In this document: piece by piece, positions 1 to 39,278 of the stretch
How the letters are laid out: the number at the start of each line of letters is the position of its first letter
How positions within the stretch are numbered: position 1 is the stretch's first letter
NCBI GenBank assembly: GCA_029226955.1
Contig: JAQXZA010000010.1
Span: 1-39,278 of the forward strand
Length of the DNA stretch: 39,278 nucleotides
DNA from: Clostridia bacterium
Lineage (GTDB): Bacteria; Bacillota; Clostridia; Oscillospirales; Acutalibacteraceae
Reading direction: 5' to 3'
The notes under the pieces: generated by a model
The model's input: the letters and a program-made list of their open reading frames with translations, nothing else
What the model was told of the DNA's origin: nothing
Database searches by the model: none
Translations under genes and position numbers: made by a program

Positions 1-1
1 A

Positions 2-487
2 GACTTTTCCAACAGAATGGATAAACTTACTGAAAAACGCAACTTGAAAATAGACGATTATTTACATAAAGCAAGCAGAAAAATCATTAAATACTGCACT
101 GATAACCAAATCAGTATTATTGTAATAGGTCAAAACAAAGAATGGAAACAATCCTCCTCGCTTTCAAAGAAATTAAATCAGCACTTTGTTCAAATTCCTT
201 TCGCAAGGTTCATTCAGATGATACAATACAAAGCAAAAGAAAAAGGTATAGCAGTCATATTGACCGAAGAAAGCTATACGAGCGGTACAAGTTTCATTGA
301 TGATGAAATGCCTGTAAAAACGAATTATAACAAATCAAGAAGAATACACAGAGGGTTGTTTAAAAGCAATAATAATATTCTGATAAATGCTGATTTGAAC
401 GGAGCTTATCAAATTTTAAAGAAAGAATTCCCAATCAAATGGGATAGATGGTGTGCGTTGCATCCGTTTGTAGTAAACATAGCTTAA
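2..487 (+). CDS. tnpB: TnpB (IS200/IS605 OrfB), C-terminal part, 5' end outside window
   Basis: The reading frame is open to the left window edge, so only about the last 160 residues are present. TnpB proteins are RNA-guided DNA nucleases encoded by IS200/IS605 and IS1341-type elements. Visible family landmarks are the SNRMDKLTEKRNLKIDDYLHK-like segment, GQNKEWKQ, the RuvC-II glutamate in TEESYTS, and the RuvC-III aspartate in NADLNGA close to the end. The first RuvC aspartate would lie upstream of the window. The CxxC...CxxC zinc finger usual between TEESYTS and the last motif is absent; this cysteine-free variant occurs within the family. The C-terminus ends in WDRWCALHPFVVNIA. No tnpA is visible. 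The element lies directly upstream of recA in the same direction. Catalytic residues in the visible part look intact, so this is partial because of the window edge rather than clearly decayed. Confidence 0.88.
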   Translation, partial: DFSNRMDKLTEKRNLKIDDYLHKASRKIIKYCTDNQISIIVIGQNKEWKQSSSLSKKLNQHFVQIPFARFIQMIQYKAKEKGIAVILTEESYTSGTSFIDDEMPVKTNYNKSRRIHRGLFKSNNNILINADLNGAYQILKKEFPIKWDRWCALHPFVVNIA

Positions 488-495
488 ACTATGTT
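476..495 (+). other. Hairpin at the tnpB stop codon, candidate IS right-end structure
   Basis: A 7-bp perfect inverted repeat (AACATAG / CTATGTT) with a 6-nt loop holds the tnpB stop codon TAA (485-487) in its loop. IS200/IS605 elements end in a subterminal hairpin just downstream of orfB, and the guide RNA of TnpB normally ends near it. Position and shape fit this; assignment as the right end is inference, because the left end is outside the window. Confidence 0.4.
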
Positions 496-523
496 GAACA
501 ATAAAGAAAAATATTTTTAATAT
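494..523 (+). promoter_or_regulatory. Possible recA promoter
   Basis: TTGAAC at 494-499 and TAATAT at 518-523 are separated by 18 bp, about 60 bp before the recA start. Each hexamer matches sigma-A in only some positions, so this is weak. No convincing LexA box was found beside it. Confidence 0.3.
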
Positions 524-585
524 TTTTTATAACGTAATCATAAACAGCGAATATAAGAACTATTTATGAAAGGATTGAAATTATT

Positions 586-1731
586 ATGGCAGTAGATAAA
601 CAAAAAGCTCTTGAAACGGCTCTCACTCAGATAGAAAAGCAATTCGGCAAAGGTGCAGTTATGCGTCTTGGACAGAATGCCGCAATGCAGGTTGACGCAA
701 TTCCGACAGGTTCATTGTCACTTGATATTGCACTCGGTATCGGCGGACTTCCACGTGGCAGAATTATTGAAATTTTCGGGCCTGAATCATCAGGTAAAAC
801 AACCCTTGCACTCCACTGTATCGCTGAGGGACAGAAAAACGGCGGTATAGCCGCATTTATTGACGTTGAACACGCACTTGACCCTGTTTATGCAAAGGCA
901 CTTGGCGTTGATATTGATTCACTTCTTGTTTCACAGCCCGACACTGGTGAGGACGCTCTTGAAATTGCTGAGGCACTTGTACGTTCAGGTGCAATAGATG
1001 TAATAGTTGTTGACTCTGTTGCGGCTCTTGCACCAAAGGCTGAAATTGAGGGTGAAATGGGTGCGTCACACGTCGGCTTACAGGCAAGACTTATGTCACA
1101 GGCACTCAGAAAACTTGCCGGTTCAATTTCAAAGCTGAATTGTGTTGCAATTTTCATCAACCAGTTGCGTGAAAAAGTCGGTGTTATGTTCGGCAATCCC
1201 GAAACAACTCCCGGCGGTCGTGCATTGAAATTCTATTCGTCAGTAAGAATTGACATCAGAAAAATTGATACTCTCAAAGTCAACGGCGAGGTAGTCGGTT
1301 CAAGAACAAGGGCAAAGGTTGTCAAAAACAAAATTGCACCGCCATTCCGTGAGGCTGAATTTGACATTATGTACGGCAAGGGAATTTCACGTGTCGGTGA
1401 ACTTCTTGACCTTGCTGTAAAAATTGATGTTGTGAAAAAGAGCGGTTCGTGGTTCTCCTATAACGGCACAAGAATAGGACAGGGACGTGACAACACAAAG
1501 GAATATCTTCTGAATAATCCTGAAATTGCAAAGCAGATTGAAGAAGAACTTATGGCTAATAAGGATAAACTCTCGTTCTCAAAGGCACTTCCGAAAACCC
1601 GTGCAAAAGCAACTCCTGTAAAAGACGAAACACCTGACGAAACGGCTGAAACTCCGAAAACAGACGAACAGCCGACAGATTCAGCCGAGCCGAGAACATC
1701 AGACGCTGACATTGACATAATGGTTGAATAA
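586..1731 (+). CDS. recA: Recombinase RecA
   Basis: RecA is the ATP-dependent strand-exchange protein of homologous recombination and the co-protease that triggers LexA cleavage. The 381-residue product has the full core: an N-terminal [19 protein letters not shown] segment, Walker [10 protein letters not shown] at about residues 65-73, [10 protein letters not shown] as Walker B, loop L1 [18 protein letters not shown], the [28 protein letters not shown] region with loop L2, and an acidic disordered tail rich in Glu, Asp, Thr and Pro from about residue 335. The ATG is preceded by AAAGGA with 12-nt spacing, a spacing that recurs in this window. recX follows after a 2-nt gap, so the two are co-transcribed, as in many bacteria. 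Confidence 0.98.
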
Positions 1732-1733
1732 TT

Positions 1734-2345
1734 ATGATTATAACGGCTGTTGAACAGCGTAAAAAAAGTATGACAGCACTTTTCATTGACGGTGAATATG
1801 CTGTCAGTGTTGATACAATGACTTTTGCGTCATCAGGCAAAAAAACAGGTTCAGAAATTACTGACGAGGAGCTTTATGACCTTATCGAAAAATCAAATTT
1901 CAACAGGGCAAAAGAAAAAGCACTCTATCTCATAGAATACCGCAGTCGCACAAAGCGTGAACTTTTAGATAAATTAGTCCGGGATTTTGGCGAAAATGCG
2001 TCCTTGCTTGCGGTTGAAAGACTGGAAGAACTCGGGCTTATCAATGATGAGGCTTATGCACGTGAATATGCCGAAAATCTCCTGTTCAAAAAGAAATTTT
2101 CACGTGAACGTGCGTCCTTTGAAATGAAAAAAAAGGGCATAGACAAATATGTAATTGAAGATATACTTGATGAATTATCTCCCGAACCTGTCGAACAAAT
2201 CCGACAGCTTTTAGAAACAAAATTTGCACGGAATCTCTCCGACGAAAAAGGTCGTACAAGAACAATAAATTCTCTCAGAACAATGGGTTACAAATGGTCT
2301 GACATACAGGAGGCTATAAATCAATTCGTAATGCGTAATTCGTAA
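1734..2345 (+). CDS. recX: Regulatory protein RecX
   Basis: RecX binds RecA filaments and limits their activity. The 203-residue product has the family's three-helix tandem modules, for example AKEKALYLIEYRSRTKRELLDKL, AVERLEELGLINDEAYAREY and FKKKFSRERASFEMKKKGI, preceded by an N-terminal beta-rich extension (MIITAVEQRKKSMTALFIDG) usual in Firmicute RecX. It starts 2 nt after the recA stop and needs coupling or the tail of recA for its ribosome site. Oddity: the last codons (for QFVMRNS) and the stop lie inside a tandem repeat (2323-2354), so the natural C-terminus has been replaced or trimmed by the repeat. Confidence 0.93.
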   Translation: MIITAVEQRKKSMTALFIDGEYAVSVDTMTFASSGKKTGSEITDEELYDLIEKSNFNRAKEKALYLIEYRSRTKRELLDKLVRDFGENASLLAVERLEELGLINDEAYAREYAENLLFKKKFSRERASFEMKKKGIDKYVIEDILDELSPEPVEQIRQLLETKFARNLSDEKGRTRTINSLRTMGYKWSDIQEAINQFVMRNS

Positions 2346-2354
2346 TGCGTAATT
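2323..2354 (+). repeat. Tandem octamer repeat, copy 1 (CGTAATTC/CGTAATGC)
   Basis: Alternating 8-bp units CGTAATGC and CGTAATTC span the recX stop codon and run 9 bp beyond it. The same units occur inverted at 4784-4815. The 3' flank continues with GTGTGTGCGGTCAGTATA, which resembles the flank of the other copies. Repeats of this type are scattered in Clostridia and cyanobacterial genomes; their function is unknown. Confidence 0.8.
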
Positions 2355-2414
2355 GGTGTGTGCGGTCAGTATATACGCTGACATAAAAAATTAAAATAAG
2401 GAATGATTAGAAAA

Positions 2415-3746
2415 ATGGCAATAAGAGTAGGAATGGTCAGCCTTGGTTGTGCAAAAAACAGGGTTGACGCAGAAATGATGTTGTTTACATTGCGTGAGGC
2501 AGGTTTTGAACTTGTTGCAGATGTCGCAATGAGTGACGTTGCAATAGTTAATACTTGCGGATTTATCGAGGACGCAAAACAGGAAAGCATAGACGAAATT
2601 CTTGAACTTGCACAACTCAAAAAAGAGGGAAAAATAAAAGCTATAATCGTAACAGGCTGTCTTGCTGAAAGGTATCAGTCAGAGGTTATGAAAGAACTTT
2701 ATGAGGTTGACGCAGTTATCGGAATAGGTGCAAATGCTTCAATCGCAGATGTGGTAAATGACGTTTTAAACGGCAAAAAAGACCAGATGTTCCCCGAAAA
2801 AACAGACCTTGCACTTTGTGGCGGTCGTGTACGTACAACACCATTTTATTATTCCTATCTTAAAATTGCTGAGGGTTGCGACAACAAATGTACCTATTGT
2901 GCAATTCCTATGATAAGAGGAAAATACCGCAGTCGCCCTATGGACGATATTTTAAGAGAGGCAAAGGAACTTTCCGAAAAGGGTGTAAAGGAACTCATAC
3001 TTATTGCACAGGATACAACACGCTATGGCGAAGATATATGCGGAAAACCTATGCTTGCACAGCTTTTGACCGAACTTTGCAAAATTGACAGCGTACAGTA
3101 TCTGAGAGTATTATATTGTTATCCCGACAGACTCAATGATGAACTGATTGATGTCTTTGCAAAAGAGGACAAGGTTCTTAAATATATTGATATTCCGTTA
3201 CAGCACTGCAACGGCAGAATTTTAAAACTTATGAACCGTCACGGCGACAGGGAAACTCTTACCGCACTTATTAACAAATTGCGTGAACGTGTACCCGATA
3301 TAACAATAAGAACCACGCTTATGACGGGATTCCCGACTGAAACAAACGAGGAATTTACAGAACTTTCCGAATTTGTAAAGGAAATTAAGTTTGACCGTCT
3401 TGGTTGTTTTGCATATTCGGCTGAGGAAAACACCGCCGCCGCAAAACTTGACGGACAAATTGATGAAGACGTTAAAAAACACCGTCAGGAAATTATTATG
3501 GAACAGCAACAGGAAATAATGGCGGAAAAAGCCTGTAAGTATGTCGGCAAAACAATCAATGTATTGTGTGAGGGTTTTGACCGTTATGCAGAATGTTTCT
3601 TTGGAAGAAGTAAGGCAGACGCACCTGAGGTTGACGGAAAAGTATTTTTTGTTGCAGAGGGTGCAAAGCCAAAAATTGGTGATATAATAAAGGTTGAAAT
3701 TACCGATACGGTAGATTGTGACCTTATGGGATTTTACAGAGCATAA
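2415..3746 (+). CDS. rimO: Ribosomal protein S12 methylthiotransferase RimO
   Basis: RimO is a radical-SAM enzyme that adds a methylthio group to the conserved aspartate of ribosomal protein S12. The 443-residue product shows the three-domain plan: an N-terminal UPF0004 domain with three cysteines (SLGCAKN, NTCGF, VTGCLAE) for one Fe4S4 cluster, the radical-SAM motif CDNKCTYC, and a C-terminal TRAM domain ending in DCDLMGFYRA. SLGCAKNRVD and the IPLQHCNGRILKLMNR segment separate it from MiaB. I chose the ATG at 2415 because AAGGA (2398-2402) lies 12 nt before it; the upstream in-frame ATG at 2403 would abut the Shine-Dalgarno. pgsA follows 23 nt downstream on the same strand. Confidence 0.95.
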   Translation: MAIRVGMVSLGCAKNRVDAEMMLFTLREAGFELVADVAMSDVAIVNTCGFIEDAKQESIDEILELAQLKKEGKIKAIIVTGCLAERYQSEVMKELYEVDAVIGIGANASIADVVNDVLNGKKDQMFPEKTDLALCGGRVRTTPFYYSYLKIAEGCDNKCTYCAIPMIRGKYRSRPMDDILREAKELSEKGVKELILIAQDTTRYGEDICGKPMLAQLLTELCKIDSVQYLRVLYCYPDRLNDELIDVFAKEDKVLKYIDIPLQHCNGRILKLMNRHGDRETLTALINKLRERVPDITIRTTLMTGFPTETNEEFTELSEFVKEIKFDRLGCFAYSAEENTAAAKLDGQIDEDVKKHRQEIIMEQQQEIMAEKACKYVGKTINVLCEGFDRYAECFFGRSKADAPEVDGKVFFVAEGAKPKIGDIIKVEITDTVDCDLMGFYRA

Positions 3747-3769
3747 CTATTTTTGAGGGGACTTTCTTA

Positions 3770-4363
3770 ATGAATACACCAAATAAGCTTACGGTACTAA
3801 GACTTATATTTGTGCCGTTTTATGTGTTTTTTTTGCTTATGCCGTCCATTCCGCACCATTACATAATAGCGATTATTCTGTTTGGTGCGGCGGCATACAC
3901 AGACCATCTTGACGGCAAAATCGCACGAAAAAACAATATGATAACGGATTTCGGAAAATTTGCCGACCCGCTTGCCGACAAAATTATGATACTTGCCGCC
4001 CTTGCCTGTTTTGTGCAGACGGGACTTACAAATGCAATAATTCTTATTCTTATAATATCCCGTGAATTTATGGTAACGTCAATACGACTTGTAGCGTCAA
4101 GTCAGGGAAAAGTTGTTGCTGCAAATAACTGGGGCAAGGCAAAGACAATAAGCCAGATTGCCGCTGTTCTTTCGGTTATGCTTATGCAGTATGTGCTTGA
4201 ACTCAACAGCCTTAATGTCATAAGTCTTGATAATGCCGCACAGTTTTCACAGTGTTTTGATATTATAGGTGATGTTTTTATGTGGATTGCAACGGCACTT
4301 ACGCTTATTTCGGGAATAATCTATATTGTTCAGAATTTTGAATTTATAAAAAACGCAAAATAA
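3770..4363 (+). CDS. pgsA: CDP-diacylglycerol-glycerol-3-phosphate 3-phosphatidyltransferase
   Basis: PgsA makes phosphatidylglycerol phosphate from CDP-diacylglycerol and glycerol-3-phosphate in the inner membrane. The 197-residue product carries the complete CDP-alcohol phosphotransferase signature D-x2-DG-x2-AR-x8-G-x3-D-x3-D, starting at D45 (DHLDGKIAR, then GKFADPLAD). Hydrophobic segments flank it, with an N-terminal NKLTVLRLIFVPFYV typical of the family. The ATG has a GAGGGG site 9 nt upstream. It closes the rimO-pgsA pair; pgsA next to recA/cinA/rimO genes is a common Firmicute arrangement. No strong terminator directly follows; the next structured element belongs to the cys leader. 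Confidence 0.95.
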   Translation: MNTPNKLTVLRLIFVPFYVFFLLMPSIPHHYIIAIILFGAAAYTDHLDGKIARKNNMITDFGKFADPLADKIMILAALACFVQTGLTNAIILILIISREFMVTSIRLVASSQGKVVAANNWGKAKTISQIAAVLSVMLMQYVLELNSLNVISLDNAAQFSQCFDIIGDVFMWIATALTLISGIIYIVQNFEFIKNAK

Positions 4364-4377
4364 TTTCAAATCAGATA

Positions 4378-4406
4378 TTCACTTTTCAGACTTATTGGTG
4401 TATAAT
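4378..4406 (+). promoter_or_regulatory. Promoter of the cysES T-box operon
   Basis: TTCACT (4378-4383), 17-bp spacer and a perfect TATAAT (4401-4406) lie just before the structured leader. The -35 matches four of six positions. Confidence 0.55.
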
Positions 4407-4422
4407 ATATATTATAGCTGAT

Positions 4423-4461
4423 GTTTTCTTTTCCTCCGTCGTAGGCGGCGGAAAAGAAAAC
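4423..4461 (+). other. Long 5' hairpin ahead of the T-box
   Basis: An inverted repeat of about 18 bp per arm (GTTTTCTTTTCC... / ...GGAAAAGAAAAC), with one mismatch and one wobble, lies between the promoter and Stem I of the T-box. There is no T-run after it, so it is not a simple terminator for pgsA; it is probably a stabilising 5' structure of the leader RNA. Confidence 0.5.
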
Positions 4462-4489
4462 AAAACACGAACATTATTTTAAATGCAAT

Positions 4490-4732
4490 GACGGAGAGAA
4501 GTAGCGGTTCAATGATTTTTCAGAGAGATGTCTGTTTGCTGAAATGACATTATTATCAAATCCGTGAAATGCACTCCAACAGCTTACAGGGGGAATTTTT
4601 TAGTATCCCTGTACGGTTTCCGCCGTTATCGGACTAATGAGGACGGATATTTCCGTTGAATCAGGGTGGAACAGCGTAGCAAAGCCACGCCCCTTTTTGC
4701 ATATTTATTGCATTAAGGAGCGTGGCATTTTT
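4490..4732 (+). promoter_or_regulatory. T-box riboswitch, cysteine-specific, with terminator
   Basis: The leader contains the T-box sequence AGGGTGGAACAGCG (4663-4676), which pairs with the tRNA acceptor end. It is followed by an intrinsic terminator: GCCACGCCCCTT (4684-4695) pairs with AAGGAGCGTGGC (4715-4726), then ATTTTT. Stem I has the loop-E signature AGTA (4500-4503) opposite GAA (4567-4569 region). The trinucleotide at the specifier position is TGC (4570-4572), a cysteine codon, and the next genes are cysE and cysS. In known T-boxes uncharged cognate tRNA stabilises the antiterminator, so transcription of cysES should rise when charged tRNA-Cys is low. Boundaries are approximate. Confidence 0.93.
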
Positions 4733-4783
4733 ATTGACAACAGTAACTTTATTTTAGCACATTAAACTAACGGTTCGCATAAT

Positions 4784-4815
4784 AATTACGAATTACGCAT
4801 TACGAATTACGCATT
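4784..4815 (-). repeat. Tandem octamer repeat, copy 2 (inverted)
   Basis: These are the same units as at 2323-2354 in the opposite orientation, placed between the T-box terminator and the cysE ribosome site. Read on the minus strand, the repeat is followed by a tail ending in CGAACCGTTAGTTT, closely matching the tail of the copy at 16545-16579. Confidence 0.8.
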
Positions 4816-4835
4816 ATTTTTGGTGGTGATGTATT

Positions 4836-5483
4836 TTGTTTAAAAATTTAAAGGCAGAGTTGGATTCGATTATGGAGCGTGACCCTGCCGCAAGGAGCAG
4901 ACTTGAAGTATATTTTCTGTATTCAGGTTTCAAGGCTGTTCGTTCATACAGGAAAGCAAACTGGTTTTTCAGGCATAATATGAAATTTATTGCAAGATTT
5001 ATTTCACAACGTGCAAGACACAAGACAGGCATTGAAATTCACCCCGGTGCTACTATCGGAAAGGGACTTTTCATAGATCACGGAATGGGAGTTGTAATCG
5101 GTGAAACAGCCGAAATCGGCGACAACTGCACGATATATCAGAATGTAACACTCGGCGGAACAGGAAAAGACCACGGAAAACGTCACCCGACTCTTGGCAA
5201 TAATGTTCTTGTCGGTTCAGGTGCAAAGGTTCTCGGGCCTTTCAGAGTGGGCGACAACGCAAGAATTGCTGCCGGTGCAGTGGTTTTAAGTGAAGTCCCC
5301 GACAATGCAACAGCCGTAGGTGTTCCGGCAAGAGTTGTGCGTGTAAATGGTGTCAAGATAAACAATGACTGTCTTGACCAGATACACTTTACCGACCCTG
5401 TCGCACAAAAAATATGTCAGCTTGAACATCAGGTTGATGTTCTTACAAAGGCAGTAAACGAATTATCCAAAAACAATAAATAA
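4836..5483 (+). CDS. cysE: Serine O-acetyltransferase CysE
   Basis: CysE transfers acetyl from acetyl-CoA to L-serine, giving O-acetylserine, the carbon skeleton for cysteine. The 215-residue product has a short N-terminal helical part and a left-handed parallel beta-helix of hexapeptide repeats (GIEIHPGATIGKGLFIDHG, VVIGETAEIGDN, LGNNVLVGSGAKVLG). The segment GLFIDHGMGVVIGETA carries the catalytic His-Asp environment, and GGTGKDHGKRHP is the serine/CoA loop. The start is TTG at 4836, since the GGTGG site at 4822-4826 has correct spacing to it and the ATG at 4829 is out of frame. cysS follows after 27 bp; both are under the Cys T-box. Confidence 0.95.
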   Translation: MFKNLKAELDSIMERDPAARSRLEVYFLYSGFKAVRSYRKANWFFRHNMKFIARFISQRARHKTGIEIHPGATIGKGLFIDHGMGVVIGETAEIGDNCTIYQNVTLGGTGKDHGKRHPTLGNNVLVGSGAKVLGPFRVGDNARIAAGAVVLSEVPDNATAVGVPARVVRVNGVKINNDCLDQIHFTDPVAQKICQLEHQVDVLTKAVNELSKNNK

Positions 5484-5510
5484 ATTTAAAATGGAAAGGA
5501 AATTCAGGTT

Positions 5511-6914
5511 ATGAAAATCTACAATACGCTTACAAGGCAAAAAGAAGAACTAAAAACTATCAATGACGGCGAGGTTAAAATTTATGCTTGCGGTCCTACT
5601 GTTTATAACTATATTCACATAGGAAACGCACGTCCTATATGTGTTTTTGACATTCTCCGCCGTTATCTTGAATACAGGGGATACAAGGTAACATTCGTTC
5701 AGAATTTTACAGACATTGACGACAAAATCATCAAAAAGGCAAACGAGGAAAATTCTGATTATCTCACTGTTTCCGAAAAATATATTGCTGAATACAAAAA
5801 GGACGCAAAGGGACTTAATGTTCGTGAGGCGACAATACACCCCCGTGCAACCGAGAATATTCAGCAGATTATTGATATGATTAAAACTCTTAAAGACAAG
5901 GGCTACGCTTATTCAACGGAATATGGTGATGTTTATTTCCGCACTGATAAATTCAAGGAATATGGCAAACTCTCACATCAGCCGCTTGAAGACCTTGAAG
6001 CCGGTGCAAGAATAAGCATAGGCGAAACAAAAGAAAATCCTATGGATTTTGCATTATGGAAAGGTGCAAAACCCGGCGAACCGTCGTGGGATTCACCTTG
6101 GGGCAAAGGTCGTCCCGGCTGGCACATTGAGTGTTCGACAATGGCAAAAAGATACCTTGGCGACACAATCGACATTCACTGCGGTGGACAGGATTTGATT
6201 TTCCCACATCACGAAAACGAAATTGCACAGAGTGAATGTTGCAACGGTGTTCCGTTTGCACATTACTGGATGCACAACGGTTATATCAATGTTGACAACA
6301 GAAAAATGTCAAAATCACTCAATAATTTCTTTACTGTACGTGATGTTGCCGAAAAATACGGCTATGAGCCTATACGTTATCTTATGGTATCATCACATTA
6401 TCGCAGCCCGATTAACTATTCCGTTGATATTATCGAGCAGTGCAAGTCAGCACTTGACAGGCTTTATAACTGCCGTGAGGATTTAAGTTTTCTTGCACAA
6501 AATTCCGTCAGCGGCGAAAAAGAGGGAGAGGACAAAATAAAAGAACTTCTCCTTACACACAAAAAAGATTTTATTGACGCTATGGACGACGACCTTAACA
6601 CAGCCGACGCAATTTCAGCACTGTTTGAACTTGCAAGGGACATCAACTCAAATCTTAACGCACAGACAAAGCCGTCAAAGGAACTTTGCACATTTGCACT
6701 TGACCTTTACAACGAACTTGCAGACGTACTCGGACTTCTTTACACAGAAAAGAAAAATGAAGTTGATGACGATGTTCAGAAACTCATTGACGAGCGTAAT
6801 GCCGCAAGAAAGGCTAAAAACTGGGCAGAGGCTGACAGAATACGTGACGAACTCAAAGCAAGAGGAATAACAATCAAAGACACACCAAACGGCACAATAA
6901 TCGTAACAGAATAA
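5511..6914 (+). CDS. cysS: Cysteinyl-tRNA synthetase
   Basis: CysS charges tRNA-Cys. The 467-residue class I synthetase has the HIGH motif as HIGN at residues 36-39, the KMSKS loop at 265-269, and zinc-ligand positions at YACGPTVYN near the start, WHIECSTMAKRYLG and the GGQDLIFPHHENEIAQSE stretch. The C-terminal helical anticodon region ends in DELKARGITIKDTPNGTIIV, as in the family. Ribosome site AAAGGA lies before the ATG. With cysE it forms an operon for cysteine supply and charging controlled by the T-box, and a terminator follows. Confidence 0.97.
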   Translation: MKIYNTLTRQKEELKTINDGEVKIYACGPTVYNYIHIGNARPICVFDILRRYLEYRGYKVTFVQNFTDIDDKIIKKANEENSDYLTVSEKYIAEYKKDAKGLNVREATIHPRATENIQQIIDMIKTLKDKGYAYSTEYGDVYFRTDKFKEYGKLSHQPLEDLEAGARISIGETKENPMDFALWKGAKPGEPSWDSPWGKGRPGWHIECSTMAKRYLGDTIDIHCGGQDLIFPHHENEIAQSECCNGVPFAHYWMHNGYINVDNRKMSKSLNNFFTVRDVAEKYGYEPIRYLMVSSHYRSPINYSVDIIEQCKSALDRLYNCREDLSFLAQNSVSGEKEGEDKIKELLLTHKKDFIDAMDDDLNTADAISALFELARDINSNLNAQTKPSKELCTFALDLYNELADVLGLLYTEKKNEVDDDVQKLIDERNAARKAKNWAEADRIRDELKARGITIKDTPNGTIIVTE

Positions 6915-6919
6915 ATAAT

Positions 6920-6962
6920 AAATCCGTCAAATTCCGCTTGATATGCGGTCTTTGACGGATTT
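6920..6962 (+). terminator. Two-tier hairpin after cysS
   Basis: AAATCCGTCAAA and TTTGACGGATTT form a perfect 12-bp outer stem, with an inner CCGC/GCGG stem. The following sequence is CCCATATTTTTAT, so the U-tract is displaced; it may act as terminator or 3' stabiliser. Confidence 0.65.
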
Positions 6963-7012
6963 CCCATATTTTTATAAACGGGATTATTGTTATGAAAGGG
7001 CGGTCAGTTTTT

Positions 7013-7429
7013 ATGAACAAATATACAGCGGAACAAAACTTAATAGAACAGGCACTTGATGTCAGAAAAAATGCTTATGCACCGTATTCAAAATTTTATG
7101 TAGGTGCGGCACTTCTTGCTGACAGTGGCATAATATATACAGGAGCAAATGCCGAAAATTCCGCCTATCCTGTTGGTATATGTGCGGAAAGGAGTGCGTT
7201 TGCACAGGCTCTTTCAGTCGGTGAACGCAGCTTTCAAATGCTTGCAATAGTCGGCGGCAAAATTAACGAATATCCGCTGAAAAATTACTGTTCACCTTGC
7301 GGAATGTGCAGACAGTTCATAAGCGAATTTTGCGACGAAGATTTTACAATAATTCTTGCAAAAAGCATTGACGACTATAAAATATTCAGGCTGTCGGAAT
7401 TACTGCCGTATTCATTCCACGAACAATAA
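7013..7429 (+). CDS. cdd: Cytidine deaminase
   Basis: Cdd hydrolyses cytidine and deoxycytidine to the uridine forms for pyrimidine salvage. The 138-residue product has the zinc-site signatures CAE at residues 57-59 (with the catalytic glutamate) and PCGMC at 95-99, plus the substrate motif NAENSAYP. The size equals that of the homotetrameric class. I chose ATG 7013 because AAAGGGCGG sits 9 nt upstream of it; the in-frame ATG at 6992 lacks a site. The gene stands between two hairpins and is probably monocistronic. Confidence 0.95.
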   Translation: MNKYTAEQNLIEQALDVRKNAYAPYSKFYVGAALLADSGIIYTGANAENSAYPVGICAERSAFAQALSVGERSFQMLAIVGGKINEYPLKNYCSPCGMCRQFISEFCDEDFTIILAKSIDDYKIFRLSELLPYSFHEQ

Positions 7430-7437
7430 AAATTAAA

Positions 7438-7463
7438 AGGGCGGCTGAATGAACAGTCGCCCT
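7438..7463 (+). terminator. Hairpin after cdd
   Basis: AGGGCGGCTG pairs with CAGTCGCCCT (one G-U) around a 6-nt loop, 8 nt after the cdd stop. The T-tract is weak, so termination strength is uncertain. Confidence 0.6.
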
Positions 7464-7557
7464 GATTTAAAAAAGATTATTTTCGGACAGGATAGTTACA
7501 AATCACAATAAAAAGGCTGTAAAATGGCTTTATTGCGGAGGTTTTGACACAATTCAA

Positions 7558-7758
7558 TCAGTCATCAAAGTTACGGTTCTGCTGATTGTTAAAGTTGTTG
7601 TTGTTATTCTGGTTGTTAAAATTCTGTTGATTCTGATTCTGGAACTGTCTGTTATTTCTGTTCTGAACATTCTGTTGTTTTTTCTGATTTGCCTGATTGT
7701 TGTTTCTGTTCTGGCAATTCTGGCTGTTCTGGTTATTTTGGTTATTCTGACGGTTCAT
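7558..7758 (-). CDS. Asn/Gln-rich microprotein of unknown function
   Basis: A 66-residue protein in which 30 residues are Asn and 18 are Gln (48 of 66). It has scattered Arg and Phe, a single Cys and an acidic C-terminal DD; there are no hydrophobic segments or signal peptide. The ATG at 7758 is preceded by AAAGGGGTGAGCTT, a strong and well-spaced Shine-Dalgarno, which argues that the ORF is translated despite its low complexity. An upstream in-frame ATG at 7797 would bypass this site. It is transcribed away from the downstream methyltransferase gene. Low-complexity N/Q proteins can be prion-like or spore-coat-like, but nothing in the sequence decides this, and I do not recognise the family. 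Confidence 0.7.
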   Translation of the reverse strand: MNRQNNQNNQNSQNCQNRNNNQANQKKQQNVQNRNNRQFQNQNQQNFNNQNNNNNFNNQQNRNFDD

Positions 7759-7833
7759 AAGCTCACCCCTTTCTGACTTTATTATTACCGAAAACAAATT
7801 TGATATACATACAATGCGAAAGGAAAAAATTCT

Positions 7834-9177
7834 ATGACAGCACTGCCCGTTGATTTTCAGGAAGAAATGAAAAAACTTTTAAAAGACGAATATAAACTTT
7901 ATGAAAACAGCTTTGACAGCGAAATTTTTCGTGGAATAAGCATTAACAGGCTAAAAGCAACACCCGAACAGGTGCAGAAAATTCTGCCGTTCAAAATAAC
8001 AAAAAGTCCGTTTTATTCTGACGGCTGGTATATACCAAGTGATGAACAGGGAATAGGCAATCTTCCTATTCATCATTCAGGAGCATTTTATGTTCAGGAA
8101 CCGTCGGCAACGTCGGCGGTTGAACTGCTTGAAATTCAGCCTAATGACAAAGTTCTTGACCTTTGTGCCGCACCGGGCGGAAAATCCTCACAGATAGCCT
8201 CTTGTCTTAACGGAACAGGACTTATATGGTCGAATGAAGTTGTAAAAAACCGTGCAAATATTCTTTTATCGAATTTTGAGCGTATGGGAATTGCAAACGG
8301 TATAGTGTCGTCCTGTTATCCCGAAATTCTTTGTGCAAAACTATCGGGATATTTTGATAAAGTTCTGGTTGACGCACCGTGTTCAGGCGAGGGAATGTTC
8401 AGAAAAAACCACGACGCAATTACCGAATGGAGTCGTGAACACGTTTTATCCTGTGCAAACCGTCAGCTTTCAATACTCAATTCAGCCGCACAATGCGTAA
8501 AACAGGGCGGAGTGCTTGTCTATTCAACCTGTACATTTTCTTATGAAGAAAACGAGGGTGTAATAAAACAGTTTCTTGCGGAAAATCCCGACTTTGAACC
8601 CGAAGATATTCACGAAAATTTCGGACGAAAAACAGAAATTAAAGGTGCAGTACGAATTACGCCGCTTGAAAAAGGCGAGGGACATTTTGCGGCAAGACTA
8701 ATACGAAAATCCGAAAACAACAATTTCCCCGAACCTTACATAGCACCAATCAAAAACTCAAAAAATGCCGAACTTTACAAAATCGTTCAAAAAATGCTTG
8801 ATGATATTTTTGTAAAAATTCCGAGCGGAAAAATTGTAATAATAAATGATAAAGCCTTTATTATTCCCGAAAATCTCCCCGATATAAACGGACTCGGAGT
8901 TATACGTGCCGGAGTTTTTGCCGGAGAATTTAAAAAGAACCGCATTGAACCGCAACACGCACTTTTTATGTCGTCAAAACCCGAAAACATAAAACGTGTA
9001 CTTGACTTAAAGCCTGATGATAGCCGACTTGTTGATTTTCTTAAAGGTCTTGAAATTGACTGCGAAGGCGAAAACGGCTACACTGCTGTATCACTTGACG
9101 GAATTATAACAGGTTTCGGCAAATGTTCAAATGGTCGCCTTAAAAACAAATATCCGAAAGGACTGCGTATTCTCTGA
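7834..9177 (+). CDS. NOL1/NOP2/Sun-family RNA (cytosine-C5) methyltransferase, RsmF-like
   Basis: These enzymes methylate C5 of cytosine in rRNA using SAM. The 447-residue product has an N-terminal RNA-binding part with RGISINRLKATPEQ, the SAM motif DLCAAPGGKSSQIA, and the two catalytic cysteines, C183 in DAPCSGEGMF and C233 in YSTCTFS. A C-terminal extension (roughly residues 270-447) contains a PUA-like region with LPDINGLGVIRAGVFAGEFKKNRIEPQHAL. This extension and the DAPCSGEGMFRK form place it with RsmF/YebU-like proteins rather than RsmB. The ATG follows GAAAGGA. It converges with the GHL10 gene, leaving 4 bp between stops. Target nucleotide cannot be read from sequence. Confidence 0.92.
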   Translation: MTALPVDFQEEMKKLLKDEYKLYENSFDSEIFRGISINRLKATPEQVQKILPFKITKSPFYSDGWYIPSDEQGIGNLPIHHSGAFYVQEPSATSAVELLEIQPNDKVLDLCAAPGGKSSQIASCLNGTGLIWSNEVVKNRANILLSNFERMGIANGIVSSCYPEILCAKLSGYFDKVLVDAPCSGEGMFRKNHDAITEWSREHVLSCANRQLSILNSAAQCVKQGGVLVYSTCTFSYEENEGVIKQFLAENPDFEPEDIHENFGRKTEIKGAVRITPLEKGEGHFAARLIRKSENNNFPEPYIAPIKNSKNAELYKIVQKMLDDIFVKIPSGKIVIINDKAFIIPENLPDINGLGVIRAGVFAGEFKKNRIEPQHALFMSSKPENIKRVLDLKPDDSRLVDFLKGLEIDCEGENGYTAVSLDGIITGFGKCSNGRLKNKYPKGLRIL

Positions 9178-9181
9178 TGTT

Positions 9182-10462
9182 TTATTCAAGAATTGCCATA
9201 GCGTTCTGTACTTCATTCTGTGTTTCGTCGGCAATAAGATATTCATACGAATAAAGCATAAAGCCGTCAGTTTTCAGGTTTCTGCTGTATTCAATCTGCT
9301 GTTTTATGTTGTCGTCATTCAAAAGCCACGTTCCGTTGTCAGCATCAGTTCCGGCTTTGTAAACACCAAGTCCGAGATATAACCTTACTTTATTATTTTT
9401 AACAAGATTTTTCCAACGCTTTGCCGTATCGTTAAAGGGCAGTACAGGGTGTTCGTTGCTTACATAAATCTGAGGACAAATATAGTCAACATATCCGCTT
9501 ATACTGCACCAACTGTAAACATCAGCACAAATTTTCAAATCGTTTTCAATATTGCCTTGCGGAGAAGTTCCGAATACTACATTGTTTTTAATATTGTGTA
9601 CGGCGGCATAAACCCCTGAAATAAGCGTGTTTATGTTTGCTGTTCTCCACTCTTGCTGAGAAAGCGGAGTGCTGTTTTTGTCGAGTGAGTTTACATACTG
9701 TTCGTATGAATATTTGTCATAATCGGTATCTTCTGACGGATAAAAATAATCGTCAAACTGCACACCGTCAATATCATAATTTCTTACAATTTCGCACACA
9801 CCGTCAATAATCAGTTTTCTGACCTCAGCGTATGCCGGATTGTAATATATTCCGCCGTCACATTCAAAGGTATAATCATCATTTTCGGTGTTTTTATCGT
9901 TTTTCCATATCATATACGGATTGTCCTCAGACAAAGGCGACGGAGTTTTTGCAGTGCTTATTCTCAGCGGATTAACCCATACGTGAACGGCAAGATTATT
10001 TTTGTGTGCCTGTGTGATTATGTAATTCAGTGGGTCATAATCAACGCTTTTTCCCTGAATACCGCTGATAATATGCGACCACGGAAAGTATTCAGACGGA
10101 TAAATCGAATCCCCGAAAGGTCTTGCCTGTACAATCAGCGTGTTAGCCTTGTATTTTATGCAATTTTGAATAATGCCATCAATTTTTTTGCGGAATTGTT
10201 CTTCACTCCTGTCAGTGTCGGAAAGGTCAAGCGACATATACGGAATCCATATTCCACGCATTTCTTCATCTTTTTCGGAAACAGTTTTGCTGACTGTTTC
10301 CGACTTTTCATTTTTGGAAACAGTGCTTTTGGTTTCTGTATCTGATGTATTTTTTACTACGGCTGTTGTGTCCGTTTTATCAAAAGAAAAATACACAACA
10401 CAGGCAACAAGCACAGCAAAAGAAACCATAACAGGAATAAACTCCACAATTTTTTTTCTCAT
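9182..10462 (-). CDS. Membrane-anchored GHL10-type (DUF187) glycosidase-like protein
   Basis: A 426-residue extracytoplasmic protein. Residues 7-27 (EFIPVMVSFAVLVACVVYF) form a signal anchor; the LVAC could be a lipobox, but the hydrophobic stretch continues past the Cys. A Ser/Thr/Lys-rich linker follows. The catalytic-like domain is of the glycosyl-hydrolase-like 10 family: EMRGIWIPYMSLDL, NTLIVQARPFGDSIYPSEYFPWS, AVHVWVNPLRIS, YYNPAYAEVRKLIIDGVCEIV, DIDGVQFDDYFYP and VDYICPQIYVS. Family members act on peptidoglycan or envelope polysaccharide; the substrate here is unknown. The start at 10462 has AAGGGTG at good spacing. Extending the frame further upstream would overlap the divergent DUF1294 gene. 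Confidence 0.88.
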   Translation of the reverse strand: MRKKIVEFIPVMVSFAVLVACVVYFSFDKTDTTAVVKNTSDTETKSTVSKNEKSETVSKTVSEKDEEMRGIWIPYMSLDLSDTDRSEEQFRKKIDGIIQNCIKYKANTLIVQARPFGDSIYPSEYFPWSHIISGIQGKSVDYDPLNYIITQAHKNNLAVHVWVNPLRISTAKTPSPLSEDNPYMIWKNDKNTENDDYTFECDGGIYYNPAYAEVRKLIIDGVCEIVRNYDIDGVQFDDYFYPSEDTDYDKYSYEQYVNSLDKNSTPLSQQEWRTANINTLISGVYAAVHNIKNNVVFGTSPQGNIENDLKICADVYSWCSISGYVDYICPQIYVSNEHPVLPFNDTAKRWKNLVKNNKVRLYLGLGVYKAGTDADNGTWLLNDDNIKQQIEYSRNLKTDGFMLYSYEYLIADETQNEVQNAMAILE

Positions 10463-10537
10463 ATACAACACCCTTGATTTTAATTTATTATCAATATATA
10501 ATAAGATAAACGAAAAAATGACGGAGGACAAAAAATT

Positions 10538-10831
10538 ATGCAGTGGTATTTTTATATTATTATTGCATATCTGATAATTGCGAATATAACGGCAGTTGTT
10601 ATTACGGTTCACGATAAACACGCCGCACGAAAAAACCGCCGCCGTGTGCCCGAAAAAACACTTCTTATAACAGCGGCACTCAGTGGCTGTATTGTAATGT
10701 ATATCACAATGCACATAATACACCACAAAACCCGAAAACCGAAATTTATGGTAGGCATACCTGTAATTTTTATTGCAGAAATTCTTGCGGCAGTGGGTAT
10801 ATGTGCATTGTGCGGAGTATTTTCAGCATAA
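10538..10831 (+). CDS. DUF1294 family small membrane protein
   Basis: A 97-residue protein with three hydrophobic segments (about residues 4-24, 42-60 and 70-93). The family pattern is visible in ITVHDKHAARKNRRRVPEKTLLITAALSG and HKTRKPKFMVGIPVIF. DUF1294 proteins are small integral membrane proteins without a settled function. GGAGG lies 10 nt before the ATG. The gene is divergent from the GHL10 gene and its last 9 bp overlap the end of the opposing helical-bundle gene. Confidence 0.88.
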   Translation: MQWYFYIIIAYLIIANITAVVITVHDKHAARKNRRRVPEKTLLITAALSGCIVMYITMHIIHHKTRKPKFMVGIPVIFIAEILAAVGICALCGVFSA

Positions 10832-11257
10832 AAAAGCCTTTAAATTTTCGATATGACGTTCTTCATTCTGAATAAAGTCCTTTGCATAATTCCTGATATT
10901 TTCGTCAGCATTTGTGCAGGAACCAATGTGTTTTGTGAGGTCAACAATTCCCATTGTTGTGCCGTTAATCATAATTTCGGCAATATGTTCGGGACTTATG
11001 TCGTTAATAGTGTTCATTTTGATTGAACCCCACATCATAGCTTTTGTAAGCATATCGAGGTCTTTCGGCATAACACCGTTTGAAACAAGTTCCTGTTCGG
11101 CTTTTGCAGAAGCGTCCGAATAGTCGTTGTACTGTTCTTCAAGTTCACTACGCAATGCGGTTTGTTCTGTTTTTTGAAGTACGGCTTTTGTCGCCTCCAT
11201 ACCTGTCTGAGAAAGCTTATAAATTCCCGATAAAAGTTCCGTGTTGTCATTATTCAT
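10823..11257 (-). CDS. Conserved helical-bundle protein, function unknown
   Basis: A 144-residue, almost wholly helical protein, with amphipathic segments around IYKLSQTGMEATKAVLQKTEQTALRSELEEQYNDYSDASAKAEQEL and MMWGSIKMNTINDISPEHIAEIMINGTTMGIVDLTKHI. It ends in FIQNEERHIENLKAFLC. This resembles clostridial four-helix ferritin-like hypothetical proteins with a repeated MG-containing pattern; I do not see a clear metal-binding set. AAAGGAG stands 9 nt before the ATG. It reads tail to tail with the DUF1294 gene and shares 9 bp with it. Confidence 0.75.
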   Translation of the reverse strand: MNNDNTELLSGIYKLSQTGMEATKAVLQKTEQTALRSELEEQYNDYSDASAKAEQELVSNGVMPKDLDMLTKAMMWGSIKMNTINDISPEHIAEIMINGTTMGIVDLTKHIGSCTNADENIRNYAKDFIQNEERHIENLKAFLC

Positions 11258-11348
11258 ACAGTGTCGCTCCTTTAAATTATTTCTGTATTTATTTTTTTAT
11301 TTTAATCTTGTTTTATTCAAAAAATCATAAAAAGAAAGGAAAATTATT

Positions 11349-12008
11349 ATGTCACAAATCAATATGCAGTCAGTCAACAAAACACTCGATTCCCTCAGAA
11401 AAAACAATATGGAGGCCTATTTCTGTGAAAATTCCGAAAAGGCGAAAGAACTCGTAAAAAGCCTTATGAAAAAAGGCGACACAGTTTCTCACGGCGGTTC
11501 TGTAACTCTGGCACAGACAGGCATTACCGAAATTCTCAAAAATGGCGACTATAATTATCTTGACCGCAGTGCCGCAAATTCAAGGGAAGAAATCGAGGAA
11601 ATCTACCGAAAGACATTTTCTGCTGATGTATTTCTTACCAGTGCAAATGCAATAACCGAAAACGGCGAACTTTACAACGTTGACGGAAATTCAAACCGTG
11701 TTGCCGCAATTCTTTATGGTCCTGAAAGTGTAATTGTCGTTGCCGGATATAACAAAATTGTACCCGACATCAATGCCGCAATAAAGCGTGTAAAGGAAAC
11801 CGCCGCACCGCTTAACACAAAGCGTCTTAACTGTGATACCTACTGTGCAAAGGAAAATAAATGCGTTTCTCTCAATAATGACAACAGCTTTATATGTGAC
11901 GGCTGTCACAGCGAACAGAGAATTTGCTGTAATTATGTAATTTCCGCACAACAGCGTAAGAAAAACAGAATCAAGGTAATAATAGTCGGTGAAGAACTCG
12001 GCTATTGA
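11349..12008 (+). CDS. LUD-domain protein (LutC/YkgG-like) with Cys-rich C-terminal part
   Basis: A 219-residue protein of the lactate-utilisation (LUD, formerly DUF162) family. Visible family features are NNMEAYFCENSEKAKELVKSL, KGDTVSHGGSVTLAQTGITEIL, DVFLTSANAITENGELYNVDGNSNRVAAILYGPESVIVVAGYNKIV and the closing IKVIIVGEELGY. A cysteine cluster (NCDTYCAKENKC...CDGCHSEQRICCNYV) lies between, a feature of a clostridial subfamily and a candidate metal or Fe-S site. LutC proteins usually work with LutA and LutB, but neither is beside it, so lactate oxidation is not implied. GAAAGGA precedes the ATG. The next gene is deoD, 36 bp away. Confidence 0.88.
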   Translation: MSQINMQSVNKTLDSLRKNNMEAYFCENSEKAKELVKSLMKKGDTVSHGGSVTLAQTGITEILKNGDYNYLDRSAANSREEIEEIYRKTFSADVFLTSANAITENGELYNVDGNSNRVAAILYGPESVIVVAGYNKIVPDINAAIKRVKETAAPLNTKRLNCDTYCAKENKCVSLNNDNSFICDGCHSEQRICCNYVISAQQRKKNRIKVIIVGEELGY

Positions 12009-12044
12009 TTAAGAGAAAAATTCAATCGTAAAGGAGTGTTTTCT

Positions 12045-12743
12045 GTGTCAACCCCTCACAACAGTGCCGAAAAAGGCGATTTTGCAAAAACCGTACTAAT
12101 GCCGGGCGACCCTTTAAGAGCAAAATATATAGCGGAAAATTTCCTCACTGACGCAAAAAAAGTAAATGAAGTGCGTGGAATGTATGCTTATACAGGAAAA
12201 TACAAAGACCGTGAAGTTTCCGTTATGGCAAGCGGAATGGGTATTCCGTCAATGGCAATTTATTCTTATGAGCTTTTCAAGTTTTATGATGTTGAAAATA
12301 TTATTCGCATAGGAACAGCCGGTGCAATAAATGAAAAACTCCATATTCGTGATGTAGTTCTTGCAATGGCGTCGGCAACAAATTCAAACTATGCCGCACA
12401 GTATAATATGCCCGGAACACCTGTTCCGACAGCCGACTACGGACTTCTGAAAAAAGCCGAAGAAAAAGCCGTTGAACTCGGCAAAAATGTTACAGTAGGA
12501 ACAGTACTTTGCTCAGATACATTTTATGATGATTCATCATCTCTTGCACAGTGGCGGAAACTCGGTGTGCTTGCTGTTGAAATGGAGAGTGCCGCACTTT
12601 ATTTCAATGCGGCAAGACTCGGCAAAAAAGCACTTTGTATCTGTACAATTTCAGATTGTCCACTCACAAATGAGGAATGTTCCGCACAGGAGAGAGAAAC
12701 CACATTTAATGATATGATAAAAATTGCACTTGAATGTGTGTGA
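12045..12743 (+). CDS. deoD: Purine nucleoside phosphorylase DeoD
   Basis: DeoD cleaves purine (deoxy)ribonucleosides with phosphate to base and (deoxy)ribose-1-phosphate. The 232-residue product is a hexameric-type PNP with TPHNSAEKGDFAKTVLMPGDPLRAKYIAE, MASGMGIPSMAIYSYELF, IRIGTAGAI, the EMESAALY ribose-binding segment and a catalytic-loop SDCPL in place of the usual SD-hl pattern. I chose GTG 12045, which follows AAAGGAG (12030-12036) by 8 nt and gives the family-typical N-terminus; GTG 12036 would overlap the Shine-Dalgarno. With cdd nearby it represents nucleoside salvage. A strong hairpin follows. Confidence 0.95.
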   Translation: MSTPHNSAEKGDFAKTVLMPGDPLRAKYIAENFLTDAKKVNEVRGMYAYTGKYKDREVSVMASGMGIPSMAIYSYELFKFYDVENIIRIGTAGAINEKLHIRDVVLAMASATNSNYAAQYNMPGTPVPTADYGLLKKAEEKAVELGKNVTVGTVLCSDTFYDDSSSLAQWRKLGVLAVEMESAALYFNAARLGKKALCICTISDCPLTNEECSAQERETTFNDMIKIALECV

Positions 12744-12765
12744 TAATAAGTCTTTACAAATAAAA

Positions 12766-12798
12766 AGGGGAGAAGAACTTCTGATGTTCTTGTCCCCT
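12766..12798 (+). terminator. Intrinsic terminator after deoD
   Basis: AGGGGAGAAGAAC pairs with GTTCTTGTCCCCT (12 of 13), then CAATTTTC. It separates deoD from the next small gene. Confidence 0.7.
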
Positions 12799-12833
12799 CA
12801 ATTTTCAAAAAGCAGACAAAGGAGATGTGTGCG

Positions 12834-13154
12834 ATGAAAAATAGATATTTACTTGTTCCATTAAATAATAAAGGAATGGAAGAATATAATTTTTGCATAG
12901 AAGATACTGATAATATTCTTGAAATAGATTTGCCAACAGCAGAATATAATTTGTTAATAAGCAATAACATATTTAGTAAATTTAATGAAACATTTATATT
13001 AAATATAAGTGACTATGAATGTGAAGAAATAAATACTGAAAATTTGAGTAAAGCCTTTGAAATTATTAAACCTATTGCTGATAAATTACCGGTATTTGTC
13101 AGTTGCTTGAATATCGCTATTGAAAAAGGCACTTTGTTAGGAATAAATTTATAA
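12834..13154 (+). CDS. Hypothetical 106-aa protein
   Basis: I do not recognise this protein. It is soluble, acidic and mixed alpha/beta (KNRYLLVPLNNKGMEEYNFCIEDTDNILEID...), without signal or membrane segments, and ends near NIAIEKGTLLGINL. It is richer in A+T and in AGA/ATA-type codons than its neighbours, which suggests recent acquisition. ATG 12834 follows GGAG by 9 nt; the in-frame ATG at 12825 overlaps that site. It lies between two terminators and no good promoter is visible directly ahead. Its size and composition would fit an immunity-type protein, but no toxin gene lies nearby. Confidence 0.7.
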   Translation: MKNRYLLVPLNNKGMEEYNFCIEDTDNILEIDLPTAEYNLLISNNIFSKFNETFILNISDYECEEINTENLSKAFEIIKPIADKLPVFVSCLNIAIEKGTLLGINL

Positions 13155-13157
13155 CTC

Positions 13158-13185
13158 AACCGCCATTAAACAAGGCGGTTTTTTA
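13158..13185 (+). terminator. Intrinsic terminator
   Basis: AACCGCC (13158-13164) pairs with GGCGGTT (13174-13180), followed by TTTTTA. It is a good rho-independent terminator for the 106-aa gene, and it abuts the 3' end of the minus-strand microprotein. Confidence 0.85.
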
Positions 13186-13305
13186 TATGCCTGAAAGTCT
13201 GTTTTTTGGCTTTTTGAATACTCCGCTTATGAATATAGTTGCGGCAAGCATAGCAACAGCAAGCACAAATCCTAATCTCGAACTGAAATTTTCTCTTTCG
13301 TTCAT
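13183..13305 (-). CDS. 40-aa microprotein with NSS-transporter-like N-terminus
   Basis: The minus strand encodes a 40-residue protein beginning MNERENFSSRLGFVLAV, followed by a hydrophobic stretch (AMLAATIFISGVF) and a basic tail (KKPKNRLSGI). AGGGGG stands 6 nt before the ATG, and a promoter with 17-bp spacing is found 24 nt upstream of the start. The first 14 residues match the usual beginning of neurotransmitter:sodium symporters (RE-x-W/F-x-SRLGFVLAA). It may therefore be an internally deleted remnant of such a transporter, or a genuine single-span membrane microprotein. Too short to settle from sequence alone. Confidence 0.6.
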   Translation of the reverse strand: MNERENFSSRLGFVLAVAMLAATIFISGVFKKPKNRLSGI

Positions 13306-13335
13306 TGTATTCCCCCTGAATAAAAATAATAAATT

Positions 13336-13364
13336 ATTATACCACTATACCACCTGTTTTACAA
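13336..13364 (-). promoter_or_regulatory. Promoter of the 40-aa microprotein gene
   Basis: On the minus strand, TTGTAA (13359-13364), 17-bp spacer and perfect TATAAT (13336-13341) precede the microprotein start. Confidence 0.55.
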
Positions 13365-13490
13365 ATCAAAAATTATTTTAACAAATGTCATTTTTGTACA
13401 AATAAGAAAATGATTTTTCTGAAAAATCAAAGATAAAATTGTCCAATAATAACGAATTGTATCATAATTGTATCAAATTATTAGTAATAC

Positions 13491-13519
13491 TTTACATACA
13501 GAAATAAATTTGTTATAAT
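13491..13519 (+). promoter_or_regulatory. Promoter of the ABC exporter operon
   Basis: TTTACA (13491-13496), 17-bp spacer and TATAAT (13514-13519) with an extended TG before the -10. It lies about 215 bp ahead of the ATPase gene, implying a long 5' leader. Confidence 0.75.
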
Positions 13520-13651
13520 TTATTTGCTTTATGGAATGTCCGAAATAAGTTGTTCCTTTCTATCCTGTCTGGATTTCGTGTCTGTCCTTTCAGATTTTAT
13601 TGAGGCGTGCATTTCATCAAAGAAATACATACATAAAGGGGAGATGTCAGA

Positions 13652-13714
13652 ATGATAATATCATTTGCACAGGAAAATTCAGTCTTAAAAAACAGGGGTT
13701 ATAAGACTTCCTGA
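13652..13714 (+). CDS. Possible 20-aa leader peptide (uORF)
   Basis: In the ABC operon leader, GGGGAG at 8-nt spacing precedes an ATG opening a 20-codon frame (MIISFAQENSVLKNRGYKTS, stop at 13712-13714). It ends 19 bp before the ATPase start. The leader from 13525 to 13651 shows no clear gene. It could be a regulatory leader peptide or a fortuitous frame. Confidence 0.3.
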   Translation: MIISFAQENSVLKNRGYKTS

Positions 13715-13733
13715 AAAAACACGGAGGAAAAAT

Positions 13734-14747
13734 ATGATATATGCGGAACATTTAAGAAAAGAATTTAAAAAGGTAATCAAAGAACCCGGACTCAAAGGCA
13801 GTATCAAAGCACTGTTCAAGCCGCATAAGGAAATTGTAGTTGCGGCGGAGGATATAAGTTTTCACGTTCCTAAGGGCGAAATACTCGGCTTTATAGGTCC
13901 TAACGGTGCAGGAAAATCAACTGTAATAAAAATGCTTACGGGTATTCTTACACCAACGAGCGGAGAATGTCGCATAAACGGAAAAATTCCGCAGAATGAC
14001 CGAAAAAATTACGTTAAGGAAATCGGCGTTGTTTTCGGTCAGAGAACTCAACTGTGGTGGGATTTGCCGCTTGTTGAAACATACTCGGTTCTTAAAGAAA
14101 TTTACGAAGTCAGCGACGAAAAATTCAAGGAGAGAATGGCATTTTTAAATGAGGTTCTTGAACTTGAACCGTTCATTAAGTCACCCGTCCGCACATTGTC
14201 ACTCGGACAGCGTATGAGGGCGGATATTGCCGCATCAATGCTACATAGTCCAAAGGTACTGTTTCTTGACGAGCCAACAATCGGACTTGATGTTGTCGTA
14301 AAGGACAATATCCGTCAGGCAATAATGAAAATCAACAAAGAGGAACAGACAACAGTTATTCTCACAACTCACGACATAAGCGACATTGAACTGTTGTGCG
14401 ACCGTATTGTTATGATTGACAAGGGCAAAAATGTCTATGACGGTTCTTTGCGTGAACTTAAAGCGAATTACGGACAAATGCGTGAACTCAATTTTGAGGC
14501 TAATCCGTCATCAAAACTTACACCCGAAAAATTCAAAAGCAAACTTAAATTAACTGATGATGACCTTTCTGTTGAGTGCGACAAAAATATTTATAAAGTC
14601 CGTTTCAACAGTGCAGTAATGCCTGTCGGAGAAATGCTTTCATACACGCTTTCACAGGCAAATATCAAGGATATTTCAATCAAAGACGCTGATGTCGAGG
14701 AAATAATCCGCCGCCTTTACAAACAGGGGGTGAACACGGGTGCATAA
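13734..14747 (+). CDS. ABC transporter ATP-binding protein (ABC-2 type, DUF990-permease partner)
   Basis: The 337-residue ATPase powers the two permeases encoded next. Walker A GPNGAGKST is at residues 55-63, the Q-loop region reads VVFGQRTQLWWDLPLVETY, the signature is LSLGQRMRADIA, Walker B is VLFLDEPTIGLD and the switch is LTTHDISD. The FGQRTQLWWDLP form is typical of the COG4586 group that accompanies COG4587/COG3694 permeases. The roughly 90 residues after the NBD form a C-terminal domain of unknown role. GGAGG lies before the ATG. Its end overlaps the first permease by 8 bp, so translation is coupled. Substrate unknown; homologous systems export drugs or lipids or peptides. Confidence 0.92.
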   Translation: MIYAEHLRKEFKKVIKEPGLKGSIKALFKPHKEIVVAAEDISFHVPKGEILGFIGPNGAGKSTVIKMLTGILTPTSGECRINGKIPQNDRKNYVKEIGVVFGQRTQLWWDLPLVETYSVLKEIYEVSDEKFKERMAFLNEVLELEPFIKSPVRTLSLGQRMRADIAASMLHSPKVLFLDEPTIGLDVVVKDNIRQAIMKINKEEQTTVILTTHDISDIELLCDRIVMIDKGKNVYDGSLRELKANYGQMRELNFEANPSSKLTPEKFKSKLKLTDDDLSVECDKNIYKVRFNSAVMPVGEMLSYTLSQANIKDISIKDADVEEIIRRLYKQGVNTGA

Positions 14748-15558
14748 AGTAAAGAAACTTTATTTTCCGTTTACCCGTGCCGGAATACAGGAATTGCTTG
14801 CATACAGAATGAATTTTTTATGCTTTTTTTTCGGCGAGCTTTTCTACTGTTTTGTAATGTACTATGTGTGGAAAGCGGTTTTTGAATCGTCGGGCAGTGG
14901 CACATTTATGGACTTTTCAATGAATGATATGGTTGTGTATCTTTTCATTTCAAATGTCACGGGATTTATCACAAGCAGTAATGTATGTGAACAGGTAGGC
15001 GACGAAATCAAGGACGGAAGTATATCAATGCGTCTTATCAAGCCTGTAAACTGTAATTTAAGCTATCTTTTCAAGGAGTTAGGACAGCTTGTTGTACTTC
15101 TCACATTAATTTTTGTTCCTATGGTACTTGGTGTTGAAATATACAGATATTGCGTAAACGGTTTTATTATGTTTAATATCGTAAACTTTCTTTTGTATCT
15201 TCTGAGTGCCTCGTTTGCTTATCTCATTTCATTCTATCTGAATTTGTGTTTCGGATTTATGGCATTTTTCGTAAAAAATCTTTGGGGTTTTAATATCCTG
15301 AAAAAAAGTCTTATAAAATTTCTTTCAGGTGCAGTAATACCGCTTGCGTTTATGCCAAATATAATAAAACAGATACTCGAACTTATGCCGTTTGCGTCCC
15401 TCAGCTATACGCCCGTTATGATTTATATGGGAAAATACGATACACAGCAAATTGTTTTCAATATTTTGTTACAGCTTTTCTGGCTGATGTTTTTCTATGT
15501 GCTTTCAAAGCTGATATGGAAAAAAGCAATAAAATATCTTTGTGTACAGGGGGGCTGA
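14740..15558 (+). CDS. ABC-2 type permease, DUF990-like (COG4587-like)
   Basis: A 272-residue integral membrane protein with about six hydrophobic spans. The N-terminal YFPFTRAGIQELLAYRMNF, the long loop YVWKAVFESSGSGTFMDFSMNDMVVYL and GDEIKDGSISMRLIKPVN are characteristic of this permease class, in which the conserved region near span 2 follows the pattern I-x-x-G-x-[IL]-x-x-x-L-x-[KR]-P. The start is GTG at 14740, inside the end of the ATPase gene, with GGGGGTG upstream. It works as a heterodimer with the next permease. Confidence 0.88.
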   Translation: MHKVKKLYFPFTRAGIQELLAYRMNFLCFFFGELFYCFVMYYVWKAVFESSGSGTFMDFSMNDMVVYLFISNVTGFITSSNVCEQVGDEIKDGSISMRLIKPVNCNLSYLFKELGQLVVLLTLIFVPMVLGVEIYRYCVNGFIMFNIVNFLLYLLSASFAYLISFYLNLCFGFMAFFVKNLWGFNILKKSLIKFLSGAVIPLAFMPNIIKQILELMPFASLSYTPVMIYMGKYDTQQIVFNILLQLFWLMFFYVLSKLIWKKAIKYLCVQGG

Positions 15559-15561
15559 GAA

Positions 15562-16353
15562 ATGAAAAGAGCGTGGAAAATATACAAAATACTCACAATA
15601 CAAAATCTCAAACGCCTTATGGAATATAAAATAGACTTCCTTACAGGTGCAATAAGCTTTCTTATTGACCAGGCAGTCGGAATAGGCTTTATATTCATTA
15701 TCTTTTCGCAAATTCCGAATCTTGCCGGCTTTACATTTGAACAGATAGTGTTCATATATGGTTTTTCACTTATCCCGAAAGGCATAGACCATCTTCTTAC
15801 AGATAACCTGTGGAGTGTCGGCTATTTCATTGTGCGAAAAGGTGATTTTGACAAATACTTAACCCGACCGATAAATCCGCTTTTTCACGTTATAGCCGAA
15901 AATTTTCAGCTTGACGCAATAGGTGAACTGCTTGTCGGAATAGTGCTTGTGTGTTCTGTTGCGGGTACTGTCGGAATGGTTGTAACACCGCTGAGTATAT
16001 TGCTTTTCATCATAGTTATACCGTTCTCGTCGCTGATTTATACGAGCATAAAAATGGGTACAGCGGCAATAGCTTTCTGGACAAAGCAAAGCGGACAGAT
16101 TACACAGGTTTTCTATATGGCAAACGAATTTGCAAAATATCCGACAACCATTTACAATCAATTCATCAGAACAATAATAACTTATGTTGTTCCGTTTGCA
16201 TTTACAGGATATTATCCGGCAATGTATCTTCTCACAGGCGAAAATCCGCTTTTCAATATTGGCGGCACAGTAATAATCTCAATCATACTTTTCATAATTG
16301 CCTACACAATCTGGTGCAAAGGACTCAACGCCTACGAAAGTGCAGGAAGCTGA
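15562..16353 (+). CDS. ABC-2 type permease, DUF990-like (COG3694-like)
   Basis: A 263-residue membrane protein with about six spans, beginning KRAWKIYKILTIQNLKRLMEYKIDFL. The conserved stretch FIVRKGDFDKYLTRPINPLFHVIAE is the counterpart of the ISMRLIKPVN region of the preceding permease, showing that the two are paralogous halves of one channel. The ATG follows the preceding stop by 3 nt and has GGGGGGCTGAG as ribosome site, so the three genes form one operon. It is followed by a repeat and by a hairpin shared with the convergent spoVAE. Confidence 0.9.
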   Translation: MKRAWKIYKILTIQNLKRLMEYKIDFLTGAISFLIDQAVGIGFIFIIFSQIPNLAGFTFEQIVFIYGFSLIPKGIDHLLTDNLWSVGYFIVRKGDFDKYLTRPINPLFHVIAENFQLDAIGELLVGIVLVCSVAGTVGMVVTPLSILLFIIVIPFSSLIYTSIKMGTAAIAFWTKQSGQITQVFYMANEFAKYPTTIYNQFIRTIITYVVPFAFTGYYPAMYLLTGENPLFNIGGTVIISIILFIIAYTIWCKGLNAYESAGS

Positions 16354-16357
16354 ATAT

Positions 16358-16390
16358 GAGTTAGGAATTAGGAGTTAGGAATTAGGAATT
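16358..16390 (+). repeat. Tandem TTAGGAATTAGGAG-type repeat, left copy
   Basis: Units GAGTTAGG and AATTAGG alternate just after the second permease gene. The inverted counterpart is at 16545-16579. The pair flanks a 150-bp stretch holding a terminator. Confidence 0.8.
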
Positions 16391-16428
16391 TAAAATGCAG
16401 AATACAAAGTGCAGAATTTTATAAAATA

Positions 16429-16468
16429 TGCCCGTGGCTAATTTTTCAGTCACGGGTATATTTTTTGC
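16429..16468. terminator. Terminator between ABC operon and spoVAE
   Basis: GCCCGTGGCT pairs with AGTCACGGGT (10 bp including two G-U) around an 8-nt loop, then ATATTTTTT. It ends the ABC operon on + and may also act on the minus strand for the convergent gene. Confidence 0.75.
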
Positions 16469-16544
16469 AGCTTGTGGCAAATGTTTGCCATAATAAAGTT
16501 GCCTTTATCAATAACTAAACTTATCGAAAAAACTAACGGTCACA

Positions 16545-16579
16545 TTAACTCCTAACTCCTAACTCCTCACTCCTAACTA
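16545..16579 (-). repeat. Tandem repeat, right (inverted) copy
   Basis: Units AACTCCT repeat (with one CACTCCT variant) and run into the spoVAE stop codon at 16577-16579. On the minus strand the repeat is followed by TGACCGTTAGTTTTTT, like the tail of the repeat at 4784-4815. Confidence 0.8.
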
Positions 16580-16942
16580 TTTCGAGTTTGGTTTTTTGAT
16601 GAGGGCGGAGAGGTAGCCGAAAAATACGGCGGCGGCAATTCCGGCTGAACAGGCACCAAGTCCACCTGTGAAAATTCCGAGCCAGTTGTCCTTGCTGACG
16701 GATTCTTCAACGCCTTTTGCAAGGGAATAGCCAAATCCAGTTAATGGAACGGTTGCACCGGCACCGGCAAATTCAACAAAGGGTTCATAAACACCAACAG
16801 CGGTCAGAACTACACCGGCGGTAACATAAAGTACAAGTATTCGTGCCGGAGTAAGTTTTGTTTTGTCAATGAGAATCTGTGCAATAACGCACAAAAGTCC
16901 ACCAAAAACAAATGAATAAATATATTGCATAAAGTCCTGCAT
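16577..16942 (-). CDS. spoVAE: Stage V sporulation protein AE (SpoVAE/SpoVAEB)
   Basis: SpoVA proteins form the inner spore membrane channel that moves dipicolinic acid. The 121-residue product has three to four hydrophobic spans and the family motifs FVFGGLLCVIAQILIDKTKLTPARILV, VGVYEPFVEFAGAGATVPLTGFG and FTGGLGACSAGIAAAVFFGYL. Start ATG 16942 is preceded by GGAG at 8 nt; a longer frame to 16987 has no site. The usual partners spoVAC and spoVAD are not adjacent; upstream lies the divergent mraZ promoter. A single spoVA gene cannot show whether this organism sporulates. Its stop lies in the repeat described at 16545-16579. Confidence 0.9.
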   Translation of the reverse strand: MQDFMQYIYSFVFGGLLCVIAQILIDKTKLTPARILVLYVTAGVVLTAVGVYEPFVEFAGAGATVPLTGFGYSLAKGVEESVSKDNWLGIFTGGLGACSAGIAAAVFFGYLSALIKKPNSK

Positions 16943-17071
16943 AAAATCACTCCAATCATATAAAAGTATTTTCCGACAAACAGGCAAAAATTATACATAA
17001 AATTCAAAAATACCGAACAAATATTCTTTTTTCTGTAATATAAAAATAAATTTAAAATTGTTACATAAACC

Positions 17072-17100
17072 TTGCAATTTTGTAACTGATATACTATAAT
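17072..17100 (+). promoter_or_regulatory. Promoter of the dcw cluster
   Basis: TTGCAA (17072-17077), 17-bp spacer and perfect TATAAT (17095-17100) lie immediately ahead of the MraZ boxes and 80 bp before the mraZ start. Confidence 0.8.
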
Positions 17101-17111
17101 TAGTATATTAA

Positions 17112-17136
17112 GTGGTGAAAGGTGGTTTAAAGTGGT
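17112..17136 (+). promoter_or_regulatory. MraZ operator: three GTGGT boxes with 10-bp period
   Basis: GTGGT occurs at 17112-17116, 17122-17126 and 17132-17136, in the same helical face at exactly 10-bp steps, with A-rich sequence before each box. MraZ in other bacteria binds direct G-rich boxes of this kind upstream of its own gene. The boxes begin 12 bp after the -10 hexamer, so occupancy would block or clear transcription at the start region. Confidence 0.8.
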
Positions 17137-17180
17137 GCGAAGTTCATACCGAGTGCCGCTTTCTGTGTGAGGTGGCAGAA

Positions 17181-17600
17181 ATGTTGATAGGTTCATATCA
17201 GCATAATATTGACTCAAAAGGTCGTGTCATTATGCCGGCAAAGTTCCGTGAGGAGCTGGGAGAGGTTTTTTATGCGACAAAAGGCACTGACTCGTCAATA
17301 ACTGTCCTGTCAAAAGAATCGTGGGACGAACTCGGTAAAAAGATATGTGCCTTGCCGTCATCAAAGACAAAAGACCTTCAAAGATTTCTTTTTTCGAGTG
17401 CGGCGGAGCTTATCCCCGACAAACAGGGAAGAGTTCTCATTCCTCAGATGCTCAGGGATTATGCACATCTTGAAAAAGATGTTATGATTATCGGCACGGG
17501 TTCAAGAGTGGAAATATGGGACGCTGAAAGATGGAATCAGTATAATAATGATATTTCTGAAACTCAGGTGCTTGAAGTAATGAATCTTTTTGGACTTTAA
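17181..17600 (+). CDS. mraZ: Transcriptional regulator MraZ
   Basis: MraZ is the AbrB-fold regulator that starts most dcw clusters and represses its own operon. The 139-residue product has two tandem SpoVT/AbrB-like half-domains, each with the family pattern: LIGSYQHNIDSKGRVIMPAKFREEL and FSSAAELIPDKQGRVLIPQMLRDYA. The DSKGR and DKQGR loops contact DNA in known structures. ATG 17181 follows GAGGTG by 6 nt; the longer frame to 17112 would run through the operator. rsmH starts 12 bp after its stop. Confidence 0.96.
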   Translation: MLIGSYQHNIDSKGRVIMPAKFREELGEVFYATKGTDSSITVLSKESWDELGKKICALPSSKTKDLQRFLFSSAAELIPDKQGRVLIPQMLRDYAHLEKDVMIIGTGSRVEIWDAERWNQYNNDISETQVLEVMNLFGL

Positions 17601-17612
17601 CGGAGAATGACT

Positions 17613-18563
17613 ATGGAATTTTCACATAAACCTGTACTGCTTAACGAAACGATAAATTCACTTGCAATAAAGCCAAACGGTATTTATCTTGACGGAACTG
17701 CCGGCGGCGGCGGTCACTCGTCAGAAATACTCAAACGACTTGACGGTGGAAAACTTATCTGTGTTGACCAGGACCCCGACGCAATAGAAACGTTAAAAAA
17801 TCGTTTTGCGGAAAATAAGAATGTAACAATCGTGCAGTCGAATTTTTCCGAAATACCGACAATTATTGAAAATCTCGGAATACCGTCGCTTGATGGTGTT
17901 TTACTTGATATAGGTGTTTCATCACATCAGCTTGACACTGCCGAAAGGGGATTTTCCTATCATACGGACGCACCTCTTGATATGCGTATGAGTCAGAGCG
18001 GCACAACAGCCGCAGATTTAGTTAATACATTGCCGTTTAACGAGCTTGTGCATATTCTGTCGGCTTACGGTGAAGAAAAATTTGCAAAAAATATTGCCCG
18101 TGCAATAGAGCGTGAAAGGCAAAAAGAGCCGATAACAACGACTTTACAGCTTGCAGAAATTGTAAAAGAGGCTTATCCGGCAGCTAAAAGACACGACAAG
18201 CACCCCGCACGAAAAACTTTTCAGGCACTGAGAATTGCCGTAAACGGAGAACTTGACAGACTGTCTGAGGGACTTGACAATGCTTTTTCGTCACTGTCAC
18301 TTGGAGGACGGCTTGCGGTAATAACCTTTCATTCGCTTGAAGACAGAATGGTTAAACAGCGTATGTCAAAGTGGTGTGAGGGTTGTACCTGTCCAAAGGA
18401 TTTTCCGATATGCGTGTGCGGCAAAACACCCGACGCAAAACTTATAACACGAAAACCCGTTGAGGCAAGTGAACAGGAATTAAACGAAAACTTACGCAGC
18501 CGCAGTGCAAAACTACGTTGCTGTGAAAAAATAAAGAAAAAAGGATTTTTCAGTGAGAAATAA
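17613..18563 (+). CDS. rsmH: 16S rRNA (cytosine(1402)-N4)-methyltransferase RsmH
   Basis: RsmH (MraW) methylates N4 of C1402 in 16S rRNA. The 316-residue product has HKPVLLNETINSL at the start, SAM motif LDGTAGGGGHSSEIL, DGVLLDIGVSSHQLDTAERGFSY, DMRMSQ, RHDKHPARKTFQALRIAVN and VITFHSLEDRMVK, all family hallmarks. A Cys-rich segment (WCEGCTCPKDFPICVCGKTP) near the C-terminus is common in Firmicute members. ATG 17613 is 8 nt after GGAG; ATG 17607 is too close. Its 3' end overlaps the likely ftsL start by 11 bp. Confidence 0.96.
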   Translation: MEFSHKPVLLNETINSLAIKPNGIYLDGTAGGGGHSSEILKRLDGGKLICVDQDPDAIETLKNRFAENKNVTIVQSNFSEIPTIIENLGIPSLDGVLLDIGVSSHQLDTAERGFSYHTDAPLDMRMSQSGTTAADLVNTLPFNELVHILSAYGEEKFAKNIARAIERERQKEPITTTLQLAEIVKEAYPAAKRHDKHPARKTFQALRIAVNGELDRLSEGLDNAFSSLSLGGRLAVITFHSLEDRMVKQRMSKWCEGCTCPKDFPICVCGKTPDAKLITRKPVEASEQELNENLRSRSAKLRCCEKIKKKGFFSEK

Positions 18564-19119
18564 TAAATATATATACAGAAAGGAAGCCGAATCTGTGACA
18601 GCTAAAAAGGAAAGCGAAGCATACGATTTGTCGTTGTTTGAACCCGTTGAAAAAAAGCCGGCGGAAAAAAGCAAAAATACGGAAAATCAGAATCAAAAGA
18701 AAAATAATGTAATAAAATTTCAGCCGGGCGTTATAACAAAAGCCCAGCGAAGAAAAAGAAATCCGCTTATTATATTAAGCGTGGCATTTCTTACTGTTGT
18801 TGCATCGGTTGTTGCAATAACAATCGTACAAAGCAATGTTGTACTTAATGAACTCAATCAACAAATTCTGGAAGCAAACAAAACTATAACTCAACAAAAT
18901 AACCTTGCGGCACAGTATCAGCTTAAAGTGGACAGCAAGCTGTCGTCATCTGTCGTTCAGAATTATGCGGAAACAAAACTCGGAATGACTCAGGCAAAAA
19001 ACGCTCAGAAAAAATTCATTTCACTTTCTGACGGCGATTATGCGGAAGTAATAAGAGATGACGGTAAAAATAATGCACTTGAAACAATCACTGAAGCATT
19101 TACAGGACTGTGGTCTTAA
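18553..19119 (+). CDS. ftsL: Cell division protein FtsL (FtsL/DivIC-like)
   Basis: A 188-residue bitopic protein in the ftsL position of the dcw cluster. It has a charged cytoplasmic tail of about 75 residues, one transmembrane span (LIILSVAFLTVVASVVAITIV), and an extracellular coiled coil (SNVVLNELNQQILEANKTITQQNNLAAQYQLKVDSKL). A typical NYAETKLGM segment follows. FtsL links FtsQ/FtsB to the FtsW-FtsI synthase. Two GTG starts are plausible: 18553 (AAGGA 7 nt upstream, overlapping rsmH) and 18595 (AGGA 10 nt upstream, giving 174 aa). Sequence identity is weak in this family, so position and topology carry the call. Confidence 0.87.
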   Translation: MRNNKYIYRKEAESVTAKKESEAYDLSLFEPVEKKPAEKSKNTENQNQKKNNVIKFQPGVITKAQRRKRNPLIILSVAFLTVVASVVAITIVQSNVVLNELNQQILEANKTITQQNNLAAQYQLKVDSKLSSSVVQNYAETKLGMTQAKNAQKKFISLSDGDYAEVIRDDGKNNALETITEAFTGLWS

Positions 19120-19176
19120 AAGTCTGAATAATTATACAGTATATCAAATATAAATAAGTATGTAAATACAGGGGTG

Positions 19177-19233
19177 GGTTGTAACAAAAGACGGAACACG
19201 GTGAAAAGAAATTTTCACCCTTTTGTTACAACC
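19177..19233 (+). other. Long two-tier hairpin between ftsL and ftsI
   Basis: An outer 14-bp perfect stem (GGTTGTAACAAAAG 19177-19190 with CTTTTGTTACAACC 19220-19233) stacks on an inner 8-bp perfect stem (GGTGAAAA / TTTTCACC). The inner stem is closed by a GAAA tetraloop, and a 9-nt bulge is on the 5' side only. It is followed by TTATTTTATGG. It sits 63 nt after the ftsL stop and 48 nt before ftsI, and could be a partial terminator or RNA-processing site inside the dcw operon. Confidence 0.75.
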
Positions 19234-19281
19234 TTATTTTATGGATATATTCCGAAAAACAGAAAGGAATGAATTACATCT

Positions 19282-21531
19282 ATGGCGAAAAAGGGAGCCA
19301 GGGCAAAGCTGTGGCGACGGTCACTTATAATTATGCTTATCATAATAATCGGGGGATTCGGCACAATAGCAGGAAGGCTTTTTTATTTGCAGACATATAT
19401 GTCCGAGGAATTACAGAAAAAAGCCGTTGACCAGCAGCTTGCGGATACAACCCTTACGGCAAAGCGTGGAAGTATCTATGATTCAAACGGAAACATTCTT
19501 GCACAGAGTATCACAGTGTGGAATGTGGTAATGGCACCAAGATACCTTAAAACAGACGAAAGCCGGAAAATCGTTGCCGAGGGACTTGCTAAAATTCTTG
19601 ACCTTGATGAAGATGAACTTTACGAAAAAACAAAACAAAATTCCTATTATGTTGTAGTAAAACGCAAGGTTGAAACAGATGTCAAAGAAAAGGTAGTAAA
19701 ATTTGCAAACGATATAGCCGATAAATACGGTATAGAACAGGTAATCAATACTATTGAGGACTATAAAAGATATTATACTCACGATAATTTTGCCGGTGAT
19801 GTTCTCGGATTTGTCGGTTCAGACGGTCAGGGACTTGCCGGAGTCGAATACCAGTATAACGAATATCTTACGGGAAAAGCCGGACGTATTTTAATCGCAC
19901 AGAATGCACTCGGTACAGAAATGCCGTTCCAGTACGAACAAAAGGTTGACGCAGAGGACGGCTACAACATTGTTCTTACAATAGACGAGAATATTCAGAG
20001 CATAATGGAAAAATATGTCCGTCAGACAATCAAGGAATTTAATGTTGCAAACCGTGGCTGTGCAATTATGATGAATGTAAAGACGGGTGCAATAATCGGT
20101 TTTGCGTGTGAGGGTTCATTTGACCCGAATGACCCGTTCACCATTGCCGACAAAAAAACACAAAAGGAAATAGATAAACTCCCTGAGGATAAACAAGCCG
20201 ATGCGGAATATACGGCACTCGCTAAACAGTGGCGTAACAAGGGTGTCAGCGATACATATATTCCGGGTTCGGTTTTCAAGATGATAACTGCCTCAGCCGT
20301 TCTTTCTGAGGGACTTGTAAAGGACAATACACGCTTTAACTGTTCGGGTTCTTATGTTCCGTTTGAGGGTTCAGGTTCAATAAGTTGCTGGAATTATGCG
20401 GGACACGGCTCACAGACTCTCGAACAGGCACTGTGTAATTCCTGTAACCCGGCATTTATGCAGATGGGTTTTCTGCTCGGACGTGAAAAGTTCTATGAAT
20501 ATTATGTTTCGTTTGGCTTTTCGGAAAAAACAGGAATAGACCTTCCGGGCGAAAGTGAAGACCAGTTCTTTCAGCACGAGGGCATAAACGGAATGGATCT
20601 CAGCGACCTTGCCGTTGCGTCATTCGGACAGAACTTTGCAATTACGCCTATTCAGATGCTTACAGCCTGTGCATCTATTGCAAACGGCGGAAACCTTATG
20701 CAGCCGTTTGTTGTTTCAAAGATTGTTGATTCAAGCGGCAATGTAGTAAAAACCACAGAACCTACCATAAAAAGACAGGCAATTTCAAAAGATATTGCAA
20801 AACAGATATGCGGTATGCTTGAACGTAATGCCATTGACGGCGGTGCAACAAACGGTTATGTTGCCGGCTACCGTATCGGCGGAAAAACAGGTACTTCCGA
20901 AAAAAAGGTTGACGAATATGGTAACTTGTCAAGCGACTATATTGCGTCATTCTGTGGAATTGCACCGAGTGATGACCCTGAAATTGCACTTCTCTGTTAT
21001 TTCGATACACCTGACAAAAATATCAACTATTACGGTTCAGCCGTTGCGGGACCGTGTTTCAGAAATATTATGAGTGAGGTTCTGCCGTACCTTGGTGTTG
21101 AAAAGATTTATTCTGACGCCGAAATGACAAAACTTGACACAACAACAAGTGCATACTATGGTATGAGTGTTGAGGCAGCACAGTCATTGGTTAAAAATGA
21201 CGGACTGAAATATGAGGTTGTTGGCAGCGGCAAGAATGTAATTGCACAAAATCCGGCGGCATATTCAACAATTCCAAAAGACGGTACTGTTGTGCTTTAT
21301 ACTGATACAGACAGTACAAAACAGCGTGTTACCGTTCCTGATTTCAGTAACTGTACGCTTTCTGAGGCAAATGTTCTTGCGTCAAACAACAATCTTAATC
21401 TCTGCATACAGGGTTCGTCGCTTTCTGAGGGAACATCTTATGCAAAGTCACAGGACATAAAGGCGGGAACTGAGGTTGAGTCTTATACCGTAGTAACGGT
21501 CACATTCAATCAGGATAACAGTATTATGTAG
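19282..21531 (+). CDS. ftsI: Class B penicillin-binding protein with two PASTA domains (FtsI/SpoVD type)
   Basis: This 749-residue septal transpeptidase cross-links peptidoglycan with FtsW. Domains in order: a cytoplasmic basic tail, one membrane span (about residues 14-34), a PBP dimerisation domain with AKRGSIYDSNGNILAQ, and a transpeptidase domain. Active-site motifs are S330xxK333 (PGSVFK), S387-C-N389 and K535-T-G (GGKTGTSE). Two C-terminal PASTA-like repeats run from about residue 630 to 745. PASTA domains bind muropeptides and occur in both division PBPs and SpoVD. Position after ftsL supports the division role; without a second copy in view the sporulation alternative cannot be excluded. 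Ribosome site AAAGGA precedes the ATG. Confidence 0.93.
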   Translation: MAKKGARAKLWRRSLIIMLIIIIGGFGTIAGRLFYLQTYMSEELQKKAVDQQLADTTLTAKRGSIYDSNGNILAQSITVWNVVMAPRYLKTDESRKIVAEGLAKILDLDEDELYEKTKQNSYYVVVKRKVETDVKEKVVKFANDIADKYGIEQVINTIEDYKRYYTHDNFAGDVLGFVGSDGQGLAGVEYQYNEYLTGKAGRILIAQNALGTEMPFQYEQKVDAEDGYNIVLTIDENIQSIMEKYVRQTIKEFNVANRGCAIMMNVKTGAIIGFACEGSFDPNDPFTIADKKTQKEIDKLPEDKQADAEYTALAKQWRNKGVSDTYIPGSVFKMITASAVLSEGLVKDNTRFNCSGSYVPFEGSGSISCWNYAGHGSQTLEQALCNSCNPAFMQMGFLLGREKFYEYYVSFGFSEKTGIDLPGESEDQFFQHEGINGMDLSDLAVASFGQNFAITPIQMLTACASIANGGNLMQPFVVSKIVDSSGNVVKTTEPTIKRQAISKDIAKQICGMLERNAIDGGATNGYVAGYRIGGKTGTSEKKVDEYGNLSSDYIASFCGIAPSDDPEIALLCYFDTPDKNINYYGSAVAGPCFRNIMSEVLPYLGVEKIYSDAEMTKLDTTTSAYYGMSVEAAQSLVKNDGLKYEVVGSGKNVIAQNPAAYSTIPKDGTVVLYTDTDSTKQRVTVPDFSNCTLSEANVLASNNNLNLCIQGSSLSEGTSYAKSQDIKAGTEVESYTVVTVTFNQDNSIM

Positions 21532-21552
21532 TTAAGGTATTTGCGTGTACAG

Positions 21553-21573
21553 CGGCAGTATTCACAACTGCCG
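21553..21573 (+). other. Hairpin between ftsI and the Mur-like gene
   Basis: CGGCAGT and ACTGCCG form a perfect 7-bp stem with a 7-nt loop, followed by TTTCATC. It is a possible attenuator within the operon, but the U-tract is poor. Confidence 0.45.
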
Positions 21574-21595
21574 TTTCATCAAGAGGTGTTTTAAA

Positions 21596-22150
21596 TTGAC
21601 CAACAGAATTAAAACAGTACAAAATCCTAAACTTATTCTCGTTGCCTGTAAAAATTCCGAAAGAATATCAGGCATAATTTCGGATATTCTGAATTTCTGC
21701 TGTTACAATACCTGTATTGACAATTTTTCGGAAAATACGGATTTTATTATAAAAAATCATTCCGAAAATTTCACAATACCAAAAGACACAATAGCCTGTA
21801 CCGTTATATTTGACGGCACATTGGATTTAAGCGACAGTGTTATTCTGAAATTCAGAAACAAGGCGACATCATACGAATACTGTCTGAAAAAATACGGTGA
21901 AGATGTAAGAACCATTCTTACTTATTCATCAGAAAACTATGACGCTGATGTAACATACAGAAACAAAAGCACGGATTCCGACGGAGCTGCCGTATTTGAT
22001 ATAATCGGTACGGGAATACTCAGCCGTGTTCATCTGAAAAATTCCGTTTTTTCGATTGATGAGGTTCTGGTGTGTACTGCCGCACTTATCGCAACGGGAA
22101 TACCGATAGCCTCAATACTCGGATACTTCAATGCGTCCGAAGAAAAATAG
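21596..22150 (+). CDS. Mur-ligase-like protein lacking the ATP-binding P-loop, at the murE/murF position
   Basis: A 184-residue protein between ftsI and mraY, where murE and/or murF usually lie. I do not recognise it as a named family. By eye it follows the order of Mur ligase segments. KLILVACKNSERISGIISDIL (residues 12-32) lines up with the Mur pattern K-V-I-x-V-T-G-T-N-G-K-T..., but the GTNGKT P-loop reads CKNSER. VRTILTYSSENYDADV then resembles the VITYG...ADV strand, and HLKNSVFSIDEVLVCTAALIATGIPIASILGYF resembles the G-x-F-N-V-x-N-x-LAA-x-A-x-x-x-GI-x-x-x-x-I motif. The catalytic lysine and substrate domain are missing, so ligase activity is unlikely. Start TTG 21596 follows AAGAGGTG; a GTG at 21545 would read through a hairpin. 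Confidence 0.6.
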   Translation: MTNRIKTVQNPKLILVACKNSERISGIISDILNFCCYNTCIDNFSENTDFIIKNHSENFTIPKDTIACTVIFDGTLDLSDSVILKFRNKATSYEYCLKKYGEDVRTILTYSSENYDADVTYRNKSTDSDGAAVFDIIGTGILSRVHLKNSVFSIDEVLVCTAALIATGIPIASILGYFNASEEK

Positions 22151-22215
22151 ATTTGCGTAATTTTTTTAAATTAAGAAAATAAAAATCAAGGGGAAAAGAA
22201 AGGTGGATTTATTCT

Positions 22216-23241
22216 ATGACAGGAATATGGACAGTAATAGCGGCGGTTGCAGCATTTGCAATAGCGGCACTTATGGGAATATGGCTCGTGCCGTTTCTCA
22301 GAAAACTGCATTTCGGTCAGACAATACTTGAAGTAGGGCCTAAGTGGCACAAAGGCAAACAGGGTACGCCAACTATGGGCGGATTTATGTTTATTGCCGG
22401 CAGTATTATCGCAACGGTATTATGCGTTATGCTGTTTCACATAACAGGCACTCAGAACGGTATATCTCCCGAAACAACCTTACAGTCTGCAAAAATTTAC
22501 GGCGGATTGTTTATGGCTCTTGCATTCGGTGCAATAGGCTTTATTGACGACTATATCAAAGTAATAAAGAAAAGAAACCTCGGTCTTACCGCAGTTCAGA
22601 AACTGCTTTTACAGTTTATTGTTGCCGCCGCTTATCTTGCAACAATGTACTTTTTCGGCGGAAACACATCAACCTACATTCCGTTTGTAGGAATGGTTGA
22701 CATAGGAATACTTTACTATCCGATTTCGGCAATACTCATTGTCGGAGTAGTAAATGCCGTAAACCTTACAGATGGTATTGACGGACTTGATGCGTCAGTA
22801 ACATTCTTTGCCTCAATTTTCCTGATTCTCATAGCAGGTTATACGGCAAGAATGGGACTTTCAATAATGTCAGCGGCTCTTGCCGGTGGTTGTCTGGGAT
22901 TTCTTATCTGGAATTTTCACCCGGCAAAAGTATTTATGGGCGACACAGGCTCGCTTTATCTCGGCGGATATATCTGTGCATTGACATTCGGTCTTGATAT
23001 GCCGATAATTCTCATACTTGTGGGACTTGTGTATATTATCGAGATGTTCTCCGTAATTTTACAGGTTACATATTTCAAGCTGACTCACGGCAAAAGACTT
23101 TTCAAGATGAGTCCTATACATCATCACTTTGAGATGTGCGGCTGGTCAGAAGTAAAAATCGTTGTTATATTCAGCGTATTTACGGCAATATGCGGAGCCG
23201 TCGCACTTATGATTATACTGACTCAGAATAACATTTTATGA
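22216..23241 (+). CDS. mraY: Phospho-N-acetylmuramoyl-pentapeptide transferase MraY
   Basis: MraY transfers phospho-MurNAc-pentapeptide to undecaprenyl phosphate, making lipid I. The 341-residue product has about ten membrane spans and the conserved cytoplasmic loops: KWHKGKQGTPTMGGFMF, GFIDDYIKVIKKRNLGLTAVQKL with the Asp pair, NAVNLTDGIDGLDA, FHPAKVFMGDTGSLYLGG and the PIHHHFEMCGWSEVKIV loop. The ATG is preceded by GAAAGGTGG. Next come ftsW and murG, which together complete and flip or polymerise lipid II. Confidence 0.97.
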   Translation: MTGIWTVIAAVAAFAIAALMGIWLVPFLRKLHFGQTILEVGPKWHKGKQGTPTMGGFMFIAGSIIATVLCVMLFHITGTQNGISPETTLQSAKIYGGLFMALAFGAIGFIDDYIKVIKKRNLGLTAVQKLLLQFIVAAAYLATMYFFGGNTSTYIPFVGMVDIGILYYPISAILIVGVVNAVNLTDGIDGLDASVTFFASIFLILIAGYTARMGLSIMSAALAGGCLGFLIWNFHPAKVFMGDTGSLYLGGYICALTFGLDMPIILILVGLVYIIEMFSVILQVTYFKLTHGKRLFKMSPIHHHFEMCGWSEVKIVVIFSVFTAICGAVALMIILTQNNIL

Positions 23242-23281
23242 TAAATTTACACCGTACTTATGAAAGGAAGTGCCTGTAAAA

Positions 23282-24532
23282 GTGCGATATGATTCCTCAC
23301 CGGCACGACAGTTGCCTCAGCGTTCACCGACACAGCCGCCACGTCAGAAACCGACGTCGGTTCAGGAGGAAAAACCCGTAGGTTTTCCGAAAAAAGTAAG
23401 AAACAAACTGAAAATTTTCTCAATCCGGCTCGGACTTGATATGACATTTATGTTCCTTGTAATTATCCTTGTAATTATCGGAATAGTAATGATGTTTTCG
23501 GCAAGTTATCCTGCTGCACTTGAATACACGGGCAGCAGTTATTATTATCTTATAAGACAATCGGTCTTTTCCGTTATCGGAATAGGCATAATGATACTTA
23601 TGTCATATTTTGACTATCACCATTTTCACAAAATTGCACCGTGGATTCTGCTTATTTCATATTTACTTCTTATAGCGGTACTTTTGTTCCCGTCATCTGA
23701 CGGAATACACAGATGGCTTAGACTTGGTATATTTGATATTCAGGCGTCGGAAATAAGCAAATTCGCAATAATACTGTTTCTTGCACACTGGGGTTCACTG
23801 CATTTTCGTGAAATGGATACATTCAAATTCGGAGTTCTTCCGGCACTCATAATACTTGTTTCAACTGCCATACTTCTCATACTTGAACCTCACTATTCAG
23901 GTATAGCAATTATTACAATGCTTGTTGCGGTAATGATGTTCGTAAGCGGAGTAAAGATAAGATACTTTGTGTTTGCTGGTATTCTTATTGCCGCCGCCGT
24001 TGTGGTTCTTGCAATAACGGGTCAGCTCGGCTACGCAATGGAACGTCTTGACGGCTGGGGTCAGGCACTCACTTATACTGACGCTGATATGTGGAATAAA
24101 ACCTATCAGACACGTAATTCACTCTATGCAATAGGTTCAGGCGGCTTGTGGGGACTCGGACTCGGTCAGTCACGTCAGAAATATCTTTATATTCCGGCGG
24201 CTCAGAACGACTTTGTTTTTGCTGTTGTATGCGAGGAACTCGGCTTTGTCGGTGCTATGATAATACTTCTTGTTTTTGCACTTCTTGTATGGAGAGGAAT
24301 AACCATTTCAATGCGTGCAAAGGATAAATTCGGTTCACTTCTTGGCATAGGACTTTCGGCACAGATAGGCTTACAGGTAATTCTCAATATAATGGTAATT
24401 ACCGACTGGATGCCGAACACAGGTATCAGTCTGCCGTTTTTCAGTTACGGCGGTTCATCACTTATAATGCTTCTTGCCCAGATGGGTATAATACTTTCAA
24501 TTTCAAGAACATCAAACTTAGAAAAGGTTTAG
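23282..24532 (+). CDS. ftsW: SEDS glycosyltransferase FtsW
   Basis: FtsW polymerises lipid II at the septum together with the class B PBP. The product is 416 residues from this start. After a roughly 40-residue basic, Pro/Gln-rich cytoplasmic tail there are about ten membrane spans, with SEDS signatures GIHRWLRLGIFDIQASEISKFA, EPHYSGIAII, the large extracellular loop around MERLDGWGQALTYTDADMWNKTYQTRNSLYAIGSGGLWGLGLGQSRQK, and QNDFVFAVVCEELGFVGA. ISLPFFSYGGSSL follows near the end. Start: AAAGGA ends at 23268; GTG 23270 overlaps it, while GTG 23282 has about 13-nt spacing, so 23282 is preferred with moderate certainty. Confidence 0.93.
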   Translation: MRYDSSPARQLPQRSPTQPPRQKPTSVQEEKPVGFPKKVRNKLKIFSIRLGLDMTFMFLVIILVIIGIVMMFSASYPAALEYTGSSYYYLIRQSVFSVIGIGIMILMSYFDYHHFHKIAPWILLISYLLLIAVLLFPSSDGIHRWLRLGIFDIQASEISKFAIILFLAHWGSLHFREMDTFKFGVLPALIILVSTAILLILEPHYSGIAIITMLVAVMMFVSGVKIRYFVFAGILIAAAVVVLAITGQLGYAMERLDGWGQALTYTDADMWNKTYQTRNSLYAIGSGGLWGLGLGQSRQKYLYIPAAQNDFVFAVVCEELGFVGAMIILLVFALLVWRGITISMRAKDKFGSLLGIGLSAQIGLQVILNIMVITDWMPNTGISLPFFSYGGSSLIMLLAQMGIILSISRTSNLEKV

Positions 24533-24545
24533 GGGGTATATATAA

Positions 24546-25673
24546 ATGAGAATATTGTTTGCCGGCGGCGGAACAGCCGGACATATCAATCCGGCTCTTG
24601 CCATTGCCGGATATGTACGTTCACGACAGCCAGACGCAGAAATACTTTATGTAGGTTCAAAGGGCGGAATGGAGGAAAGACTCGTTCCTCAGGCAGGATA
24701 TGAATTTCGTGGAATTGTCGTTCAGGGTTTTAAGCGTAAATTAACACCGAAAGCAATCAAAGACAATATCATAACCGTAAAAAAAGCAATTTCGGCAAGT
24801 GCCGAGTCAAAGAAAATAATAAAAGAATTTAAACCCGATATATGCGTCGGAACAGGCGGATATGTCAGCGGCCCTGTTTTAAGAGCGGCAGATAAACTCG
24901 GTATTCCGATTATTATTCACGAACAGAACGCTTTTCCGGGAGTGGCAAACAAAATGCTCGCAAAAAGAGCGGCAAGGGTTATGCTTGCAATGCCGGCGGC
25001 AAAACAGCATTTCCCCGAAAACTGCAACTTTGTTAATACGGGTAATCCAGTCCGTGGCGATATTATAACCGTTGACAAAGAACAGGCAAGAAAGGAACTC
25101 GGACTTGACAGTCGTCCTGTAATACTCTCATTCGGCGGTAGTCTTGGTGCAAGAATTATCAACGAATCACTTGCCGATATTATCGCACGTAGTGCAAAGG
25201 ACGGAAAATATCAGCATATACACGCTTATGGTCAATACGGCAAATGGTTTCCCGACCTTTTGAAAGAAAAGGGTGCTGACCTCGAAAATGCTAAAAATCT
25301 TGACATCAGGGAATACATAAACAATATGCCTACCTGTCTTGCGGCGGCAGATTTAGTAATAGCAAGAGCCGGTGCAATCACTATCAGCGAAATTGAAGTA
25401 AAGGGCAAACCGTCAATTCTCATTCCGTCACCTAATGTTGCAGAAAATCACCAGTATCATAACGCTATGTCGCTTGTCGAGAAAAATGCGGCGGTAATGA
25501 TTGAGGAAAAAGACCTTACTCCCGAAAAACTCACAGAAGAAATTGACAAATTAGCATCAGACCCCGACAGACTGCGTGAATATTCCGAAAACGCACAGAA
25601 AATGGCAGTGTCGGACGCATCAAAGCGTATTTATTCCGTTATCGTTGAAACTATCGCAACATCAAAAAAGTAA
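24546..25673 (+). CDS. murG: UDP-GlcNAc:lipid I N-acetylglucosaminyltransferase MurG
   Basis: MurG adds GlcNAc to lipid I at the inner face of the membrane, giving lipid II. The 375-residue GT-B enzyme has the N-terminal glycine loop FAGGGTAGHINPALAIA, GTGGYVSGPVL, HEQNAFPGVANK and the second glycine-rich loop SFGGSLGARIINE. The donor-binding RAGAITISEIEVKGKPSILIPSPNVAENHQYHNA in the C-terminal half is also present. It begins 13 bp after ftsW with a GGGGG site, so the pair is co-translated. An 87-bp gap then precedes murA. Confidence 0.97.
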   Translation: MRILFAGGGTAGHINPALAIAGYVRSRQPDAEILYVGSKGGMEERLVPQAGYEFRGIVVQGFKRKLTPKAIKDNIITVKKAISASAESKKIIKEFKPDICVGTGGYVSGPVLRAADKLGIPIIIHEQNAFPGVANKMLAKRAARVMLAMPAAKQHFPENCNFVNTGNPVRGDIITVDKEQARKELGLDSRPVILSFGGSLGARIINESLADIIARSAKDGKYQHIHAYGQYGKWFPDLLKEKGADLENAKNLDIREYINNMPTCLAAADLVIARAGAITISEIEVKGKPSILIPSPNVAENHQYHNAMSLVEKNAAVMIEEKDLTPEKLTEEIDKLASDPDRLREYSENAQKMAVSDASKRIYSVIVETIATSKK

Positions 25674-25769
25674 AATATATTATCTGATAAAAATTTCTCA
25701 GAATATTCAATTTTCGTCATTATACAGCATATAATTATCTATGTAGTATAATATTGGAGGGTGAATGTT

Positions 25770-27023
25770 TTGAGCAGGCTTTTGGTTGAGGGAAAAAAAG
25801 AAATCTCAGGAGAAATTACCGCTCAGGGTGCAAAAAACAGTATTTTGCCGATTCTTGCGGCAACAATACTTTGTGACGGCGAAAGCTGTCTGAAAAATTG
25901 CCCGAATCTGACAGACGTTGATTTTTCTCTTGATATTCTTCACTATCTCGGCTGTAAAGCACACAGGGAAAACACCACCATAACCGTCAATGCCGAAAAT
26001 TTCGATAAAAGCACCGTTTCCGATTCACTTATGAAAAGAATGAGGTCGTCCGTTATTTTTCTCGGAGCGTTGCTCGGAAAAGCACATCACGCTGAAATTT
26101 CCTGTCCGGGCGGTTGTGAACTCGGTGCAAGACCTATCGACATTCATATATCATCTCTTAAAAAATTGGGAGCTGTTTTTGAACGGAATGACGATATAAT
26201 TATTTGTTCAGCACCAGACGGTCTTAAAGGCTGTAATATTGATTTGCGTTATCAAAGCGTGGGTGCAACCGAAAATATTATTCTTGCGTCGGTTCTTGCA
26301 AGCGGCACAACGATTATATCAAATGCCGCCCGTGAACCTGAAATAACTGACCTTGTGGCATTTCTTAATAAATGCGGAGCGAAAATTTTCGGTGCCGGCA
26401 CGGAAACAATTCTGATTGAGGGAGTAAAAAAACTTACAGGTGCAGAGCATAAAATCATACCTGACAGAATAGCAATAGCAACATATATGGCTTGTACCGC
26501 AGTAACAGGCGGTTGTCTTACGGTTTATGACGTTATTCCAGAACATATACGGTCAGTTATTCCGTTTTTCAGGGAAACGGGCTGTGTAGTAAAATGCACC
26601 GAAAACGAACTGAGAATTTTTGCACCCGAAAAACTTACTTCCCCTGAACTCATAACAACAAAGCCTTATCCGTCGTTTCCTACGGACGCACAGCCGCCGC
26701 TTATGTCGGTTGCGGCAGTGGGGGGCGGAATTACCGTTTTTGTTGAAAACGTCTTTACAAACCGTTACAATCACGTTCCGTCACTGAGAAAACTTGGTGC
26801 AAACATCATAGTCAACGACAGGCTTGCAATCGTAACAGGCGTAAAAAAACTGCACGGCACTTCTGTCAATGCTATGGATTTGCGTGGGGGAGCGGCTCTC
26901 GTTGTTGCGGCTCTTGCGGCAGAGGGAACAACCGAAATTAACGGCTTTGAACATATTCTTCGTGGATATGACAGAAGTCTTTTTACCAAAACAGACGAAA
27001 ATACCTACAAACCGAATTTTTAA
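25770..27023 (+). CDS. murA: UDP-N-acetylglucosamine 1-carboxyvinyltransferase MurA
   Basis: MurA transfers enolpyruvate from PEP to UDP-GlcNAc, the first committed step of peptidoglycan synthesis and the target of fosfomycin. The 417-residue product has AQGAKNSILPILAATIL, the catalytic cysteine at residue 116 in PGGCELGARPIDIH, and LRGGAALVVAALAAEG near the C-terminus. The Cys (not Asp) suggests the fosfomycin-sensitive form. Start TTG 25770 is 9 nt after GGAGG; the in-frame GTG at 25761 abuts that site. Two TATAAT-like hexamers in the 87-bp gap before it (near 25730 and 25748) could give a local promoter, but no good -35 is clear. Confidence 0.95.
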   Translation: MSRLLVEGKKEISGEITAQGAKNSILPILAATILCDGESCLKNCPNLTDVDFSLDILHYLGCKAHRENTTITVNAENFDKSTVSDSLMKRMRSSVIFLGALLGKAHHAEISCPGGCELGARPIDIHISSLKKLGAVFERNDDIIICSAPDGLKGCNIDLRYQSVGATENIILASVLASGTTIISNAAREPEITDLVAFLNKCGAKIFGAGTETILIEGVKKLTGAEHKIIPDRIAIATYMACTAVTGGCLTVYDVIPEHIRSVIPFFRETGCVVKCTENELRIFAPEKLTSPELITTKPYPSFPTDAQPPLMSVAAVGGGITVFVENVFTNRYNHVPSLRKLGANIIVNDRLAIVTGVKKLHGTSVNAMDLRGGAALVVAALAAEGTTEINGFEHILRGYDRSLFTKTDENTYKPNF

Positions 27024-27103
27024 CTGAATTATCGTCAGTCCTCCATGTAATAGTGGGGGACTGTAAAAATACTTTTGCAGAACTTAATAAGGGAATGATA
27101 AAA

Positions 27104-28585
27104 GTGGAAAAACGACAATCGGGCGGCAGACCGTCAGATAAACCACAAAAAAGCAATAATCAGAGGTCAGGCAGTGCCGCCAGTCAAAAGCAGAACAGAC
27201 CGCCAAACAGACCACCTAACAGACCGACACAGTCTGTTAATACTCAAAAAAGACCGCCGAACAGACCTGTTCAGTCATCAAACACTCAGAAATCCAAAAA
27301 TTTCAGCACCAATCCTCAGCCGAATAAACCCCGTTCTTCACAACAGCAGAAAACAGTACATAAACCGACTTCATCACAGCAGAATTTACAAAAAAACAAT
27401 ACTCAGTACCAAAAGCCGAAACAGCAACGCCTACCACAGAAAAAGCCTGTACAACAGCGTAGCATTTCACAGGCTGATGTTGATATACAGGCAGAGGAAA
27501 TTCTGAATAAACCCAGAAAATTAACTCGTCAACAGGAGTATTCAAAACCGCTTGCACCGGCAAAAGAACCGATAAGTCCGTACAAACGCAAAATGAAACG
27601 TGTGCTTTTCTATATGGTAACCATTGTTATTCTTTTTGCTGTGTGTTGTGTTCTGTCACTTACGGTATTTTTTAAGATTGACAATATCGAGGTAGAGGGA
27701 AAAACACGTTATGAAAAGGACGATATTATTTCATCTTGCCTTATCAATAAGGGCGATAATCTGATTTTGTGCAATACAGGCAGTGGAGAGGATAGAATTA
27801 AAAACGATTTTCCGTATATTGAAGAAGTCAGTATAGAGAAAAAACTTTTTAACACAATTATTATCACGGTCACCGAGGCAAAACCTACATCGGTTATCGA
27901 AAGCAAAGGACAATATGTTGTTCTCGGCAAAACAGGCAAAATAATTGAAATTGACAAAGAAAAGAAATACAGTGTTCCGACGGTTCTCGGTGCAGAGCTT
28001 GAAAAGGTAAAGCTGTCATCAACCGTTAAATATAAAGACGATAATGTCAGTAAATATGTTGATGATATTCTTGCGGCTGTCAGTGAAACAGGCATAAAGA
28101 ATATTGAAACGGTTGATATTTCCAACCTGTCCAAAATTACGCTTATCCGCAAAAACGGATTTAAAATAATAATCGGTACTCCCGAAGATGTTGAGTACAA
28201 ACTCAGAACAGCCAAAGCAATTATGGACGGAAATGTAAAGGACAGCGATTCAACAGGTGTTCTTGATGTATCTCTTGCGAGTGCTGACGGCGGAAAATCC
28301 TATCTTAAAGACGGAGCGTCAGCCGAAAGCTCAGTGCAAAGCAGTAAACCTGAAAACAGCAAAACAGAGAGCAGTAAGCCTGAAAGCAGTAAAACCGAAG
28401 AAAGCTCATCAGCCGAATCATCAGGGGAAACATCATCAGAGCCGTCAGACGAATCATCAGAGGAAACATCACAGGAATCATCAGCCGAATCATCAGAGGA
28501 AACGTCACAGGAGTCGTCGGACGAATCATCAGAAGACACATCATCAGAGCCGTCAGAGGAATCTTCCGAAGAAACAGGCGAATAA
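27104..28585 (+). CDS. ftsQ: Cell division protein FtsQ/DivIB with long low-complexity tails
   Basis: A 493-residue bitopic divisome protein. The first 160 or so residues are disordered and rich in Asn, Gln, Pro, Arg and Ser, with RPPNRP repeats. One membrane span follows (RVLFYMVTIVILFAVCCVL, about 166-188), then a POTRA domain beginning FFKIDNIEVEGKTRYEKDDIIS, and a beta domain to about residue 410. The last 80 residues are a Ser/Glu-rich tail of SSE-E-TS repeats, probably extracellular linker. Family members are usually 250-300 residues, so both tails are long. GTG 27104 lies 9 nt after AAGGGA; ATG 27095 is too close to it. DivIB stabilises FtsL and DivIC. Confidence 0.88.
   Translation: MEKRQSGGRPSDKPQKSNNQRSGSAASQKQNRPPNRPPNRPTQSVNTQKRPPNRPVQSSNTQKSKNFSTNPQPNKPRSSQQQKTVHKPTSSQQNLQKNNTQYQKPKQQRLPQKKPVQQRSISQADVDIQAEEILNKPRKLTRQQEYSKPLAPAKEPISPYKRKMKRVLFYMVTIVILFAVCCVLSLTVFFKIDNIEVEGKTRYEKDDIISSCLINKGDNLILCNTGSGEDRIKNDFPYIEEVSIEKKLFNTIIITVTEAKPTSVIESKGQYVVLGKTGKIIEIDKEKKYSVPTVLGAELEKVKLSSTVKYKDDNVSKYVDDILAAVSETGIKNIETVDISNLSKITLIRKNGFKIIIGTPEDVEYKLRTAKAIMDGNVKDSDSTGVLDVSLASADGGKSYLKDGASAESSVQSSKPENSKTESSKPESSKTEESSSAESSGETSSEPSDESSEETSQESSAESSEETSQESSDESSEDTSSEPSEESSEETGE
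28320..28580 (+). repeat. Degenerate tandem repeats coding Ser/Glu tail of FtsQ
   Basis: Repeated GAATCATCAGAGGAAACATC-type units encode S-S-E-E-T-S and similar blocks. Such in-frame repeats commonly change length between strains. Confidence 0.75.
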
Positions 28586-28595
28586 TCTATTGAAT

Positions 28596-28621
28596 ATATT
28601 GAAAAATTTTCAATATGTTTT
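28596..28621 (+). terminator. Hairpin after ftsQ
   Basis: ATATTGAAAA and TTTTCAATAT form a 10-bp AT-rich inverted repeat followed by GTTTTGTT. It may reduce read-through into ftsZ. Confidence 0.5.
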
Positions 28622-28852
28622 GTTAGATTAAACAAAAAATTCGTCAAAAAATACATTTACTGTTTTAAGAATGATGAATATGCTTTAAAATGGATTATGT
28701 ATATTGAAATTTTGCGGTAAAAGTGGTAAATTTATAATAAGTTATATGGTTATAAAAAAATATAAAATCATTGTCAGTTCAATACGCTTATGACAATAAT
28801 TTGTCGGAGCAGTATTATGCTGTCAGATGTTAATTTTGAAGGGAGAAAAACA

Positions 28853-30148
28853 ATGCCTTACGAATTTGAAAACGATATTGACAACATCGTACACATTAAA
28901 GTTGTCGGAGTAGGCGGCGGCGGCGGAAATGCCATCGACCGTATGGTTGAGTATGTTTCAGGAGTTGAATTTATTTCAATCAACACAGACCAACAGGCAC
29001 TCAACCGTTCAAAAGCAACTCAGAAAATGCAGATAGGCGAAAAGATTACACACGGCAAGGGTGCCGGTTCAAAACCGGAAGTTGGCGAAAAAGCCGCAGA
29101 AGAAAGCCGTGAGGCTATCGCTGAAATTCTCAAGGATACCGATATGGTATTCATCACAGCCGGTATGGGCGGCGGTACAGGTACAGGTGCAGCTCCTATT
29201 GTTGCCGAGGTAGCAAAGGAAATGGGTATCCTTACTGTTGGTATTGTTACCACTCCTTTCCTTTTTGAAGGCAAAAGACGTATGGAGCAGGCTGAATCAG
29301 GTATCGCAAAACTGAAACAGCACGTTGATTCACTTATTGTTATTCCTAACGAAAGACTTAAACATATCAGTGAAGAAAAGATTACTCTCCAGAACGCATT
29401 CTTTGCCGCTGATGATGTACTCCGTCAGGGTGTTCAGAGCATAACTGACCTTATCGTAATTCCGGGTCTTGTAAACCTCGACTTTGCAGACGTTACATCT
29501 GTTATGAAGGACGCAGGCTATGCACTTATGGGCGTAGGTGTAGCGTCAGGCAAGGACAAGGCAAAGGTTGCCGCTCAGAACGCAATTTCAAGTCCTCTCC
29601 TTGGCACATCTATTCAGGGTGCAAAGGGTCTTATCGTCAACATCAAGGCATCACCTGACATTGGTCTTGACGAGATTCAGGAAGCATCAACAATGATTTC
29701 CGAACAGGCAGACGAAAACGCTATTATCATCTGGGGTGCTGCTCTTGATGAAGAAATGGAAGACTCAATCAGCGTTATCGTTATTGCAACAGGTTTCCCG
29801 ACAACCGATTCATACTCAATGCCGACAAATACAAAGAAAGATGAAAAGAAGTCAAATTCACCTTTTCAGTACGGTTCGGCAGTAACAACAAAGACTGAAC
29901 CGACAAGATTCGGTGCTGTTACAAGACCACAGGAAAAGCCACAGCCAAAACCACAGCAGCCTGTTTACAATCCTTATCAGGCTCCCACACAGCCACCTGT
30001 ATATCCTAATGCAACCACATCAACATATCCTAATGCAAATACCCGTCCGAGTCAGTCACCGGCTTCTAAGCCACAGCAGCCGGCACAGAAGAGCGGAGAT
30101 TCCGACGATTCATTTATGGATATTATGTCAATATTCAATAACAAATAA
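28853..30148 (+). CDS. ftsZ: Cell division protein FtsZ
   Basis: FtsZ is the tubulin-like GTPase of the Z ring. The 431-residue product has [15 protein letters not shown], the tubulin signature GGGTGTG at residues 106-112, [15 protein letters not shown] as T7 synergy loop, and a Pro/Gln/Thr-rich linker from about residue 325. It ends in [14 protein letters not shown], which departs from the common C-terminal D-x-P-x-F-L-R peptide that binds FtsA and SepF. ATG 28853 follows AAGGGAG by 7 nt. Codon choice is more biased than in its neighbours, as expected for an abundant protein. The promoter is unclear; TATAAT at 28733-28738 lacks a good -35. Confidence 0.98.
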
Positions 30149-30152
30149 TTCC

Positions 30153-30183
30153 TTAAAGCCTGTCGTATTCCGACAGGCTTTAA
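30153..30183 (+). terminator. Terminator after ftsZ
   Basis: TTAAAGCCTGTCG and CGACAGGCTTTAA form a perfect 13-bp stem with a 5-nt loop, 5 nt after the ftsZ stop. It marks the end of the dcw cluster. Confidence 0.75.
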
Positions 30184-30225
30184 TTATGCAAAAATAGTTC
30201 TGATTATTTTATTTTAAAATTTTTG

Positions 30226-30254
30226 TTGCCTTTTACAGATTGAAGTGCTAAAAT
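30226..30254 (+). promoter_or_regulatory. Promoter of pyrB
   Basis: TTGCCT (30226-30231), 17-bp spacer and TGC-TAAAAT extended -10 (30249-30254). No pyrimidine-type PyrR binding loop or attenuator is apparent in the short leader. Confidence 0.6.
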
Positions 30255-30301
30255 TGAAAAGATAATAATAAAATAAAACAGGAACGGTGTGATATATTTT
30301 T

Positions 30302-31375
30302 ATGAAAACAAAGCACGTTATAGACCTTGAAGATTTGTCACTCGATGAGCTTATGGAAATTATTCAGCTTGCAAACAGAATCAAAGAAAAGCCGTCAGAT
30401 TATTCGGAAGTTTGTCACGGTAAAATTCTTGCAACGCTGTTTTATGAACCGTCAACAAGAACTCAGATGTCATTCAAAACTGCAATGCTCCGTCTTGGCG
30501 GCAGCTTTATCGGTTTTGACAATCCGCAGAACTCGTCTGTTTCAAAGGGAGAAAGTCTGAAAGATACAATAACCGTTGTCGGCGGATATGCCGATATTAT
30601 CGCAATAAGACACCCACTCGAAGGCACGGCAAAGGCAGCGTCAATGTATTCCGCAGCACCCGTTATAAACGCAGGCGACGGAGGACATCTTCACCCGACG
30701 CAGACACTTACCGACGTTGTAACGCTTTATAACGAAAAGGGCAGACTTGACAATATGTGCATAGGTCTTTGCGGCGACCTCAAAAACGGCAGAACCGTAC
30801 ATTCACTTATAAAAACAATGTCACACTTCAAAAATAACCGTTTTGTGCTTATTTCAACGCCCGAACTTTCCGTACCGCAGTACATCAAAGACGTTATGAA
30901 TGTTTCAGATTGCGAATATACCGAAGTCAACAGTCTTAAAGAGGCTATTCCTATGCTTGATGTTCTCTATATGACGAGAATACAGCAAGAGCGTTTCAAA
31001 AGCCAGGAAGATTATGAAAAACAAAAGGGCATATTTGTCCTTGATAAAGAAAAACTCCTCAATGCAAAACGAGATTTAAAAATTCTTCACCCATTGCCAC
31101 GTGTTGATGAAATTACAACAGACGTTGACTATGACGAAAGGGCAAAATATTTTGCACAGACCATTTACGGAATGTACGCACGAATGGCACTGATAATGAC
31201 AATGCTGAATCACCCCGACAAAAATGCCGCTCCACGCATTATGCCGACGCATAATCTCAGGTGCAAGAACCCGAACTGCATAACATTGACTGAAAAATAT
31301 CTTCCGTCAATTTTCCGTGAAGTCGGCGGAGATATGCTTATATGCAAATATTGCGACGGCAGAACTTTAATATAA
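30302..31375 (+). CDS. pyrB: Aspartate carbamoyltransferase with C-terminal PyrI-like zinc module
   Basis: ATCase condenses carbamoyl phosphate with aspartate in pyrimidine synthesis. The first 305 or so residues form the catalytic chain: YEPSTRTQMSFKTAMLRLGG (carbamoyl-phosphate loop), RHPLEGTA, GDGGHLHPTQTLTDV, and ILHPLPRVDEI. A tail follows with C321-x4-C326-x21-C348-x2-C351, in the context LRCKNPNCITLTEK...ICKYCDG. This is nearly the zinc-domain consensus of the PyrI regulatory chain. The PyrI allosteric nucleotide domain is absent, and no pyrI gene follows. The zinc module normally mediates contact to catalytic trimers, so it may affect assembly here. Confidence 0.93.
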   Translation: MKTKHVIDLEDLSLDELMEIIQLANRIKEKPSDYSEVCHGKILATLFYEPSTRTQMSFKTAMLRLGGSFIGFDNPQNSSVSKGESLKDTITVVGGYADIIAIRHPLEGTAKAASMYSAAPVINAGDGGHLHPTQTLTDVVTLYNEKGRLDNMCIGLCGDLKNGRTVHSLIKTMSHFKNNRFVLISTPELSVPQYIKDVMNVSDCEYTEVNSLKEAIPMLDVLYMTRIQQERFKSQEDYEKQKGIFVLDKEKLLNAKRDLKILHPLPRVDEITTDVDYDERAKYFAQTIYGMYARMALIMTMLNHPDKNAAPRIMPTHNLRCKNPNCITLTEKYLPSIFREVGGDMLICKYCDGRTLI

Positions 31376-31399
31376 ATTTTTTGTAAATTTCTGATTGTG

Positions 31400-31428
31400 T
31401 TGACAAAATTCAAAAACAGTCATATAAT
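31400..31428 (+). promoter_or_regulatory. Consensus promoter of the thi operon
   Basis: TTGACA (31400-31405), 17-bp spacer and TATAAT (31423-31428): both hexamers are perfect. Initiation would begin about 30 nt before the TPP aptamer. Confidence 0.9.
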
Positions 31429-31460
31429 TATTTTCGGACAAACTTAATATTGAACAAATT

Positions 31461-31552
31461 ACGGAACCGGGGAGTCAATCGAATTGTTCTGAGAGTGAGG
31501 TAGAGCCTCTTACCCGTTGAACCTGACTGATTTGCAGTGTAGGGAGTTTTGT
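31461..31552 (+). promoter_or_regulatory. TPP riboswitch (THI element)
   Basis: The aptamer core is recognisable: ACCGGGGAGTC at the 5' side, TTCTGAGAGTGAGG, then TTACCCGTTGAACCTGA and the 3' conserved GCAGTGTAGGGAG. TTGAACCTGA and TGTAGGGA are the most conserved TPP-binding blocks. With a downstream terminator and thiG next, it should shut the operon when thiamine pyrophosphate is high. Confidence 0.95.
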
Positions 31553-31581
31553 TTTCAAATTTTAAACATAAAATATCTTTA

Positions 31582-31624
31582 AAATGGCGAAACTCTTAAC
31601 AGTGTTTCGTCATTTGTTTTTTAT
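31582..31624 (+). terminator. Riboswitch-controlled terminator
   Basis: AAATGGCGAAAC (31582-31593) pairs with GTTTCGTCATTT (31604-31615) with one G-U, followed by GTTTTTTATT. It is 30 nt after the aptamer, so the riboswitch acts at transcription elongation. Confidence 0.85.
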
Positions 31625-31667
31625 TCAATAATCAAAAGTATATGCAAAAACGAAAGGAAAGATTATT

Positions 31668-32435
31668 ATGTCAGACAAATTCATTCTTGGCGGCAAGGAG
31701 TTCAATTCCCGTTTTATTCTTGGTTCGGGTAAATTTTCACTTGATATGATTAAGGCGGTTATCGAGGACGGCGGTGCAGAAATTATTACACTTGCACTCA
31801 GACGTGCAAATGCGGGCGGCGAGGAAAATATCCTTGACTATATCCCGAAAAATGTAACACTTCTCCCGAATACATCAGGTGCAAGAAACGCTGAGGAGGC
31901 AGTAAGAATCGCACGTCTTTCAAGAGAACTTGGCTGCGGCAATTTTGTTAAAGTTGAGGTTGTCCGTGACAGCAAATATCTTCTCCCCGATAATGCCGAA
32001 ACAGTAAAGGCAACTGAAATCCTTGCAAAAGAGGGCTTTGTTGTACTTCCTTATATGTACCCCGACCTTTATACAGCCCGTGACCTTGTAAATGCGGGTG
32101 CGGCGGCTGTAATGCCTCTTGCGGCACCGATAGGCAGTAATAAGGGACTTTGCACAAAAGATTTTATAAAAATTCTCATCAATGAAATTGACCTTCCGAT
32201 TATCGTTGATGCCGGAATAGGCAGTCCGTCACAGGCTTGTGAGGCTATGGAACTTGGTGCAGCGGCTGTTATGGCAAATACAGCGGTTGCAACAGCCGGA
32301 AATATCAATCTTATGGCAAAAGCATTCAAACTTGCCGTTGAATCGGGCAGACTTGCTTATCTTTCAGGACTTGGCAGAGTGCTTGAATCGTCAGGTGAGG
32401 CATCAAGTCCGCTCACGGGATTTTTACAGGACTGA
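31668..32435 (+). CDS. thiG: Thiazole synthase ThiG
   Basis: ThiG builds the thiazole phosphate of thiamine from deoxyxylulose-5-phosphate, dehydroglycine and ThiS-thiocarboxylate. The 255-residue TIM barrel starts [19 protein letters not shown] and has [71 protein letters not shown] and [29 protein letters not shown], typical of the family including the schiff-base lysine region. GAAAGGA precedes the ATG. It is the first gene after the TPP riboswitch. The sulfur carrier thiS and its activator thiF are not in this operon, so they must be elsewhere or replaced. Confidence 0.95.
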
Positions 32436-32462
32436 TAACATAAAATAACAGAGGCTAATAAA

Positions 32463-33446
32463 ATGAAGAAGTTAATAATGATAGCTTTAATAAGCACAAT
32501 GATAATAGGCTGTTCCGCCTGTAACAGCAGTTCTGACAGTAGTGTGCCGTCAGAATCCGATATTGCGGCAGAAGAAAGTATAAACAGTGACGGATATATA
32601 AATAACGGTGAATATATATATAAAATATTGGAAGATGATACAGTAGCCATAGTTGAATATGTAGGCACAGAAAAGAACCTGATTATACCCGATAAAATAG
32701 ATGACAGAAGCGTTTCAGGCATAGACCACAGGAATGAAACTTACAGTTTTTCGGATAGTGTAGAGAGTATAGTATTGCCTGAAAGTGTAACTTTTTTGAA
32801 TAATTATGCTTTTGAAGGTTGTCAGAGTCTTAAAAGCATAGTGCTTCCTGAAAGTTTAGAGAAAATTGAATCGGCGGCATTTAAGACCTGTTCTTCATTG
32901 AAAGAAATTGTTATTCCTGACAGCGTATCTGAAATGGGTTTTGATGTTTTTGCAGATTGTAAGTCATTAAAAAGTGTAAAGCTGTCAAAGGGTATGAAAA
33001 TGTTGCGTAGCAGAACATTTCAGAACTGTTTTTCTGTTGAAGAAATTGATATACCTCAGACAATAACAATTTGGGGAGATAGTTGTTTTGAGAACTGTAA
33101 GAGTTTAAAAAATATATCAGTACCCTCTGAACTCAGTGGTTTAGGAAAAAGGGCTTTTTATGGTTGTGAAAGTTTAACCAAAATTGAAATACCTGAACTT
33201 ATATCTTATGTATCGGAAGGTACGTTTGCTGATTGTCCGAGTTTAAAGGAACTGAAAATATTAAACACAAATTTCTTATCTTCGGGCAACGGAGATTATT
33301 ACACCGATGAAGAACATACAAAAGCTATGGAAGAACTTCCTGAACATATAACAATCTATGGATATTCTATGAATTATGACCAAAGTGAAACAGCATTGTA
33401 CAAATACTGTAAAGATAAGGGTATCAAATTTGAAGCATTAGACTAA
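32463..33446 (+). CDS. BspA-type leucine-rich-repeat (LRR_5) lipoprotein
   Basis: A 327-residue surface protein. The N-terminus is a lipoprotein signal (MKKLIMIALISTMIIGC, lipid Cys at residue 17), followed by a Ser/Asp/Glu linker. From about residue 85 there are seven or so LRR_5 repeats of about 23 residues with the core L-x-x-I-x-[IV]-P-x-S-[VL]-x-x-[IL]-x-x-x-x-F-x-x-C-x-S, for example SIVLPESVTFLNNYAFEGCQSL and EIVIPDSVSEMGFDVFADCKSL. This type binds host or plant or microbial surface ligands; the ligand is unknown. It is unusual here: it separates thiG from thiH in the riboswitch-controlled operon and is richer in A+T than thiG, suggesting insertion. GAGG precedes the ATG. Confidence 0.9.
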   Translation: MKKLIMIALISTMIIGCSACNSSSDSSVPSESDIAAEESINSDGYINNGEYIYKILEDDTVAIVEYVGTEKNLIIPDKIDDRSVSGIDHRNETYSFSDSVESIVLPESVTFLNNYAFEGCQSLKSIVLPESLEKIESAAFKTCSSLKEIVIPDSVSEMGFDVFADCKSLKSVKLSKGMKMLRSRTFQNCFSVEEIDIPQTITIWGDSCFENCKSLKNISVPSELSGLGKRAFYGCESLTKIEIPELISYVSEGTFADCPSLKELKILNTNFLSSGNGDYYTDEEHTKAMEELPEHITIYGYSMNYDQSETALYKYCKDKGIKFEALD

Positions 33447-33499
33447 ATGAACAGTCAGAATAATGCTGCAAAAGTTGAAATATCCGCAAAAACAATAAA

Positions 33500-33541
33500 G
33501 GAGGAAGTTACTGTAAAATTTATAGTTCTTTATAAATTTTG
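33500..33541 (+). promoter_or_regulatory. thiH initiation region: Shine-Dalgarno, hairpin, TTG
   Basis: A strong GGAGG (33500-33504) stands 34 nt from the TTG start (33539-33541). Between them a perfect 10-bp inverted repeat, AAAATTTATA (33515-33524) and TATAAATTTT (33531-33540), with a 6-nt loop takes up 26 nt. Folded, it would bring the Shine-Dalgarno to about 10 nt from the start. An in-frame stop at 33533-33535 excludes any earlier start. Confidence 0.65.
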
Positions 33542-34669
33542 AGTAACAAACACACTATGCCTGAACAAATGAATATAATGGACGAAGTTCTTGAAATGTA
33601 CAATAAATATGACTTCAATAAATTTACTGCAACAGATGTCAGAAATGCACTTGCAAAGGACAGATTGGATTATTACGATTATGCCGCACTGCTTTCACCG
33701 GCGGCACTGCCTTTCCTTGAACAAATGGCAGAAAAGGCTCAGAAAATCACAAGACGGCAGTTCGGAAACACAATAGCAATGTTCACACCGATTTATATTG
33801 CGAATTACTGTGAAAATCAGTGTGTTTACTGTGGCTTTAACTGCAAGAACAAAATTCACCGTGCAAAACTGAATCTTGATGAAATCGAGCGTGAATATCA
33901 GGCTATTGCCGCAACAGGACTAAAAGAAATTCTTATTCTCACAGGTGAGTCACGCTCAATGTCGGGAATAGAATATATCGGCGACGCAGTAGAACTTGCA
34001 AAGAAATATTTTTCGCTTATCGGACTTGAAATTTACCCTGTTGACGTTGACGAGTATAAATATCTCCACGAAAGAGGAGCGGATTTTGTAACGGTATTTC
34101 AGGAAACCTATAACACCGATACTTATGCAAAGGTACATCTTGCCGGACAAAAGAGAATTTTCCCTTACCGTATCAACGCACAGGAAAGGGCAATTCTTGG
34201 CGGTATGCGTGGAGTAGGCTTTGGTGCATTACTCGGAATTGACGATTTCCGCCACGACGCATTTTCTGTCGGTGTTCACGCATCACTTGTACAGAAAAAA
34301 TATCCTCACGCTGATATTGCAGTTTCAGTACCACGCTTACGTCCTTATATCAATAATGCGGAAGAAAATCCGAAAGACGTACACGAAAAACAGCTTATGC
34401 AAGTTATGTGTGCTTACAGAATATTTTTACCTTATGCAAGCATAACAATTTCAACACGTGAACGTGCCGAGTTCCGTGACAATGCCGTAAAAATTGCCGC
34501 AACAAAAATTTCAGCCGGTGTATGTGTAGGCATAGGCGGTCGTTCCGAGGAAGAAAAAGGCGACGAACAGTTTGAAATTTCCGACCCACGCACAGTTGAC
34601 GAGGTTGCCGACGCATTGCGTAAAAACGGACTTCAACCGTCATTCAACGATTATATAAGACTTATTTAA
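33539..34669 (+). CDS. thiH: 2-iminoacetate synthase ThiH
   Basis: ThiH is a radical-SAM lyase that cleaves tyrosine to dehydroglycine (2-iminoacetate) and p-cresol, feeding ThiG. The 376-residue product has the cluster motif C91-x3-C95-x2-C98 (ANYCENQCVYCGFNC), GLKEILILTGESRSMSG, LEIYPVDVDEYKYL, FQETYNTDTYAKVHLAGQKR and GGMRGVGFGALLG. It ends GLQPSFNDYIRLI. The C-terminal half carries IAVSVPRLRPY as in the family. The start is TTG 33539, the only one after the in-frame stop that uses the hairpin-linked GGAGG; ATG 33557 would be shorter by six residues. thiE begins 10 bp downstream. Confidence 0.95.
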   Translation: MSNKHTMPEQMNIMDEVLEMYNKYDFNKFTATDVRNALAKDRLDYYDYAALLSPAALPFLEQMAEKAQKITRRQFGNTIAMFTPIYIANYCENQCVYCGFNCKNKIHRAKLNLDEIEREYQAIAATGLKEILILTGESRSMSGIEYIGDAVELAKKYFSLIGLEIYPVDVDEYKYLHERGADFVTVFQETYNTDTYAKVHLAGQKRIFPYRINAQERAILGGMRGVGFGALLGIDDFRHDAFSVGVHASLVQKKYPHADIAVSVPRLRPYINNAEENPKDVHEKQLMQVMCAYRIFLPYASITISTRERAEFRDNAVKIAATKISAGVCVGIGGRSEEEKGDEQFEISDPRTVDEVADALRKNGLQPSFNDYIRLI

Positions 34670-34678
34670 GGTGTAATT

Positions 34679-35278
34679 ATGCTGTTTGTAATAACATCTT
34701 CAAATTTATGCACAGATAATTTTCTTTCAAGGATTGACAGCATAGCAAAAGCAAAGCCCGACAGAATTATTCTCCGTGAAAAACATCTTTCATCAACTGA
34801 ATATATGCACCTTGCACTTGAATGTAAAACAATATGCGAAAAATACAGTGTACCTTTTTTAGTGAACAGTTTTTATGAAGTTGCCGAAAAAATCGGCGTT
34901 TCAGATATACACATTCCGCTTTCGGTTCTTGAAGAAAAGCCGTCGCTTGTTTCGGAATTTAAAACCGTCGGAGTTTCGGTTCACAGTGTTGTTGAGGCAC
35001 AAAAAGCCGAAAAACTCGGTTCGTCTTATGTAATTTTTGGTCATATATTTCCTACCGACTGCAAAAAAGACCTTGCACCACGTGGAACGGATTTACTCAA
35101 AGAAGTTGTATCGTCCGTTGATATTCCGGTTCTTGCAATAGGCGGCATAACAAAAGAGCGAATATCAGATGTTATGAGCACGGGTACAAAGGGAATATGC
35201 GTTATGTCACATTTTATGAAGTGCAAAAATCCTTATGAAGAAATAACTGATTTTAAAAACATCATTGAAAAAGTGTAG
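34679..35278 (+). CDS. thiE: ThiE/TenI family protein (thiamine phosphate synthase or thiazole tautomerase)
   Basis: ThiE couples HMP-PP and thiazole phosphate to thiamine phosphate; its paralogue TenI isomerises the thiazole. The 199-residue TIM barrel has RIILREKHLSSTEYM, the GVSVHSVVEAQKAEKLGSSYVIFGHIFPTDCKKDLAPRGTDLL stretch and IPVLAIGGITKERI. The segment that in ThiE normally reads ND-R with the metal-binding Asp is VNSFYEVAEKIGVSDIHIP, with Ser in place of Asp, which argues for a TenI-like role. The gene completes the thiGH operon (AAGGTG site overlapping the thiH stop). Function as true synthase is therefore uncertain. Confidence 0.8.
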   Translation: MLFVITSSNLCTDNFLSRIDSIAKAKPDRIILREKHLSSTEYMHLALECKTICEKYSVPFLVNSFYEVAEKIGVSDIHIPLSVLEEKPSLVSEFKTVGVSVHSVVEAQKAEKLGSSYVIFGHIFPTDCKKDLAPRGTDLLKEVVSSVDIPVLAIGGITKERISDVMSTGTKGICVMSHFMKCKNPYEEITDFKNIIEKV

Positions 35279-35329
35279 TGATTTATGTGTTCACTGACGA
35301 ATGATGTAAAATGAATGTAGCATAAATAC

Positions 35330-35358
35330 TTGATATTGCCTTTTCTTTGTGCTAAAAT
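35330..35358 (+). promoter_or_regulatory. Promoter of yebC
   Basis: TTGATA (35330-35335), 17-bp spacer and an extended TGC-TAAAAT -10 (35353-35358), the same -10 context as at pyrB. Confidence 0.7.
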
Positions 35359-35392
35359 ATTTCTGACACTAATTACAGGAGGCATTTTTTAT

Positions 35393-36142
35393 ATGTCAGG
35401 ACATTCAAAATGGAGTACCATCAAGCGTAAAAAAGAAAAAACAGATGGTGCAAGAGCAAAAGTATTTACAAAAATAGGTCGTGAACTTGCCGTAGCTGTT
35501 CGTGAGGGCGGCGGTGCAGACCCAGCGTCAAACTCAAAACTGAGAGATTGTATCGCTAAGGCAAAGGCTAACAATGTACCTAACGATAATATTGAGCGTA
35601 TAATCAAAAAAGCTGCCGGCAGCAGTGACCAGAGCAACTATGAGGCTATAACTTATGAAGGTTATGGTCCTTGCGGAATTGCTGTTATTGTTGAAACACT
35701 TACCGACAACAGAAACCGTACAGCCGGAGATATTCGTCATTACTTTGACAAATACGGCGGAAACCTCGGAACACAGGGTTGTGTATCATTTATGTTCTCA
35801 CAAAAGGGCGTTATCGTTATCGAAAAAGAGGGTAATGACGAAGATAAGGTTATGGAGGACGCTCTTGAAGCCGGTGCGGCTGATTTTTCGGCTGAATCAG
35901 ATGATGTGTTTGAAATTTACACAGAACCGGCTGATTTCAGTGCGGTAATGGAAGCACTTTCAGAAAAAGGCTATGAATTTGTTTCAGCAGATGTTTCAAT
36001 GGTTCCCGCAACTTATTCAAAGATTGATGATGAGGAATCTGTAATAAAAATGCAGAAACTCCTTGATATACTCGAAGACAACGACGATGTTCAGAACGTA
36101 TGGCATAATTGGGACTGTCCAGAAATTGATGACGAGGACTGA
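35393..36142 (+). CDS. YebC/PmpR (TACO1) family protein
   Basis: YebC-family proteins act in translation (relief of stalling at proline runs) and in some species as DNA-binding regulators. The 249-residue product begins [38 protein letters not shown], then [28 protein letters not shown] and [23 protein letters not shown], typical domains I to III with an acidic end. ATG 35393 follows AGGAGG by 10 nt; the longer frame from 35330 would read through the promoter. It is the last core gene before the mobile segment. Confidence 0.95.
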
Positions 36143-36281
36143 AAATATTGTCTGAAATCCGCATAAACACAAGATTTTTTGTGTATTGGTTATAATATAT
36201 AAACCTAAATCACAGCTTGAATTGTGGATTATGTCAAATGATAATGATGTACGATTGTTATGTGTTTTTAGTATGTATATC

Positions 36282-36325
36282 ACAATAAGGGATATTATAT
36301 CCCCCTTATTTCTTTTGATTTTTTC
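36282..36325 (+). terminator. Hairpin with T-rich tail between yebC and the integrase
   Basis: AATAAGGG-ATA pairs with TAT-CCCCCTTATT (two-base bulge), followed by TCTTTTGATTTTTTC. It likely ends yebC transcription or marks the edge of the mobile segment. The rest of 36143-36281 shows no gene. Confidence 0.55.
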
Positions 36326-36346
36326 AAGAGAGATAGGGGGGATTTT

Positions 36347-37267
36347 TTGTTATTAAAAGCAGTTTTGAATGAATTTATTTATGAATGTAAAATTAGAAAT
36401 TTGACACCACAGACAATAAAAAGTTATCGTAATGGCAATAATTTAATGATTCAATGGCTGAATGAGAATAGAAATATTACAGACATTGAACAAGTCAAAT
36501 CAACAGACCTAAAAGCATATATATTTTTAAAATTTGATAATAAAGCAAAAGAAAGTTATATCAATGGCATAATTAAACAAATGAGAGCTTTTTTTAAGTA
36601 TGCTGTTGATAATGAATATATTGCTGTCAATCCTGTTTTAAAAGTAAACTGGGCGAAAGAGTCAAAAACACTGATTAAAACATTCACGAATAAACAAGCT
36701 GTAAAGTTATCTAATGCCTTTACAAATTCAAATTACCTTGAAAGCAGAAACAAGACAATTATAATAATGTTGCTTGATACAGGTATAAGGAATAATGAAT
36801 TGTGTATGCTGACAGATACTTCCATATCTGATAATGTTTTAACTATTCTCGGCAAAGGAAACAAAGAAAGACAAGTAGGCATAAGCCCATTATTGCAAAA
36901 GCAGTTAATTATTTATCACAGAATTAAAAACGCATATTTTCAGGATAAACAAATACACAATGATTTTTTGTTTTTATCGAGAACAGGCAGAAAATGTACA
37001 GTAAATACCATAGAAAACATTATGACAGAAGCTGGTGCAAGAATTGGAATTGATGACAATATAAGATGTTCTCCACACACTTGCAGACATTTCTATGCAC
37101 AAACTATGGTAAAGAACGGCATAGATATTTACAGTTTATCAAGATTGTTAGGACACGGAAATATTAGCATAACACAAAGATATCTTGAATCAATGCTTGA
37201 TAAAGATATTGTTGACAGAAGTATTAAAACAAGCCCCCTTATGACTATTGACAACAGAAAGGATTGA
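36347..37267 (+). CDS. Tyrosine recombinase/integrase
   Basis: A 306-residue site-specific recombinase. The N-terminal SAM-like DNA-binding domain (residues 1-95) includes FIYECKIRNLTPQTIKSYRNG. The catalytic domain has R148 (TGIRNNEL), a lysine hairpin GKGNKERQVG, H244-x2-R247 (PHTCRHFYAQ), H270 (LGHGN) and nucleophile Y279 (TQRYLES), so all catalytic residues are present. It resembles XerC/D-like integrases of clostridial elements. The TTG start follows AGGGGGGA. AGA/ATA-rich codon use differs from the core genes and, with the resolvase downstream, indicates a mobile element. No tRNA target is visible. Confidence 0.93.
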   Translation: MLLKAVLNEFIYECKIRNLTPQTIKSYRNGNNLMIQWLNENRNITDIEQVKSTDLKAYIFLKFDNKAKESYINGIIKQMRAFFKYAVDNEYIAVNPVLKVNWAKESKTLIKTFTNKQAVKLSNAFTNSNYLESRNKTIIIMLLDTGIRNNELCMLTDTSISDNVLTILGKGNKERQVGISPLLQKQLIIYHRIKNAYFQDKQIHNDFLFLSRTGRKCTVNTIENIMTEAGARIGIDDNIRCSPHTCRHFYAQTMVKNGIDIYSLSRLLGHGNISITQRYLESMLDKDIVDRSIKTSPLMTIDNRKD

Positions 37268-37273
37268 ATAATT

Positions 37274-37471
37274 ATGGACAGATACCCAAGCACAATAACA
37301 TCATCAAGAGGGAAAATTTACACATCATCAAGTCAGGCATATAAGGACTACTGGACGTTGTCGGAGCGTATCGACAATACAAACATTTTGAACAGCAAAC
37401 TTGAACAGAAAAAGCAATACAGAGATGAGATATATAATATATACTGTCAGCTTGAATACATAGGACAGTGA
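37274..37471 (+). CDS. Small protein of unknown function (65 aa)
   Basis: A 65-residue hydrophilic protein (DRYPSTITSSRGKIYTSSSQAYKDYWTLSERIDNTNILNSKLEQKKQYRDEIYNIYCQLEYIGQ). The second half is predicted helical, possibly coiled coil; the first half is Ser/Thr rich. AAAGGA stands 10 nt before the ATG, and it begins 7 bp after the integrase stop, so it is probably co-transcribed. I do not recognise it. Confidence 0.65.
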   Translation: MDRYPSTITSSRGKIYTSSSQAYKDYWTLSERIDNTNILNSKLEQKKQYRDEIYNIYCQLEYIGQ

Positions 37472-37488
37472 GAAAGGACAGAATCATT

Positions 37489-37938
37489 ATGAACAAGAAC
37501 ACAACAAACACCATTAAAAAGCCGTACGAACTGAAAGCCGAACACAACAAAGATGTATTAAATACTTTTTTTGAGAACAGCACAGCGGATTTTAAGACGC
37601 TTGTTGATGCTTTACTTGCTTTTGGCAACACAAACCCAGATAGAGCAACAGGCAGTATAACGGTATCAATCGGCAATAAAGTAACAGATAACTGCTTTAC
37701 TGCTATGCTTATATCACACACTAACAAACCTGTTATTATGATAGGTAACTGGAACAATGTAGAACCTACATTTTGCATTAAAGACAGCAATTACAGGACA
37801 AATAACATTGTATGTTCTCTTAATTTAACGCTGATAAATAATTTATGCGTTGATAAGATAAGCGACAAAAAGTATATAATTGACTTTAAGTACGATAACA
37901 GTATTGACTATCAGATAGACATAACATACAATAGATAA
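37489..37938 (+). CDS. Hypothetical protein of the mobile segment (149 aa)
   Basis: A 149-residue soluble protein: a helical start (ELKAEHNKDVLNTFFENSTADFKTLVDALLAFG) and then beta-rich sequence (GSITVSIGNKVTD, VIMIGNWNNVEPTFCIKD, KKYIIDFKYDNSIDYQIDITY). No signal or membrane segment. ATG 37489 has AAAGGA 10 nt upstream; the in-frame GTG at 37468 overlaps the previous gene. It lies between the integrase and the resolvase. No family recognised. Confidence 0.65.
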   Translation: MNKNTTNTIKKPYELKAEHNKDVLNTFFENSTADFKTLVDALLAFGNTNPDRATGSITVSIGNKVTDNCFTAMLISHTNKPVIMIGNWNNVEPTFCIKDSNYRTNNIVCSLNLTLINNLCVDKISDKKYIIDFKYDNSIDYQIDITYNR

Positions 37939-37989
37939 CAGACAACAGGAATAACAACAGCGGATAACAACAACAAAATAAAAAATAAT

Positions 37990-38032
37990 AACTGCTTGTA
38001 TTGTATTTAAGATATAATATAAGCAGTTATTT
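37990..38032 (+). terminator. Terminator after the 149-aa gene
   Basis: AACTGCTT and AAGCAGTT pair across an AT-rich loop, followed by ATTTTTAAT. It closes the integrase gene group. Confidence 0.6.
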
Positions 38033-38042
38033 TTAATAATAA

Positions 38043-38157
38043 TATCGCAATAGAGTGTACTCTATTGATATACCCAAAAACGCTTGAAATATATAGCATA
38101 TAAGTTATAAAAATAATTTTGATATATCGCAACAAAGGTATTGACTTTAATGCGATA
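38043..38157 (+). other. Candidate res (resolution) site upstream of the resolvase
   Basis: A near-perfect palindrome CAATAGAGT-GT-ACTCTATTG (38048-38067) lies 135 bp before the resolvase start. TATCGCAA occurs at 38043-38050 and again at 38125-38132, and the inverse TGCGATA at 38151-38157. Resolvases act at a res site next to their gene made of several inverted half-site pairs, and this region fits that architecture. Which pair would be the crossover site is inference. Confidence 0.5.
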
Positions 38158-38169
38158 CTATGATATAAT
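38141..38169 (+). promoter_or_regulatory. Promoter of the resolvase gene
   Basis: TTGACT (38141-38146), 17-bp spacer and TATAAT (38164-38169). The -35 lies between the TATCGCA/TGCGATA inverted arms, so binding there would autoregulate. Confidence 0.75.
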
Positions 38170-38202
38170 TAAGGCACAAAATAGAACAAGGGAGTTGACA
38201 TT

Positions 38203-38787
38203 ATGCGAATAGGTTATATCAGAGTATCAACAGAGGAACAGCACACGGACAGGCAGGAAACAATAATGCAAAAATACGAGGTTGAAAAAGTATTTTCAGA
38301 AAAAATCAGCGGAAAGAACACAGACAGACCGCAATTAAAAGAGATGTTATCTTTTATACGAACAGGCGACACGCTTGTAATTGAAAGCTATTCCCGACTT
38401 GCAAGGAGTACAGCGGATTTAATAAAACTTGTTGAACAGCTGAACAGTAAAGGTGTAAACTTAATTAGCGATAAAGAACACATTGACACAACCACACCGC
38501 AAGGAAAGCTAATGTTTACTATCTTTGCTGGATTAGCTGAATTTGAACGGACTTGCTTGTTAGAGCGACAAAGAGAGGGAATAGCAGAGGCAAAAAAACA
38601 AGGAAAATACAAGGGCAGACAGTCTATAAAGGTTGATAACGAACAATTCCAAGAAGTATATAACCGCTGGAAAAACAATGAAATTACAGCAAGAAAAGCT
38701 ATGGCAGACTTAAATTTAAAACCTGATACATTTTATCGCCGTGTTAAAGCATACGAACAAGCAAACACCAAAACAAAAACAGAGTAA
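38203..38787 (+). CDS. Serine recombinase/resolvase
   Basis: A 194-residue small serine recombinase of the resolvase/invertase family. Catalytic Ser9 lies in GYIRVSTEEQHTDRQ; other family motifs are GKNTDRPQLKEML, VIESYSRLARSTADLIKLVEQL, GKLMFTIFAGLAEFERTCLLERQREGI and the hinge AEAKKQGKYKGR. A C-terminal helix-turn-helix follows with TARKAMADLNLKPDTFYRRVKAY. The ATG has AGGGAG upstream. It carries out strand exchange with double-strand breaks and 5' phosphoserine links. It is likely part of the same mobile element as the integrase. Confidence 0.94.
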   Translation: MRIGYIRVSTEEQHTDRQETIMQKYEVEKVFSEKISGKNTDRPQLKEMLSFIRTGDTLVIESYSRLARSTADLIKLVEQLNSKGVNLISDKEHIDTTTPQGKLMFTIFAGLAEFERTCLLERQREGIAEAKKQGKYKGRQSIKVDNEQFQEVYNRWKNNEITARKAMADLNLKPDTFYRRVKAYEQANTKTKTE

Positions 38788-38832
38788 AGCAAAACAGGAT
38801 ATACACGAACAAATATAAACATAAACAAATAT

Positions 38833-38880
38833 AACAAAAGCTATTGAGTACAAACAATAAACACTCAATAGCTTTTTGTT
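38833..38880 (+). terminator. Terminator after the resolvase gene
   Basis: AACAAAAGCTATTGAGT pairs with ACTCAATAGCTTTTTGTT over 17 bp with one bulge; the T-run is inside the 3' arm. It is a strong hairpin. Confidence 0.8.
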
Positions 38881-39278
38881 ATGCTTGATGTTATGTTTAT
38901 ACAAAAAATAGTTGTTGTTTCTATTGTGACAAATACAAAAAATCCCGATAATAAAACGCTTTATATCAAGTCGATACTATCAACACAATGATTATTTAAT
39001 CGGGATAAATAAAAATAAAAATAAAATATAATACAGATAAACAACATTAAAACAAGGCAAAACAGCGGCAATATATTTTAACTGGATAATGCACCGATAT
39101 ATATTAACCGATACCAAAAAATACAATGCTGATAAACAGGGGGCTATTACACTATCAAAAATGTTTTTTGTATTAGGTTTTTAATCAGTCTGATTGACCT
39201 GTTACTCGACAATTTAAAAAACATACCGATAAAAAAATAAGGATTTATGGGATTCAACACGGTAATAATCAACATAAA
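38881..39278. other. AT-rich region without a recognisable gene
   Basis: I see no credible gene here. It holds an 8-bp inverted repeat ATCCCGAT/ATCGGGAT (38942-38949, 38999-39006), a second copy of CGATACTAT (38972-38980; also at 38153-38161), and ACCGATA three times (39093, 39107 and 39225). The segment continues beyond the window. Confidence 0.5.

Follow-up and report, generated by a model that had tools for sequence, protein, structure and literature searches.

It is an old idea that the gene order of the dcw cluster mirrors a physical complex. PAP11, a MurE-like protein of plants, is not known to work as a ligase within the plastid RNA polymerase, and the degenerate LytM factors are hydrolase regulators with a fold other than that of the Mur ligases; to our knowledge, none of these factors is a remnant lying where an ancestor has been displaced. 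In the excerpted text of PMC10336132, degenerate LytM factors such as DipM are presented as catalytically dead relatives of cell-wall enzymes kept as regulators, and the protein described here resembles them in that a relative of cell-wall enzymes has been retained without its catalytic function. With PAP11 it shares the use of a MurE relative as a structural part (PDB entries 8r6s, 9epc and 8xzv were among our matches; the MurE relative in plastid RNA polymerase and MurE2 are treated in an excerpt of PMC9434261), but PAP11 is full-length and belongs to a plant transcription complex, and we saw no sign of a link. An excerpt of PMC6420597 reports that MurG binds MurE and MurF, acting as a scaffold, and regards it as an open question whether Mur ligases are free enzymes or assemble with MurG and MraY into a complex. 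The Bordetella pertussis MurE-MurF fusion of the same excerpt is evidence of Mur ligases complexed with MurG, but it is an active bifunctional enzyme without a dead subunit.

Here, we describe a truncated MurE retained in the dcw cluster. It is this retention that appears to be new, pseudoenzymes of cell-wall families being already known; among the matches listed from the open-licence literature, we found no report of it. We read the protein as a MurE-derived pseudoenzyme and infer a role as a non-catalytic partner in lipid II assembly; taken jointly, the two claims are moderately probable in our judgement.

The gene between ftsI and mraY and its distribution

The window, that is, the whole stretch of 39,278 nucleotides analysed, carries a dcw cluster in the order mraZ, mraW, ftsL-like, ftsI (with PASTA domain), the ORF under study, mraY, ftsW, murG, murA-like, ftsQ and ftsZ (Table 1). 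The initial annotation had reported the 184-aa ORF between ftsI and mraY, and we confirmed its exact coordinates (21596-22150) and the residues CKNSER at the position of GTNGKT; the ORF has a TTG start with a Shine-Dalgarno sequence before it. It had also stated that murC, murD, murE and murF are absent from the cluster, which agrees with the host genome (2.6 Mb, completeness rating 100%), where all six Mur_ligase_M genes found lie on contigs other than the dcw contig; we read these as adjacent murE and murF, murC, murD, murT and folC.

Table 1. Features of the ORF and of the surrounding dcw cluster, in window positions
Feature	Position	Strand
mraZ, start uncertain (listed ORF from 17112)	17163..17600	+
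mraW/rsmH	17607..18563	+
ftsL-like, judged from its position and length; Pfam gave no match	18553..19119	+
ftsI/spoVD-like PBP with PASTA domain, upstream neighbour of the ORF	19282..21531	+
Shine-Dalgarno (AAGAGGT) and spacer 5' of the TTG start	21581..21595	+
MurE-derived pseudoenzyme (almost certain), 184 aa, central Mur-ligase domain only, without P-loop	21596..22150	+
Former P-loop strand/loop/helix (KLILVACKNSERISGIISD), Walker A motif gone	21629..21685	+
Most conserved half: TYS..AD..RN....F..IG.GILSRV sheet, then two closing helices	21920..22147	+
mraY, downstream neighbour of the ORF	22216..23241	+
ftsW	23270..24532	+
murG	24546..25673	+
murA-like (EPSP synthase family)	25761..27023	+
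ftsQ/divIB-like with POTRA domain	27053..28585	+
ftsZ	28790..30148	+

A survey of the same slot in relatives recovered homologues in the genus and beyond it. The genus set comprised 64 genomes, and a homologue filled the murE slot in 40 of the 63 in which mraY was found; both neighbours were visible at 37 of these 40 loci, the contig ending beside the gene at the other three. The genus homologues are 171-185 aa long, share 30-56% identity with the window protein and are preceded by Shine-Dalgarno-like sites, many of them GGAGGTG. No homologue was recognised in the remaining 23 genomes (blastp, 1e-3), where the ftsI and mraY frames either overlap or are separated by no more than 285 nt. One further match (G004:C18; 24% identity, internal stop codons) was rejected as a slot homologue, being on the opposite strand near folC (L070). 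The records of 30 loci are nearly all metagenome assemblies or uncultured organisms, with the rumen named in two titles.

Across the taxonomic family, profile A1 matched in 98 of 398 genomes. In other genera, 41 matches had frames shorter than 350 aa; apart from G262 (320 aa, internal stop) we fetched them all, and these 40 lie between ftsI and mraY. One more short locus (G152, L236) came from the 140-genome survey described below, which brings the loci read outside the genus to 41, from 15 genera, each with both neighbours visible. Of the 52 matches in longer frames we fetched 20; full-length murE occupies the slot in 19 cases, and the remaining match is murF. Short genes therefore occur in at least 16 genera (g1, g64, g65, g70, g73, g76, g96, g99, g126, g128, g135, g147, g150, g159, g163 and g164). 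The next gene is mraY at 79 of 80 short loci, the contig ending at the remaining one (L022), and the frame is open at all 80, with one shortened (L115). In that homologue (L115:4163-4606) an early TGA leaves 146 aa from the chosen start, either a broken copy or an assembly error. Duplicates were excluded from these sets (L172, L075, L078 and L084; only L172 for the tree of dcw and non-dcw MurE).

Descent, fold and lost motifs

When the 80 short proteins were scored against four profiles (dcw and non-dcw MurE, dcw and non-dcw MurF), native dcw MurE was the best for every one of them, with median scores of 28.6 bits in the genus and 39.5 bits elsewhere, versus 12.2 and 17.4 bits for dcw MurF and about -2 for non-dcw MurE. 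Profile alignment with hhalign gave E-values of 2e-11 and 8e-24 against dcw MurE, the latter for the other-genus set, which reached 2e-9 against dcw MurF. We conclude that the short gene is almost certainly a remnant of the native dcw murE and its product a pseudoenzyme. In a tree built on the last 88 residues, with genus rows thinned to 10 of 40, 50 short proteins and 51 native MurE fell on opposite sides (99/98), the tree having 87 columns and an unsettled bootstrap. An origin from a dcw MurF, or from an unrelated gene of similar fold, had been prompted by NCBIfam, where weak matches to the murF model (best 1e-4) were seen for 11 of 50 members and outnumbered those to the murE models, and Foldseek does not distinguish the Mur ligases from one another; the direct comparison of MurE and MurF profiles nevertheless favours native dcw MurE so consistently that we find this origin hardly credible.

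The Mur resemblance is invisible to simpler searches. Single-sequence searches with the 184-aa protein against Pfam, NCBIfam and the PDB returned nothing meaningful, Pfam at 0.01 matched none of 50 family members, and NCBIfam gave weak matches in some; the likeness became significant only through profiles of native dcw MurE or through fold comparison of an alignment-based model. Structures of two members sharing 28-30% identity were predicted with pLDDT of 90.4 and 90.7, and Mur ligases were the best PDB matches of the predicted fold in Foldseek, so the similarity to Mur ligases that the initial annotation had proposed to look for is there, and it is strong. In the seven rows that profile A1 returned from the PDB, the top match was a short prokaryotic Argonaute (8e-4), followed by polyketide synthases and more Argonautes (0.07 to 0.6), with plant MurE-like chains at the bottom (0.92 and 1.2). 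We judged the Argonaute match to be due to chance, given the fold search, the profiles and the slot.

According to the predicted model, the short protein has the central Mur-ligase-middle fold and aligns with MurE residues of about 104-336 only. The UDP-MurNAc-binding N-terminal domain is missing, as had been noted, but so is the C-terminal ligase domain, which had not. Native dcw MurE of the same order have in common with the short protein this central fold, the place between ftsI and mraY or murF, and, towards the C-terminal end of this domain, the sequence of its second half (TYS..AD..A.N....E....G.I.R); they have, in addition, both terminal domains, the P-loop and the DNPR-type motif, in frames of about 480-560 aa.

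The loss of catalytic motifs extends to the whole short family. The P-loop pattern GxxGK[ST] was found in none of the 80 short proteins when whole open frames were searched, and the DNPR-type motif in none of the 80 versus 51 of 51 native MurE. The patterns DH[LM] (1 of 80 versus 50 of 51), Y..AK (3 of 80 versus 46 of 51) and TTP (2 of 80 versus 48 of 51) behave likewise, and S[SE]H occurs in 3 of 80; in these few members the short patterns match somewhere in the frame. The start codons of some other-genus homologues were guessed (e.g., L112 and L122), and the motif counts, redone on whole frames, did not change. NxDD and PGxFxVYN, present in native MurE and in the full-length MurE that has replaced it, are gone from the short proteins. 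Ligase activity is thus expected to be absent, as far as motifs can tell. The P-loop position and the AD anchor are 99 residues apart in the window protein versus 146-150 in 19 native MurE (those measured, of 51), and a median of 66 residues follows the anchor in short proteins versus 225 in the same 19.

Conservation in the short protein is highest outside the P-loop half. The protein retains the sheet TYS..AD..ARN....FE..G.GIIGRV, with a conservation of 1.00 for the Arg of GRV (0.73 in native MurE) and 0.98 for the Asp of AD (0.69 in native MurE), both positions being unconserved in the replacement MurE; these degrees compare loosely, since the native set covers many families. The anchor pattern missed five of the 31 replacement rows and two of the 51 native ones. 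The kept residues are native-type, unlike those of the other MurE, which may in part be plain inheritance. These observations bear on the idea that the protein is a ligand sensor, which would still bind nucleotide or UDP-MurNAc-peptide but, instead of ligating, would inform MraY or MurG of how much precursor is available. Such a sensor would suit the retained central fold and the constant position of mraY as the next gene, but the universal loss of the P-loop, the disappearance of NxDD, PGxFxVYN and the UDP-binding domain, and the peak of conservation outside the P-loop half make it unlikely.

The full-length MurE and the order of events

To see the slot in genomes not chosen by their short gene, we turned to a survey of 140 family genomes from 135 genera, 131 of them with mraY, sorted by coordinates. 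Native full-length MurE occupies the slot in 64, and in 10 it coexists with a second MurE elsewhere. The short gene is accompanied by a MurE elsewhere in 12, whereas 2 short-gene genomes gave no MurE match at the cut-off, one being 59% complete and the other having its MurE split over two contigs. In 39 genomes MurE lies elsewhere with no short gene detected, and 4 have neither. We read 37 slots of these 39 (contigs end in G184 and G231): 30 are empty of recognised genes, 1 holds another ORF, 4 hold murF alone, and 2 lack ftsI on the stretch.

Some of these slots are worth describing individually. The dcw slots with murF alone and MurE elsewhere (L200, L205, L208 and L214, with murF cut in L214) represent the converse partial loss. 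At L203 (1165-2079, minus strand), a 305-codon ORF that looks macrodomain-like by eye occupies the remnant's place between ftsI and mraY. At L227 (G243), ftsI and mraY are separated by an 865-nt gap that has small ORFs only and is not matched by the profile; it may hold a copy of the short gene that died recently. Of its tree neighbours, L122 carries a short gene and L225 has its slot empty.

The only full-length MurE found in short-gene genomes belongs to a separate lineage outside the dcw cluster, mostly beside murF, and it is this second enzyme that appears to make the cell-wall precursor there. Among 45 genomes picked for the short gene or for genus membership, MurE was found at 1e-60 in 43; none of the 30 MurE loci returned lies in dcw, and murF is within the stretch at 26 of them. 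The P-loop is present in 31 of 31 replacement MurE. A single branch separates 54 dcw MurE from 31 non-dcw MurE (100/100), and the second MurE of all 10 two-copy genomes groups with the latter (100/100) in a tree from which nine distant or long-branch rows of the order were left out. Several other families of the order likewise have second MurE matches outside dcw. The initial annotation had suggested that the short protein could be a degenerate paralogue: degenerate it is, but it descends from the native dcw gene itself, and it is the current full-length MurE that comes from another lineage. The Mur-ligase origin, the loss of the P-loop and the position in the murE slot, which it had also proposed, are borne out by the profiles, the fold, the motif counts and the slot survey. 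The host's own full-length MurE (L001) reads DNSR in place of the DNPR-type motif of native dcw MurE.

In a quick tree of ftsI and mraY from 116 loci, in which the genus was represented by 14, all 50 short and 37 empty loci fall together in a single clade (SH-aLRT 100). The group branching next to it, with an SH-aLRT of only 80, consists of G147 and G159, which is probably the sister of this clade; both carry full-length native murE and murF in dcw, the former retaining P-loop and DNPR motif, plus a second MurE. On the species tree, the short state requires 17 changes, which fit a single truncation, in an ancestor of a large clade of the family, followed by many losses better, we infer, than repeated truncation to similar ends; the short gene thus probably has a single origin. 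The presence of a second MurE would have made the native one redundant, the native MurE would then have been truncated once, and the remnant would have been retained in some lineages and deleted in others. Since three murF-alone loci are placed elsewhere on the ftsI and mraY tree, native MurE has been displaced at least once more.

Selection on the short gene and its possible role

Purifying selection acts on the short gene across at least 16 genera. Among the 25 genus pairs closest in mraY, Nei-Gojobori dN/dS was measurable in 17, with a median of 0.106 and a maximum of 0.324 (medians of 0.058 for mraY and 0.064 for ftsI); the eight short-gene pairs with dS below 1.2 gave a median of 0.144 and a maximum of 0.2. 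Of the 17 pairs chosen from other genera, 12 could be measured and gave a median of 0.142 and a maximum of 0.238; the measurable values for mraY ran from 0.026 to 0.071. All 29 measurable pairs thus lie below 0.35, dS being saturated in 13 more (8 of 25 in the genus and 5 of 17 elsewhere). By medians, the short gene is about two to three times less constrained than its neighbours.

The initial annotation had left room for a simply decayed ligase. With dN/dS well below 1, frames open throughout, and the same ORF in the same slot of many independent assemblies, the data point instead to retention, and they speak equally against an assembly artefact. Nor did we find the picture of a gene drifting neutrally or by frameshifts next to its intact counterpart: no murE or murF stands beside the short gene at any of the 40 genus loci, in the stretch read. 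A more nuanced version is that of an eroding relic, a jobless native murE that is still shrinking and whose ORF survives by chance. It would account for the faster evolution compared with mraY and ftsI, for the many losses on the tree and the 23 of 63 genus genomes without a homologue, and for the early stop in one copy. We nevertheless consider it improbable, in view of the uniformly low dN/dS, the open frames with their Shine-Dalgarno-like sites, the confident predicted fold shared by two distant members, and an age, spanning 16 genera of one clade, that is old for a neutral ORF.

Another possibility is that the frame matters and the protein does not, the ORF serving translational coupling or spacing of ftsI and mraY. 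Its constant place and the Shine-Dalgarno-like sites would agree with this, but amino-acid conservation and a predicted folded product would not be called for, and relatives manage without such an ORF in the slot; we regard this explanation as very unlikely.

With the loss of motifs speaking against catalysis and dN/dS against neutrality, a non-catalytic partner is the likeliest role. The remnant would stand in for native MurE in the cytoplasmic assembly of lipid II, with MraY, MurG, MurF and possibly the neighbouring PBP or FtsW, working as an adaptor or allosteric partner and not as an ATP-dependent ligase. Contact would go through the conserved three-stranded sheet, although which surface binds which partner is a guess. 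The replacement MurE has a surface unlike the kept one, a difference that would account for the retention of the old piece. Whatever the job, the short gene is dispensable in many lineages, as its presence requires 17 changes on the tree and 23 of 63 genus genomes lack a recognised homologue.

Going one step further, native MurE may have had a second, non-catalytic docking duty that the newcomer did not meet, selection paring the old enzyme down to the missing part; we put this forward tentatively, as a possibility that we would not bet on. If it is true, it would support the view of dcw gene order as the mirror of a physical complex, and the remnant would provide natural evidence, repeated across genera, for a structural role of a Mur ligase that is separable from catalysis. 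Evolution seems to have separated catalysis from position here, leaving in dcw a piece that is still under selection without its catalytic motifs, and the retention of a catalytically stripped third of MurE suggests an undescribed structural job. The domain of about 150-190 residues could be used as bait for MurE partners, in a family that profile libraries miss.

Two further observations concern the rest of the window. The Rfam scan of its whole length returned a T-box leader at 4479-4697 (RF00230, 126 bits), far from the murE slot, as its one match. In the FtsQ-like protein, the POTRA domain is flanked by a Pro/Gln/Lys-rich N-terminal tail and a long C-terminal tail of Ser/Glu repeats.
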